Part shown: positions 1 to 55,880 of the stretch, one piece after another
Position numbering within the stretch: position 1 is the first letter of the stretch
How the letters are laid out: the number at the start of each line of letters is the position of its first letter
Assembly: GCA_938082505.1 (NCBI GenBank)
Contig: CALLLH010000029.1
Span: forward strand, 1-55,880
Direction of reading: 5' to 3'
DNA: 55,880 nt
DNA from: an uncultured Flavobacteriales bacterium
GTDB lineage: Bacteria; Bacteroidota; Bacteroidia; Flavobacteriales_D; Sanyastnellaceae
The notes under the pieces: model-generated
What the model saw: only the letters and a program-made list of their open reading frames with translations
Told to the model about the DNA's origin: nothing
The model's database searches: none
Program-made: the position numbers and the translations under genes

Positions 1-605
1 ACCCAGCTCGCGCCGGAGAACTTGACCCATTCCAGGACGTCGCCGGTCTCCTCGCCGGTCGCGAGGTCCATCACGCGAATCTCCTGCCAGTCGCTGCCGG
101 CCGCGTTCCGCATCACCACGACGTACTTGTCGTCATCGGAGGCGCTGGACAGGCTGGCGGTCACCGTGCCGTCCTCGCTGAGGGTGTTGGGGTCGAGGAA
201 GACCTTGTCCTCGCCGTCGAGGCCGTCGCGGACGTACCAGACGCTCTGGTTTTGCAGGCCATCGTTCTTGCTGATGTAGTAGCGTTCGCCAATCTTCCGC
301 GGCGCGCCGACCTTCTCGTAGTTGAAGATCTGCTCGTAGCGGTCGCGGATGGCCTGGCGGAAGGGGATGCCGTCCAGGTGGCCGCGCGTCACGGCGTTCT
401 GGGCTTCGACCCACGCGCCGGTTTCTTCGCTGCGGTCATCCTCGAGCCAGCGGTAGGGGTCGGGGACGTCGGTGCCGAAGTAGGTGTCGACCACGTCCTC
501 GGTGCGGGTATCCGGGTAATCGAAGGACTTCATGGTGTCGGTAGAGGGGTTGCCACAGGCGGTCAGGAGGAGGGCTGCGGCGCAGGGGAGGAGGAGGTTG
601 CGCAT
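1..605 (-). CDS. Prolyl oligopeptidase family serine peptidase, lipoprotein (5' part; continues past left edge)
   Basis: The first 201 codons of a gene that runs off the left edge. The protein opens with a short hydrophobic signal ending in a lipobox (LLLTACGN), so it should be a lipoprotein with the mature chain beginning at Cys17. It continues with a motif typical of the N-terminal part of prolyl oligopeptidases (S9A): [15 protein letters not shown], followed by propeller sequence such as [17 protein letters not shown]. Members cleave after proline in short peptides. The catalytic Ser-Asp-His domain lies outside the window, so activity cannot be judged. The start is the ATG at 605; its signal peptide supports it, and an in-frame ATG 24 codons later would lose the lipobox. 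It is divergent from the AIM24-type gene, with only 29 bases between start codons. Family assignment is firm from motif recognition; specificity is inferred. Confidence 0.85.
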
Positions 606-634
606 GTCGTGAATCGGGTGGCAAATTAGACGAC

Positions 635-1426
635 ATGAAGCACAGCCACGAAATTGATTACCGCATCCACGGCGATGACCTCCAGACCGTCGAGATAGAA
701 TTGGACCCCCAGGAGACCGTCATCGCGGAGGCAGGGGCCATGAATTGGATGGAGGAGGACATTGCCTTCGACACCCGCATGGGCGATGGCTCGGAGGCCG
801 GCAGCGGCATCATGGGCAAGCTCTTCGGGGCCGGAAAGCGGCTGCTGACGGGGGAAAGTTTGTTCATGACGCACTTCACCAACCGCGGGGCCCTGAAGCG
901 CCATGTGGCCTTTGCCGCGCCCTATCCCGGTAAGATCGTCCCGGTGGACCTCGCGTCTTTGGGCGGCGATCTCCTGTGCCAGAAGGACGCTTTTCTGTGC
1001 GCCGCCCTCGGGACGCGGGTGAGCATCGCCTTCAACCGGAAGCTCGGTGCCGGCTTCTTCGGCGGGGAGGGGTTCATCCTGCAAAAGCTCCAGGGCGACG
1101 GGCTGGCCTTCCTTCACGCCGGCGGTACTGTCGTGAAGCGGGAGTTGCGGGGCGAGACGCTCCGGGTCGATACCGGCTGCATCGTGGCCTTCGACGCCAC
1201 CGTGGACTACGACATCGAGGCGGCCGGAGGGCTCAAGAGCATGCTGTTCGGGGGGGAAGGGCTGTTCCTCGCCACGTTGCGCGGCCATGGAACGGTGTGG
1301 CTGCAGAGCCTTCCGTTCAGCCGGCTCGCCAACCGCATCCTCATGAACGCCCCGGCGCAGGGGGGACATTCGAAAGGGGAAGGCAGTGTACTGGGTGGAC
1401 TCGGCCGGATGATCGACGGCGTCTGA
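635..1426 (+). CDS. TIGR00266/AIM24 family protein
   Basis: A 263-residue protein with the pattern of the AIM24 (TIGR00266) family: an early block with [14 protein letters not shown], a glycine-rich block ([20 protein letters not shown]), then [16 protein letters not shown] and the closing [15 protein letters not shown]. The family forms a double-psi/tryptophan-RNA-binding-attenuator-like beta fold; the bacterial role is unknown, and the mitochondrial namesake helps maintain inner-membrane protein complexes. No signal peptide or transmembrane segment is visible, so it is probably cytoplasmic. Length is typical. The start ATG lies 29 bases from the divergent peptidase gene, so both promoters must fit in or overlap that gap. 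Assignment to the family is confident; function is not known. Confidence 0.9.
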
Positions 1427-1514
1427 GGGCGGACGCAGGGGTGGTGCGGGGCCATCTTGTATTCGTCCGGATTTCGATAAATCCTCGTTCTGGGCTCAAT
1501 TAAAGATGATGAAA

Positions 1515-1546
1515 TTGTTTTTTTCATCGATAAATGGGTATATTTA
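1515..1546 (+). promoter_or_regulatory. Candidate Bacteroidota-type promoter of the giant repeat gene
   Basis: The AT-rich gap before the giant gene holds TTG at 1515-1517, a 21-base spacer and TATATTTA at 1539-1546. This matches the Bacteroidota primary-sigma pattern (TTG about 19-21 bases before TAnnTTTG) at seven of the eight positions of the second element. It would place the transcript start near 1553, about 20 bases before the ATG at 1574. It is a motif match only. Confidence 0.38.
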
Positions 1547-1573
1547 TGGTTGCCCAACCCAGATTGTGCTCGC

Positions 1574-4500
1574 ATGAACCGTCTGACCACCCTTCTCCTC
1601 TGCCTTGTTTCCGCGGCTTTCGCCTACGGACAAGATGCCTCGTATGGCCTCTCCGTTGAGGTCATCGCCGAACATGAGACCGGCCTCCTTGCCGGAATGA
1701 CCACCTACCGCGTCTACATGGACTGTGTGTATGCGGATGACATTGTGTCCTCCGTCAGTGGTGATGCCATCTTTCCGATGGACCTCACCACGACCACGTC
1801 GTTCTATCAGGATGCATTGGGCGCGGCCACTCCGAATGCCGTCAACCCCCTGCTGTTCGGGTTTTTTCCCGATCTGGAGTACGACAGCTGGGTGACGGTG
1901 GGCATCTTCCAGCAGCCGAATGGCTCCTTGAATGAAGGCGAGATCAGCACGGTGGAGAGCCCAACCCAATCCTGGGTGCTCCCCTTTGAGTCTGGCGAAA
2001 ACCTGATCATGGACGACGCCACGGGTGGCGCGTGGTTCGTGACGCAGAACTACAGCAATGGACTGGCGGGCGATGATTTGAAGGTGTTGCTCGCACAGCT
2101 CACCACCGACGGCGACATTTCGGGCACTTTGCTCGTGCAGGTCTTTGAACAAGGGGTGGGCGCCTCTGACCTGCGTTTCCACTTGAGTTTCGATGGAACG
2201 AACGGATCCGGAGCTGCGGGCTGCACGGACCCCAATGCCGACAACTACAACTCCGGCGCTGCCGAGGACGACGGTTCCTGTCTCTATGGCGGATGCACCG
2301 ATGCCGCGGCGTGCAACTTTGACGCCACTGCCAACGACGACGATGGCAGCTGTACTTATGCCGACCCATTCCGCAATTGCGATGGCAACTGTCTGTCCGA
2401 CACGGACGGCGATGGATTCTGCGATGAGGAGGAAGTCTCCGGTTGTACCGACGAGACCGCTTGGAACTACGATGCCGCCGCCACCGAAGAGGATGGGGGC
2501 TGTATTTATTTCAACGCCTGCGGTATCGATGCGGATGCGGTCGTGATGGTCAGCAGTTTCGACTATGACCCGGGCATCCTCAACCTCGATGTAGGTGCCA
2601 CCGTGGTCTGGGTCAATGTGGGAGGATTGCACAACGTCAACGCCACCACGAACCAGCTGACGGGCCAGCCCTTCAACAACCCCCAGCCCTTCACGATTCC
2701 GGCGGTGCTCGGTTCTCCTCAGGGCACGTGCCTCGGGTCCTTCACGTTCTCGGTTCCCGGCATCTACAATTACAACTCTTCGGTTTCCAACCAGGCTTCC
2801 CTCGGCATGGTGGGCACCATCGTCATCGGCACAGGTGGCTGCATGGATGCCGACGCCACGAATTATGACGCCACGGCGGAATTCGATGATGGCAGCTGCA
2901 TCTTCTCAGGTTGTACCGACAATACCGCCAGCAACTACGATCCCAACGCCCAGATCGACAACGGCACCTGCCTCTATCCCGGCTGTACGGATCCCGAAGC
3001 GGCGAACTATGACGCCACGGCCAACGACAACGACGGTTCCTGCCTCTATCTGGGGTGTACCGATGCTGCCGCCGCCAATTTTGATGATGCCGCCAACACT
3101 GACGATGGATCCTGCATCTACCTCGGTTGTACGGACCCGACGGCCTGCAATTATGACGCTACGGCCGATACGGATGACGGCAGCTGCCTCGATGCCCTCG
3201 GCACCTTTGGGTTGGATTACCTCGATTGCGACGGCAATTGCCTGAATGATGCCGATGCCGATGGCGTCTGCGATGAGGACGAAATTCCCGGCTGTGACGA
3301 TACGGCCGCCTGCAACTACGATGCCGCGGCGACCGACAATGACGGTACCTGCGATTACTGTACCTGCTCCGGTGGCGGAGGGGACACCACCTGGGTGGTG
3401 GGGGACACGTTGACCCGCCTCACGTTCACGGACGATACGATGGGTTATGCCCTCGACGTCGATTGGGTGACCACCCACACCTCCGGTGTCCTCGATGGCC
3501 TGTCCACGTACCGCCTGTATCTGGTGGTGAACGATGCCAGCGATAAGCTCAGCTCATGCTATGGCAACGTCACAAATCCGCTGGTCATTGAATCCACGAC
3601 CGGATTCCACCAGGATCCGATCGGCAGCACCTTCGGCACGGGCATCAATCCGTTGCTCCTGCCTGCCTTCCCGGACATCGCCTATGACAGTTGGGTGACC
3701 ATCGGCCTCGATGGTTCTCCCGGCCCCGGATACAGCAGCATCCAAAGTGCTCAGAGCCCCAACCAGAATTGGATCGCCAGTTTTGACGCGGGCGGAGAAT
3801 TGCGCATGGACGACGCCGTGGGCGGCGCTTGGTTTGTCACTTCCTCCAACCTCAACGGGGTGCCGGATGCGGACCTGCGGGTCCTCGTAGCCCAGTTCTC
3901 GACTTCCGGAGTCGTATCCGGATCGTTGCCTGTCCAGGTCTTCCCGTTTGGTGATGGATCCAATGAGGAGCGTGCGGCTTTCACCTTCACTACGGAAGGG
4001 CTTGGTCAGCCAGAGCTGACCGCTGTGGTCGGAACGGGCGGCGACGGAGGCAACAGCTGCGGCTGTACCGACCCTGCCGCGGACAACTACGACGCGACGG
4101 CGGACTTCGAGGACGGCACCTGCCTGTTCTTCGGATGCACCAGTCCGAATGCCTTGAACTTCGATGCCGGCGCCAATGCGGACGATGGTTCCTGCGTCAT
4201 CCCGGGATGTACCAACCCGCTCGCCGACAACTATGACGCGGAGGCCAACCAGAACGACGGTTCCTGCATCCTGAGTGGTTGCACCTACTCGGACGCAGCC
4301 AACTACGACCCCACCGCCAACAACGATGACGGCTCCTGCATCTATTACGGATGTACGGACCCCGGGGCGGACAACTTCGATCCCACGGCCAATGCGGACG
4401 ACGGTGGATGCATGTACCTCGGTTGTACGGACCCGGAGGCCAACAATTACGATGCCGGCGCCAACCAGAACGACGGCACCTGTGAATACCTCGGATGCAC

Positions 4501-7500
4501 CATTCCGGTCGCCTCGAACTTCGATCCCGATGCCAACGTCGATGATGGCAGCTGCCAATTCCCCGGCTGCACCGATCCCAACGGCACCAATTATGACCCG
4601 ACGGCCAATGTGGACGACGGCTCCTGCATCCTCGAGGGCTGTCTCGACCCCGGGGCTTCCAACTATGACGCCGGTGCCAACACCGATGATGGCAGCTGCA
4701 CCTATCCCGGCTGCACGGATACCGGCGCGTCCAATTTCGATCCCGCGGCCAACCTCGATGACGGCACCTGCTTGTTCCCGGGCTGTCTCGACAGCGATGC
4801 GGTGAACTACGATGCCGGAGCCAATGTGGATGACGGTTCCTGCCAATACGGTGGATGTGTCGATCCCGAGGCGTCGAACTATGACCCCACGGCGGATCTG
4901 GACGATGGCACCTGCATCTACCCCGGTTGTACAGATGCTGCTGCGTCGAACTACGACCCGAATGCCAACCAGGCCGACGGTTCCTGCCTGTACCCGGGCT
5001 GCACTGACGAAACTGCGGTCAACTATGACGTGATCGCCAATGACGACGATGGTTCCTGTCTGTTTGGGGGGTGCCTCGATCCCGGAGCCTGCAACTATGA
5101 CGTCACGGCCGATCTGGAGGACGGTTCCTGTACCTACCCCTCGTCCATCTACTTGGATTGTGATGGCAACTGCCTGAACGATGCTGATGGTGACGGCGTT
5201 TGTGATGAAGACGAATTCAGTGGGTGTACCGACCCGACGGCCTGCAACTACGATGCCGGCATGACGGAGGATGACGGCAGCTGCGATTATTGTTCCTGTG
5301 CCTCGGAAGGCACTGCGGGACTCGATGTGCTGGACTACTCGACCGACCAACCCGGATACGGACTGCGCCTCGAGCGGGTGCAGGACCATGTCGGTGGTCC
5401 GCTGGATGGCATGACCACCTGGCGCATCAGTGCGGTGGTGTCCCATGCAGACGACCAGCTGTCCAGTGCCTACGGCAATGAAGAGCTGCCTTTGCAGATT
5501 GCCTCTACAGCCCCCTTCTACCAGGACCCGTTCGGCTCCACTTTCGCCAGCGGCGTGAATCCGCTGCTGCTCCCGGCTTTCCCGGATCTCGCCTTTGATT
5601 CTTGGGTGACCATCGGTGTCGATGGGACGCCCGATGCTGGAGCGGGTGAGGGGGCCATCCAAAGTGCACAGAGTCCCAACCAGAACTGGATCATCGGATT
5701 CGATTCCGGAGGAGAAATCCTGATGGACGATCCGACCGGTGGTGCCTGGTTTGTCACCAATGTCTACACCAACGGCATTGCCGGGGATGACCTGACGGTG
5801 CTCCTCGGTCAGTTCACTACGGCAGGGGAGATGACCGGCACCCTGAATTACCAGATCTTCGTCCAGGGCGACGGTACGAACGACGTGCGGGCGACCGCCA
5901 GCTTCTCCACGGCAGATATGGCGGGTACGCCGGGTCCGGCTTGCGGCTGTACGGATGCTTCGGCGGACAATTACGATGCCACCGCCGTCCATGATGACGG
6001 TTCCTGTGAGACTGCAGGATGCACGGATTCCGCGGCGGACAACTTCAACGCTTCGGCCAACGTGGACGACGGTTCCTGCGTCTTCAGCGGATGTACCGAC
6101 TCCGCGGCCTTCAACTACGACCCCGCCGCCAATTCGGACGACGGCACCTGCATCTACTTCGGCTGTACGAATCCCGATGCCGAGAACTATGACCCCCAGG
6201 CGAATTTCGACAACGGTTCCTGTGTGATCCTCGGTTGCACCATTTCCGGTGCTGAGAACTACGATCCGCAAGCGACCGACAACGATGGGTCCTGCATTTT
6301 CGCCGGCTGCATGAACCCCGATGCGAGCAACTACGACCCCCTCGCGACCATCGATGATGGCTCCTGCGTCGTGCCCGGTTGCACGAACCCCGATGCGACC
6401 AACTACAACCCCGACGCCACCTTCAACAACGGCACCTGTGTGTTCTTTGGCTGCACCGATGTGGCGGCGTGCAATTTCGATGCCCTCGCCCTGACCGACG
6501 ATGGCAGCTGTGTCTATCCGTTGGACCTCTATGAATCCGCGGAGTACGACTGCAACGGCGACTGCCTGGTCGACACGGACGGCGACGGCATCTGTGACGC
6601 CTTCGAGGTTCCGGGTTGTACCGATTGGTTGGCCTGCAACTATACGGGCGCCACCGACGACGATGGTTCCTGCGAGTACACGTCCTGCGCCGGATGCGAT
6701 GACCCCGAAGCGGACAACTATGACGCGACGGCTTTGATTCCCGACAGCGGCCTCTGTGAATACTTTGGTTGCACCAATGCTGCGGCGGACAACTTTGATG
6801 CCGGTGCCAACGTCGACGACGGGTCCTGTCTCTTCAGCGGTTGTACGGACCCCGATGCGGACAACTACGATCCGCAGGCCAATGTGGACACCAACTGCAT
6901 CTACCTCGGCTGTGTGAACCCCGCCGCGGACAACTATGACCCGACCGCCAATACCAACGACGGCTCCTGTGTCTTCAGCGGCTGCACCGATCCCGAGGCG
7001 GACAACTACGATCCCCAAGCCAATTCGGATTCGAACTGCATCTACCTCGGATGCCTCGATGCCACGGCTTCCAACTTCGACCCCTCGGCCAACACGGACG
7101 ACGGTTCCTGTGCTTACCTCGGCTGTACTGACGGTGGTGCATGCAACTACGATGCCGATGCCAATGCCGATGATGGCAGCTGCACCTATCCCGACTCGTC
7201 CAGTTTGGACTGCAATGGCGATTGCCTTCAGGATACGGACGGTGATGGCGTCTGCAACCCCGATGAGGTGGCCGGCTGCCTCGTGCCCGGAGCGTGCAAC
7301 TACGACCCTAACGCCACGGATGGCGGTGTGGTCTGCGATTACTCATCCTGCGCGGGCTGTACGGACCCTACGGCCGACAACTATGATCCCACGGCCACGT
7401 TGCCGAGTGGAAACTGCCAGTACCTGGGTTGTACGGATGCCACGGCGGACAATTTCTCGCCCGGAGCCAATGTGGACGATGGCAGCTGTTCCTTCGGAGG

Positions 7501-10500
7501 CTGCACCGATCCCGCGGCCTACAACTATGACGACAACGCTTCTGCCGATGACGGTTCCTGCCTCTATGCGGGTTGCGTGGATCCCGACGCGTGCAACTTC
7601 GACCCCGAGGCCGATACGGACGATGGTACCTGTACCTATCCCGCTCCCGAATACAACTGCCTCGGATACTGCCTGCAGGACTATGATGGAGATGGTGTTT
7701 GCGATCCCTTCGAAACCTCGGGATGCACGGCGCCTTCCGCCTGCAACTATGACCCGGCCGCGACCGAGAACAACGGCACATGTGAATGGATCTCCTGTGT
7801 GGGCTGTACTGATGCTGCGGCGGACAATTACGTCCCGACGGCGGTGACGGATGATGGCTCTTGTGAATTCGGAGGGTGCACCGATCCGTCAGCCGTGAAC
7901 TATGAGACCCAGGCGACGTACAATGACGGCAACTGCCTGTATGCCGGCTGCCTCGACAATGGCGCATGCAACTTCACGGCGGGCGCCAACTTCAATGATG
8001 GCTCCTGCGAATACCTGTCCTGCGCAGGCTGTATGATTACGATCGCGTGCAACTACGATCCTACGGCGTCCATCTTCAGTTCAGAGGTGTGCGACTTCAG
8101 CTCCTGCTGTGGCGACCCCGCTGCGGACAACTACGATCCGGGCATCTCCTCGTTCCTCGTGGACGGCTGTGTGTACGGCGGCAGCCCAGGCTCTGTGAGC
8201 GGTGTTGGCTGTGACCTGCCGTTCGCCTGCAACTTCGGCGACCCGGTCAACGATTGCGAATTCGAATCCTGTGCGGGCTGCCTCGAGGATGGCGCGTGCA
8301 ATTATGATCCCGACGCCACCTTGGCCATCACGTGTCTCTATCCCGAGGACCTCTATGACGTGGACTTTGTCGATTGCGACGGCGGATGCCTCAATGACTC
8401 GAACGGCAACGGCCTGTGTGACGAGATCGAGCCCGCAGGCTGTACCGACCCCGCGGCATGCAATACCTCCCTGACGGCCTCATTCGACGACGGTTCCTGC
8501 GAGTATGCCAGCTGCGGCGGTTGTACCAATGTGTCCGCGTGCAACTACGATGCGGCCGCGACCTTCAACGACGGATCCTGTGACTTCGCGAGCTGCGCGG
8601 GTTGTTCCAATCCGGTGGCCTGCAACTATGACGCCAACGTCACCATCGAGGACGGTACGTGCATCTACGCCCAACCGGAATACGACTGTGCCGGCAACTG
8701 CTTGGAGGACACGGACGGAGATGGCATCTGTGATGCCTTTGACGAGCCGGTGTTCGGGTGCGATGATGCCTCGGCCTGCAACTTTGATGCACTCGCCACG
8801 GACAACGACGGATCCTGCGACTATTGCTCCTGTTTCATCACGACCTCCGATACCGAAGGGTATGGTGTCGATGTGGAGGTGCACGCGGTGGACGGGGTGC
8901 CCGGCTTCACGACCTACCGCATCTATGCCACGACCGCTGGCCCGACCGACTTCGTCAGTGCCGTGACGGGATGGACGGGTACGCCCCTTGAGGTCAGCAC
9001 CACGGGTACATTCTGGCAGAGTGGCGTCGGGGGTGTCACGCCTTCGGTGATCACGGATTTGTTGATCGGCTTCATTCCCGACCTGGCTTATGACAGCTGG
9101 GTGACGGTGGGACTGGACCACAAGGCGAATGCTTCAGCAGGAGAGGAGGATGCGGCCACCGTTTCCGGCATCTCACCCAGCTGGACCGTGGCTTTTGAGG
9201 ATGGAGGAGACATCCAGATCAACGACGGAACCGGTGGGGGATGGTATGTGCTCAACTCGGCCGTCAATGGTGTGGCGGGCGATGACCAGCGTGTCCTGCT
9301 CGGCCAGTTCACCACGGATGGCGATTTGAGCGGCAGCATGCGCATCCAGGTGTTCCCCGATGGGGATACCCAGATGGATTTGCGCTACGTCGCGACGTTC
9401 GGAGCGCCCGACTGCGGGTGCACCGATCCCAGCGCCCTCAACCCCGATCCCAATGCTGCCTATGACGATGGCAGTTGTGAGTATCCGGGCTGTACCGATC
9501 CTACCGCTGACAATTACGATGCCGGTGCCGATGTGAACGACGGCAGTTGCCTCTACAGCGGATGTACCGACCCCGCGGCAGACAACTACGATCCGCAGGC
9601 GACGATTTTCGATGGCAGTTGCCTCTTCTTTGGCTGCACTGATCCGCTGGCCGGCAATTACGATCCCCTCGCCAACACCAATGATGGCTCCTGTGATTAC
9701 GCGGGGTGCACTTCGCCGACGGCCGCGAACTACAACCCGACGGCCACGGTGGACGACGGTTCCTGCCTCTTCGAAGGGTGTACCGATTCCTCGGCGGCCA
9801 ATTTTGACCCCGGTGCCAACAGCGATGACGGTACCTGCCTGTTCCTGGGCTGCACGAATCCGGCGGCGGACAACTTCGATCCCGGTGCCAACCTCGACAA
9901 TGGATCCTGTGTGGTGTCCGGCTGTACCGATGAGGCGGCCGACAACTTCGACAGTGGGGCCAACAACGAGGATGGTTCCTGCCAGTACCTCGGCTGTACC
10001 GATGTGACGGCGGACAACTTCGATGCTGACGCCAATGCCGACGACGGCTCCTGCCTCTTTGGCGGATGCACCCAGATGGGCGCCTGCAACTACGATCCAT
10101 CGGCCAACAATGACGATGGCACCTGTACGTTCCCCGAGGACCTCTTCGGTGCCGACAATGTCGACTGTGCCGGTGTGTGCATCAACGATACCGATGGCGA
10201 TGGCGTGTGCGATGAGGACGAAATCCTCGGCTGCACGGATTCCGGAGCGTGCAACTACGATGCTTCCGCCACGGATGAGGACGGCAGCTGTGAGAGCCTG
10301 TCCTGTTCCGGTTGCACGGATGCAGCTGCGGACAACTACGACGCCACGGCCACCATCGATGATGGTTCCTGCATCCTGAGCGGTTGCACATACCCGACGG
10401 CGACCAACTACAATGCCGATGCTACGGTGGAAGATGGCTCCTGTACGTTCGGGGGCTGCACGAACCCTGCGGCCATCAACTACAGCGCCCTTGCCGATGT

Positions 10501-13500
10501 GGACAACGGCAGCTGCATCCTGCTCGGTTGTACCGATCCGGCGGCCATCAACTTTGACCCGGACGCCACCCTCGACGACAACTCCTGTCAGGTGTACGGC
10601 TGTACGAACCCGCTTGCGGTCAACTTCGCCTCCAATGCGGTCATCGACGACGGCAGCTGCATCATCGCAGGTTGCACCAACCCGTTGGCCATCAACTACA
10701 GCGCTCTTGCAACCATAGACAATGGTTCCTGCATCGTGCTGGGTTGCACCAACCCGGCGGCAGACAACTATGAGGCGGGCGCCAACATCGACGATGGTTC
10801 CTGCGTCATCGGTGGCTGCACGCTGTCCTTCGCCACGAACTACAATCCGGCGGCTTCCTATGACGATGGCAGTTGCATCATCTACGGATGTACCGATCCC
10901 GTGGCCTTGAACTTCAATTTCCTCGCCACGCTGGACAACGGCAGCTGCCTGTTTGCCGGTTGCATGGATCCCGAAGCGGACAACTACAACCCCGATGCCA
11001 CTTTCGATACCGGAATCTGTACCTATCTGGGCTGTACCGATGCCAGCGCGGCGAACTACGATGCCGGTGCCAACAGCGATGACGGTTCTTGCCTTTACCC
11101 CGGCTGCACGGATGCTTCAGCCTCGAACTTCGATGCCGGTGCCAATGCGGACGACGGCAGCTGTGTCTATCTGGGCTGCACGGATGCGTCTGCCTGCAAT
11201 TTCGATGCTGCCGCCAATGAGGACGATGGTTCCTGTGATTTCGCATCCTGTCTCGGATGTACCGATGAGGCGGCGTGTGATTACGATGCCGAGGCGACCC
11301 AGGATGACGGTTCCTGCAGCTATCCTGTCGACCTCTACGGTGTCGCCTGGTTGGATTGTGCCGGTGCCTGTCTGAATGACGCCGATGTAGATGGCGTCTG
11401 CGATGAGGAGGAGGTGCCCGGTTGCACGAATCCGATTGCTGTGAACTTCGATTCGGCCGCTACAGATGAGGACGGTTCCTGCCAGATCGAGGGTTGTACC
11501 GATACGACGGCATCCAATTTCGATGCTGGGGCCAACCTCGATGACGGTTCCTGCCTGTATCCGGGTTGCACGGATGTGGAGGCGGACAACTTCGATTCCG
11601 GCGCCAACACCGACGATGGCTCCTGCCTGTATTTCGGATGCACCGATGCCGGTGCCGACAACTTCGATGCCGGTGCCAACTCCGATGATGGCTCCTGTCT
11701 GTATCACGGGTGTACCGATGCGGAGGCCGACAACTACGATGCCGGCGCCAACTTCGACGATGGATCCTGCCTGTACCATGGTTGCATGGACACAGAGGCC
11801 GACAACTACGATGCCGGCGCCAACTTCGACGACGGATCCTGCCTGTACCACGGTTGCACGGACCCGGAGGCCGACAACTACGACGTCGGGGCCAACTTCG
11901 ATGACGGTTCCTGCCTGTACTATGGCTGTATCGATGGGGAGGCGGACAACTATGATGCCGGTGCCAACTTCGATGACGGCACTTGCGAGTACTTCGGTTG
12001 CACTGATCCTGCAGCGTCCAACTATGATGCCGGAGCCAATGTGGAGGACGGCTCCTGTACCTACCCCGGTTGTACGGATGCCTTCGCTGACAACTACGAC
12101 CCGGGCGCCAACCTGGAGGATGGCAGCTGCCAGTACCTGGGTTGCACGGATTCCGCGGCCATCAACTATGACGACTTCGCCAATGTGGACGATGGTACTT
12201 GTCTTTTCCTCGGCTGTACCGACCCCGAGGCGGACAACTATGACCCCAATGCGAACTACGACAGTGGGGCCTGCGAATACCTCGGATGCACAAACCCGAA
12301 TGCGGACAACTACGACCCCGATGCCAACGTGGATGACGGTTTCTGCGTGTTGATGGGCTGTACCGATCCCGAGGCGGCCAACTATGATGCCGAGGCCAAC
12401 ACGAACGATGGAACCTGTCTGTATGGCGGCTGCATCGATCCGGCCTACCTCGAATACGATGCGACGGCGGATGTCGATGATGGATCCTGCGTCAACCTGA
12501 TTGTGGAGGGCTGCACCGACCCTGGATTCACCGAGTTCGATTCGGCGGCCAATGTCGATGACGGTTCCTGTGCCACTGCGGTGGTGGAGGGCTGCACGGA
12601 CCCGAATTTCCTCGAATATGACCCGAACGCGAATACGTTCGATGGCTCCTGTGCCACACCGGTCATTGAAGGATGTATGGACCCGGATTATATCGAATAC
12701 GTGGCGGAAGCCAACACCGACGATGGTTCGTGCACCAATCTGGTGGTCTTCGGTTGTACCGATGCCGGATTCCTCGAATTCGATGCCGCGGCCAATACGG
12801 AGGACGGTTCCTGTGCCACCCCCGTGGTGCTGGGCTGCCTCGAGCCGGGGGCCTGCAACTTCAATGCGGATGCCAATACATTGGATACCTGTGACTACCC
12901 GATTGACCTCTATGGTGTGGACCATGTCGACTGTGATGGCCAATGCTTCAACGACAGCGACGGAGACCAGGTCTGTGATGAGGACGAGGTGCCGGGCTGC
13001 ATGGACGATACCGCGGTCAATTACGATGCCGCTGCGACCGACGAGGATGGCAGCTGCCTCTATGGAGGATGCACCAACAATCAGTACCTCGAGTTCGACA
13101 TCGACGCCGATGTGGACGATGGTTCCTGTACCACGCTGATCGAGCTCGGTTGCACCGATCCCGATTACATCGAGTACAACCCGTTCGCCAACCTGGACAA
13201 CGGCACCTGCCTGACGCTCATCGTATACGGTTGTATCGATCCTGCGGCCTGCAACTACAGTGGCGGATACAACACCGATGACGGAAGCTGCATCTACGCG
13301 GAGGACATTTACGGCAGCAGCTTCGTGGACTGTTATGGTGCCTGCCTGAACGATGTCGACGGAGACGGTGTGTGCGATGAGAACGAGGTGACCGGTTGTA
13401 CGGACCCAGAGGCCTGCAACTACAGTCCGAGCATCACCGAGGATGACGGAAGTTGCGATTACTGTTCCTGCTATGAGCCTGAAGTGGTGCCCGGTCCTGA

Positions 13501-14746
13501 TACCCTGTACTTCGAAAGTGACAGTGCGGGATACGGTGCCAAGCTTGTTCGCCTTGTGGAGCATGATGCCGGCGACCTTGCGGGCATGACGACCTATCGC
13601 TTGTACATCACCACGCAGACTGCGGATGACAAACTGTCCAGTGTCTTTGGAAACGGCGACCTTCCGCTCAACCTCAACACGTCCACGACGTGGTACCAGG
13701 ATCCGATCGGCTCCAACTACGGCTCGTCCATCAATCCGCTCCTCTTTGCGGTAATTCCGACACTCCCGTATGACAGCTGGGTGACGATCGGCATCGACCA
13801 GGTGCCCAACCTCGCCCTCGGTCAAGGGGAAGTCCAGGGTGTCAGCAGTCCGGGCCAGAACTGGCTTGCGGCCTTCTCGGCCGGAGGCGGTATCGACATC
13901 GATGACGCTACGGGTGGTGCTTGGTTCGTGACCAATGATGTGACCAATGGCATTGCCGGTGACGGTCTGGACATTCTCGTCGGCCAATTCACCACGGACG
14001 GTGTCGTCACGGGTACGGTCAACTTCCAGCTTTTCTTGGAGGGCGATCCCAACGTGGACATCCGTCCTTCGGTCAGCTTCTCTTCGGAGGGCATGGCCTC
14101 CAGCCTGCTCTCGTTGTGCGGTTGTACGGTCGAGGGTGCGGAGAACTACGATCCGAATGCCCTCTATGACGATGGATCCTGCCTCAGCGGTCCGGGCTGC
14201 ACGTATTCCACGGCGTCGAATTACGATCCGAACGCGGGGTATGATGACGGATCCTGTCTCTTCGAGGGGTGCACGGTGGATTACTTCCGCAACTACACGA
14301 CCTATGCCAATGTCGACGCCGGCAACTGCAGCGATGCGCCGCCTTGTCCCGACTCCAATGGTGACGGTATGATCGGTGCGTTGGAGCTGACTGACCTGCT
14401 GGTCTTCTACAACACCGATGGAGGTGGGTGTGGCATCTTCACCGCGTTGTCGCCGGCCGAAATGGGGGTGCTCCCCTGTGCTTTCCCCGGCGCGGAGTGT
14501 GGCGAGACAGGATGCATCTATCCCAATGCGGTCAACTACGATCCGAGCGCCATCGAGGATGATGGTTCATGCTACTGGAGCGGTTGTACCGATCCGGCGA
14601 TGCAGAACTACCAGCCGCTGGCCAACCTCGACGATGGCACCTGCGTGGCCCCCATTTGCTGGGACTTCGACTTCAACGGCTCCGTGGGCATCCAGGACCT
14701 CCTGGACCTCTTGTTGCTGTTCAACTCATCCTGCGGAGCGGAATGA
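1574..14746 (+). CDS. Giant secreted cysteine-rich repeat protein (GCTD-repeat/TSP3-like/dockerin-like)
   Basis: A 4390-residue protein. The ATG at 1574 is chosen because it begins a Sec signal peptide (hydrophobic core, cleavage after AFAYG); a TTG nine codons upstream would bury it. In order: large domain copy 1 (about residues 20-208); GCTD units; a cupredoxin fold (about 315-421) without copper Cys/His; large domain copies 2 (about 621-812), 3 (1260-1451), 4 (2427-2611) and 5 (3985-4176); and two dockerin-like EF loops (about 4256-4280 and 4361-4390). Between them lie about 113 GCTDPxAxNYDxxAxxDDGSC units by hand count and 12 loops of the type CDGNCLNDADGDGVCDEDE, resembling thrombospondin type 3 calcium sites. 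The large domain is marked by YDSWVTxG, SPxQxW and DDxTGGAWFVT. Cysteines number well over 250. I know GCTD repeats as recurrent in marine Bacteroidota surface proteins, with no established function. No type IX sorting domain is visible. A calcium-stabilised, disulfide-linked surface rod or adhesin is inference. Confidence 0.9.
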   Translation: MNRLTTLLLCLVSAAFAYGQDASYGLSVEVIAEHETGLLAGMTTYRVYMDCVYADDIVSSVSGDAIFPMDLTTTTSFYQDALGAATPNAVNPLLFGFFPDLEYDSWVTVGIFQQPNGSLNEGEISTVESPTQSWVLPFESGENLIMDDATGGAWFVTQNYSNGLAGDDLKVLLAQLTTDGDISGTLLVQVFEQGVGASDLRFHLSFDGTNGSGAAGCTDPNADNYNSGAAEDDGSCLYGGCTDAAACNFDATANDDDGSCTYADPFRNCDGNCLSDTDGDGFCDEEEVSGCTDETAWNYDAAATEEDGGCIYFNACGIDADAVVMVSSFDYDPGILNLDVGATVVWVNVGGLHNVNATTNQLTGQPFNNPQPFTIPAVLGSPQGTCLGSFTFSVPGIYNYNSSVSNQASLGMVGTIVIGTGGCMDADATNYDATAEFDDGSCIFSGCTDNTASNYDPNAQIDNGTCLYPGCTDPEAANYDATANDNDGSCLYLGCTDAAAANFDDAANTDDGSCIYLGCTDPTACNYDATADTDDGSCLDALGTFGLDYLDCDGNCLNDADADGVCDEDEIPGCDDTAACNYDAAATDNDGTCDYCTCSGGGGDTTWVVGDTLTRLTFTDDTMGYALDVDWVTTHTSGVLDGLSTYRLYLVVNDASDKLSSCYGNVTNPLVIESTTGFHQDPIGSTFGTGINPLLLPAFPDIAYDSWVTIGLDGSPGPGYSSIQSAQSPNQNWIASFDAGGELRMDDAVGGAWFVTSSNLNGVPDADLRVLVAQFSTSGVVSGSLPVQVFPFGDGSNEERAAFTFTTEGLGQPELTAVVGTGGDGGNSCGCTDPAADNYDATADFEDGTCLFFGCTSPNALNFDAGANADDGSCVIPGCTNPLADNYDAEANQNDGSCILSGCTYSDAANYDPTANNDDGSCIYYGCTDPGADNFDPTANADDGGCMYLGCTDPEANNYDAGANQNDGTCEYLGCTIPVASNFDPDANVDDGSCQFPGCTDPNGTNYDPTANVDDGSCILEGCLDPGASNYDAGANTDDGSCTYPGCTDTGASNFDPAANLDDGTCLFPGCLDSDAVNYDAGANVDDGSCQYGGCVDPEASNYDPTADLDDGTCIYPGCTDAAASNYDPNANQADGSCLYPGCTDETAVNYDVIANDDDGSCLFGGCLDPGACNYDVTADLEDGSCTYPSSIYLDCDGNCLNDADGDGVCDEDEFSGCTDPTACNYDAGMTEDDGSCDYCSCASEGTAGLDVLDYSTDQPGYGLRLERVQDHVGGPLDGMTTWRISAVVSHADDQLSSAYGNEELPLQIASTAPFYQDPFGSTFASGVNPLLLPAFPDLAFDSWVTIGVDGTPDAGAGEGAIQSAQSPNQNWIIGFDSGGEILMDDPTGGAWFVTNVYTNGIAGDDLTVLLGQFTTAGEMTGTLNYQIFVQGDGTNDVRATASFSTADMAGTPGPACGCTDASADNYDATAVHDDGSCETAGCTDSAADNFNASANVDDGSCVFSGCTDSAAFNYDPAANSDDGTCIYFGCTNPDAENYDPQANFDNGSCVILGCTISGAENYDPQATDNDGSCIFAGCMNPDASNYDPLATIDDGSCVVPGCTNPDATNYNPDATFNNGTCVFFGCTDVAACNFDALALTDDGSCVYPLDLYESAEYDCNGDCLVDTDGDGICDAFEVPGCTDWLACNYTGATDDDGSCEYTSCAGCDDPEADNYDATALIPDSGLCEYFGCTNAAADNFDAGANVDDGSCLFSGCTDPDADNYDPQANVDTNCIYLGCVNPAADNYDPTANTNDGSCVFSGCTDPEADNYDPQANSDSNCIYLGCLDATASNFDPSANTDDGSCAYLGCTDGGACNYDADANADDGSCTYPDSSSLDCNGDCLQDTDGDGVCNPDEVAGCLVPGACNYDPNATDGGVVCDYSSCAGCTDPTADNYDPTATLPSGNCQYLGCTDATADNFSPGANVDDGSCSFGGCTDPAAYNYDDNASADDGSCLYAGCVDPDACNFDPEADTDDGTCTYPAPEYNCLGYCLQDYDGDGVCDPFETSGCTAPSACNYDPAATENNGTCEWISCVGCTDAAADNYVPTAVTDDGSCEFGGCTDPSAVNYETQATYNDGNCLYAGCLDNGACNFTAGANFNDGSCEYLSCAGCMITIACNYDPTASIFSSEVCDFSSCCGDPAADNYDPGISSFLVDGCVYGGSPGSVSGVGCDLPFACNFGDPVNDCEFESCAGCLEDGACNYDPDATLAITCLYPEDLYDVDFVDCDGGCLNDSNGNGLCDEIEPAGCTDPAACNTSLTASFDDGSCEYASCGGCTNVSACNYDAAATFNDGSCDFASCAGCSNPVACNYDANVTIEDGTCIYAQPEYDCAGNCLEDTDGDGICDAFDEPVFGCDDASACNFDALATDNDGSCDYCSCFITTSDTEGYGVDVEVHAVDGVPGFTTYRIYATTAGPTDFVSAVTGWTGTPLEVSTTGTFWQSGVGGVTPSVITDLLIGFIPDLAYDSWVTVGLDHKANASAGEEDAATVSGISPSWTVAFEDGGDIQINDGTGGGWYVLNSAVNGVAGDDQRVLLGQFTTDGDLSGSMRIQVFPDGDTQMDLRYVATFGAPDCGCTDPSALNPDPNAAYDDGSCEYPGCTDPTADNYDAGADVNDGSCLYSGCTDPAADNYDPQATIFDGSCLFFGCTDPLAGNYDPLANTNDGSCDYAGCTSPTAANYNPTATVDDGSCLFEGCTDSSAANFDPGANSDDGTCLFLGCTNPAADNFDPGANLDNGSCVVSGCTDEAADNFDSGANNEDGSCQYLGCTDVTADNFDADANADDGSCLFGGCTQMGACNYDPSANNDDGTCTFPEDLFGADNVDCAGVCINDTDGDGVCDEDEILGCTDSGACNYDASATDEDGSCESLSCSGCTDAAADNYDATATIDDGSCILSGCTYPTATNYNADATVEDGSCTFGGCTNPAAINYSALADVDNGSCILLGCTDPAAINFDPDATLDDNSCQVYGCTNPLAVNFASNAVIDDGSCIIAGCTNPLAINYSALATIDNGSCIVLGCTNPAADNYEAGANIDDGSCVIGGCTLSFATNYNPAASYDDGSCIIYGCTDPVALNFNFLATLDNGSCLFAGCMDPEADNYNPDATFDTGICTYLGCTDASAANYDAGANSDDGSCLYPGCTDASASNFDAGANADDGSCVYLGCTDASACNFDAAANEDDGSCDFASCLGCTDEAACDYDAEATQDDGSCSYPVDLYGVAWLDCAGACLNDADVDGVCDEEEVPGCTNPIAVNFDSAATDEDGSCQIEGCTDTTASNFDAGANLDDGSCLYPGCTDVEADNFDSGANTDDGSCLYFGCTDAGADNFDAGANSDDGSCLYHGCTDAEADNYDAGANFDDGSCLYHGCMDTEADNYDAGANFDDGSCLYHGCTDPEADNYDVGANFDDGSCLYYGCIDGEADNYDAGANFDDGTCEYFGCTDPAASNYDAGANVEDGSCTYPGCTDAFADNYDPGANLEDGSCQYLGCTDSAAINYDDFANVDDGTCLFLGCTDPEADNYDPNANYDSGACEYLGCTNPNADNYDPDANVDDGFCVLMGCTDPEAANYDAEANTNDGTCLYGGCIDPAYLEYDATADVDDGSCVNLIVEGCTDPGFTEFDSAANVDDGSCATAVVEGCTDPNFLEYDPNANTFDGSCATPVIEGCMDPDYIEYVAEANTDDGSCTNLVVFGCTDAGFLEFDAAANTEDGSCATPVVLGCLEPGACNFNADANTLDTCDYPIDLYGVDHVDCDGQCFNDSDGDQVCDEDEVPGCMDDTAVNYDAAATDEDGSCLYGGCTNNQYLEFDIDADVDDGSCTTLIELGCTDPDYIEYNPFANLDNGTCLTLIVYGCIDPAACNYSGGYNTDDGSCIYAEDIYGSSFVDCYGACLNDVDGDGVCDENEVTGCTDPEACNYSPSITEDDGSCDYCSCYEPEVVPGPDTLYFESDSAGYGAKLVRLVEHDAGDLAGMTTYRLYITTQTADDKLSSVFGNGDLPLNLNTSTTWYQDPIGSNYGSSINPLLFAVIPTLPYDSWVTIGIDQVPNLALGQGEVQGVSSPGQNWLAAFSAGGGIDIDDATGGAWFVTNDVTNGIAGDGLDILVGQFTTDGVVTGTVNFQLFLEGDPNVDIRPSVSFSSEGMASSLLSLCGCTVEGAENYDPNALYDDGSCLSGPGCTYSTASNYDPNAGYDDGSCLFEGCTVDYFRNYTTYANVDAGNCSDAPPCPDSNGDGMIGALELTDLLVFYNTDGGGCGIFTALSPAEMGVLPCAFPGAECGETGCIYPNAVNYDPSAIEDDGSCYWSGCTDPAMQNYQPLANLDDGTCVAPICWDFDFNGSVGIQDLLDLLLLFNSSCGAE
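11636..11995 (+). repeat. Five near-identical 72-nt tandem units within the giant gene
   Basis: Five consecutive units occupy exactly 360 bases (5 x 72). The protein segment NYDAGANFDDGSCLYHGC recurs almost unchanged. Over the shared NYDAGANFDDGSCLYHGC stretch the second and third units (starting 11708 and 11780) differ only at synonymous C/T positions. This contrasts with the diverged rest of the array and points to recent duplication or recombination. Confidence 0.85.
12428..12832 (+). repeat. Five 81-nt variant units (FLEYD subtype) within the giant gene
   Basis: Five consecutive units of exactly 27 codons (405 bases). They replace the usual AxNYD core with an aromatic-x-E-aromatic core (YLEYD, FTEFD, FLEYD, YIEYV, FLEFD) and carry a longer hydrophobic tail (for example NLIVE or TPVVL) before the next GC. 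Two more units of the subtype follow at about 13067-13230. Confidence 0.85.
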
Positions 14747-14773
14747 CCAAAACCGCCCATTAGCTTCGCATAG

Positions 14774-14808
14774 AAGGGCGCTTCCAATTGGAGGCGCCTT
14801 TCTTTTTT
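14774..14808 (+). terminator. Rho-independent terminator after the giant gene
   Basis: A GC-rich inverted repeat (ggcgcttcc / ggaggcgcc, one G-U pair) around a four-base AATT loop, followed by a T-rich run (tttctttttt). It lies about 30 bases after the stop codon, so the giant gene is probably transcribed alone. Confidence 0.8.
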
Positions 14809-14883
14809 GCGCCATGTTCCCAAGGGCGGATGCCTCCATTGGAATGCACGACCCCTTGAATGCTGCTCGAGGCCCTTCAGGGA

Positions 14884-14913
14884 TTGCATTGCGACGTCCC
14901 GAGGCTAGTTTCG
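14884..14913 (+). promoter_or_regulatory. Candidate Bacteroidota-type promoter for the propeller-like secreted protein
   Basis: TTG at 14884-14886 and TAGTTTCG at 14906-14913, separated by exactly 19 bases. The second element matches TAnnTTTG at all but one position. The predicted start of transcription is about 12 bases before the ATG at 14932. Motif match only. Confidence 0.42.
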
Positions 14914-14931
14914 CAGTCATATTCCCATTGC

Positions 14932-16158
14932 ATGCGATTCGTTTTTCCCTTGTTCCGTCCTTTCGTCCTGATGACCATCATGGCTTGGGGTTCATCCTTT
15001 GTTGCATCGGCCCAGGATCGGGCCTTTGTGCTCTGTGAGGGTGCCCAGGATTTTTATTCGGGGGACATCCTGGAATCCCCGAGGGTGGGGGCCATCGATT
15101 TGACCCAGGAGGAACCCGGTTTCGAGGTCCTGCATGTTTTCGAGGGACAGGGCTTTGCCAGCGACCTTGTGGTCAATGCGGACGGCACCGAGTTGTATGT
15201 GGCCGCGGATGATGTGGTCTATCGGTTGGACGCCCAGACCGGTTCTGTCCTCGCCGAACAGCCCTTGCAGGGCGCGCGCCGTCTCGCATTGGAAGGAGCA
15301 CGGTTGTTCGTGAGCCGAGGCGATTACGATCCGATGACGTGGACTTCCGTCCCCTTTGACCATTACCTCGTCGCCCTCGATGCGGAGAGCCTCGCCTGGG
15401 ATGCCGGTTGGGTCGCGGATGGCGCTGCGGGACCGGCGTGGGCCAGTGAAGGGTTGTGCGTGGACAATGGGGGGTTGTTCGTCGGCATCAACAACGCCTT
15501 TGCCTATGGAGAGGAGGTGGGGCTCATCGGCCGTGTCGATCTGGTGTCGGGAGCCTATTCCGAAGTGGACCTCGGTGAGGATGGCCTCAATCCCGTGCAC
15601 CTGTTCGCCGCGGAAGGAGGGGGCGTGGTCTCGGTCAATGCCCGTCAATACGATGGAACTTCACTGAGCCGACGCGAGGAAGGCGGAGCGGTGATGACGG
15701 CTGTCGTAGCCGATGTCACGGCAGGGTGCGGGGCAGCCGCCTGGCACGACGGTGGTGTCCTGTATCAGGTCTATGGTGAGGCCGGCTTCCGCAAGGCGGA
15801 TGGCCAGAGTCTGGAGGCCGCGGAAGGATGGACGGGCAATGGCAATCCGGTGTACTCGATGGCGATTGTGCCCCAGGGTCAGGCCTTGTTGGGCATGACG
15901 GATTTCGCCACTTCAGGTTCCGTGGAGCTTTGGGGCCTGGATGGCGACATGGTCTGGTCTTTGGAAGTGGGCATTTCACCCGGCAGGATTGTCGTGGTTT
16001 CGGGCACTTCGGATGTGCCGGACGTCTCCGCACCACGGGGCACCGTCGTCGGCACCTTTGACCTGCTCGGACGCCCCATGGCCTCCGGGGCCACGGGAAT
16101 GGCCATACAGCTCTGGTCCGATGGGCGGGTCACCAAGACATTCAGGACAGCCGATTGA
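14932..16158 (+). CDS. Secreted beta-propeller-like protein with a type A-like T9SS sorting domain
   Basis: A 408-residue protein. The ATG at 14932 starts a clear signal peptide (ending SSFVASAQ), whereas an in-frame extension of 24 codons would precede it. The middle has repeated blade-like strands such as VVNADGTELYVAADDVVYRLDA, and GLCVDNGGLFVGINNAF, as in YncE/quinoprotein-type propellers; I do not recognise a precise family. The C-terminus reads GTFDLLGRPMASG followed by GMAIQLWSDGRVTKTF, which resembles the type A sorting domain of type IX secretion cargo (consensus like DLLGRxV then a final strand before a basic end). It is therefore probably exported through the outer membrane and released or anchored. 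Ligand and role are unknown. It is transcribed after the giant gene's terminator, so it is a separate unit. Confidence 0.75.
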   Translation: MRFVFPLFRPFVLMTIMAWGSSFVASAQDRAFVLCEGAQDFYSGDILESPRVGAIDLTQEEPGFEVLHVFEGQGFASDLVVNADGTELYVAADDVVYRLDAQTGSVLAEQPLQGARRLALEGARLFVSRGDYDPMTWTSVPFDHYLVALDAESLAWDAGWVADGAAGPAWASEGLCVDNGGLFVGINNAFAYGEEVGLIGRVDLVSGAYSEVDLGEDGLNPVHLFAAEGGGVVSVNARQYDGTSLSRREEGGAVMTAVVADVTAGCGAAAWHDGGVLYQVYGEAGFRKADGQSLEAAEGWTGNGNPVYSMAIVPQGQALLGMTDFATSGSVELWGLDGDMVWSLEVGISPGRIVVVSGTSDVPDVSAPRGTVVGTFDLLGRPMASGATGMAIQLWSDGRVTKTFRTAD

Positions 16159-16188
16159 TTCGGCGGGCGGTTCATCCCGACGCGGTGC

Positions 16189-16587
16189 TCAGCCGAACAG
16201 GGAGTCCACGCCGTAATATTTCGCGGTCGTATTGAGCAGGCTCTTGTGGGCCCGTTCCATGGACGGCATGTTCCCCTCGGATTCGAAGGTGAACCACTTT
16301 CCTGTGAAGCAGGAGTGTCCTTGATGCTGCGATTCGCGTCCCTGCATGATGGACTTCATTCGGCATCCGTTGAGGTGGGGCAAGTGCCGGGCAAGGAATT
16401 CATCCAACCCCACTTCGACGGGGAAGACGTACTCCCTTTCGAACCAGGTTCTCTCCGGTTTCCAATTGTTGCCGGACCAACGCAGCTCAAGCTGTGGGAC
16501 CTTGCTGTGGACGTGCAGCAGGTCTCCCTGCTGCTCCAAGGTGTAGACCGCCCCAGATATGGTTTCGTGACGGTAACTGATTCGCAT
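16189..16587 (-). CDS. Hypothetical protein
   Basis: A 132-residue protein I do not recognise. It is rich in aromatic and charged residues (for example ELRWSGNNWKPERTWFEREY), and has no signal peptide or membrane segment. The ATG at 16587 is the first in frame. It lies 96 bases downstream of the asparagine synthase gene on the same strand, so the two may share a transcript. Codon use resembles the neighbours, which supports a real gene, but a longer reading frame overlaps it on the opposite strand and there is no family evidence. Confidence 0.55.
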   Translation of the reverse strand: MRISYRHETISGAVYTLEQQGDLLHVHSKVPQLELRWSGNNWKPERTWFEREYVFPVEVGLDEFLARHLPHLNGCRMKSIMQGRESQHQGHSCFTGKWFTFESEGNMPSMERAHKSLLNTTAKYYGVDSLFG

Positions 16588-16683
16588 ATTGAAGGATACG
16601 CATTCTCGGTCGAATCCAATGCCCTTCTGCGAAATGGTGGTCCGGGAGGGTCTTTTCGGGCCGTGGTTCGGTGGCCCTTGGAA

Positions 16684-18357
16684 TCAGTCCGTTGTGTAGG
16701 CGTCGTTGTGGATGCCTCCCACGGCCCGACCACTGGGGTCGATGTTGTTCTTGAGCCGGGCATCCCATTCGAGTGCTTTTTCCGTACTGCACGCGACACT
16801 CTTGCCTCCGGGCACCGTGGCCGCTGCGGCTGCGGAAGGAAAATGCTCCTCGAAGATCCTGCGATAGAAGTACCCTTCCTTGGTGGCCGGAGGATGGAGG
16901 GGGAAGCGAACGGCGGCACGCTCCATTTCCTCGTCGGTCACGTGGGCATCGGCATGGTCCCTCAATCCATCGATCCAGCCATAGCCTACACCATCGCTGA
17001 ACTGTTCTTTCTGACGGTTGAGGATGGCATCGGGCACATACCCTTCGAAGGCCTTTCGGATGACCGCCTTCTCGATGCGTCCTGCGCCCCCCATCTTTTC
17101 TGCGGGATCGAGTGTCATGGCGTAATCGATGAACTCCCGGTCGAGGAAGGGGACCCGGGCTTCGATGCCCCAAGCCATCATGGACTTGTTGGCGCGGGCA
17201 CAGTCGAACTGATGGAGGCCCAGTACTTTACGGACGGTCTCCTCATGGAATTCCTGAGCGTCAGGTGCCATGTGGAAATACAGATATCCCCCGAACAATT
17301 CATCGGCGCCTTCACCACTCAGCACCATTTTGATGCCCATGGCCTTGATCTTGCGTGCCATCAGGAACATGGGCGTGGAGGCCCGTATGGTCGTGACGTC
17401 ATAAGTCTCGATGTGGCGGATGACTTCAGACAGGGCGTCGATGCCCTCCTGTATGGTGAAGTGCAAACCGTGGTGAACGGTGCCGATGGCCTCGGCCACT
17501 TCCTCCGCTGCGGCCAGGTCGGGTGACCCCTCCAATCCAATCGAGAAGCTGTGTACGCGTGGCCACCATGCTTCCGAATTCCCTTCATCATCCACCCTCC
17601 GCGCGGCATGGCGCATCGCAATGGCGGCAATGACCGAGCTGTCCAATCCGCCCGAAATGAGCAATCCGTAGGGGACGTCGCCCATGAGGTGCTTCCGGAC
17701 CGATTCGGTCAGGGCATCGCGCAACTCCTCGGGTTTGTAAGGCGTCTCCGGAAGGGCGCCCTGCATCCATTCCCTGTCGTAGAATCGGGTGGGGGCATCT
17801 TCTCCTTTGGCCCAGACATGACCCGGTGGGAAGAGCCGAACGTCATCGCAAAGTGTGGTCAGGGCCTTCATCTCCGAGGCGACCCAGAGCCGGCCGCCCT
17901 CATCCGTCCCGTAATAGAGGGGAATGATGCCAATGGGATCCCGGGCGATCATCCAATGGTCGTTTTCGGGGTCGTACAGCACGAAGGCGTACATCCCGCT
18001 GAGTTCGTGGACAAGCTCCCTTCCCATGGAGCGGTGCAGGGCGAGGATGACTTCGCAGTCGCTGCCTGATTGGAATGGATACCCTGCGGTCTTGTCCGAG
18101 GACCGCAGTTCCTTGTGGTTGTAAATCTCTCCGTTGACGGCAAGGATGGTGCCCCTTTCCACATCCAGCATCGGTTGTGCGCCGCTCAGGACGTCGACGA
18201 TGGCGAGCCGTTCATGGGCAATGATCGCGCCATCGTGTTCGATGATGCCCGACCAGTCCGGTCCGCGATGTCGCTGGCAGAGTGAGGATTGCAGCACCAG
18301 GGATCGGTCCTGGGGCGTGTCGGGGGTTCGGTTCAGCAGTGCCGTGATGGAACACAT
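16684..18357 (-). CDS. asnB: Asparagine synthase (glutamine-hydrolysing)
   Basis: A 557-residue enzyme, close to the usual length (E. coli AsnB 554). It makes asparagine from aspartate, glutamine and ATP in the cytoplasm. The start is fixed by chemistry: MCSITALL places Cys2, the glutaminase nucleophile of class II amidotransferases, right after the initiator Met. A longer in-frame start 35 codons upstream would block it. The glutaminase domain fills about residues 1-190 (RHRGPDWSG, AVNGEIYNH, FQSGSDCEVI). The synthetase domain has the PP-loop SGGLDSS at 235-241 and the downstream GEGADELFGGY motif. It is divergent from the CSLREA protein gene, with 113 bases between starts. Assignment is confident. 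Confidence 0.96.
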   Translation of the reverse strand: MCSITALLNRTPDTPQDRSLVLQSSLCQRHRGPDWSGIIEHDGAIIAHERLAIVDVLSGAQPMLDVERGTILAVNGEIYNHKELRSSDKTAGYPFQSGSDCEVILALHRSMGRELVHELSGMYAFVLYDPENDHWMIARDPIGIIPLYYGTDEGGRLWVASEMKALTTLCDDVRLFPPGHVWAKGEDAPTRFYDREWMQGALPETPYKPEELRDALTESVRKHLMGDVPYGLLISGGLDSSVIAAIAMRHAARRVDDEGNSEAWWPRVHSFSIGLEGSPDLAAAEEVAEAIGTVHHGLHFTIQEGIDALSEVIRHIETYDVTTIRASTPMFLMARKIKAMGIKMVLSGEGADELFGGYLYFHMAPDAQEFHEETVRKVLGLHQFDCARANKSMMAWGIEARVPFLDREFIDYAMTLDPAEKMGGAGRIEKAVIRKAFEGYVPDAILNRQKEQFSDGVGYGWIDGLRDHADAHVTDEEMERAAVRFPLHPPATKEGYFYRRIFEEHFPSAAAAATVPGGKSVACSTEKALEWDARLKNNIDPSGRAVGGIHNDAYTTD

Positions 18358-18446
18358 GGGCGAGGAAATAGCGTGGGTTCGAAATTCTACAGTCAGGGTG
18401 GATGATTCCGGGGCATCGGCAACCTTTTTCCCATGTTGTCGGTTCG

Positions 18447-18454
18447 TACTTTGC
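18447..18454 (+). promoter_or_regulatory. Candidate -7 element upstream of the CSLREA protein gene
   Basis: TACTTTGC sits 16 bases before the ATG at 18471 and resembles the Bacteroidota -7 element with one T missing. A T-run (18425-18429) lies near the expected -33 position, but no clean TTG is at the right spacing. Weak evidence. Confidence 0.25.
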
Positions 18455-18470
18455 CACCGCACTGCACTCC

Positions 18471-21400
18471 ATGAAGCGATTCCATCAAGGGCTGACGGCC
18501 GCTCTTTTCACGGCGGTATGCGCACTGCCCGCCTCTGCCCAATTCACGGTCAACGCCACCTTTGATGGCACTGACGCCAATCCCGGCGATGGCAATTGCG
18601 CTACGGCAGGGGGCGATTGCACCTTGCGCGCTGCCCTGCAGGAGGCCGAGGTCAGTGGCGTGGCGACCGAAGTCATCCTGCCCGAAGGCACCTACAGCTG
18701 GGACCTTGGGCAGCTGCTCCTGGATGAGGGGGACATCACCATCAGCGGAGCCGGTGCACGGACCACCATCGTCGATGCGGGCGGTGGTCAGCGGTTCTTC
18801 GAGTTTGACGGCAATGCCACCCTCGTGACCATCCGGGATGTGGAATTCCGGAACGGATTCGACGCCAATGACCCCGGCGGGGCCATCGAGACGGACGCGG
18901 ACCTGCTGTTGCTTGAGCGCGTTGTTTTCAGGAATTGCGTGACGGAGAATGGATTCGGCGGGGCCATCCACAACAGGGAGGACATTGAGGTGCGCGCCAG
19001 CAGTTTCATCGACTGCAAGGCTTTCGGCAACAACGGCGCCTCAGGTGGTGGCGGTGGCGGCGGCGCCCTCGCCGGCGGAGGGGCGATTTCGAGTTGGTCG
19101 CAAACGGGCACCTGGTTGGAGAACTGCACGTTCGTTGGCTGCGAGGCCCACGGCGGCAATGGCGGTAACGGGGGGGGCGGCGGCAGCGGTGGCGATGGCG
19201 GCAATGGCATCGGAACTTTCGGTGGGGGTGGTGATGGCGGAGACATCACTTCTTCCACTTGGGGAGGCAACAATCCCGATGCGGGATCGGCCAGTTTCGG
19301 CGGCGGCGGCGGCGGTGGAGGCATCCTGACTTCTTGGTGGAATACAAGTCCGGGGGATGCGTCCAATGGTTTGGCGCTGGGCGGCGATGGGGGCAATGGC
19401 ACCCTGAATGTGGCCGGCGGCGGCGGCGGCGGTGGTGCCATGGGCGGTGCATTCTTCCTGCGTTCCGGAGATGTCACGGTCCTGCATTGTACCATGAGTG
19501 GCAACGGGGCTTTCGGAGGCAATGGCGGGACATCGCCCGGCAATGCTGGGGAACCCGGCCTCGGCAAGGGAGGGGCGATCGGATGTTTTGATGGCAACGT
19601 AACCTTGGACAACACCATCCTCCATGGCAATGTCGGGGGGGATGCCGGGGGCAATGAGGATCTGTACCACTATTCGGGAGATGAGATCCTCGCCACGGTG
19701 GGGCACAACATCATCGGTGTGGTGGATGCGGATGTCGTTTTTGCTGCAGCTGTCATCGGGAACCAGATCGGGGTGGATCCCATCCTGCTCGGTTTCGGTG
19801 ATTACGGAGGACCAACGGATGCCTTCATGATCAGCGCTTGTGAGCCGTTGAGCCCTGCCATCGACGGGGGCGCGTTGCTCGGCATTGCCGAGGACCAGCG
19901 GGGTGAACCGAGGGACGCGACGCCGGATATCGGCGCCATCGAGGGACCTGCCCCGGTGGACCTGCTTCCCCTGTCCGAAGTGGTCTGTCCGGGAGAGGCC
20001 GTGGAATTGACCTTGACCTGGCCGGACGCCCTCACCACCTGGCCCGATGGGTCGGAGGGAGATACCTGGGAATCCACCGCCATCAGTGGAACCGCGACCA
20101 TCACGACAGCTGAGGGTTGCGAAGAGATCATCAGCATCGACGTCACCGAAGTCATCATTGAGCAGCCGGACCTCGGGCCTGACCAGACGGTATGTCCGGG
20201 GACCATCATCGCTTTGGATGCGGGCAATTCCGGTGCCCAATACAGCTGGAGCACCGGTGGATTCGGACAGGCAGAGCTCGTGGCGGATTCCGGCCTCGTG
20301 GAGGTGCTGGTCGTGGTGAACGGTTGCTCTGCAACGGATGAAATGCAATTGTCCTGGTTTGAGACATACCCCGTCGAACTCGGAGATGATGTGACCCTGT
20401 GTTTCGGGGAGGATGTGACCCTCGATGCCGATGCGCCGGGATGGAGTGGCCTTCCGCCTGTATTCAATTGGCAGGGTGGGCCCAGTGATGCGGAGTACAC
20501 GGTGGACGCCGCCGGGACCTACACGGTGACCGCCACCCTCAATGGATGCATTTCTGTGGATGACGTTCAGGTGACGGAGAGTCCGTTGACCACGGTGGAT
20601 CTGGGATCGGATGAGACCATCTGTCCAGGCGACCCCTTCATCCTCGATCCGAATTACCCGACCGCGGTCTGCACTTGGCAGGATGGTTCAGTCGCGCCGA
20701 CTTACGCCGTGGCGAATACAGGCATCTATACGGTCAATGTGAGCATCGGTGATTGTCAAGCCAATGCGCAGGTCTTCATCGAGGTCGTCCAGGGATTCGA
20801 TGCGGCATTGCCGGAGGTGGTCAATTTCTGTGAAGGGGACAGCGTTTTGCTGCTCGCCGCTTTCGGTGCCTCGAACTACACCTGGCAGAATGGGACCTTG
20901 GGGAATCAGCTGTGGGCGAGTCAACCCGGTATCTATGAGGTCTCATCGGTCGTGGAGGGGTGCGCCTTTTACGATCAGGTCTCGGTGGTCCCGCAACCCT
21001 TGCCGGTATTTGATTTCGGATTGGATATCGTCCTCTGCGAAGGAGAGTCGATCGAACTCGTGCCGGGTGTTCCGGGCGCCGATTATGTCATCTTCAATGA
21101 CAGCCTGAGTACCCCGTCCCTGACCGTGAGCGAGCAGGGGGAGTACGTCGCGGAAGTCGCCTTGGGCGGGTGCACCTACCGGGATACAGTTGGTGTCGAG
21201 GTGCGGCCGATTCCGGAGTTTGCCCTTCCCGAGGATTCCGTGCTCTGTCCCGGCGACGTGTTGATGATCGAGACCGGGTTGTCGGACATTCTGGTGACGT
21301 GGAACACAGGAGAGGTGGGCACGTCCATCGAAGTGAATGAACCGGCCTCGTATGTGGCCACGAGCCAGGTGAGCGGGTGTCAGTTCGTGGATTCCATGGC

Positions 21401-21959
21401 GGTGTCGGTGGCCCAGCCGACTGTGATTCCGCTGTCCGCGGATTACGAGCTCTGCCTGGACGATACCATGCTCCTGAATGTGCTCCAAGGTTCGGATGTC
21501 TACCCGTCGAATTACCGGTGGGACAACGGCAGCATGCTCCCCACGCGGGTCATCGAACGGGGCGGCCTGTATACCGTGGAGGTGTCCAACGTCTGTGACA
21601 CAGTGGAGCATGTGTTCCAGGTGGAGCAATTGATCTGCGGCTGTCAGGTCTATGTCCCCTCCGCATTCACGCCGAACAACGACGGAAAGAACGACGCGTG
21701 GAAGCCGGTTCTGGATTGTGACCCCTATGCCTACCAGGTGACCGTGTGGGACCGGTGGGGCCGTCCGGTGTTCTTTTCGGACAGCCAGGAAGAAGTCTGG
21801 TATGGCCAGGTCGAGGGCACACCGGGTTCCAAGACCCGGGAGAGCGGCCGCTATTTCGCCATTGACGGCGTCTATATGTGGGAGGTCATCATCGAGCTCC
21901 GCAATGACCGGGTCCCCGAGGTCATCCGCCAGAACGGCACTGTGCACGTGCTGCGTTGA
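18471..21959 (+). CDS. CSLREA / choice-of-anchor Q surface protein with eight Ig-like repeats and a type B T9SS sorting domain
   Basis: A 1162-residue secreted protein. The ATG at 18471 begins a signal peptide (ending LPASAQ); an extra 23 codons upstream would mask it. N-terminal section: a CSLREA-type motif (DCTLRAALQEAE) leading into a right-handed beta-helix, interrupted between about residues 190 and 380 by glycine runs. It closes with SPAIDGG and RGEPRDATPDIGAIEG, the choice-of-anchor Q signature. From about residue 505 come eight Ig/PKD-like repeats of about 70-80 residues, each with LGxDxxxCPG and WqdG-type strands and a paired GC. The C-terminal about 100 residues start with VYVPSAFTPNNDGKNDAW and contain WDRWGRPVF: the gliding-motility-associated type B sorting domain, marking it as type IX cargo. 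An adhesin or matrix role is inferred. Confidence 0.88.
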   Translation: MKRFHQGLTAALFTAVCALPASAQFTVNATFDGTDANPGDGNCATAGGDCTLRAALQEAEVSGVATEVILPEGTYSWDLGQLLLDEGDITISGAGARTTIVDAGGGQRFFEFDGNATLVTIRDVEFRNGFDANDPGGAIETDADLLLLERVVFRNCVTENGFGGAIHNREDIEVRASSFIDCKAFGNNGASGGGGGGGALAGGGAISSWSQTGTWLENCTFVGCEAHGGNGGNGGGGGSGGDGGNGIGTFGGGGDGGDITSSTWGGNNPDAGSASFGGGGGGGGILTSWWNTSPGDASNGLALGGDGGNGTLNVAGGGGGGGAMGGAFFLRSGDVTVLHCTMSGNGAFGGNGGTSPGNAGEPGLGKGGAIGCFDGNVTLDNTILHGNVGGDAGGNEDLYHYSGDEILATVGHNIIGVVDADVVFAAAVIGNQIGVDPILLGFGDYGGPTDAFMISACEPLSPAIDGGALLGIAEDQRGEPRDATPDIGAIEGPAPVDLLPLSEVVCPGEAVELTLTWPDALTTWPDGSEGDTWESTAISGTATITTAEGCEEIISIDVTEVIIEQPDLGPDQTVCPGTIIALDAGNSGAQYSWSTGGFGQAELVADSGLVEVLVVVNGCSATDEMQLSWFETYPVELGDDVTLCFGEDVTLDADAPGWSGLPPVFNWQGGPSDAEYTVDAAGTYTVTATLNGCISVDDVQVTESPLTTVDLGSDETICPGDPFILDPNYPTAVCTWQDGSVAPTYAVANTGIYTVNVSIGDCQANAQVFIEVVQGFDAALPEVVNFCEGDSVLLLAAFGASNYTWQNGTLGNQLWASQPGIYEVSSVVEGCAFYDQVSVVPQPLPVFDFGLDIVLCEGESIELVPGVPGADYVIFNDSLSTPSLTVSEQGEYVAEVALGGCTYRDTVGVEVRPIPEFALPEDSVLCPGDVLMIETGLSDILVTWNTGEVGTSIEVNEPASYVATSQVSGCQFVDSMAVSVAQPTVIPLSADYELCLDDTMLLNVLQGSDVYPSNYRWDNGSMLPTRVIERGGLYTVEVSNVCDTVEHVFQVEQLICGCQVYVPSAFTPNNDGKNDAWKPVLDCDPYAYQVTVWDRWGRPVFFSDSQEEVWYGQVEGTPGSKTRESGRYFAIDGVYMWEVIIELRNDRVPEVIRQNGTVHVLR

Positions 21960-21980
21960 GCAGATTGGGCGCGGCCCGGA

Positions 21981-22931
21981 TCAGCGCATCGAATACAGCC
22001 TGTCGGGGTAGTCGGTGATGATGCCGTCCACCCCCATTTGCATCACGGCCATGAGGTCCGCGGGCTCATTCACCGTCCAGGGAATGACCCTCAGCCCCAT
22101 GGCCTGCAGGGCATGGACGTCCTCGGCGTCAATGAGCCGCCAGTTCGGGGAATAAATGTCCGGGGTGAAGCTGAGCCGCTCCAATTGGGATGCGACGCTG
22201 CCTTCCGATTCCACCAGCCAGGCTGTGGTCATGCCCGCATCGAGTGCATGCACCGCCTCCAGTGCGGGCGCAGAGAAACTCTGGATGCAGGTGTATTCCG
22301 CAATGCCGAGCCGCTTCACCTCGTCGAGCACCATGCGGGCAAAAGTTTCAGGATCCGGACAGAATTCGGGTTCCAATTCTGCCGCATGCTTGATTTCGAG
22401 GTTGTAGCGCATGGTGAAGTTGTCCCGCAGTGTGGGGACAGTCTTGATCACCGCTACGACCTCAGCCAGGGTGGGCTTGTGCAAAGGGAGGTTCCGCTGG
22501 TCCGGAAAGCGGGGGTGGGGCCTTGAGCCGCAATCAAAGTCGGCAATCTCCTTCACGGTCATCGCGTGCAGGTTGAATTTCCGTTCCTCCTCCTTGGCTA
22601 TGGGTTCGCCATCAGGGGTTGAACAAATTTCGTGGCTCATCCAAGGCTCGTGGCTCACGATGACGTTGCCGTCCCCTGAGATGCAGAGGTCCATTTCCAG
22701 GACATCGGCGCCTTCCCGCACGGCCATCACGAAACCGGCCACGGTGTTCTCCGGAAACAGTCCGCGGGCTCCGCGGTGGCCTTGGATTTCGAGGCCCGGA
22801 GCGGGGGTGTTGACCTCGGTGCGGGTTTCATGGTCGGTCATGGCAGGGGCAGCAGCATCTTCGTCAGAAGAACCCCCGCAGCCTGCAGCAAGGATGACAC
22901 AGGATGGGAGGAGGAAAGAGAGGCGGATCAT
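21981..22931 (-). CDS. Glycerophosphodiester phosphodiesterase, lipoprotein
   Basis: A 316-residue enzyme hydrolysing glycerophosphodiesters to glycerol-3-phosphate and an alcohol. The start ATG at 22931 gives a lipoprotein signal with the lipobox ILAAGCGG; an in-frame extension upstream would enter the divergent gene. The GDPD barrel begins with EIQGHRGARGLFPENT (catalytic His and Arg, metal-binding Glu), then VLEMDLCIS and VIVSHEPW, matching the E-x-D and second His sites, although the family's usual SHD is here SHE. It ends with NWRLID and PWTVNEP, the normal closing strands (GVxVxxWTVN in relatives). It is probably anchored to the periplasmic face or cell surface. The start lies 67 bases from the divergent OlsF-like gene. 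The tail converges with the CSLREA gene, 21 bases apart. Confidence 0.92.
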   Translation of the reverse strand: MIRLSFLLPSCVILAAGCGGSSDEDAAAPAMTDHETRTEVNTPAPGLEIQGHRGARGLFPENTVAGFVMAVREGADVLEMDLCISGDGNVIVSHEPWMSHEICSTPDGEPIAKEEERKFNLHAMTVKEIADFDCGSRPHPRFPDQRNLPLHKPTLAEVVAVIKTVPTLRDNFTMRYNLEIKHAAELEPEFCPDPETFARMVLDEVKRLGIAEYTCIQSFSAPALEAVHALDAGMTTAWLVESEGSVASQLERLSFTPDIYSPNWRLIDAEDVHALQAMGLRVIPWTVNEPADLMAVMQMGVDGIITDYPDRLYSMR

Positions 22932-22998
22932 CGGGGTGAAAAATACAGCAGGGTGCCAATTGGATGACGCTTCTTCGGACGGCCTAATTTGGTCGTCC

Positions 22999-24774
22999 AT
23001 GGAAAGGATGGACGACGGCGGGCAGGACAAGCTCGTTTCACGCGCTGACCTGGCCGGATGGGCCGGTTTGCCTGAGCGGCATCCGCTGGTCGGGCTCTTC
23101 CATCGGTTTGGTGGGGTGCGCAGCATGAATTCGGCCCACGACCGGCTCTCCCACCTGGGAGCGGACGCATTCGTGGATGCGGTGTTCGCGTTGTTGGGTG
23201 TCCGCTTGGAGATCGCTCAGGAGGACCTTGCCCGGATTCCGAAGGAGGGCCCCTTCATCGTCGTCTCGAACCATCCGTTCGGGGTGCTCGATGCCCTCGC
23301 CCTTGTTCGCCAGGTCCAACAGGTGAGGCCTGATTTCAAATTGGGGGTGGACTCCGCCATGGACAAGACCCCCGCGATGGCGGATTCCCTCTGCGCGGTT
23401 TCCGAATCGAGAAGGCATGGGCGGTCGGTCCCTTTGCTTTCAGGTTGGCGCGCGGCATCCGAGCACCTGACGAAAGGCGGTGGTTTTGGTGTCTTTCCCG
23501 CCGGCAGGGTGTCGGGATTCCAGCGGTCCTCTCGGATGGTGGTCGACGGAAAGTGGTCGACATCCGTGGTCGGATGGATGGAGCATCAGCGCGTGCCCAT
23601 TGTGCCCGTCTACATCGACGGCGCCAACAGTCCTCTGTTTCAGCTGCTCGGGCTCATCCACCCAGCGCTGCGTTCCCTTCGTATGGCCGCGGAACTGCGC
23701 AACAAGAAGGGCCATGTGCTGCGCATGAGGGTGGGGAAGCCCCTGTTGCAGCGGGACCTGACGGGGTTCGCCGGCAAGGAGCAGCTGGCCCGTTTCCTGC
23801 GGGCCAAGTCCTATGCTTTGGGTACGGCTCAGGATGTGCGCAAGGAGTATTTCCGGACTTTTCGGTTTCCCAAAAAGGCCGAGGACATTGCACCGCCCGT
23901 GGCGAGGGAAATCCTGGAAGGAGAGGTGGCCGCCTTGGAATCCAGGCGGTTGTTCAGCCATTCGAACCTCGAAGTGTATCTGGCTCCCGCGGCCTCCATT
24001 CCCATGCTCCTCCAGGAAATCGGCCGTTGCCGGGAGTTGACCTTCCGCGCTGTGGGTGAAGGCACGAACCGTTCCCTGGATCTCGACGAATATGACCTGT
24101 ATTACCAGCACCTCATCCTGTGGGATGCCGGGTCGGGACAATTGGCCGGGGCTTACCGGATCGGGGAAGGCTGGCTCATCATGGAACGGTACGGCGTCAG
24201 GGGGTTCTATACCCATTCGCTGTTTCGTATGCGGAAGGGATTCCACCCTGTGCTGCGCTCCTCCGTGGAGCTTGGGCGGTCCTTCATCCATCCGGATTAC
24301 CAGCGGCAGCGCATGCCCCTGTTCCTGCTATGGAAGGGCATTTTGACGGTGTTGATCCAATCGCCTGAAGCGCGCTATATCCTGGGGCCCGTCACGATCA
24401 GCAGCGACTATCAGAAATTCTCGCGCGCCCTGATCATGGCGTTTGTCAAGCGGCATGCCTGGGATGTCCATTGGTCCGAATTCATCCGGCCCCGGAAGCG
24501 GTTTGCTTTTGAGGAAAAGCGGGTGGATTCAGAAGCCCTGCTCGATGGTGCACAGGCCGATGTGAAACGGTTGGACCGCATCCTGGCCGACATCGAGCCT
24601 TCGAATGCCGTGGCGCCGGTCCTGCTCAAGAAGTACCTTCATCAGAATGCCCGGATCCTGGGGTTCAACCGGGACCCGAAGTTCAATGATGCGCTCGATG
24701 GACTCATGCTGCTCGACGTCAACGACCTCCCCGAGGAAACCGTGGAGAATCTGCAGCAGGAATTCGGTTTGTGA
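22999..24774 (+). CDS. Bifunctional lysophospholipid/N-acyltransferase, OlsF-like (aminolipid synthesis)
   Basis: A 591-residue two-domain acyltransferase. N-terminal PlsC-type domain: the NHPFGVLD motif has His92 and Asp97 of the H-x4-D catalytic pair, followed by FPAGRVSGF, as in glycerolipid O-acyltransferases. C-terminal domain (about 310-560): a GNAT-like fold related to OlsB/hemolysin acyltransferases (ELGRSFIHPDYQ, ILGPVTISSDY, LKKYLHQNARILGFNRDPKF). This order matches OlsF, which N-acylates ornithine with its C-terminal part and O-acylates with its N-terminal part; relatives in Bacteroidota make ornithine or glycine lipids. Acyl donor and amino acid cannot be read from sequence. The start could be the ATG at 22999 or the one at 23008; a TAATTTGG element at 22985-22992 would give an almost leaderless transcript. 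No transmembrane segment is evident; it probably acts at the inner membrane. Confidence 0.85.
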   Translation: MERMDDGGQDKLVSRADLAGWAGLPERHPLVGLFHRFGGVRSMNSAHDRLSHLGADAFVDAVFALLGVRLEIAQEDLARIPKEGPFIVVSNHPFGVLDALALVRQVQQVRPDFKLGVDSAMDKTPAMADSLCAVSESRRHGRSVPLLSGWRAASEHLTKGGGFGVFPAGRVSGFQRSSRMVVDGKWSTSVVGWMEHQRVPIVPVYIDGANSPLFQLLGLIHPALRSLRMAAELRNKKGHVLRMRVGKPLLQRDLTGFAGKEQLARFLRAKSYALGTAQDVRKEYFRTFRFPKKAEDIAPPVAREILEGEVAALESRRLFSHSNLEVYLAPAASIPMLLQEIGRCRELTFRAVGEGTNRSLDLDEYDLYYQHLILWDAGSGQLAGAYRIGEGWLIMERYGVRGFYTHSLFRMRKGFHPVLRSSVELGRSFIHPDYQRQRMPLFLLWKGILTVLIQSPEARYILGPVTISSDYQKFSRALIMAFVKRHAWDVHWSEFIRPRKRFAFEEKRVDSEALLDGAQADVKRLDRILADIEPSNAVAPVLLKKYLHQNARILGFNRDPKFNDALDGLMLLDVNDLPEETVENLQQEFGL

Positions 24775-24784
24775 GGCCGCGTTC

Positions 24785-27700
24785 TCAGATCCTGTAGTTC
24801 AGGCTGATGGAGTAGGTCCGCCCGCGGGTGAAGCTGTTCCAATCGTAATGCTGGCCGTTGAACAGGTGTGTCCTGCGGTCGCGGGGATTCAGCATGTTCC
24901 TGGCCTTGATGCCGATGCTGAAGTGCTCTCCCAGGTTTTTTCCGCAGCTGAAGTCGAGGGTGGGCGTGGGCTGCTGCATGACGTTGGGGAGGGCGCCGAG
25001 TGTGACGAGGAAGACCTTGGGGCCCTGGACGTTGAAGGCCACCGTGGCATTGAAGTCCGCACTGTCGCTGACGTAGGTCAGGTTGGTGTTGATGATGTAG
25101 GGCGCCTGACCGAAGAGGGGGCGGGTCTCGGGGTGCGTGGGATCCTGCGCCCAGATGGTCTCCAGTTCTTCCTGCCAGATTTTGGAGGCGGAGCGAATGA
25201 AGCTCACGTTTCCGGCGATGCTGAGGTTCCGGATGAAACGCTGGTCGGTGAGGTTTCCGAGGTTCTTGCGCCCCTCGAATTCGATTCCCCAAACGTTGGC
25301 GTAGGGGAGGTTGGACCAAGTGAGCTCCGTGTTGACGGCCTCGAGCACGGTGTTCTGCTCGATCGGATCGGTGAACCGCTTGTAGAACAGGCTGGCTGAG
25401 AGGACTTCGCCCAGGTTGGGGAAGTGCTCCAACCGGAGGTCGTAGTTGTCGATGCGCGTCTGGTTCAATGCGGGATTGCCCTTGAGCACCTGCAGCGTCT
25501 CAAAGTCGAAGCTCCGGAAGGGCGCCTTTTCCCGAAAGACCGGTCGTGCGAGTGTCCGGCTGTAGGCCACACGCAGGTTGGTGGTCTTGATGGGGTCGAT
25601 CTTGCCGAGCACATAGGTCATGTTCAGCGAGGGCATCAGGTCCACCTCGTTGAGGAATCCGCGTGTTCTTTCGATCTGGACGGGGGTCAGGTCGGTGGTG
25701 TCGATTCCCGTCGCGATCTCCATGTCGGCCATTTCGAGGCGAAGTCCTGCGTTGCCGCTCAAACGCTCATTGGCCCTCGCATCCACCATGGCGTAGGCCC
25801 CCATGACGTTGAGGTATCCTTCGTCCGTGTTGTTGAGGTCTGTCGCGAGTGTGGTGTAGATGTAATCCTGGCCGGGAGCCACCACCAGGTTGGGGTCCTG
25901 GAAATAGGTTCCGGGAGCGCCTCCGGCGGCGTCGAGGGAGTTGCCTTGTTCGGCAAGGGTGAACTTGTCCTCGCTCTGGTTCCGCGTAGTCCGGACGTAG
26001 CTCAGTCCCGTGCTGAATTTCCCTTCCCACGCGCTGTTTCCGAAGATGGGCTTGCTCACGTGCAGTTTGAGGTCGGTCTTGTTTTCCTCCAATTCCCTCC
26101 AATAGCGTGAGGGGGCAGGATAACGCGAAGGTTGGATGCTGTAGAACCGGTCCGTTTCTGTCGGGACGATGACATCGCTGACCGAGAATTCAAGGCCTTC
26201 ATCCTCCAAGGTAGCGAGGGTGCCTGCGATGTCGTCGGCCCAGCCCTCGTCCAGGGCGCCATCTGAGATGAGCCCGTTGATTTCGCCGAGGATGGCCTCG
26301 GTCGTGCCCGCGTCGTAGGCCTCTCCGTTGGGTCCGTAGAACACGGCTTCGTCGGGGAGGAGGATGTCGTTGTCGATGTAGTTGTTGAAGAAGGTCCGCA
26401 GGTCGGGCGTGCTCAAACGGCCTTCGGAACGGCTGGCCGTCCATTGTATGCTGACTTCGCTGCCCGGCAGGAAGTGCTCCCCCCTCAACTGGTAGTTGTT
26501 GAGGCTGCGGGCTTGGTAGCGGTGTGTCCGTTGCTGTTGGATCTCATCGCCGTCCCGGGGATTGATGCCTTCCTGGAAGCGTGCACTGTTCGTGCCGCTG
26601 GCGATGGTCATGCCCATGAGGGAGACCTTGTTGAATTCGTCGAGCTTGTAGCTCAAGTTGAGCATCGCATTCCAACGGTGGTTTTCGTTCGTGCGCTCGT
26701 CGGTGTAGTAGTTCTGGAGGTCCAGTGAATCGGTTCCCTCTATGGATCCCGCCGCCCAGCGGGCATAGATGCCGTCCTGGTAGGCCCGGGTGTTGCGGGC
26801 ATATTGAGCGCCGAACGTATACCCCAGCTGCTTTCCGAACAGGCTGGTCTGGTTGCCGAAACTCAAAGAATGGCGCATGTCCATGGTGGCCTGGCGGCGC
26901 ACGTGGTCCCAGGTGTTCTCGAAGCTCTGTCCGATGTCCGTCAGCCCTTGGTTGGCCTCGATGGAGGAGGGGATGCCCGCCTGGAAGAACAGGGAATCGC
27001 TGAAATTCGCGCCCCACTGGTCGATGAATCCGAGTCCCGCCAGGATGCAGTCCCGATCGGCGATGCTGGCCACATCGGACAGGCTGCCCAGTCCGCAGTC
27101 ATTGAGGGCGGACTCGAGCACGGCATGGCTGATGCCTTGCTGCGTCACGAGGTACTCCAATTGACCGCTGAAGGCGACGTTGACCATGGTGGGCCAGGAT
27201 TCGGCGGTGAGGCCGTTGACCGCGGAGGGCATCGCCCGGAATCCGTCGTCGAAACCCATCCAATCCGTGCTGCTCCGTTGGCTGGAGATGACCTCCTTTC
27301 CCGTCGTGTTGGTGTTCCACCCAAGGCTGGAGGAATAGTTGAATGTGAAGGTCTCCGGGAAATCCTTCGTCTCCACAGAGATGTAGGCGCCGGCCCAATC
27401 CGAGGGCAGGTTGGCGGTTTGCGTCTTGACCACGACGAGGTTGTCCACGACGTTGGTCGGAAACAGGTCCATCTCGATGGAGTTCCGCCTCGGATCGATG
27501 GAGGGCACTTCCGCGCCATTCAGGGTCGTTTTGAGGTAGCGGTCGGACAGGCCACGCACAAACACGAAATTGCCCACCGTGGAGACCCCGGAGATCCGTT
27601 TCATGGCGCTGGCGGCGTCGTTGTCTCCGGCCCGCTTGATTTGCTGGCTGGAGATGTAATCGATGCTGGAAGCGGATTTCTTCTTGATGTTCTCCATGTA

Positions 27701-28060
27701 GACATCCCGCGTCCGGTCCACTTTGGCGATCACCTCTGCGGCCTGTTCGATGACAAACGTCTCCACGAAGAGGTTGAAATCAACGAGGGTCACTTCATCC
27801 GCCGTGATGGTCACGGTCTTCGTGACAGGGGAGTATCCGATGAACCGTCCGATGATGTTGTAGTCGCCCGGGGCGAGTCCATCCAGGCTGAAATTGCCAT
27901 CGAGGTCCGCCATGGCACCCTTGGTGGTGCCCTCGATGTAGGCGTTGGCCCCGATCAGACTTTCTCCGGTCTGTCCATCGGTGATCTTGCCCCTGATGGT
28001 TCCTTGACCTTGGATGGTCAAAGACAGGAGGGAGAGGATCAAGAAGAGTGGATGTCGCAT
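24785..28060 (-). CDS. TonB-dependent outer membrane receptor with carboxypeptidase-regulatory-like domain
   Basis: A 1091-residue outer-membrane receptor. A signal peptide (LILSLLSLTIQGQG) precedes a carboxypeptidase-regulatory-like domain (about 22-100: GKITDGQTGESLIGANAYI, LDGLAPGDYNI). Next is the plug domain (about 130-240) with MKRISGVSTVGNFVFVRGLSDRY-type sequence and FPTNVVDNLVVVKTQ. The 22-strand barrel fills the rest, ending in GRTYSISLNYRI, a normal aromatic/hydrophobic C-terminal strand for BAM recognition. It imports an unknown substrate using TonB energy. No SusD partner is adjacent, so it is probably not a classic glycan-uptake pair. The gene converges with the OlsF-like gene, 10 bases apart, and follows UbiA by 124 bases, so it probably has its own promoter. 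Confidence 0.92.
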   Translation of the reverse strand: MRHPLFLILSLLSLTIQGQGTIRGKITDGQTGESLIGANAYIEGTTKGAMADLDGNFSLDGLAPGDYNIIGRFIGYSPVTKTVTITADEVTLVDFNLFVETFVIEQAAEVIAKVDRTRDVYMENIKKKSASSIDYISSQQIKRAGDNDAASAMKRISGVSTVGNFVFVRGLSDRYLKTTLNGAEVPSIDPRRNSIEMDLFPTNVVDNLVVVKTQTANLPSDWAGAYISVETKDFPETFTFNYSSSLGWNTNTTGKEVISSQRSSTDWMGFDDGFRAMPSAVNGLTAESWPTMVNVAFSGQLEYLVTQQGISHAVLESALNDCGLGSLSDVASIADRDCILAGLGFIDQWGANFSDSLFFQAGIPSSIEANQGLTDIGQSFENTWDHVRRQATMDMRHSLSFGNQTSLFGKQLGYTFGAQYARNTRAYQDGIYARWAAGSIEGTDSLDLQNYYTDERTNENHRWNAMLNLSYKLDEFNKVSLMGMTIASGTNSARFQEGINPRDGDEIQQQRTHRYQARSLNNYQLRGEHFLPGSEVSIQWTASRSEGRLSTPDLRTFFNNYIDNDILLPDEAVFYGPNGEAYDAGTTEAILGEINGLISDGALDEGWADDIAGTLATLEDEGLEFSVSDVIVPTETDRFYSIQPSRYPAPSRYWRELEENKTDLKLHVSKPIFGNSAWEGKFSTGLSYVRTTRNQSEDKFTLAEQGNSLDAAGGAPGTYFQDPNLVVAPGQDYIYTTLATDLNNTDEGYLNVMGAYAMVDARANERLSGNAGLRLEMADMEIATGIDTTDLTPVQIERTRGFLNEVDLMPSLNMTYVLGKIDPIKTTNLRVAYSRTLARPVFREKAPFRSFDFETLQVLKGNPALNQTRIDNYDLRLEHFPNLGEVLSASLFYKRFTDPIEQNTVLEAVNTELTWSNLPYANVWGIEFEGRKNLGNLTDQRFIRNLSIAGNVSFIRSASKIWQEELETIWAQDPTHPETRPLFGQAPYIINTNLTYVSDSADFNATVAFNVQGPKVFLVTLGALPNVMQQPTPTLDFSCGKNLGEHFSIGIKARNMLNPRDRRTHLFNGQHYDWNSFTRGRTYSISLNYRI

Positions 28061-28184
28061 GACGTTGGTTCTCCCTGCAAAGGGACGCCGGACGTTTGGA
28101 GGACGTGTTAACCCTATGTTATAGAAAGGTGGTCAAATCGGCTGACTTGGAGGGTCAACCTGTTGGTTTGTAGCAAGGAGCAGC

Positions 28185-29120
28185 TCAGAATCCCGGCAGC
28201 CACAGGCACTGCATGAATCCGGTGACGAGGCAGAGGAGCAGCCAACGGTCTGCCTGCTTCCATCGGGGTTTCCCTCCGGAGATGGACAGGATGGCGAGCA
28301 ACATGAAGGGCAGGGGGGCCATCCATTGCAGCCAGCCTGAAGCCCCTTTGGGGTGCAAGGCCATCAAGGCAGTCACGTAGGCCACCATCAAGGTTGTGAT
28401 CAGCACGAGGACAACCCAGTAGGTAGTGCGCGCCCCGAATCGGATGGGAATGGACTGCTTGCCTGCAAGGCGATCCCCTGGTTCATCCCGGGCATCCTTG
28501 ACGATTTCGCGTGCCAGCCCCACCCCGAATGCCATGCCGCCAAAGCCGAGCAGGGGCCAGCTCATGCGCCACAGATCCCCTCCGTGCATGGGCGCCTCCA
28601 ACAAGGCCAGCCACAGCGGCACAAGGCCGAGGAGACCGGCCACGACCATGTTGCCGAGGATGGGGATGGCCTTCCAACGGGCGCTGTATTGCCACAGGGC
28701 AAAGGAGACGGCCAAGGCGACGAGCAGCAGGGACCAGTCGGCATGCTTCCAGGTGAGGTAAGCCGCGATGGAGATTCCTGCGATGTGGAGCACGGCGTGG
28801 GCCATCATCAGGACCCGCCGTTTGATGGACCGGTCCACGATGGCGATTTCCGGTCGGTTGACCCGGTCCTCGGTCACATCGAAATAGGCGTTGATCAGGT
28901 TGCCTCCCGCCATCAACAGGACCACCACCGCGGTGCCGAGCAGGAAATCAACCTCGGGCAGCTGCGTGAATTGCCCGGCCGGTTCCCAACGGGCCATCCA
29001 GCCATGGCGCAGGGAAATCAGGGTGCCCGCTCCAATGACGAGGTTCAGGGGGCGCGCCAATCGGATGATTCCGAATAGGTTGCCCCTTTTGCTCGACAAT
29101 GCGTTCGGCTGGGTTTTCAT
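28185..29120 (-). CDS. UbiA family prenyltransferase
   Basis: A 311-residue multi-pass inner-membrane enzyme that transfers a polyprenyl chain to an acceptor. Both Asp-rich sites are present: NAYFDVTEDRVNRP (NxxxDxxxD) near residue 95 and REIVKDARDEPGD (DxxxD) near residue 210, which bind the prenyl diphosphate through Mg2+. About eight hydrophobic helices are visible. The acceptor is uncertain: in Bacteroidota such proteins are often labelled geranylgeranylglycerol-phosphate synthase-like or quinone prenyltransferases. It is the third gene of an operon, starting 3 bases after the glycosylasparaginase stop. The ATG at 29120 gives a sensible short cytoplasmic N-terminus. Confidence 0.88.
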   Translation of the reverse strand: MKTQPNALSSKRGNLFGIIRLARPLNLVIGAGTLISLRHGWMARWEPAGQFTQLPEVDFLLGTAVVVLLMAGGNLINAYFDVTEDRVNRPEIAIVDRSIKRRVLMMAHAVLHIAGISIAAYLTWKHADWSLLLVALAVSFALWQYSARWKAIPILGNMVVAGLLGLVPLWLALLEAPMHGGDLWRMSWPLLGFGGMAFGVGLAREIVKDARDEPGDRLAGKQSIPIRFGARTTYWVVLVLITTLMVAYVTALMALHPKGASGWLQWMAPLPFMLLAILSISGGKPRWKQADRWLLLCLVTGFMQCLWLPGF

Positions 29121-29123
29121 GGG

Positions 29124-30122
29124 TCAACGGAGTGCTGTGCCATCCACCAATGTGGCGCTGCCGGCGATGGTGCGGACGTAATTGAAACCCGGGTGGATGG
29201 CGAATGCGCCAGCATTGCCCCGGGTATCCATGGCAAGGTAGCCGACCTGGAGGTCATCGGTGGGCATGGCACTGGCGATGCGGCGGACGGCCTCCTCACA
29301 GGCTTCCTGCGGTGTTTGTCCCTGCCGGATCAATTCCACCACGAGGAAGGAGCCGACCGTGCGCATGACGGCTTCGCCGAGCCCCGTTGCGGTGCAGGCG
29401 CCGAATTCGTTGTCCACGAACAGCCCTGCACCGATGATGGGGCTGTCGCCCACACGACCGCGCAATTTGAAGGCGAGGCCGCTCGTGGTGCAGGCCCCTG
29501 CCAGGTTTCCCTCGAGGTCCTGGGCGATCATGCCGATCGTATCGTGGTTCTCGACGTTGATGATGGGCTTGTACTCGGCGCTTTGCTTCCAGTCTTCCCA
29601 GGCTTTGCGGCTGTCTTCCGTGAGGAGGTTGGTCGTTTTGAACCCCCTGGAAATGGCAAATTCCCGGGCGCCCTCACCCGCGAGCAGGACGTGGGGCGTC
29701 TCCTCCATGACGGCGCGGGCCACCTTGACGGGGTGCTCGATGTCCTCCATGAAGCACACCCCGCCCGCGTTGCCGTCTGGCCCCATGACGCAGGCGTCGA
29801 GGGTCACCTTGCCGGAGCGGTCAGGACGTCCTCCAAGCCCCACAGAGGCGCCATTCGGGTCGCTTTCGACGAGCGCTGTCCCCTCGACGACCGCGTCCAG
29901 TGCGGTTCCGCCTTGCTGCATCAGGCGCCAACCTTCCGCATTGGACACGAGACCGTGGTTCCAGGTGGCGAGCATGTGACCCTCCTTGAAACGAGTGCCG
30001 GAATCCAAGGGGGAACCTGGGGTGGCTGCATGCTCGAAAGCATGGAGCATGCGGGTGGGGGCAACACCAAGGGCAGCGGCTACTGCTGCCGCACGGCGGA
30101 TGAAGGACCTGCGATGGAGCAT
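29124..30122 (-). CDS. N4-(beta-N-acetylglucosaminyl)-L-asparaginase (glycosylasparaginase), Tat-exported
   Basis: A 332-residue Ntn-hydrolase that splits GlcNAc from asparagine. The catalytic centre ENHDTIGM is intact: the chain should cut itself between Asp194 and Thr195, leaving Thr195 as nucleophile, as in the enzyme of Elizabethkingia meningoseptica (formerly Flavobacterium). Other family marks are WNHGLVSNAEGWRLMQQGGTA-type opening sequence, GASVGLGGRPDRSGKV and the beta-chain GRVGDSPIIGAGLFVDN. The N-terminus carries twin arginines (HRRSFIRRAAAVAAALG), a Tat signal, so it acts in the periplasm after folding inside. ATG 30122 is preferred over a GTG two codons earlier. It lies 9 bases after the exporter gene and 3 before UbiA. 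Substrates would be deglycosylated glycoprotein fragments; that is inference. Confidence 0.93.
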   Translation of the reverse strand: MLHRRSFIRRAAAVAAALGVAPTRMLHAFEHAATPGSPLDSGTRFKEGHMLATWNHGLVSNAEGWRLMQQGGTALDAVVEGTALVESDPNGASVGLGGRPDRSGKVTLDACVMGPDGNAGGVCFMEDIEHPVKVARAVMEETPHVLLAGEGAREFAISRGFKTTNLLTEDSRKAWEDWKQSAEYKPIINVENHDTIGMIAQDLEGNLAGACTTSGLAFKLRGRVGDSPIIGAGLFVDNEFGACTATGLGEAVMRTVGSFLVVELIRQGQTPQEACEEAVRRIASAMPTDDLQVGYLAMDTRGNAGAFAIHPGFNYVRTIAGSATLVDGTALR

Positions 30123-30131
30123 GGTCACAAG

Positions 30132-32495
30132 TTAAGCGCGGTGGGGCAGCAGCAGCAGGGGAAGCAAGGCGAGGTCGACCAGCACCGCGAAAGCCAGGGT
30201 CAGCGATACGAGCAGGCCGATGTGAAAGGTGCCTTCAAAGCTGCTCAGCATGAGGGTGGAGAATCCGCCGCACAGGATGATGGAGGTGACGATGATGGCC
30301 TTTCCTGTGGAGACGAAGGTGCGCCGCAGTGCCCACAGCGGGCCGACGCCTTGGGAAAGCAACAGGCGGTATTTGGCCAGGAAATGCAGGGTGTCGTCCA
30401 CCGCGATGCCGAAAGCTATGGTGAAGATGATCGAGGTGGAGACCTTGAGGTCGATGTCCATGGCGCCCATGAATCCCGCGATGAACAACAAGGGGAGCAT
30501 GTTGGGTACGAGGGACACCAGGACCATCCGCAGGCTGCGGAACAGGATGCCGACGATCAACGCCACCACCGCAAAGGCGATGAGCAGACCCAGCACCATG
30601 TCGGAGGCGAGAAAGCGGTTGTTGAGGTCAATCAGGTTGGCGGTGCCGGTGGGCTCCAGCCGGAATGGGGGAACTTCGAAATTCGAATGCAGGAGGGCCT
30701 CGGCTCCTGCCAGGAAGCGCGCATTGCGCGCGGCAATTTCCTTGGCCCCGACGTCGGCGGTCTTGGCGGTCAGGCGCGCGAGTCCTGCATCCACGTCCAC
30801 CCAGTCGCCCCATCCCGCTGTATTGGAACTCCTCCCTTCGGCGTTCCTGTCTGTGCGTTTGAGTGACTTCAACAACCGCTGCAGGGCCTGTCCATCGGGA
30901 ATCCGTGCCTGTGATGGCCGGTCTCCCTGCATCAGGCGATGGGCCTGTCGCGCAAGGCGTCCCGGCCCCATCAGCGCACCCGCCTCGAGTTCGCGCTCGA
31001 GCAGGTGTTCGATGCTGTCCATGGCGGCAAGGACTCCGGGCTCGGAAAAGATATCGCGGCCGGGTTCGAAACGATAGGCCAGTTCATAGGGGCGGACACC
31101 GGCGAAGGCTTCTTCGAAGAATTGGAACTCCATCCGCAGGGGGTCGTCCTCCCTGAGGTCCTCGAGCAGGTAATTGTTCACGTCGATGCGCATCAGCAAG
31201 GCCACGGAAGTTGCCGTGCCTGCAATGGCCAGGAGGAATATGAGCTTGCGGTGCCGCACGACACGGATGAACCAGCGGTTCAAGGGTACGGTCCAAGGTG
31301 AGCCTGTCTGGGGTTTTTCGGTCGTGCGCAATGGGGCTTTCGAGCGCAACAGGACGGCCGGCAACAGGGAGAAGGCCAGGCCGAAGGCGATGAAGACCCC
31401 TGCGGCGGTGTAGGCCCCGAATTCCCGAATGGGGCGGATGGACGAACCCAGCAAGGTCAGGAATCCGACCGCGGTGGTGAGGGAGGTGAGAAAGGTGGCG
31501 ATTCCGACTTCCCTGAAGGCTTTGCGCAAGGCCTTGAAGGGAGAGAGTCCCGATCGCAGTTCGTCCAGGTAGCGGGTGATGATGTGCACCACATCGCTCA
31601 TCCCGACCACGAAAATGATCGTGGGCAGGACGATGGTCATGATGTCGATGTCCTTTCCGGTCAACTCCATGAAGGCCAGCGTACCCAGGCCACTGAGCAG
31701 GATGACCGCCAGGGGGATCACGATGCCCCACCAGGTGCGGAAGGCGAGGAAAAGGAAGGCGATCAGGAGGACCAATCCCAGCCCGACGAAGAGGACAACT
31801 TCCCGCTCCATGACGCTGACGTAGTGGACCTGTGCATGGGCCCTTCCCGCGCGGTGGGTCTGCACGAGGAGGCCTGCCCGTTCCTCGTGCTGTCGCCACC
31901 GATCCAGTGCGGCATCCATGCCGAGGGCAATGCTGTCACACCCCCGCTTCGACAGCATGGGCGTTTGCAGCACCGTCAGGGCCAGCGCCTTGCCATCGGT
32001 GCTGAACGCCGACCCTACGAGTCCTTGTCGGTTCCAGATGGAAGTGCTGTCGGCCTGCAGTTTGTCAGGTTGCTGCCAGCGCAGCACCGGACGCTGGAAT
32101 ACCATGCCGATGGCGGGGTCCTGCACGGGCAGGGTCATGTCCAGTGGACTCACGATGCCGGTGACCCCATGAATTTTTGTCAGTTCCTCTTCGAGCCGGT
32201 GCACGGCGGCGAGGAAGGTGGTGTCGAAGATGCCCCCTTCGTGCTGCAGTCCGATGAGCACGAAATCATTGTCCGTGGAAAAGGTCTCCCGGAACTGCAA
32301 GTAAAACGCCGTTTCCGGTTGATCCTCAGGAAAGAAGCTCTCGAAATCATAATCGAATCCGAGTTGGAGCGCCCGCCATCCGGAGAAAGCCGTGAGCAGG
32401 CCGATGGCCAGCATGACCCAACCTGCGCGCCGCCGCCAGCGGGCGGTTGTCGCCAGTTCGGATGAGGCAGGAGAGGGCGGGTTGGAGCCGATCAC
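30132..32495 (-). CDS. MMPL/RND superfamily exporter (HAE3-type)
   Basis: A 787-residue inner-membrane protein with two halves, each having one helix, a periplasmic domain and a five-helix bundle. The first helix is WVMLAIGLLTAFSGW (about 26-40), followed by FDYDFESFFPEDQP. TM blocks 2-6 contain FVVGMSDVVHIITRYLDE, and the second half repeats this as FGIAVDDTLHFLAKYR. The paired Asp residues in these helices fit the proton relay seen in MMPL/hydrophobe exporters. At 787 residues it matches the HAE3/lipid exporter class rather than the over-1000-residue AcrB class. The start is a GTG at 32495; the next Met is 27 codons in, inside the first helix. First gene of an operon with glycosylasparaginase and UbiA. 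A hydrophobic or lipid-like substrate is inferred from the family only. Confidence 0.88.
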   Translation of the reverse strand: MIGSNPPSPASSELATTARWRRRAGWVMLAIGLLTAFSGWRALQLGFDYDFESFFPEDQPETAFYLQFRETFSTDNDFVLIGLQHEGGIFDTTFLAAVHRLEEELTKIHGVTGIVSPLDMTLPVQDPAIGMVFQRPVLRWQQPDKLQADSTSIWNRQGLVGSAFSTDGKALALTVLQTPMLSKRGCDSIALGMDAALDRWRQHEERAGLLVQTHRAGRAHAQVHYVSVMEREVVLFVGLGLVLLIAFLFLAFRTWWGIVIPLAVILLSGLGTLAFMELTGKDIDIMTIVLPTIIFVVGMSDVVHIITRYLDELRSGLSPFKALRKAFREVGIATFLTSLTTAVGFLTLLGSSIRPIREFGAYTAAGVFIAFGLAFSLLPAVLLRSKAPLRTTEKPQTGSPWTVPLNRWFIRVVRHRKLIFLLAIAGTATSVALLMRIDVNNYLLEDLREDDPLRMEFQFFEEAFAGVRPYELAYRFEPGRDIFSEPGVLAAMDSIEHLLERELEAGALMGPGRLARQAHRLMQGDRPSQARIPDGQALQRLLKSLKRTDRNAEGRSSNTAGWGDWVDVDAGLARLTAKTADVGAKEIAARNARFLAGAEALLHSNFEVPPFRLEPTGTANLIDLNNRFLASDMVLGLLIAFAVVALIVGILFRSLRMVLVSLVPNMLPLLFIAGFMGAMDIDLKVSTSIIFTIAFGIAVDDTLHFLAKYRLLLSQGVGPLWALRRTFVSTGKAIIVTSIILCGGFSTLMLSSFEGTFHIGLLVSLTLAFAVLVDLALLPLLLLPHRA

Positions 32496-32562
32496 GGAGC
32501 TGGAAGGTCAAGGGCGTTGAGCAAAGGAACACCTCCTCGACCTTCCGGTTCTTCCGTTCATG

Positions 32563-32594
32563 AAAAAGGCGGACCGCATCGGGTCCGCCTTTTT
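32563..32594 (-). terminator. Perfect hairpin terminator downstream of dnaK
   Basis: A perfect 13-bp stem (aaaaaggcggacc / ggtccgccttttt) with a six-base loop, flanked by A and T runs on either side, so it can act in both directions. It lies 20 bases after the dnaK stop and 68 bases before the exporter start, separating two same-strand transcripts. Confidence 0.9.
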
Positions 32595-32613
32595 CCTTCG
32601 GATTGAAGTGGGA

Positions 32614-34527
32614 TTACTTCTCTTCGTTGACTTCTTCGAAATCGACATCGGTGACTTCCTCCTCGCCGGGGGCCGTCGCCTCGGATGCTCCGCCGGCATT
32701 GCCCTCCTGGGTTCCGGCTTCCTGACTGGCCTTGTACATCTCCTCGCTTGCGGCGGAGAAGGCCTGGTTGAGTCCTTCTATGCCGGCTTTGCACCGGTCC
32801 ACATCCTGAGCGGCATGGGCCTCCTTCAGCGCTGCGATGGCGGCCTCGATGGGCGCCTTCTTGTCTTCTGGCAGCTTGTCGCCGAACTCCCCGAGTTGCT
32901 TCTCGGTTTGGAAGACCAGGCTGTCCGCCTGGTTGAGAACCTCCACGCGTTCCTTGGCGGCCTTGTCCGAGTCCGCGTTGGCGGCGGCTTCGTCCTTCAT
33001 CTGTTGGATTTCCTGGTCGCTGAGTCCACTGGAGGCCTCGATCCTGATCTTCTGTTCCTTGCCGGTGGCCTTGTCCTTGGCGCTCACGTTGATGATGCCG
33101 TTGGCGTCGATGTCAAAGGAGACCTCGATCTGCGGAACACCGCGCGGAGCAGGGGGGATGTCCGACAACTGGAAGCGGCCGATGGACCGGTTGTCCGCGG
33201 CCATGGACCGTTCGCCCTGCAGGACGTTGATGTCCACACTCGGTTGGTTGTCGCTCGCCGTGGAGAAGGTCTCGCTCTTCTTGGTCGGAATGGTGGTGTT
33301 GGCCTCGATCAGTTTGGTCATCACGCCACCCATGGTCTCGATGCCGAGGGAGAGGGGCGTCACATCCAGCAGGAGGACGTCCTTCACGTCGCCGCTGAGG
33401 ACACCGCCTTGAATGGCAGCACCCAATGCGACCACTTCGTCAGGATTGACACCCTTGGAAGGCTCTTTGCCGAAGAAGGCCTTCACGGCGTCCTGGACAG
33501 CGGGGATCCGTGTGGAGCCGCCGACGAGGATGACTTCATCGATGTCGCTGTTGTCGAGTCCGGCTGCCTTGAGCGCGGTCTGGCACGGTTCGATCGTCCG
33601 CTTGACCAGGCTGTCGGTCAGTTGTTCGAAGGTGGCGCGGCTCATCGTCCGGACAAGGTGCTTCGGCACGCCGTCCACCGGCATGATGTAGGGCAGGTTG
33701 ATCTCGGAGCTGGAGGTGCTGCTGAGTTCAATCTTGGCCTTCTCCGCGGCTTCCTTCAGGCGTTGGAGCGCCATGGGGTCCTTGCTGAGGTCGAGTCCAC
33801 CATTCTCATCCTTGAATTCCTGGACGAGCCAGTCGATGATGGTCTGGTCGAAATCGTCGCCACCCAAGTGGGTATCACCATCCGTGGAGAGCACTTCGAA
33901 GACGCCGTCTCCAAGTTCTAGGATGCTGACGTCGTGGGTGCCACCGCCCAGGTCGAACACCACGATTTTCTGGTCAATGGCCTTCTTGTCCAATCCATAG
34001 GCGAGCGCGGCAGCCGTGGGTTCGTTGATGATCCGCTTTACCTCGAGGCCGGCGATTTCCCCGGCCTCCTTGGTGGCCTGCCGCTGGCTGTCGTTGAAAT
34101 ACGCGGGTACCGTGACCACGGCTCCGGTGACTTCTGTGCCGAGGTAATCCTCCGCCGTCTTCTTCATTTTCTGCAGGATCATCGCACTGATTTCCTGCGG
34201 ACTGTAATTGCGCTCGTCAATCTTGATGCGGGCGGTTCCCCCGTCCGCCTCCACGACTTTGTAAGGCACGCGGCCGGCTTCCTTGCTGACCTCCTTGAAC
34301 ATTTGCCCCATGAACCGCTTGACGGAATAGATGGTCTTCGTCGGATTCGTGATGGCCTGGCGCTTGGCAGGATCGCCGACCTTGCGCTCTCCGTCCTGAA
34401 CGAAGGCAACGATGGAAGGCGTGGTGCGCTTGCCCTCGCTGTTGTTGATGACGACGGGCTCGTTGCCCTCCATGACTGCGACACAGGAATTGGTGGTCCC
34501 GAGGTCGATGCCGATGATCTTGCTCAT
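32614..34527 (-). CDS. dnaK: Molecular chaperone DnaK (Hsp70)
   Basis: A 637-residue Hsp70, the normal length. The nucleotide-binding domain (about 1-380) begins [19 protein letters not shown], with later [31 protein letters not shown] and [15 protein letters not shown] signatures. Then come the hydrophobic linker [15 protein letters not shown], the peptide-binding domain, the helical lid and an acidic tail ([15 protein letters not shown]) for co-chaperone or client contacts. It binds unfolded peptides in an ATP cycle with DnaJ and GrpE, which are not in the window. It is transcribed alone, bounded by a strong terminator downstream and the divergent BtuF-like gene upstream (175 bases). No heat-shock operator such as CIRCE was seen. 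Confidence 0.98.
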
Positions 34528-34702
34528 ATGTGGAATTTGTTGGGTTGACTCGTATGGTTGGCCTTTCAGCTCGCCGGCCTATGGACAAATGCGGTGCCAA
34601 TGCCACTGACCTGTCGTGCGACTGACATGTTGTCGGGAATGGTGGAGCGTTTTGACAGCATCGTCACCTTCGGGGCGGGGTAACGTGCATCTTTGTCACC
34701 TC

Positions 34703-35482
34703 ATGCTGGTAGTGGATGACAGGGGGATCCCCTTGGAATTGGATGGGGTGCCCCAAAGGATGGTGAGCCTGGTGCCCTCCCTGACGGAAACCCTGGTGGA
34801 CCTGGGGGCGGAAGATCGCATTGTCGGCGTGACGAAATTCTGCACCCGACCAGGTCACCTGCGCAAGAAGCGCAAGCGCATCGGGGGAACGAAGGGCATC
34901 AACATCGCAGAGGTGATGGACCTGAAACCGGATCTGGTCCTGGCGAACCTCGAGGAGAATGAGGCCCAGGATGTCATGGCCCTCGAGATTGCGGGCATAC
35001 CCTGCTGGGTCTGCGATGTCCGCTCCGTGGAACGCGCGTTTTCTCTCCTTCACGACCTGGGCGCGCTGACGGGAAATCCGGAGGGGGGACTCAGGTTGGC
35101 AGGGGAAATCAGGTTGGATTGGGAGCAAGGCCGCACCCGATTCAGGCCCGTTGCAAGCAGGGTGGCATATGCTGTCTGGCGCAACCCTTGGATGTGGGCG
35201 GGGTCGGATGCCTACATCCAGGACGTGCTGCGCTGGTGGGGCTGGAATCCTTGGCCTTCCGTGCCCCGGTATCCCGAGATGGACATGGAATCCCTGCTCG
35301 CGGCAGCAGTGGAGGAGGTGTTGCTGCCGACGGAGCCCTTTCCATTCAAGGAGGCTCACCGCAGTGAGTGTGCCGGATTGAAGTCCCGTTTGGTGGATGG
35401 GGAGATGTTCAGCTGGTACGGGAGTCGGATGCAGTACGTTCCGCGCTACATGGAGGGTCTGTTCGTCCAGGACCCTGAGTGA
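34703..35482 (+). CDS. BtuF-like helical-backbone metal-complex-binding protein without signal peptide
   Basis: A 259-residue protein of the periplasmic-binding-protein 2 type (BtuF/FecB fold), recognised from QRMVSLVPSLTETLVDLG, the segment FCTRPGHLRKKRKRIGG, DLKPDLVLANLEENEAQD and PCWVCDVRS, in the order usual for cobalamin or haem/iron-complex binders. The chosen ATG at 34703 gives MLVVDDRGIPLELDG with no signal peptide or lipobox; an upstream in-frame start adds 29 unconvincing residues, also without one. No permease or ATPase genes are adjacent. The family includes ABC transporter substrate-binding components, but localisation here is unclear, so a cytoplasmic corrinoid or metal role is possible. 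It is divergent from dnaK and is followed 58 bases later by the oxidoreductase gene. Confidence 0.78.
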   Translation: MLVVDDRGIPLELDGVPQRMVSLVPSLTETLVDLGAEDRIVGVTKFCTRPGHLRKKRKRIGGTKGINIAEVMDLKPDLVLANLEENEAQDVMALEIAGIPCWVCDVRSVERAFSLLHDLGALTGNPEGGLRLAGEIRLDWEQGRTRFRPVASRVAYAVWRNPWMWAGSDAYIQDVLRWWGWNPWPSVPRYPEMDMESLLAAAVEEVLLPTEPFPFKEAHRSECAGLKSRLVDGEMFSWYGSRMQYVPRYMEGLFVQDPE

Positions 35483-35540
35483 ATCGAATTGCCGACTTTT
35501 GTCTAGCCCTGGCATTCAGTCGGGATTGGAAGACCACGCT

Positions 35541-36617
35541 ATGGAACCAACACCGCTTAAATTCGGCATCGTCGGTATGGGCCACATCGGTAAGCGCCAT
35601 GCCGAAATGATCAGGCGGCAGGAAGGGTGTCTGCTCGTGGCAGGGTGTGACATCCGAGCCAAGGAGGCCCTGGACGTCCAGGATGACTTTGCCTACCACC
35701 TTGATTTCAGTGCCATGCTTGCGGCGCATGGGGATCTTGATGTCGTGTGCATCTGCACCCCGAATGGGCTCCATTCCAGCCAAGCCATTGAAGCATTGGA
35801 AGCGGGTAACCATGTGGTCATCGAGAAGCCCATGGCCCTCAGCAGTGCCGAAGGAGAAGCCGTCTTGCACAAGGCTTTGGAAGTTGGCCGACAGGTGTTC
35901 TGTGTGATGCAGAACCGCTACAGCCCGCCGAGTTTATGGCTCAAGGAAATTGTGGATTCAGGAAGGCTGGGCAGCATCCACATGGTGCAGGTGAATTGTT
36001 TCTGGAACCGGGATGACCGCTATTACGGCAAGATCCCGTGGAAAGGAACCTTGGACCTGGACGGGGGCACCCTGTTCACCCAATTCAGTCACTTCATCGA
36101 TATCGTCTACTGGTTGTTCGGTGACATGCACAATTTCACCTCCCGGTTTGCAGATTTCGCGCACGCGCACAACACCGACTTCGAAGATTCGGGACTGGTG
36201 ATGTTCGAGTTCGTTCAGGGAGGCTTGGGCAGCCTGCAATTCTCCACCGCCGTGGCCGAGGCCAATTTCGAGAGCTCACTGACGATTGTTGCGGAACGGG
36301 GAACGGTCAAGGTCGGGGGGCAGTACATGAACGAAGTCGAATACTGTCGGATCGAGGATTACGAAATGCCCGTGTTGCCGCCATCCAATCCTGCCAACGA
36401 TTACGGTCATTACAAGGGCAGTGCGGCCAACCACGGCTACGTGTTCCAGAATGTCTACGAAACATTGAGGGGCGCCGGTCGGATTTCCACGAATGCCCTC
36501 GAGGGGCTCAAGGTGGTGGACATCATCGAACGCATCTATTCCGCAGCGGACCGTGGACTGAAGCAGGTGGCGGAGCTCAAGGAGACTTCCATTGCGGACG
36601 GTAAGGCTGAATCCTAG
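35541..36617 (+). CDS. Gfo/Idh/MocA family oxidoreductase
   Basis: A 358-residue NAD(P)-dependent sugar or inositol dehydrogenase-type enzyme. The Rossmann fold opens with FGIVGMGHIGKRHAEM (GxGxxG), then VVCICTPNGLHSSQAIEAL and the catalytic EKP motif in HVVIEKPMALSSAEGE. The C-terminal half has DLDGGTLFTQFSHFIDIVYW, with the usual catalytic-site Asp/Gly and His region. The overall look is close to UDP-N-acetyl-glucosaminuronate 3-dehydrogenases (WlbA/WbpB type), suggesting surface polysaccharide sugar synthesis, but no such genes are adjacent, so the substrate is unproven. Start ATG 35541; an upstream in-frame reading overlaps the BtuF-like gene and is rejected. Its stop overlaps the convergent SpoIIE gene by four bases. 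Confidence 0.88.
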   Translation: MEPTPLKFGIVGMGHIGKRHAEMIRRQEGCLLVAGCDIRAKEALDVQDDFAYHLDFSAMLAAHGDLDVVCICTPNGLHSSQAIEALEAGNHVVIEKPMALSSAEGEAVLHKALEVGRQVFCVMQNRYSPPSLWLKEIVDSGRLGSIHMVQVNCFWNRDDRYYGKIPWKGTLDLDGGTLFTQFSHFIDIVYWLFGDMHNFTSRFADFAHAHNTDFEDSGLVMFEFVQGGLGSLQFSTAVAEANFESSLTIVAERGTVKVGGQYMNEVEYCRIEDYEMPVLPPSNPANDYGHYKGSAANHGYVFQNVYETLRGAGRISTNALEGLKVVDIIERIYSAADRGLKQVAELKETSIADGKAES

Positions 36618-38401
36618 ATTTCGATGCCCACCAGTGTGGCGTCGTCTACCCTTGTGTTGGCTCCTTTCCAGATGAGCAGGTCTTGTCGAATGGAACGCTC
36701 CCTGTCTTGCAGGGACAGATGTCCGTGCCTGGCCAGGATTTCGGCGAAGCGCTTCCGGCCCAATTTCCTGTTCTTCTCTCCTCCGAATTGGTCGCGGACG
36801 CCGTCGGTGATCATGTAGAACTGATCTCCTTTTCGAATGGGGATGGTATGCAGGGAATAGGTCAGCGCTTTGGGCCGGGCTGATCCTGTAATGGGCAGTT
36901 CAATGCTGCTTCGGGTGCCCCGGAAAATCTGTACGGCCCCATCCCGGAACAGAAAGAGGTCGCCCCTGGCCCCTGCGAATTCCAGGATGTCCTCTCCCTT
37001 GTTTACGGTGAGGATGCCGGCGTCATAGCCAAACATGTGGGGCGTGCCCTTGGCTGCGGTCATCCGCTGACCGAATTCCCTATGGAAGGCCTCCAGGATG
37101 GTGGATGGATTCGGATCGTTCAATGAAACGAACGTCTTGTTGATGAGGCTCGACCCCATCAGTGAGACCATGGCTCCCGGAATTCCATGTCCCGTGCTGT
37201 CAATGAGGGCAAGGGTTCGCTTGCGATCCTCAATGGCGGTAAAGAGGAAGTCTCCACCCATGATGTCCATCGGGCGTTCGATGAGAATGGAGTTTGGAAA
37301 GACCCGATGCAACTCGTCTTTCCCCGTCAGGGCCACTTCGAGGATTCTTTTGGCACCAATGATGCCCTTCGTGATGTTGGCCAGACTTTCTCTGACCTGT
37401 TTGGCCAACCGCTGCCGTTGCCGGCTCTCTTCTTTCAATTCTTTGTTTACCAGATTGATGGCGTTGGTTCGCTGGTCTACACGGGCTTCGAGCAAATGGA
37501 CATGGCGGCGCAGCTTCTCCTCCAGTTCGAACTGATGGGTGATGTCCATGAGGGTCAAGAGCAACACATCGTTGAGGTTGGAGGGGACGGCGATTTCGAT
37601 GGAGAGGTATCGCGTAGCTCCTTGGTCTTCAGTGAAGGCGAACTCTCCGCAGGCCACGTGGGTCTCGGATTCGAATCTGCTGAGTTCCTCGCAGAAGGCC
37701 TCCGCATCCAAAGGGGAAAGGCGATCTATGAATGAGGCTGACAGGGCAACAGGGTCCGTCATGCTGAGCAGTTCAGAGGCCCGTTCGTTGTTCAGTTCCC
37801 ACGAGATGGCTTTGAGGCAGGCCATGGTCGTCTCCAGTGCGGATTGACCTGTTGGCAGTTCATTCCCCTGGAACAAGGTTTGCTGCTGCCTCAGGAAACC
37901 GGCTGCGCGCCCTTTGAGCAGACCCGTTCCTGCCGAGTTGAACAGGCTGCTCCACACGGCACATTCCTCCTGGGCGAGCCGTGAGGCATCTCTTTGGCTT
38001 GAACTCCTTGCATTCCGGATGCAAGAAGAGATCCTGTGCTGAAGCATGGCATCGCCGTTCCTTGAATCGTGGTAATCATCGGCCCGGAGCGGCAGCAGTT
38101 GGCTCAAATCATGGAGTGAACCGTCGAAAGTCAGAATGACGGGCAATTCCGGATGTTGGTTCCTGGCCTCGCCCATGGCGCGGCTGGTTTCGACGACATC
38201 ATCCAATGCCGTGACCACGGCCACCTGTGGACAGCCCAAACATTTTTTCCCCGGGTTGCATTGGAAGAGCGCAATGGCAGATCCAGGTCGGCAAGTGGGT
38301 GCATCTTGGTTTCTGCCACCTTCATTCAGCTGAAGGAAGAGTTGGGCACCATCTTTCTGATTGATTGATATCGGTCCCGAAGAATGCAGTGGAGGGCGCA
38401 T
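36614..38401 (-). CDS. SpoIIE/PP2C-type serine phosphatase with degenerate receiver and PAS-like region
   Basis: A 595-residue signalling protein. The N-terminus (about 10-130) follows a receiver fold (HPELPVILTFDGS, then RADDYHDSRNGDAMLQHRI), but the phospho-acceptor position is Thr64 and the conserved Lys after DY is missing, so it is a pseudo-receiver. A PAS-like segment lies at about 185-310 (SMTDPVALSASFIDRLSPLD, YLSIEIAVPSN), then a coiled coil (about 310-365). The phosphatase domain fills 370-595 and keeps its metal-binding Asp sites: DIMGGDFLF, IDSTGHGIPGAMVS, ITDGVRDQFGGE and VDDATLVGIEI. It should dephosphorylate a Ser/Thr-phosphorylated protein; no anti-anti-sigma partner is nearby. 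Last gene of an operon with the kinase and NarL-type regulator, 81 bases after the regulator. Confidence 0.85.
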   Translation of the reverse strand: MRPPLHSSGPISINQKDGAQLFLQLNEGGRNQDAPTCRPGSAIALFQCNPGKKCLGCPQVAVVTALDDVVETSRAMGEARNQHPELPVILTFDGSLHDLSQLLPLRADDYHDSRNGDAMLQHRISSCIRNARSSSQRDASRLAQEECAVWSSLFNSAGTGLLKGRAAGFLRQQQTLFQGNELPTGQSALETTMACLKAISWELNNERASELLSMTDPVALSASFIDRLSPLDAEAFCEELSRFESETHVACGEFAFTEDQGATRYLSIEIAVPSNLNDVLLLTLMDITHQFELEEKLRRHVHLLEARVDQRTNAINLVNKELKEESRQRQRLAKQVRESLANITKGIIGAKRILEVALTGKDELHRVFPNSILIERPMDIMGGDFLFTAIEDRKRTLALIDSTGHGIPGAMVSLMGSSLINKTFVSLNDPNPSTILEAFHREFGQRMTAAKGTPHMFGYDAGILTVNKGEDILEFAGARGDLFLFRDGAVQIFRGTRSSIELPITGSARPKALTYSLHTIPIRKGDQFYMITDGVRDQFGGEKNRKLGRKRFAEILARHGHLSLQDRERSIRQDLLIWKGANTRVDDATLVGIEI

Positions 38402-38482
38402 GCTACGAATGTCGCAGCGGCTTTCCTTTTGCGGTGTCGTCCTTGGTGGATGGCCGTTGGTGGGATTCGTCCTATTCCTGTG

Positions 38483-39151
38483 TCAGGATGTGGATTGGGT
38501 GGGGTCCGCCCCGCCTGGAGACAAATCGTGCAGCAGGATGTACTTGACCAGATCCGAATTGCTCTTGAGGCGCATCTTCTCAAGGATGCGGCTGCGGTAG
38601 GTGCTGACCGTTTTGATGCTCAGGCTCAGCTGTGTGGCAATCTCGGTCATGGTTTTTCCCTCACCGATAAAGAGCAGGACTTCGTATTCCCGATCGGACA
38701 GGCTCTTGTGCGGAAGTTCGCTGTCATCCTTGGCCATTTCTTCGATCATCAGACGCGTCAGCTCCGCACTGATGTACTGTTTTCCGGTCACAATGGTCCG
38801 CATGGCTTCCTCAAGGACATGGGGGGCACTGTCCTTGTGCAGGTATCCTCGCGCCCCCGCTTTGATCATGCGGATGGCGAATTGGTCTTCCGGATACATG
38901 CTCAATGCCAAAACGGCAATCTGCGGATAGAGGGACTGAAGCTGTTTCAGCACTTCCAGGCCGCTCCTGCCCGGCAGGCTGATGTCCAAAAGGAGGATGT
39001 CTGGAACCTGCTCCCGGAAAAGAGGAAACAGCGCCTCGCCGCTTGACACGTCATCCAAGACTTCAAAATCCCCGAAGGACTCTACAATCTGCCGCAAACC
39101 GGCTCGAACGATATTATGGTCATCGCAGAGGACAACCGTCTTCTTAAGCAT
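38483..39151 (-). CDS. NarL/FixJ-type response regulator
   Basis: A 222-residue two-domain regulator. The receiver keeps the acidic pair Asp10-Asp11, phospho-acceptor Asp56 (LLLDISLPG), Ser84 and Lys106 (YLHKD), so it should be phosphorylated normally. A LuxR-type helix-turn-helix follows at about 148-205 (LSDREYEVLLFIGEGKTMTE, then STYRSRILEKMRLKS). It binds DNA as a dimer. It starts 9 bases after the stop of the receiver-histidine kinase gene (39161), which is its probable kinase. Targets are unknown. Confidence 0.95.
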   Translation of the reverse strand: MLKKTVVLCDDHNIVRAGLRQIVESFGDFEVLDDVSSGEALFPLFREQVPDILLLDISLPGRSGLEVLKQLQSLYPQIAVLALSMYPEDQFAIRMIKAGARGYLHKDSAPHVLEEAMRTIVTGKQYISAELTRLMIEEMAKDDSELPHKSLSDREYEVLLFIGEGKTMTEIATQLSLSIKTVSTYRSRILEKMRLKSNSDLVKYILLHDLSPGGADPTQSTS

Positions 39152-39160
39152 GGGTACAAT

Positions 39161-40330
39161 TTAGCGAGAACTCATCTTGGGAAAGAGAATCGACATAGCG
39201 GTGCCTTTGCCGGCCTGTGAATCCACCGTGAAAATGCCATTGTGGTTTCGGGCGCGTTCACGCATGCCGACCATTCCGAGGCCGAGTTGTTGGTTACTCT
39301 GAAGTCCGCCGGGATTTTCCATGCCGACTCCATCATCCCCGATTTCGAGCATCAGGTCTTCCCCTCGGGTGGCAAGCCTGATATAGGCAAGGTTGGCGGA
39401 AGCGTGCCTGGAGATGTTCGTCAAAGCCTCCTGGACGATCCGGAAAATATCCGTCTGCAATCCTTGCTCGAGAGCGGGCAGGACGTCAATGTGCAACCCG
39501 CAAAATGCGCTTTCCCTGCGGTTGAAATCGTGGACCAGGGATTCGAGTCCTGCGGACAATCCGACCTGGTCGAGCACGATGGGGCGGAGGGCATGCGCGA
39601 TGTTCCTCACCTGTTTGATGATCGAGGTGTTGAGGTTGACCATTTGCTCAAGCTTGTTGAGAATGGTTGATTTCAATTCGGGGTCCTGAACGTTCCGGAT
39701 TTGGCGATCCATCCAGAACAAGCCGAGTTTCAGGGCGGTCAACTCCTGACCGAGTTGGTCATGGATGTCCCGCGACAGGCTTTTTTTTTCTTCATCCCGG
39801 TCTTCTTCGACACGTCTGATGAGGGCGTGAAGTTGGCGTGTCAGACGCTCGCGTTCCTGTTCGGACCATTTATGGAGGGCCTTTGAGCGATAATTGGCCA
39901 AGACCTGATTCAGGGTCTTCGGGAAGAGGTCCAACCGCCGCTTGGACAGGTAATCCGCTGCTCCGGCTTTCAGGTACTCCACGGCCACTTCCTCTTCGCC
40001 GGCTCCGGTGATTACGATGATGGGTACCTCGGGCAGTTGGTTGGCGGCATTGTGGATGGCGTCCATGGCCGAGCCGTCGGGCAGCATGTGGTCCGCGCAG
40101 ATCAGGTGCGGGGGGGGCGAATCCCGCAGGACCGATTCGAAATCGGCCAAAGTGACCACCCTCCGGACGATGAGCTTACGCGAACACCGGGATACTGCTG
40201 CTTGGAAGACGGCGGCATCGATGTCATTGTCCTCGAGGTGCAGCACCTCAATCGGCATCGATTCCTTGGGGTCCAGCAAGGGGTGCTTGCGGTCCATGAA
40301 CAGGGCCTCAAGCCCGGACTTCGAAGTCAT
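39161..40330 (-). CDS. Receiver-histidine kinase (HisKA_3/NarX type)
   Basis: A 389-residue soluble sensor kinase. An intact receiver sits at the N-terminus (about 26-150): acidic residues in HLEDND, acceptor Asp80 (CADHMLPDG), Thr108 and Lys130 (DYLSKRR). A linker helix follows, then a HisKA_3 dimerisation domain with phospho-accepting His190 (RDIHDQLGQELTALKL), and an HATPase_c domain (FRIVQEALTNISRHA, IGDDGVGM, LGMVGMRERARNHNG). There is no membrane segment, so it senses an internal signal or is controlled through its receiver. Its start overlaps the stop of the upstream secreted helical protein gene in an ATGA, pointing to translational coupling. Confidence 0.93.
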   Translation of the reverse strand: MTSKSGLEALFMDRKHPLLDPKESMPIEVLHLEDNDIDAAVFQAAVSRCSRKLIVRRVVTLADFESVLRDSPPPHLICADHMLPDGSAMDAIHNAANQLPEVPIIVITGAGEEEVAVEYLKAGAADYLSKRRLDLFPKTLNQVLANYRSKALHKWSEQERERLTRQLHALIRRVEEDRDEEKKSLSRDIHDQLGQELTALKLGLFWMDRQIRNVQDPELKSTILNKLEQMVNLNTSIIKQVRNIAHALRPIVLDQVGLSAGLESLVHDFNRRESAFCGLHIDVLPALEQGLQTDIFRIVQEALTNISRHASANLAYIRLATRGEDLMLEIGDDGVGMENPGGLQSNQQLGLGMVGMRERARNHNGIFTVDSQAGKGTAMSILFPKMSSR

Positions 40331-41115
40331 CCCACGATGGCTCCGTACGTCACCATGAAGCTCCGGTCTCCTTCGAACAAAGGCAATCCGTTCTCGAGCA
40401 ATTCGATGGCTTGCGTGCGCTCACCATCGGCGTCGAGTTGCTCTGAAGCGCGGATGATGCCCGTCTTCAACAGGGCCTCCATGGATTCGGTGAGGGGCTC
40501 GTCCCGGTAAAGTTCTGATTCTTCCGATGCTGGAATCCGACCTGTCATGCTCCCCATGAGTTGCATGGCGGCCTGCCAGTTCTCTGTGGCATCACGGGTG
40601 GATCGGGCATAATAATTGGCGAGGCCCAGCATGATGTAGGCAGACGGATCGGTCTCGTCAAGTTTGGAGAGATAGGAATAGAGGCTCTTGGCCCGGGTGT
40701 ATTTCTCAGCGTCCATTTCGGTGTCCGCAGCGGCGATGGTCTCTGCCCGAAGGTCCTCGATGAAGTCCAGCAGGTCGGGGACGTATTCCATTTCCTTGTC
40801 CTTCTTGATGAACTTGGTGCAGTACTTCAAGCTCTCTTTCAAAGCCTTGGGGTAACTCTCCGTCAAAGCGGGGTCGTCGCTCTGGTGGATGAGCAAGTAA
40901 GCCCTCGCCATGTAGGCATAAGGTTCCGGGTCTTTTTTGGTGCTTTCCTTTTCGGTGAAACCGATGGCGCGAAACAATACCCGCTCGTATTTTCCGTCCA
41001 CCAGGTCTTCAAGCATCCGGCTGTATTTCGGGTCCTGGGCCTGAGTCTGTGGAATGGAGAGCATCAGGGTGAAAAGGACCGTCCAGAGTGCGGTAAGGCG
41101 CAATTTTCCATTCAT
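40327..41115 (-). CDS. Secreted helical (TPR-like) protein, function unknown
   Basis: A 262-residue protein with a signal peptide (LWTVLFTLMLSIPQTQAQ) and then mostly alpha-helical repeats resembling TPRs: YAYMARAYLLIHQSDDPALT, YTRAKSLYSYLSKLDETDPS, AYIMLGLANYYARS. I recognise no named family. The ATG at 41115 is chosen because it begins the signal peptide. It is the first gene of the signalling operon and overlaps the kinase start by four bases, so it is made together with the kinase; a sensory or envelope-monitoring role is possible but unproven. It is divergent from the helicase gene. Confidence 0.75.
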   Translation of the reverse strand: MNGKLRLTALWTVLFTLMLSIPQTQAQDPKYSRMLEDLVDGKYERVLFRAIGFTEKESTKKDPEPYAYMARAYLLIHQSDDPALTESYPKALKESLKYCTKFIKKDKEMEYVPDLLDFIEDLRAETIAAADTEMDAEKYTRAKSLYSYLSKLDETDPSAYIMLGLANYYARSTRDATENWQAAMQLMGSMTGRIPASEESELYRDEPLTESMEALLKTGIIRASEQLDADGERTQAIELLENGLPLFEGDRSFMVTYGAIVG

Positions 41116-41163
41116 GGCTCCCGAAGGTAGGAACACACCGGCAATTGAGCGGTTTATTGCAGG

Positions 41164-43629
41164 GTGGAAGACGCGCCAATTTTTCCAATCCCGCATGGGG
41201 ATTCCGCTGATTCCGGCGAAGTTGTGGCCCGAGGATCGGCCTTCTTCGCTGCCCGAAAATGGACCCCTTTCGAATTCCAGATCGAAGCCTGGAAGTGGTT
41301 CGAAGGCGGAGGCGACGCCCTGGTCAATGCGCCGACCGGTAGCGGCAAGACCTACAGTGTTCTGGTGCCTGCCGTCCTGTCGGGGGGCGAATCCGGTGGT
41401 CTGCGGGTGCTGTGGATTACGCCTATCCGGGCGCTGGCCAAGGAGATCCATGGATCGGCAGAGCGCTTGCTGGAGCACATGGACCATGGTTGGCGCTGTG
41501 GCATCCGCACGGGAGACACCCCGGCATCGGAAAAGCAGAAGCAGGACCGGAGGTTGCCGGAAATACTGGTGACCACCCCTGAGAGCCTGCATGTCCTGTT
41601 GGCGAAGAAGGGGGCGGAGAAGCGATTCGGAGGATTGCAGGCGTTGGTGGTCGATGAGTGGCATGACCTGCTGGGCACCAAGCGAGGTGTTCAGATGGAA
41701 TTGGCGGCCTCCGTGCTCAAAGGACTGGCCCCAGCGGTTCGGATTTGGGGCATTTCAGCCACCATCGGCAATCTCGCAGAGGCCCGGGATGTCCTGATGG
41801 GGCAAGACAGGAAGGACGGGGCGAGGATTATCCGTTCCGAGATCGCCAAACGCATCCGGGTGGAGAGTGTGATGCCGGAACGATTCGAGAAATTGCCGTG
41901 GGCGGGGCACCTCGGGGTACAGTTGGTGGACCGGGTGGTGGAGATCGTCCTGCGGCACGCCAGCACCCTGATCTTCACCAATACACGTTCGCAAAGTGAG
42001 ATCTGGTATCAGAAAATGCTGGAGGCTCATCCCGATCTCTCAGGGGCCATTGCCTTGCATCATGGCAGCATCAGCAAGGAATTGCGGTTCTGGGTCGAGG
42101 ATGCGCTCCACGACGGGCGTCTCAAGGCGGTGGTCTGCACGAGTTCGCTCGACCTTGGTGTGGACTTCCGACCGGTGGAGGCCATTGTCCAGATCGGGGG
42201 GCCGAAAGGGGTGGCGCGGTTCGTTCAGCGCGCAGGGCGCAGCGGCCACCAACCGGGGGCGGAAAGCCGCATCCATTTTCTTCCCACATTCGGTCTGGAA
42301 CTGCTGGAGGCCGCAGCGCTTCGGGAAGCCATTGAGCAGGGGGAGATCGAGCCCAGACGACCCATGGTCCGTTGTTTTGATGTGCTCGTCCAATTTCTGT
42401 GCACGCTGGCGGTCGGGGATGGATTCAGGAAGGATGAACTGGAATCGCGCGTGCGCCAGACCCATGCTTATGCCTCGATGGATGCCCGGGAATGGTCTGA
42501 CGTCATCTCCATGGTGACCACCGGCGGCAAGGCGTTTGCCGCCTACGATGAGTTCCATCGGGTGGAAAGGGATGCCGAGGGGGTCTTTCGCATGGTGGAC
42601 AGAAAGGCCGCGCGGCGGCACAGGATGTCCATAGGGACCATCGTCGGGGATACGATGATCGCGGTCAAATGGAGGGGTGGAGGCCTTGTCGGGCATGTCG
42701 AAGAGTATTTCGTCGGGGGCATGTCTCCGGGGGACGTGTTCTGGTTCAGTGGACGGTGCCTCGAGTTGATCCGGGTCAAGGGCTTCGTCGCCACGGTCAA
42801 ACCATCCAAGTCCCCCAAAGGCAGGATACCGACGTGGCAGGGCGGGCGGTTGCCGTGGACTTCCATGGTCAGCAAAACCCTGCGCAGAACGTTGGATGAC
42901 CATGCGCACGGGCGGTCCACTGCGCCCGAGTTGGAGCGGCTTGCTCCGATGTTGGAGTTGCAGGCGGAGCGCAGCCATTTGCCCATTTCCGGAGAGGTCC
43001 TGATGGAAGTCATGGAGACGAAGGAGGGGCATCACCTGTTCGTGTATCCCATGGAGGGGCGGTTGGTGCATGAGGGGGTGGCGGCGCTGATGGCTTACAG
43101 GATGAGTCTTCTGCAGCCCATGACGTTCTCCATGGCATACAATGACTATGGGTTCGAACTGCTCAGCGACCAACCCATCCCCATTGCGGAGGCCTTCGAC
43201 AGCGATCTGTTCAGCACTGCACACCTGATGGATGACCTCGAGGCGACAGTGAATGGGGCTGAGTTGGCCCGCCGTCAATTCAGGGATATTGCCGTCATCG
43301 CCGGCTTGGTGTTCCGTGGATTTCCCGGTCAGCCCGTGCCCGACCGCCATCTTCAAAGCTCAAGTGCACTGCTCTTCGATGTACTTGCCGATCATGACCC
43401 CGTGAACCTGTTGTACCGACAGGCATTCGACGAGATGACCCATCACCTGATCGAGCTCGACCGGCTTCGGAGTGTTCTTGAGCGGCTCAACCAGGGCAAA
43501 TGGGTCATCACGCATCCGGAAAGACCGACGCCTTTCTCGTTTCCCATTCTGGTGGACCGTTTGCGTTCAAGCCTGACAAGTGAAGCCTTGGAGTCGAGGA
43601 TCCGGAAGATGTCCCGGGTCGACGGTTGA
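41164..43629 (+). CDS. Lhr-type, ligase-associated DEXH-box DNA helicase
   Basis: An 821-residue superfamily 2 helicase. Motif I is NAPTGSGKTYS, motif II is DEWH (VVDEWHDLLGTKRG), motif III is WGISATIGN, and motif VI is QRAGRSGHQPG, which are those of Lhr-like helicases of the ligase-associated DNA damage response type (TIGR04121). The C-terminal about 350 residues hold the winged-helix and beta-barrel parts with HHLFVYPMEGRLVHEG. It should translocate on single-stranded DNA using ATP in repair. In many bacteria it sits beside an ATP-dependent ligase, metallophosphoesterase and exonuclease genes; none of these is present here. The start is a GTG at 41164, 48 bases from the divergent secreted protein's ATG. 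Confidence 0.92.
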   Translation: MEDAPIFPIPHGDSADSGEVVARGSAFFAARKWTPFEFQIEAWKWFEGGGDALVNAPTGSGKTYSVLVPAVLSGGESGGLRVLWITPIRALAKEIHGSAERLLEHMDHGWRCGIRTGDTPASEKQKQDRRLPEILVTTPESLHVLLAKKGAEKRFGGLQALVVDEWHDLLGTKRGVQMELAASVLKGLAPAVRIWGISATIGNLAEARDVLMGQDRKDGARIIRSEIAKRIRVESVMPERFEKLPWAGHLGVQLVDRVVEIVLRHASTLIFTNTRSQSEIWYQKMLEAHPDLSGAIALHHGSISKELRFWVEDALHDGRLKAVVCTSSLDLGVDFRPVEAIVQIGGPKGVARFVQRAGRSGHQPGAESRIHFLPTFGLELLEAAALREAIEQGEIEPRRPMVRCFDVLVQFLCTLAVGDGFRKDELESRVRQTHAYASMDAREWSDVISMVTTGGKAFAAYDEFHRVERDAEGVFRMVDRKAARRHRMSIGTIVGDTMIAVKWRGGGLVGHVEEYFVGGMSPGDVFWFSGRCLELIRVKGFVATVKPSKSPKGRIPTWQGGRLPWTSMVSKTLRRTLDDHAHGRSTAPELERLAPMLELQAERSHLPISGEVLMEVMETKEGHHLFVYPMEGRLVHEGVAALMAYRMSLLQPMTFSMAYNDYGFELLSDQPIPIAEAFDSDLFSTAHLMDDLEATVNGAELARRQFRDIAVIAGLVFRGFPGQPVPDRHLQSSSALLFDVLADHDPVNLLYRQAFDEMTHHLIELDRLRSVLERLNQGKWVITHPERPTPFSFPILVDRLRSSLTSEALESRIRKMSRVDG

Positions 43630-43652
43630 CGCGCCATTGCGCACTAACTTGC
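43626..43652 (+). promoter_or_regulatory. Candidate promoter of the second TonB receptor
   Basis: TTG at 43626-43628 and TAACTTGC at 43645-43652 with a 16-base spacer, which is short. The second element sits four bases before the ATG at 43657, implying a near-leaderless transcript if real. The TTG overlaps the helicase stop region. Weak motif match. Confidence 0.28.
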
Positions 43653-43656
43653 GGGT

Positions 43657-46002
43657 ATGCAAGGATGTGGTTTCCGCCGGGTTTTCCGGTTGTGGAAGCG
43701 GTTCGCGTTGTGCGCCTCATTGGCGCTGTTCGGCATGACCGGATGGGCGCAAGGCACCGTGAAGGGATTCGTGAAGGCCAAGGAGGACGGTTCGCCCGTG
43801 CTCTTCGCGGCGGTGGTGTTGGAGGGCACGACATATGGTGTTTCCACGGACATTCAGGGCTACTACAGCCTCTCCAAGGTGCCCGTGGGGCTGTATACAC
43901 TGGTGGTGTCCAGCGTGGAATACAAGCCCTTCCGCACTGAAGTGGAGGTGCTGGATGACCGGGTGGTGACCCGGAATGTCCTGATGGAGTCGGGGCTCAT
44001 CGAATTGGAGAGTGCCGTCATTTCCACCGAAAGGGGGGAGCAGCTCAATACCGTCCGCATGTCGGTGGAGTCGATCCAGCCGGCTGACATCAAGCGCATC
44101 CCCAGTCTGGGCGGGACGCCGGACCTCGTGCAGGTCCTGCAGACGCTTCCCGGGTTCGTTTCGACCGGTGACCAAGGCGGCCAGCTTTACATCCGGGGAG
44201 GTTCTCCGGTGCAGAACAAGGTGCTGCTTGACGGCATGATCATCTACAATGCGTTCCACAGCATTGGCCTCTTCAGTGTGTTCGATACGGATATCATTTC
44301 CAATGCGGACATCTATACCGGTGGGTTCAGTGGTCGATATGGGGGGCGCATCAGCTCGATCATGGACATCTCCACGCGGGATGGAAGCCTTGCGGGCATC
44401 AGCGGGCGGATCGGCGCCAGCCCATTCGGCAGCAAGCTGCTGGTCGAGGGGCCACTCGGCAAACGGAACGAGCGGGGAGGGGGTACCTCATTCCTCCTTT
44501 CTGGAAAGCGGAGCTACCTGGAGCAAAGCTCCAAGCTGCTGTACAGCTACATCGATGACGATGGTCTGCCCTTCAATTTCACGGACCTCTACGGCAAGCT
44601 GACTTTTGCGGGGGGCGCCGGCAGCCGTATGAGCCTGTTCGGCTTCTCGTTCAACGATGACGTCAGCTATCAGGCGTTGAGCAATCTGGATTGGTCCAAT
44701 GTCGGTGGCGGTGGTCAGTTCATCTTGGTGCCTTCCGGGAGTGCCGTATTGATCAAAGGCAATTTTGCGAGCTCGCGTTACCGCATCGACCTCGAGGAGG
44801 AGGGCCTGGCCGACCGGTACAGCCAGGTCAACGGATTCAACTTCGGGTTGAATTTCAAGTATGTCCTCGGGGATGATGAGGCGCGCTATGGAATACAGGC
44901 CGTGGGATTGCGGACCGATTTCAAGACGTTCAACGCACTCGGCGTGACCGTGGAGCAGACGGAGAACACCACGGAGCTGGCGGGCTATTTCGATTACAAA
45001 CGGCAGGCGGGCCGCTGGATCGTAAACCCTTCAATGCGCATTCAGTACTACAGCTCCCTGGCCAAGTTCAGTCCGGAGCCGCGCATCGGGATCAAATACA
45101 AGGCGTCCGAACGGCTGCGCCTCAAGGCCGCGGGGGGGCTGTACAGCCAGAATCTGATTTCGGCGAATTCGGATCGGGACGTCGTCAACCTGTTCTACGG
45201 CTTCCTGTCTGGCCCGTCCAATCTTCAGGATGAGCTGATTGGACCGGATGGCGAGATCCAGGAGGTGACCCACAGCCTGCAGACCGCAGCACATGCGGTC
45301 GGTGGTTTTGAATTCGACCTTACAGAACGCATCAACGTGAATGTGGAAGGCTACACCAAGTGGTTCACCCAGCTCACGAATTCGAACCGGAACAAGCTGT
45401 TTCCCGACACCTATGAGTTCGCTTCGGTGCCGGAGAGCCAACGGAAGGACTTCATCGTGGAAACCGGACGTGCTGAAGGCTTGGACTTGGTGGTCAAATA
45501 CGAGGACAAGCTGAACTATTTCTGGTTTGTCTATTCTTTGGGCAATGTCGACCGCTGGGATGGATTCCGTTGGTACGATCCGGTGTTCGACCGCAGGCAC
45601 AATGTGAATCTCCTCGCATCCAGGAAGGTCGGGGAGCGCTCCAAGACCGAAGTTTCGGCCCGATGGAACCTCGGTTCCGGGTTGCCCTTCACGCAGACCC
45701 AAGGGTATTACCAGCCCATTGGCATATCGGAGGGCATCGATGACAACTATGTGTCCGGCAATCCTTTGGAATTGGGCATCGTCTTTGGAGAATTGAATGC
45801 CGGACGTCTTCCGGTGTATCACCGCATGGACCTCAGTGTGCGGCGCAGCTGGAAATTGGGGGAGCGGGTCGAGCTCGATGCGAATGCATCGATCACGAAC
45901 GTGTACTCCAGGGCCAACATATTCTACATCAACCGGGTGACCGGAGAGCGTGTGGACCAGTTGCCTTTCCTTCCCTCGGTGGGGGTGGACATGACGTTCT
46001 GA
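43657..46002 (+). CDS. TonB-dependent outer membrane receptor with carboxypeptidase-regulatory-like domain
   Basis: A 781-residue outer-membrane receptor. A signal peptide (ALCASLALFGMTGWAQ) leads to a carboxypeptidase-regulatory-like domain (about 32-110: GFVKAKEDGSPVLFAAVVLE, KVPVGLYTLVVSSVEYKPF). The plug domain (about 130-240) includes QVLQTLPGFVSTGDQGGQLYIRGGSPVQNK in parts typical of the family, and TGGFSGRYGGRISSIMDI. The barrel ends in PSVGVDMTF, with a C-terminal Phe as required for BAM. It is shorter than the other receptor (781 against 1091 residues) and has no adjacent SusD. The substrate is unknown. The start ATG 43657 lies 27 bases after the helicase stop; the 3' end converges with recN, 18 bases apart. 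Confidence 0.93.
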   Translation: MQGCGFRRVFRLWKRFALCASLALFGMTGWAQGTVKGFVKAKEDGSPVLFAAVVLEGTTYGVSTDIQGYYSLSKVPVGLYTLVVSSVEYKPFRTEVEVLDDRVVTRNVLMESGLIELESAVISTERGEQLNTVRMSVESIQPADIKRIPSLGGTPDLVQVLQTLPGFVSTGDQGGQLYIRGGSPVQNKVLLDGMIIYNAFHSIGLFSVFDTDIISNADIYTGGFSGRYGGRISSIMDISTRDGSLAGISGRIGASPFGSKLLVEGPLGKRNERGGGTSFLLSGKRSYLEQSSKLLYSYIDDDGLPFNFTDLYGKLTFAGGAGSRMSLFGFSFNDDVSYQALSNLDWSNVGGGGQFILVPSGSAVLIKGNFASSRYRIDLEEEGLADRYSQVNGFNFGLNFKYVLGDDEARYGIQAVGLRTDFKTFNALGVTVEQTENTTELAGYFDYKRQAGRWIVNPSMRIQYYSSLAKFSPEPRIGIKYKASERLRLKAAGGLYSQNLISANSDRDVVNLFYGFLSGPSNLQDELIGPDGEIQEVTHSLQTAAHAVGGFEFDLTERINVNVEGYTKWFTQLTNSNRNKLFPDTYEFASVPESQRKDFIVETGRAEGLDLVVKYEDKLNYFWFVYSLGNVDRWDGFRWYDPVFDRRHNVNLLASRKVGERSKTEVSARWNLGSGLPFTQTQGYYQPIGISEGIDDNYVSGNPLELGIVFGELNAGRLPVYHRMDLSVRRSWKLGERVELDANASITNVYSRANIFYINRVTGERVDQLPFLPSVGVDMTF

Positions 46003-46020
46003 CGGTTCGGCAGATTTGAA

Positions 46021-47664
46021 TCAGCCCATCAGGGCGCGGGCCTGGGCCCTTGCGGTGTCTCCTACTGTCTCCCCGCTCAGCATGGCGGCGAGTTCCTCCA
46101 CACGTCCTGCATCGTCAAGGGCCGTCATGCCGGTGTTGGCGCGTCCGTCGCGCTCTTCCTTGAAGACCCTGAAATGATGGTCGGCCTTTCCGGCAACCTG
46201 GGGGAGGTGGCTGATGGTGATGACCTGGATCCCCTTGGAGATGACCGCGATGAGGTCCGCCATGCGGGAGGCCACATCGCCGCTCACACCGGCGTCGATT
46301 TCATCCAGAATGAGGGTGGGTACCTCGAGGTGCGCCGTCATTGCGGCCTTGAGGGAGAGCATCACGCGGCTGCGCTCGCCACCTGAAGCCACCTTGTTGA
46401 GCGGTTGGAGCGGTTGGCCCGGATTGGCGCTGAATGTGAGGTGAACCCTTTCCGGTCCTGCCGCTTCGGGTGCTGCGGCAGGGGTCCAATTGAAGGCGAG
46501 CCGGGCAGCGGGCATTTTCAGGTGTTGCAGGCGCTCCACAATGGCATGGCACAGGGCTGTTCCAGATTCACCGCGCAACCGGCTCAATTCAAGGCCTGTG
46601 GCGTCGAGCACGGCGCGGTGGCCGTCCACCGCGACCTGAAGTTCTGCCAGGCGCTGCTCGCGTCGCTGGGCGCCGTGCAGTTGCTCCTGCATTGCGGTCA
46701 AGCGAAGTGCCAGGGCATCCAGGTCAGCCACCCGGTGTTTGTCGAACATCCTGTTGAGTCGATCCCGCTCGGCTTCGGCCCTGGACAGGGCTTTGGGGTC
46801 GAGGTCCACAGCATCGGCCTCCGTTCCGGCCTCAGTCCCGGCGTCGTCCAATTCGATCCGGCTGGAGCGGATGCGCTCCAGCAAGGTGGCCGAGGCGGGA
46901 TGGACCGTCGAGACGCGCTCCAGGAGTTGTTCAATTCGCCTCAATTCGCCTACGATGGACCTGTCGTCTTCCTGCAGCTGGTGTCGCACGGACTCAAGGG
47001 CCTGCCGGATGTCCTGGGCGTGTCCGAGCGCGTTGAGCAAGGAGTCCAGGTTGCGCAGCCGGTCATCATTGAAGTCGATTTGCTCGAGTTCCTCAATCTG
47101 GAAGCGCAGGTAATCCGCATCGGCTTCAGGCAGGGCGCGCTCCTGCTTGAGCTGCTCCAAGGCGTCATTTGCCTGGGTCCACAACCCATGTTGCGTGCGC
47201 CAGAGGGCGGCGGCCTGCGCCGCCTCGGCAGAAAAGCTGTCCACTGCGTGCAACAAGCCTTCCGAGCCATGCAGCCGCTGGCCATCCTCTTGACCGTGCA
47301 GGTCGACGAGCATGGGAGCCAGGGTTTTCAGGAATTGAAGTTTGACCGGTTCGTCATTGACGTAAGCCCTCGACCGGCCGCCCGGAGCGATGCTTCTCCT
47401 GATGATGCAGTCGCCGCCCTCGTCCAGGGCCCCCAACAGGGCACGCACTGCAGGACTCGGACGGAATTCAGCTTCGACGATGCACTTCTCCTGTTGGATG
47501 GACTGCAGTCCTTCTGCCCGCCCCCCCAGCACGAGGCCGAGCGCACCCAGCAGGATGGATTTTCCGCTTCCGGTTTCACCGGTCAAAACGGTCCAACCTT
47601 CCGAGCAATCCCACTCGATGTGGTCGATCAGGGCGTAGTGGTGGATGGAGAGTTTCAGCAGCAT
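46021..47664 (-). CDS. recN: DNA repair protein RecN
   Basis: A 547-residue SMC-like ATPase of double-strand break repair. Walker A is GETGSGKS at 29-36 in the opening block MLLKLSIHHYALID. The long middle is a coiled coil with many Glu/Arg/Leu heptads (about 160-360). The C-terminal ATPase half has GGERSRVMLSLKA (signature) and LILDEIDAGVSG (Walker B, about 451-462), then ITISHLPQVAGKADHHF. Length and order are typical. Its ATG overlaps the porD stop by one base (TGATG arrangement), so it is translationally coupled as the last gene of the bamD-rpoZ-coaBC-porD-recN operon. Confidence 0.97.
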   Translation of the reverse strand: MLLKLSIHHYALIDHIEWDCSEGWTVLTGETGSGKSILLGALGLVLGGRAEGLQSIQQEKCIVEAEFRPSPAVRALLGALDEGGDCIIRRSIAPGGRSRAYVNDEPVKLQFLKTLAPMLVDLHGQEDGQRLHGSEGLLHAVDSFSAEAAQAAALWRTQHGLWTQANDALEQLKQERALPEADADYLRFQIEELEQIDFNDDRLRNLDSLLNALGHAQDIRQALESVRHQLQEDDRSIVGELRRIEQLLERVSTVHPASATLLERIRSSRIELDDAGTEAGTEADAVDLDPKALSRAEAERDRLNRMFDKHRVADLDALALRLTAMQEQLHGAQRREQRLAELQVAVDGHRAVLDATGLELSRLRGESGTALCHAIVERLQHLKMPAARLAFNWTPAAAPEAAGPERVHLTFSANPGQPLQPLNKVASGGERSRVMLSLKAAMTAHLEVPTLILDEIDAGVSGDVASRMADLIAVISKGIQVITISHLPQVAGKADHHFRVFKEERDGRANTGMTALDDAGRVEELAAMLSGETVGDTARAQARALMG

Positions 47665-48581
47665 CAGCCAAGACCCTGGTCGTAGATGGGGATGTTGCCC
47701 GGATCGATGAGCTTGAGCACGGGCAGGAGCCGGGCGCGCTCGCCTTCGGCAGCAGGTCCGAACATCTTGACGATCTCGTCCTTCTTGGCTTGGAAGAAGG
47801 TCTGGAGGTTATAATTGGCCGGCCTGATCCTGTGCACATTGCGCAATGCGATGAGCGCATCGGACATGGATTGCCTGGCGACAGCGGGGTCATCGAAGGC
47901 CATGTCCAAGCCCATCCGGTGGTACTCGTAGTAGCAGCGGCGCAATGGGCGGAATGTCTGGCTCAGGATGTTGTCGATCAACGAGTAGCGCGATTGCTTG
48001 CCGTCGGAGGCACTCCATCCCGCAGGCGGGGAGGAGAGGCCTTGGGCATTGGTGACCACGGTTTGTGCCTGGGAGTAAAGGTTGGTGCCCCCTTCGAGGG
48101 AGTAGGTGTCGTAATCCATCGCCAGGATGAGGTAGGCGTAGAAGGCCAAAACGCTCGTGAGGTTGTCGCGGAACTGGTCGTTGCTGTATTGGAGCAGGGT
48201 TCCCGGAGCGTAGGAGAAGTCGAAATCATTGTCGTTGACAAGCAACACCGGGGCATTGTAGTCACTGTTGTAGATGGGACGACTGCTCTGGACCTGGATG
48301 GTGCCTTCGAAGTTGGTTTGGGACGTGGCCTTGCTGATGGTGATCTGCATGGTGCAGGTCACGCGCTCCTCCAAGGTGAATTCGTCCATGGTCCAACGAC
48401 GACCACTCATGAATTCCGTGATGGCCGTCTCGAGCTGTTCGAATACCGAGGCCTCCATGTTGTTGACCGTGGGGGCAATCACACTGACCTGGCAGTCCAA
48501 TTCCTGGCCTTGCAGTTTTCCGGAAACCATGACCGCTGCCGTGAGGAGCAGGAGGCCAATGGTGGGGAGTCCTTTGTTCAT
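47664..48581 (-). CDS. porD: Type IX secretion system protein PorD (DUF4835 family)
   Basis: A 305-residue periplasmic or outer-membrane protein of the DUF4835/PorD family, recognised from the early QELDCQVSVIAPTVNN, then NDNDFDFSYAPGTLLQYSND, AFYAYLILAMDYDTYSLEGG and the closing MFGPAAEGER. PorD is linked to type IX secretion in Porphyromonas, although its exact role is unclear. The ATG at 48581 gives a good signal peptide (LPTIGLLLLTAAVMVSGKLQGQ); two earlier in-frame starts add residues before it. The two sorting-domain proteins at 14932 and 18471 are likely cargo of the system it belongs to. It lies 22 bases after coaBC and overlaps recN by one base. Confidence 0.9.
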   Translation of the reverse strand: MNKGLPTIGLLLLTAAVMVSGKLQGQELDCQVSVIAPTVNNMEASVFEQLETAITEFMSGRRWTMDEFTLEERVTCTMQITISKATSQTNFEGTIQVQSSRPIYNSDYNAPVLLVNDNDFDFSYAPGTLLQYSNDQFRDNLTSVLAFYAYLILAMDYDTYSLEGGTNLYSQAQTVVTNAQGLSSPPAGWSASDGKQSRYSLIDNILSQTFRPLRRCYYEYHRMGLDMAFDDPAVARQSMSDALIALRNVHRIRPANYNLQTFFQAKKDEIVKMFGPAAEGERARLLPVLKLIDPGNIPIYDQGLG

Positions 48582-48603
48582 GGGGGAAATTCGTGGCATG
48601 GGG

Positions 48604-49851
48604 TCAATCGTCCTGACGCGGGGCAAGGGGAGGACGTGCTGACAACCGATGCTGGATCACATCAGCGAGGTCTGCCGCCACCGCTTCCTTGGTCTTCAAT
48701 TCAAAGCTATCAATCCTGTCTGGACCATGAACGAAGTCAACCCGGTTTGTGGTGTGTCCGAAACCCGCTCCTTTGTCGGTGATGGAATTCAGGACCACCA
48801 TGTCGCAGAGCTTGGCCTTCAATTTGCGCAGCGCGGCCTCCTTTCCATCGCCGTGAGCGAGGGCGAAGCCCACCTTGAAACATGCTGTCGGGGCATGGGC
48901 ATTGAGATCCGCCAGGATATCCGGATTGCGGGTAAGGGCGAGCTGGTCCGGCAGTTCTGACTTGGAGGCCTTGCCCTCCCGGGGAGATGATGGCCTGAAA
49001 TCGGCTACGGCAGCGGTGCCGACAATGGTGTCCGGGGGAGTCGACTCCAGGGCAGCACGTGCGGCATCCTGCATTTCGAGAGCGGTGCCCACGTCGACCC
49101 GCCGAATCCCGGGATGGTCAGTTTGGAAGGCGGAGGGGCCGCTGATGAAATCGACCGACATGCCCCTTCGGGCCAATTCCAAGGCGATGGCCGAGCCTTG
49201 ACGTCCCGAAGAGCGGTTGCCGATGAAACGGACGGCATCGATGGGTTCGTGGGTGGGGCCGGAGGTGATGAGGGCATGGTAGCCCAGCAGCGGCATCCGG
49301 TCCGTGAACCATTGTGTCAATTCCGTGCGGATGCGCTCGGGTTCGGCCATGCGTCCCTTGCCGCTCAAGCCGCTCGCCAGTTCGCCGGTATCGGGGTCGA
49401 TGATGTGCACGCCGCGCTCCCGAAGGGTGTCCATGTTGTGCGCGGTCGCGGCGTGGGTGAACATGTCACGGTCCATGGCCGGTGCGATGACCACCGGACA
49501 TTTTGCGCTCAGCAAGACCGTCAGGAGCAGGTTGTCGCCGCGCCCCTCCGCCATGCCCGCCATGGTGTGTGCCGTCACGGGGGCGACCAGGATGACGTCC
49601 CCCCAAAGTCCCAACTCGACGTGGTCGGTCCAGGTACCGGCATTCCTGTCCTCGGTCAGCTCGCTGTGCACGGGGTGACCACTGAGGGTGCCAAGGGTGA
49701 GGGGTGTGATGAATTCCTTCGCGCCCGGCGTCATCACGACGCGGACTTCCGCACCGGACTTGACCAGTTCGCGGACGACGTGGGCTGATTTGTATGCGGC
49801 TATGCTCCCGGTGACGCCCAGGACAATGCGGCGGCCCGAGAGGGATCCCAT
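48604..49851 (-). CDS. coaBC: Bifunctional phosphopantothenoylcysteine decarboxylase / phosphopantothenate-cysteine ligase
   Basis: A 415-residue cytoplasmic enzyme for two consecutive steps of coenzyme A synthesis. The N-terminal CoaC flavoprotein half (about 1-185) begins GRRIVLGVTGSIAAYKSAHV and contains VAPVTAHTMAGMAEGRGDNLLLT and IAPAMDRDMF, the latter in place of the classic PxMNxxMW, as often in this phylum. The CoaB half (about 190-415) opens ALITSGPTHEPIDAVRFIGNRSSGRQG in parts and has DMVVLNSITDKGAGFG. Length is normal. It follows rpoZ by 8 bases in the conserved operon. Confidence 0.97.
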   Translation of the reverse strand: MGSLSGRRIVLGVTGSIAAYKSAHVVRELVKSGAEVRVVMTPGAKEFITPLTLGTLSGHPVHSELTEDRNAGTWTDHVELGLWGDVILVAPVTAHTMAGMAEGRGDNLLLTVLLSAKCPVVIAPAMDRDMFTHAATAHNMDTLRERGVHIIDPDTGELASGLSGKGRMAEPERIRTELTQWFTDRMPLLGYHALITSGPTHEPIDAVRFIGNRSSGRQGSAIALELARRGMSVDFISGPSAFQTDHPGIRRVDVGTALEMQDAARAALESTPPDTIVGTAAVADFRPSSPREGKASKSELPDQLALTRNPDILADLNAHAPTACFKVGFALAHGDGKEAALRKLKAKLCDMVVLNSITDKGAGFGHTTNRVDFVHGPDRIDSFELKTKEAVAADLADVIQHRLSARPPLAPRQDD

Positions 49852-49859
49852 GCCGGGGA

Positions 49860-50273
49860 TCAGTTGTCGCGCTGCTGGAAGCGGCGGTTGCGGCGCTCTT
49901 CGCGCTCCAGGCGGAGTTCCTCCTGGCGGGCGACTTCCGCGGCCAATTCCTCTTGGGTGGGCATGCGGAAGTACACCTTGCCCTCCTCCAATTCCTTGAT
50001 GGCCACGGAGTGGGCCTTGGGCTGGCGCTCGTAATGCTTGGAGATCTCGATCTGTTCGCGGTTCTCGAAGACCTCCTCGAGGCTGTCCGATACCGTGATG
50101 AATTCTTCGAGCTTGGAGTTCAATTCCTCTTTGATCTCTTGCCCAAGTTGTGCGCTGCGCTTGGAGAGCACGACGATGGCTTCGAACAGATTGCCGTTGA
50201 CCTGTTGGTCGATGGCATGGGTGTCCCGGGTTTGGGTATTCCGGGCTGCAGGGTTGGTCTTGCTGGCACTCAT
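49860..50273 (-). CDS. rpoZ: RNA polymerase omega subunit, Bacteroidota type
   Basis: A 137-residue protein matching the Bacteroidota RpoZ-like family: TRDTHAIDQQVNGNLFEAIV, then KRSAQLGQEIKEELNSKLEEF, EEVFENREQIEISKHYE and PKAHSVAIKELEEGKVYFR. It has a charged C-terminal tail (RLEREERRNRRFQQRDN). Omega helps assemble RNA polymerase by binding beta prime. The ATG at 50273 matches family starts; a longer in-frame extension into bamD is rejected. Flanked by bamD 13 bases upstream and coaBC 8 bases downstream, the usual arrangement in this phylum. Confidence 0.93.
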   Translation of the reverse strand: MSASKTNPAARNTQTRDTHAIDQQVNGNLFEAIVVLSKRSAQLGQEIKEELNSKLEEFITVSDSLEEVFENREQIEISKHYERQPKAHSVAIKELEEGKVYFRMPTQEELAAEVARQEELRLEREERRNRRFQQRDN

Positions 50274-50286
50274 TGTTGCTGGGCGA

Positions 50287-51105
50287 CTATCGTTGTTCCT
50301 CAGATGCCCTGTCCAGTCCCGAACGGCTTTTCCGGTGGAACTGTTCCGCTTCACGCAGCAGGGCACTATCAGGAAAGCGGGCCGCAAAGGTAAAGTAGGA
50401 TTCAATGGCATCCGCATAGCGCTCGGCCTGGCGGCGCAGGGTGCTTTGCTCCGCGTAGAGGAATTGGCTCTTGAGCACCAGGAACTGGGCTTCTTCCGCG
50501 AAACGGCTTAGGGGCCAATCGTCCATGAAATGCTGCAGGGCCTTTGTCGCACTTTGGTATTTGCCGGTGGTGAAATAGAGTTTCGCGCTGTTCCAGGACT
50601 TGATTTCCAATTTGTCCCTGAGCCTTGTGATCATCCGGTTGCAGCTGTCTTTCAGTTGCGTGGTGGGGTAACGGTCCAGAAACAGTTGCAGTTCGTCCAT
50701 GGCGACACGGGTCTCAGTCTGGTCGAGTTCCGGACCCGGAGAGAGCCTGTAGCTGCACATTGCCGCCTGGAACTCTGCCTCCTCCGCCTTGTCCGATGTC
50801 GGAAAGGTCTTGGCGAAGTTCCGCATGGTGTACCGGCCCATGAACCAATCCTCCACGCAGAGATGGGCTTCGGCGTACATGAAGTACACGTCCTCCATCC
50901 GTTCCGTGCCGCGGAAGAGGCCAATCAACTCCTGAAGCAGTGGCAGGGATTGGATGCACCGCTGGTCGGCGAAGTACTCCTGGGCCCTTTCCCACTTCAG
51001 TTCGGGGTCGGTGCTCTTCAGCACTTTCTGGTAATCGCCGCATGCCGCCAACCCGATCAGGAAAGCTGCAAGGAAGAAAGGGTGCCATGAAAGCCGACCG
51101 AACAT
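50287..51105 (-). CDS. bamD: Outer membrane protein assembly factor BamD
   Basis: A 272-residue lipoprotein. The signal ends in the lipobox LIGLAACGDYQKVLKS, with Cys as the mature N-terminus. TPR-type helices follow (about 35-260): WERAQEYFADQRCIQSLPLL, YFMYAEAHLCVEDWFMGRY, EFQAAMCSYRLSPGPELDQ and LDRYPTTQLKDSCNRMITRL. It inserts beta-barrel proteins with BamA, which would include the two TonB receptors in this window. The ATG at 51105 is chosen by the lipobox. It heads the five-gene operon and is divergent from the serine palmitoyltransferase gene. Confidence 0.95.
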   Translation of the reverse strand: MFGRLSWHPFFLAAFLIGLAACGDYQKVLKSTDPELKWERAQEYFADQRCIQSLPLLQELIGLFRGTERMEDVYFMYAEAHLCVEDWFMGRYTMRNFAKTFPTSDKAEEAEFQAAMCSYRLSPGPELDQTETRVAMDELQLFLDRYPTTQLKDSCNRMITRLRDKLEIKSWNSAKLYFTTGKYQSATKALQHFMDDWPLSRFAEEAQFLVLKSQFLYAEQSTLRRQAERYADAIESYFTFAARFPDSALLREAEQFHRKSRSGLDRASEEQR

Positions 51106-51246
51106 GGCGGCGAAAATAGACGGTAGGTGCTGCCCCCGCACGTCCTGCTGCGCGGGTATATGCCAACACTTGTTGCACAATGGATGTGGTTCAGATTCAG
51201 GTTCAGTACATTCGCGGCTTCGATTTCTCAGCAAAACAGAACCGTT

Positions 51247-52491
51247 TTGGACATATTCGACCGCATCCGCACAGAGCGGGGACCCCTTGGCCAACATGCC
51301 AAGGACACCCATGGCTACTTCACGTTCCCCAAGCTTGAGGGCGACATCTCGAACCGGATGATGTTCCGGGGAAAAGAGGTGCTCGTGTGGAGCATCAACA
51401 ACTACCTCGGATTGGCCAACCACCCTGATGTCCGTGCCGTGGACGCCGAAGCGTCCAAGGAGTGGGGAATGGGCTACCCGATGGGGGCGAGGATGATGAG
51501 TGGCCAGACGAGCCACCATGAGCAGCTCGAAAACCAACTTGCCGAGTTCATGCAGAAGGAGGATGCCTTCCTGTTGAACTATGGCTATCAGGGTTGCCAA
51601 AGTGCCATCGAAGCGCTGGTCAATCGCCATGATGTCATCGTTTACGACAGTGAAAGTCACGCCTGCATGATTGATGGAGTAAGACTTCATCAAGGGAAGC
51701 GTTTCGTGTTCAACCACAATGACATGGCAAGCTTCGAGAAGCAGCTTGAGCGGGCCCGTGTCTTGACCGAGCAGACTGGCGGCGGCATTCTGGTGGTGAC
51801 CGAGGGGGTGTTCGGAATGGCAGGGGACCAAGGCAAGTTGAAGGAGATTGTGGGGTACAAGAAGAAGTACGGCTTCCGGTTGTTTGTCGATGATGCCCAT
51901 GGTTTCGGAACCGTGGGGGAGAATGGCCGCGGAGCTGGAGACGAGCAGGGTTGCCACGCTGAAATCGATGTGTACTTCGGGACGTTCGCAAAGGCCATGG
52001 CAACTGTGGGCGCCTTTGTGGCTGGTCCCCAGGATGTGATTGACTTCCTGCGCTACAACATGCGGTCGCAGACTTTTGCGAAGTCGCTGCCCATGCCGAT
52101 CGTGATCGGGGCCATCAAGCGCCTTGAGATGATGGTGACCCAGCCCGAGCACAAGAAGAACCTGTGGAAGGTGGCGTCCGCGTTGCAGTTGGGCCTCAGG
52201 GATGCAGGCTTCAACATTGGAAACACCAACAGCTGTGTAACGCCTGTCTTCCTGCAGGGAGGGCTTGGCGAAGCGACCAACCTGACCCTGGACCTGAGGG
52301 AAAACCATGGAATCTTCTGTTCCATCGTGGTTTATCCGGTGGTGCCGAAGGATGTGATCATGCTGCGCCTCATTCCGACGGCGGTCCATACCCTGGAGGA
52401 TGTCCAGTACACCATTGACACCTTCAAGAAAATGAAGGAGAGGCTCGCTGCAGGCGAGTACCAGCACGAGGGCATAGTGAATTGGGCCTGA
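51247..52491 (+). CDS. Serine palmitoyltransferase-type alpha-oxoamine synthase (PLP-dependent)
   Basis: A 414-residue PLP enzyme of the AONS/KBL/SPT group. Sequence marks are LVWSINNYLGLANHPDV, GARMMSGQTSHHEQLE, YDSESHACMIDGVRLH (PLP-stacking His), FVDDAHGFGTVGENG and YFGTFAKAMATVGAFVAG, with Lys249 as the PLP Schiff base. It closely resembles the Bacteroidota form that condenses serine with a fatty acyl thioester to start sphingolipid synthesis; glycine C-acetyltransferase is the main alternative. The start is uncertain: TTG 51247 gives LDIFDRIRTERGPLG, matching family N-termini, while the ATG at 51184 adds 21 residues of unlikely sequence (MWFRFRFSTF). It is divergent from bamD and lies 19 bases before truA. 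Confidence 0.85.
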   Translation: MDIFDRIRTERGPLGQHAKDTHGYFTFPKLEGDISNRMMFRGKEVLVWSINNYLGLANHPDVRAVDAEASKEWGMGYPMGARMMSGQTSHHEQLENQLAEFMQKEDAFLLNYGYQGCQSAIEALVNRHDVIVYDSESHACMIDGVRLHQGKRFVFNHNDMASFEKQLERARVLTEQTGGGILVVTEGVFGMAGDQGKLKEIVGYKKKYGFRLFVDDAHGFGTVGENGRGAGDEQGCHAEIDVYFGTFAKAMATVGAFVAGPQDVIDFLRYNMRSQTFAKSLPMPIVIGAIKRLEMMVTQPEHKKNLWKVASALQLGLRDAGFNIGNTNSCVTPVFLQGGLGEATNLTLDLRENHGIFCSIVVYPVVPKDVIMLRLIPTAVHTLEDVQYTIDTFKKMKERLAAGEYQHEGIVNWA

Positions 52492-52510
52492 ACCGCTGAG
52501 CTGAGGGCCA

Positions 52511-53269
52511 GTGCGCTGCTTCATCGATCTGGCCTACGACGGCACGGCATACCACGGCTGGCAGCGCCAGCCCAATTCGATTTCCGTCCAGCAGGTGCTG
52601 GAAGAGCGGCTGTCCGATCTCTTGGGAGAGCCCACCATAGTTGTGGGTTGCGGCAGGACGGACACCGGTGTGCACGCCTCGTCTTTCTTCGCGCATTTCG
52701 ACTGGGCCGGTGCCTTCGGAACGCGATTTGCTGATTGGGAGCAGATGGTCTGGAAGTTGAATGGCATGCTACCCCCGGACATAGGAGTGCACCGGATTTT
52801 CGAGGTCGGGGAGCGCCATCATGCGCGGTTTGACGCCACCGAACGGGCCTACACTTACCGGGTCCACACGCGCAAGCACCCTTTCCTTGAGGGGCGGAGT
52901 GCCCGGGTTTACCAGGATTTGGATGTGGAGTCCATGAATGCGGCCTCGCGATACCTTGTGTTCAATGGGGACTTTGCCACCTTCTGCAAGGCGGGTGGAG
53001 GGCAGAAGACCACTTTGTGTGACGTGCGATTGGCGGAATGGCGCAGTGAGGGCCCCCATAGGATGCGGTTCGATATCGTGGCGGACCGCTTCCTGCGCAA
53101 CATGGTCCGGGCCGTGGTCGGAACCTTGCTCGAGGTGGGGCGTGGGAGGATGTCGCCTGGTGCTGTCGAGGAGATTGTGGCAGCGTGCGATCGCGGCCGG
53201 GCAGGGGCTTCGGCGCCGGCATGTGGCCTGTACCTTTCCCGAGTGGAATATCCATTCATCAGCACATGA
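52511..53269 (+). CDS. truA: tRNA pseudouridine(38-40) synthase TruA
   Basis: A 252-residue enzyme that makes pseudouridine at positions 38-40 of tRNA anticodon stems. It opens RCFIDLAYDGTAYHGWQRQP; the catalytic Asp is in VGCGRTDTGVHA; later marks are DATERAYTYRVH and DRFLRNMVRAVVGTLLEVG. Length is normal. The start is a GTG at 52511, 19 bases after the synthase gene. Its stop overlaps the ATG of the ABC exporter in an ATGA, so the two are translationally coupled. Confidence 0.96.
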   Translation: MRCFIDLAYDGTAYHGWQRQPNSISVQQVLEERLSDLLGEPTIVVGCGRTDTGVHASSFFAHFDWAGAFGTRFADWEQMVWKLNGMLPPDIGVHRIFEVGERHHARFDATERAYTYRVHTRKHPFLEGRSARVYQDLDVESMNAASRYLVFNGDFATFCKAGGGQKTTLCDVRLAEWRSEGPHRMRFDIVADRFLRNMVRAVVGTLLEVGRGRMSPGAVEEIVAACDRGRAGASAPACGLYLSRVEYPFIST

Positions 53270-55026
53270 GTGCTCCCAAGACCACAGGTCAGATTTTCGA
53301 TGCTAAGGTGCTGCGGCGCATCCTGGAACGTGTGGGGCCATACCGCAGGCGCTTTGTCCTGACGGGATTGATGGTGGTCCTGCTGGCCGGTTTGAGCTGG
53401 GTCCGTCCCTACCTCATCCGGATTGCCCTGGATGACCACATCGCTGCCGGCGATGCCCGCGGTCTTCTGGTGGTGTTCCTCTGGGTTGTGGGGCTGATTG
53501 TTTTGGAGGCCTTGCTTCAATTCTGGCAGACGTACTGGGCCAACTGGGTGGCGCAGAGTGTCACGCTGGACCTGAGGGCGGAGTTGTTTCGTCACGTGTT
53601 GAAGTTTCGCTTGAGCTACTTTGACCAAACTCCTGTTGGTCAGCTTGTTACTCGTCACATTAGCGATGTGGATGGCATCGCCGATGTTTTCTCCAATGGG
53701 TTGCTCAATGCGGTGGGGGATCTCCTCAAATTGGGGGTCATCATCGGCGCCATGTTGTGGGTCGATCCGACCTTGACCCTGGTCGTCCTGCTGCCGATCC
53801 CGGTGCTGCTCCTGGCGACACGGGTATTCCAGAAGGCGATCAAGAAGGCGTTCGTGAGTGTGCGCAATGAGGTGGCGAGAATCAATGTGTTCGTCCAGGA
53901 GCACGTGTCGGGCATGGGCATCATCCAGGCATTTGGAAGAGAGCAGGCGGAGCGGGGGAGGTTCGCCAAGCTGAATGCCGCCCACCGTGCGGCGAATATC
54001 CGTTCCATCTGGGCCTTCTCGATTTTCTTTCCCATCGTGGAAATGCTGTCGGCGACGAGTGTCGCGCTGCTGCTGTGGTTTGGCGTTGAGGGTGTAGCCA
54101 GCGGTGAGTTGACGTTGGGATTGGTTCTGCAGTTCATCCTGTATGTGTTCATGTTGTACCGCCCCATTCGTCAGCTGGCCGACCGGTTCAATGTTCTGCA
54201 GATGGGCATTGTGAATGCCAGCAGGGTCTTCCATCTCCTGGACATTGATGAGCGTCTTCCGGAGCCTGAATCTCCTTTAGATCAGCAGATTGAGGGCTTG
54301 GAGGGGCACATCGTATTCGAGGATGTGTGGTTTGCTTATCAGGACGAGGATTGGGTGCTGAAAGGGGTGAGTTTCGAGATCAAGGCAGGTGAATGTGTGG
54401 CCTTCGTTGGGGCGACCGGGGCCGGAAAATCGAGCATCATCAACCTGTTGTGTCGCTTCTATGAGTTCCAACGGGGGCGGATTGTCATCGACGGTCATGA
54501 CCTGAGGGAGATTCCCTTGGATGTCCTGCGTCGATCGGTCGGGGTGGTGTTGCAGGATGTTTTCCTCTTCACGGGCTCGTTGAGGGACAACATCACGTTG
54601 TACGATGATGAGATTGCCGATGCGTTGATCGACGAAGCTGTGGATGCGGTCGGGGTGCGTGGCATGGTGGAGCGTTTGCCCGGCGGTCTCGGTTATGATG
54701 TCAAGGAGCGGGGTGTGATGTTGTCCACCGGTCAGCGACAGCTCATCGCTTTTGTCCGGGCCTATGCGCAGCAACCGGGAATCCTTGTATTGGATGAGGC
54801 CACCAGTTCTGTCGACCCCGAGAGTGAGGGGTTGATTCAGGAGGCGACCGCGCGTTTGACGGAAGGACGCACGAGTGTGCTCGTGGCGCATCGCTTGTCT
54901 ACGATTCGGGATGCGGACAGGATCATTCTGCTCGAGGGTGGCCTGGTCATGGAGCAGGGGAGCCACGAGGAATTGATGGAGCGCGCAGGCCATTACCGGA
55001 GGCTGTTTGAGCTGCAGTTCGATTGA
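53266..55026 (+). CDS. MsbA-like ABC exporter (fused permease and ATPase)
   Basis: A 586-residue half-transporter. The permease part (about 1-320) has six hydrophobic helices, the first being LTGLMVVLLAGLSWVRPYLI, with the coupling-helix region FDQTPVGQLVTRHISDVDGI. The ATPase part (about 345-586) has Walker A GATGAGKSS near residue 382, an ABC signature that reads LSTGQ in place of LSGGQ near residue 486, Walker B ILVLDEATSSVD and the switch region VAHRLSTIRDAD. It should work as a homodimer and export lipids, lipid A precursors or drugs; the substrate is not fixed by sequence. The ATG overlaps truA by four bases. No partner transporter half is adjacent. Confidence 0.92.
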   Translation: MSAPKTTGQIFDAKVLRRILERVGPYRRRFVLTGLMVVLLAGLSWVRPYLIRIALDDHIAAGDARGLLVVFLWVVGLIVLEALLQFWQTYWANWVAQSVTLDLRAELFRHVLKFRLSYFDQTPVGQLVTRHISDVDGIADVFSNGLLNAVGDLLKLGVIIGAMLWVDPTLTLVVLLPIPVLLLATRVFQKAIKKAFVSVRNEVARINVFVQEHVSGMGIIQAFGREQAERGRFAKLNAAHRAANIRSIWAFSIFFPIVEMLSATSVALLLWFGVEGVASGELTLGLVLQFILYVFMLYRPIRQLADRFNVLQMGIVNASRVFHLLDIDERLPEPESPLDQQIEGLEGHIVFEDVWFAYQDEDWVLKGVSFEIKAGECVAFVGATGAGKSSIINLLCRFYEFQRGRIVIDGHDLREIPLDVLRRSVGVVLQDVFLFTGSLRDNITLYDDEIADALIDEAVDAVGVRGMVERLPGGLGYDVKERGVMLSTGQRQLIAFVRAYAQQPGILVLDEATSSVDPESEGLIQEATARLTEGRTSVLVAHRLSTIRDADRIILLEGGLVMEQGSHEELMERAGHYRRLFELQFD

Positions 55027-55257
55027 GCTGTTGGGCTTTCGGATCGAACCCATTTGAAATCAGTGTTTTGTCTTGATTTGGAGAGGGCTGGGCTGCCCAC
55101 TTCCATTCAGTGGGTTTACAAAAGATGATTTTCGTCATTATCAACCCTGGATTGTGTAATACTTTGATGTAACAAGACGAACTGCGTATTATCGTAGACA
55201 CATAACTAGTTGATTATCAGCATCTCGGGGCTATATTGCGAAGCCTATTGTTTGCTG
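55027..55257 (+). other. AT-rich intergenic region with weak hairpin
   Basis: No gene is seen in these 231 bases. A weak inverted repeat (cccac 55096-55100, gtggg 55110-55114) followed by TTTACAAAA could act as a poor terminator for the ABC exporter. The rest is unusually AT-rich for the window and probably holds the promoter of the next gene. Confidence 0.5.
55210..55239 (+). promoter_or_regulatory. Candidate promoter of the partial secreted protein gene
   Basis: TTG at 55210-55212, a 19-base spacer, then TATATTGC at 55232-55239, close to TAnnTTTG. The predicted start is near 55246, consistent with either candidate ATG (55258 or 55306). Motif match only. Confidence 0.33.
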
Positions 55258-55880
55258 ATGCCCTTGGATCGAATTCACACCATCGAGACCGCGCCATGTC
55301 CTTCCATGCCAACAGTGCCTGTTGGTGGATTCTTGGCTGCCCTCGGTACCATGCTCCTGCTGCTGGGATCACCCCAGCAAATCTCTTCCCAGACGACTAC
55401 CACGCTCTACGAAGCCAACTTCAACGTGGACTCGGGGAGCGGTACATCCCTGTCCGGCGCCAGCCCAGATGCCTGGTCCGCCAATGCTGTAGGAGGTATG
55501 GTTGCCATCAATGGTGTTGCGCCTGATCTCGATTTGCGCTACACATCTCCAGGAACCTGTAATTGGAGTTCCGCTGTCATCGACATCTCCAATGCCACAG
55601 GGATGACCGTCCAGGTGTATGGATTTAAAACCGGTGGTAATTGGAGCGCGACCTTGACTGCGTCGAACTGCACGGTGGGGGGCAGTGCATTCCAGTCCAT
55701 TCCAAGTGGTGGGACTGTCGGGTCATGGTCGTTGGATCCCATCAATGAATTCGTCACGTCCACGGTCATCAGCATCTCGTTGACCTCTTCGAACAACAAG
55801 GCGTTTGACATCGATGATGTGATTGTTACCGGGACGGTGACTTGCACGGATGCGGATACAGATGGCATCTGTGACGATGT
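55258..55880 (+). CDS. Secreted protein reaching a TSP3-like loop (5' part; continues past right edge)
   Basis: About 207 codons before the right edge. Two starts are possible: ATG 55258, or ATG 55306, which gives a cleaner signal peptide (FLAALGTMLLLLGSPQQISSQ region). The mature part (TTTTLYEANFNVDSGSGTSL, LDLRYTSPGTCNWSSAVIDI, AFDIDDVIVTGTVTC) looks like a jelly-roll or lectin-like beta-sandwich, as seen at the start of many Bacteroidota surface proteins. At the edge it enters CTDADTDGICDDV, a TSP3-like calcium loop resembling the loops in the giant protein. The gene clearly continues. Family beyond this is not recognisable. It follows the ABC exporter with 231 AT-rich bases between, so it is probably a separate transcript. 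Confidence 0.75.
   Translation, partial: MPLDRIHTIETAPCPSMPTVPVGGFLAALGTMLLLLGSPQQISSQTTTTLYEANFNVDSGSGTSLSGASPDAWSANAVGGMVAINGVAPDLDLRYTSPGTCNWSSAVIDISNATGMTVQVYGFKTGGNWSATLTASNCTVGGSAFQSIPSGGTVGSWSLDPINEFVTSTVISISLTSSNNKAFDIDDVIVTGTVTCTDADTDGICDD

Follow-up and report, generated by a model that had tools for sequence, protein, structure and literature searches.

How a giant secreted-looking protein accommodates cysteines that only some of its repeat units carry is the question raised by the locus analyzed here, a stretch of 55,880 nucleotides to which we refer as the window. Its giant GCTD-repeat gene occupies positions 1574..14746 of the plus strand; the reading frame opens at 1550, is uninterrupted up to 14746 (4398 codons), and likely starts at the ATG at 1574. 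Read from this ATG, the N terminus (MNRLTTLLLCLVSAAFAYGQ) is signal-like by eye, and the protein appears to be secreted. The array proper (2219..14656, plus strand) comprises about 113 units, since our parse gave 112 entries and one of them merges two units. Each unit has 24 residues, with the pattern GC....A.NYD..A..DDGSC followed by a tail whose commonest length is three residues, and the array is interrupted by four copies of a domain of about 190 amino acids and by one cupredoxin-like insert. A fifth copy of the domain opens the protein (1616..2182, plus strand), the further copies lying on the same strand at 3419-3985, 5330-5896, 8825-9391, and 13505-14071.

The GCTD repeat reaches the cutoff of no Pfam or NCBIfam model: the whole protein gave a single subthreshold Pfam match (11.6 bits; cutoff, 27) and no NCBIfam match. 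Its C-terminal units, with EF-hand/dockerin-like acidic segments and flanking cysteines (14267..14743, plus strand), match EF-hand_6 weakly (14.5 bits; cutoff, 25), and the tail past the last GCTD unit holds an even number of cysteines, namely, two. Similar two-cysteine C-terminal tails also close relatives, e.g., those at loci L016, L050, and L070. On the minus strand opposite the repeat gene, open reading frames (ORFs) of 1154 and 956 amino acids (3554-7018 and 11117-13987) are probably by-products of the composition of that gene. A large protein encoded nearby (18402-21956) bears CHU_C, a type IX secretion signal domain.

The first-pass annotation had claimed that extra cysteines in this protein are always compensated by others close by, and within the window this observation was confirmed. 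Unit parsing and inspection by eye gave 26 units with a third cysteine, located at position 8 (Cys8; 25 ACN and one ACD), and all 26 have compensating tail cysteines. Twelve of twelve three-cysteine loops occupy the tail of a Cys8 unit; the first such unit (2291..2440, plus strand) has a tail resembling a calcium loop (ACN ... NCDGNC...GFC), and the single ACD unit also has a three-cysteine loop tail (residue 3235, counting from 0 at codon 1550; 11255..11419, plus strand). The remaining 14 Cys8 units end in an SC or TC tail, as does the typical unit at 6614..6691 (plus strand; ACN ... EYTSC), and 4 of the 14 carry DYC[ST]C before an inserted domain of about 190 amino acids. Cys8 recurs in the unit right after the loop in nine of the twelve cases, and the three postloop units without ACN (residues 297, AWN; 3290, AVN; and 3815, AVN) all lack the SC tail, as had been noted. 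The first of these, without Cys8 and with a cupredoxin-like insert (2441..2836, plus strand), has a cysteine in NAC matched by GTC within its own insert. A scripted two-by-two table of the window units (26/1/3/82; Fisher, 5e-21) agrees with this picture when its one "uncompensated" unit (2159) is recognized by eye as an artifact, the parser having split ...CDFSS from CCGD, and one "compensated" entry as a merged pair. The sole module with an odd number of cysteines found in the window is the Cys8 unit at residue 580 taken with its DYCTC tail and inserted domain (3290..4060, plus strand), which has seven because the inserted domain carries SSC.

We then looked in homologues for uncompensated ACN units at chance frequency, the result that the annotation had named as fatal to its claim, and found compensation nearly throughout. 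Among short-tailed Cys8 units, it was present in 163/163 from other stretches of the same genome, in 384/389 from 73 loci of other genomes, in 15/15 and 11/11 from two viral-labeled sets, and in 297/299 from a later sample; over all sets and with long-tailed units included, 1121/1128 Cys8 units had at least one compensating cysteine. The query for other genomes consisted of plain units only, and therefore Cys8 was not selected for. The first exceptions were themselves informative, as after a lone Cys8 the next unit had an extra core cysteine, and the same held for some tail cysteines without Cys8. The rule is therefore one of junctions: Cys8 of unit n, the tail cysteines of unit n, and the extra core cysteines of unit n+1 add up to an even number. 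Of the proposal that two interchangeable module types keep cysteine parity, the parity stands, whereas there are more than two types, and compensation may sit in the next unit. The reading of the covariation as disulfide pairing gains support from the same patterns and is widened to what may be pairing across the junction.

With short tails, 25/3114 junctions were odd in five sets pooled, and junctions with any extra cysteine were even in 702/727. None of 104 was odd in the window (shuffle mean, 33.5), 4/210 in the other stretches of its genome (72.9), 16/1630 in other genomes (592.3), 4/599 in viral-labeled set 1 (31.1), and 1/571 in viral-labeled set 2 (22.5). The rule had been formulated before the viral-labeled sets and the later sample (40 more stretches from genomes of the family) were fetched; the latter gave 16/547 odd (shuffle mean, 270.0), which on reading comprise nine junctions involving nonunits and seven real exceptions. 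Counting within modules left 0, 4, 53, 47, and 24 odd in the window, own genome, other genomes, and viral-labeled sets 1 and 2, respectively, and 60 versus 16 in the later sample; that this count leaves more (53, 47, and 24 versus 16, 4, and 1) follows from the partner being free to lie in the next unit. Where the next core had no extra cysteine, the tail cysteine number was odd in 564/573 short-tailed Cys8 units, and in units without Cys8 it was odd in 10/2446. An odd sum of Cys8 and tail met an odd next-core number 73 times, with 19 and 6 unmatched, versus 16, 76, and 52 in the own-core control. It is thus the next unit's cysteine, not that of the own core, that tracks Cys8 plus tail.

These counts come from a third parser, which replaced a first one and a looser second one, so the parser was revised after the data had been seen. 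The first parser gave 18/1734, 4/210, 4/580 (viral-labeled set 1), and 2/688 (viral-labeled set 2) odd, and the second gave 36/1645 in the other-genome set, which we read as due to false unit starts. The rule was first noted with Cys16, and the counts take any extra core cysteine. Identical junctions entered the tally a single time; the final unit of every ORF and ORFs with fewer than three units were left out, tails over 60 residues were tallied separately, and 34 units that have an extra core cysteine but follow no short junction lie outside the counts. Rows that we read as nonunits remain counted (L037, L070, L083, L090, L246, L298, L300, L301, L313, and L328). From the own genome, in which a unit query had 195 matches, twenty stretches were parsed; the 73 other-genome loci come from the best 80 of at least 563 confirmed stretches, and loci L259-L296 stand outside the parsed sets. 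The later sample omits 219 junctions already seen. Since L021, L050, and L079 come from a contig of the genome to which loci L297-L303 belong, and since the two viral-labeled sets share contigs, neither the later sample nor the viral sets are fully independent.

The paired cysteines occupy few places. Among 3072 junctions, Cys8 pairs with a cysteine two residues before the next GC (tail -2) in 262 and with core position 15 or 16 of the next unit in 22, a tail cysteine, mostly 3 to 5 residues ahead of the next GC, pairs with next-unit core positions 13 to 16 in 42 (40 of them 15/16), and an in-core pair at positions 11 and 14 (NYCxxC) occurs in 15. The coupling is close to absolute in six-residue tails, where both cysteines are present 233 times, Cys8 alone never, the tail cysteine without Cys8 twice, and neither 202 times. 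Links into the next core may follow one another; in the longest run, at L304, 15 consecutive Cys8-to-next-core links join 16 units, and this run opens with a Cys8 unit that has no core cysteine and closes in an SC-tail unit, as the junction rule demands. Such runs obeyed the rule in 104/110 cases, four of the six failures reading as misparsed units. Three-cysteine loops have cysteine spacings of 4 and 10 and then of 7 up to the following G in 238 junctions; reduced loops retain the first cysteine at L068 and the third at L334, which offers Cys8 different candidate partners.

Exceptions exist, and several look real. Seven distinct Cys8 units have no partner (L037, identical in L057; L054; L070; L072; L075; L328; and L330), the only such cases among the Cys8 units counted, and each is the next-to-last unit of a protein from what appears to be a single family. 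Tail cysteines without a partner occur at L011 (twice), L020, L037, L057, L300 (twice), L303, L304, and L330, Cys8 with an even tail at L016 and L068, and lone core cysteines at L065 and L165, with a further breach at L135. Last units, counted apart, were odd in 5/59 short-tailed cases, one of the five being a nonunit. Parity holds for short tails; it does not hold over long inserts or whole proteins. With tails of more than 60 residues, the odd fraction was 1/5, 13/62, 49/206, 25/125, and 24/83 in the window, own genome, other genomes, and viral-labeled sets 1 and 2 (shuffle means, 1.0, 27.6, 104.9, 38.7, and 25.4, the last set having one Cys8 unit only) and 21/132 in the later sample (59.8), such that parity is weak across long inserted domains.

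As for these domains, AlphaFold2 modeled the copy at 5330-5896 of the roughly 190-residue domain with a mean pLDDT of 94.4; the one copy scanned had no Pfam match, and against the PDB the domain gave weak matches only (DUF4466, pilins, and type II cohesins; best E value, 0.011). Copies 1 and 2 (1616-2182 and 3419-3985) have one lone cysteine each, in MDC and SSC, kept in 3/3 and 6/6 orthologous copies checked, and these two cysteines may be bonded to each other; copies 3 to 5 have none by eye. The insert at 2480-2900 resembles plastocyanin/azurin (PF00127; 18.2 bits, below the 21.2 cutoff), with copper ligands that look degenerate by eye.

While the pairing pattern can be seen in the sequences directly, as can its tie to the following unit and not to the own core, disulfide stapling is the best, as yet unproven, reading of the parity, and we consider it highly probable that optional local disulfide staples sit at the unit junctions of a secreted chain of EGF-like modules. 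In this model, the EGF-like modules of the secreted array would be small, a constant GC-SC disulfide would close each of them, and each unit-to-unit junction could bear one optional staple. Its half-cystines would be drawn from Cys8 of unit n, a tail cysteine after unit n, and Cys15/16 of unit n+1, places that would be adjacent at the junction. Tails that resemble calcium loops or are rich in cysteine would give one half-cystine to the staple, and the even remainder would pair among themselves. In an extracellular fiber, the staples may then lock selected joints or make them stiffer.

The cysteines might, however, stay together without pairing at all if an ancestral module with Cys8 and its tail had been copied repeatedly, and it is true that module-type order is nearly identical between orthologues and that many junctions are related copies. 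Inheritance in blocks nevertheless accounts poorly for Cys8 accompanying short tails with 1, 3, 5, or 7 cysteines, with tails even in its absence, or for partners that lie in the next unit, outside their own block. In the six switching homologous columns whose members all have Cys8, the number of tail cysteines is odd throughout, from 1 to 15; among the 27 switching columns, many that have inserts and no Cys8 show a mixture of odd and even states, one mixed column has an odd state, and one, a giant merged column, is uninformative. Furthermore, the SC-tail cores of the window (mean identity, 0.57) are no more alike than its plain cores (0.60), and odd junctions remain few compared with shuffling after clustering at 70% identity (12/520 versus a mean of 234.5 for genomes plus window; 4/226 versus 48.8 for viral-labeled set 1), a step that lessens and does not abolish the kinship of junctions, which are related by descent and not phylogenetically independent. 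We therefore regard block inheritance as a very unlikely source of the pattern.

Chemistry other than disulfides can be envisaged as well, in which the extra cysteines would ligate zinc or Fe-S between units, and CxxC-like pairs (NYCxxCN and DYCSC) are indeed present. The commonest added state is only two cysteines per junction, though (378 junctions, with four in 284), and most complete ORFs have a signal-like start (134/167 in a rough hydrophobicity test), which would place the cysteines in a secreted setting, where disulfides are usual; metal binding thus strikes us as extremely improbable. It is hardly more plausible that secreted proteins simply avoid free cysteines, with partners anywhere, including between chains, and without a local staple. 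Such avoidance would loosely account for parity and for the seven Cys8 units without a local partner, but the compensation is local, uses fixed positions (tail -2 and core 15/16), and tracks the next unit instead of the own core. A whole-protein bias toward even cysteine numbers is absent, 67/134 signal-like complete ORFs being even under a rough signal-peptide cut; with whole-protein parity at 50%, the rule is local, and global avoidance is not its source.

If residue 8 lies against the tail, as stapling would have it, the two might be coupled where extra cysteines are absent. In cysteine-free junctions, residue 8 tends to be D, S, or A with three-residue tails and F, L, or I with five- or six-residue tails, in which V or I mostly stands two residues before the next G. 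Residue 8 was hydrophobic in 148/203 junctions with 5- to 6-residue tails versus 242/1089 with 3-residue tails in the bacterial sets and in 833/948 versus 32/69 in the viral-labeled ones. Of the 21 own-core positions, 7 and 8 are the most informative about tail type. The information on tail type at position 8 is 0.058 bits for the next unit versus 0.108 for the own unit in the bacterial sets and 0.044 versus 0.040 bits in the viral-labeled sets; since residue 8 of the following unit also varies with tail type, lineage confounds this test. The coupling agrees with a contact between residue 8 and the tail and does not prove one.

For the structure itself, we used a five-unit segment (9992..10453, plus strand) in the order plain, Cys8 with loop, Cys8 with SC tail, plain, plain. 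AlphaFold2, with 34 aligned sequences, gave a mean pLDDT of 85.3 and a pTM of 0.43; in ten-residue blocks, pLDDT was 89 to 93 in the outer units, 74 to 84 in the Cys8 unit with SC tail, and 64 to 82 in the loop.

The repeat marks the bacterial family. Arrays of the form GC....A.NY...A..DDGSC are present here, and a GCTD match was found in 61/61 genomes of the family searched, own genome included; in a sample of the phylum, 9/148 genomes matched, namely, the own genome, one listed from the same family, and seven others, which leaves 7/146 without the first two. GCTD arrays also occur on viral-labeled contigs (IMG/VR; L102-L258), some over 200 kb, many with signal-like starts; a PHROG match was obtained for 2/10 neighboring ORFs tested, and the viral label is putative. 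Two further arrays, L032 and L063, lie on contigs filed as Woesearchaeota and Aenigmatarchaeota. In those parts of the open-access literature that we could consult, we found no description of the GCTD repeat or of the cysteine rule.

The junction rule supplies a simple, testable structural rule for a repeat without an above-cutoff Pfam or NCBIfam match, and sequence alone suffices for it to suggest residue contacts from one unit to another. Should the staples prove real, these proteins would be natural repeat chains in which the placement of two cysteines determines how rigid a joint is, which would aid annotation and the understanding of the giant surface proteins of these bacteria and offer a design principle for protein fibers. 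More speculatively, and with rather less than even confidence, we propose that GCTD arrays may be a programmable extracellular fiber in which joint states along the chain encode stiffness in a cysteine code. Joints would be loose (three-residue tail), hydrophobic (five- to six-residue tail), or stapled in three registers, including 15-bond zippers, and the code would be common to the bacterial family and the viral-labeled contigs, on a module that animals have kept as the perforin-2 hinge.

This last idea touches on the nearest solved module, which, going by two weak but agreeing matches, may be the truncated EGF-like one of perforin-2/MPEG1. In a Foldseek search of the five-unit model against the PDB, the best match was perforin-2/MPEG1 (24 columns; rmsd, 0.7 Å; 42% identity; TM, 0.15; E value, 3.3), and all five matches of a sequence profile to the PDB (E values up to 10) were MPEG1, with a best E value of 0.0049; phmmer with window 6416-7000 found no PDB match at E values up to 1. 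One stretch of MPEG1 (PDB 6u23, 6u2j, and others) has nearly the same pattern as the repeat, a likeness for which GCTD...NF....DDGSC would be the mark, and its authors name this region a truncated EGF-like domain and a hinge (PMC6989145; see also PMC7593815). Unlike in the GCTD protein, neither a tandem array nor optional junction cysteines are seen in the matched stretch. Through the hinge module, the bacterial repeat may be tied to an immune pore protein of animals.

The loop tails call to mind a different family, as their acidic signature (D.D.DG.CD) is common to TSP3_bac and EF-hand-type calcium loops (PF18884 and PF00036), and calcium binding there is putative. Only 12 residues align to TSP3_bac, at 15.4 bits with a cutoff of 25, which falls short of TSP3 repeat identity, and the GCTD loop, being inserted into the tail of a unit, is not a TSP3 repeat array. 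Nor are the units classical EGF-like domains, which have six cysteines paired 1-3, 2-4, and 5-6: plain units have two cysteines, Cys8 units with an SC tail have four, and the six of Cys8 units with a loop are spread over unit and loop; no EGF model was among the Pfam matches. EGF-type tandem repeats and other cysteine-rich arrays likewise consist of short, disulfide-closed extracellular units in tandem, mostly with a fixed set of cysteines per unit. In GCTD arrays, by contrast, each junction can have one optional pair, which may occupy interchangeable places, also across units.
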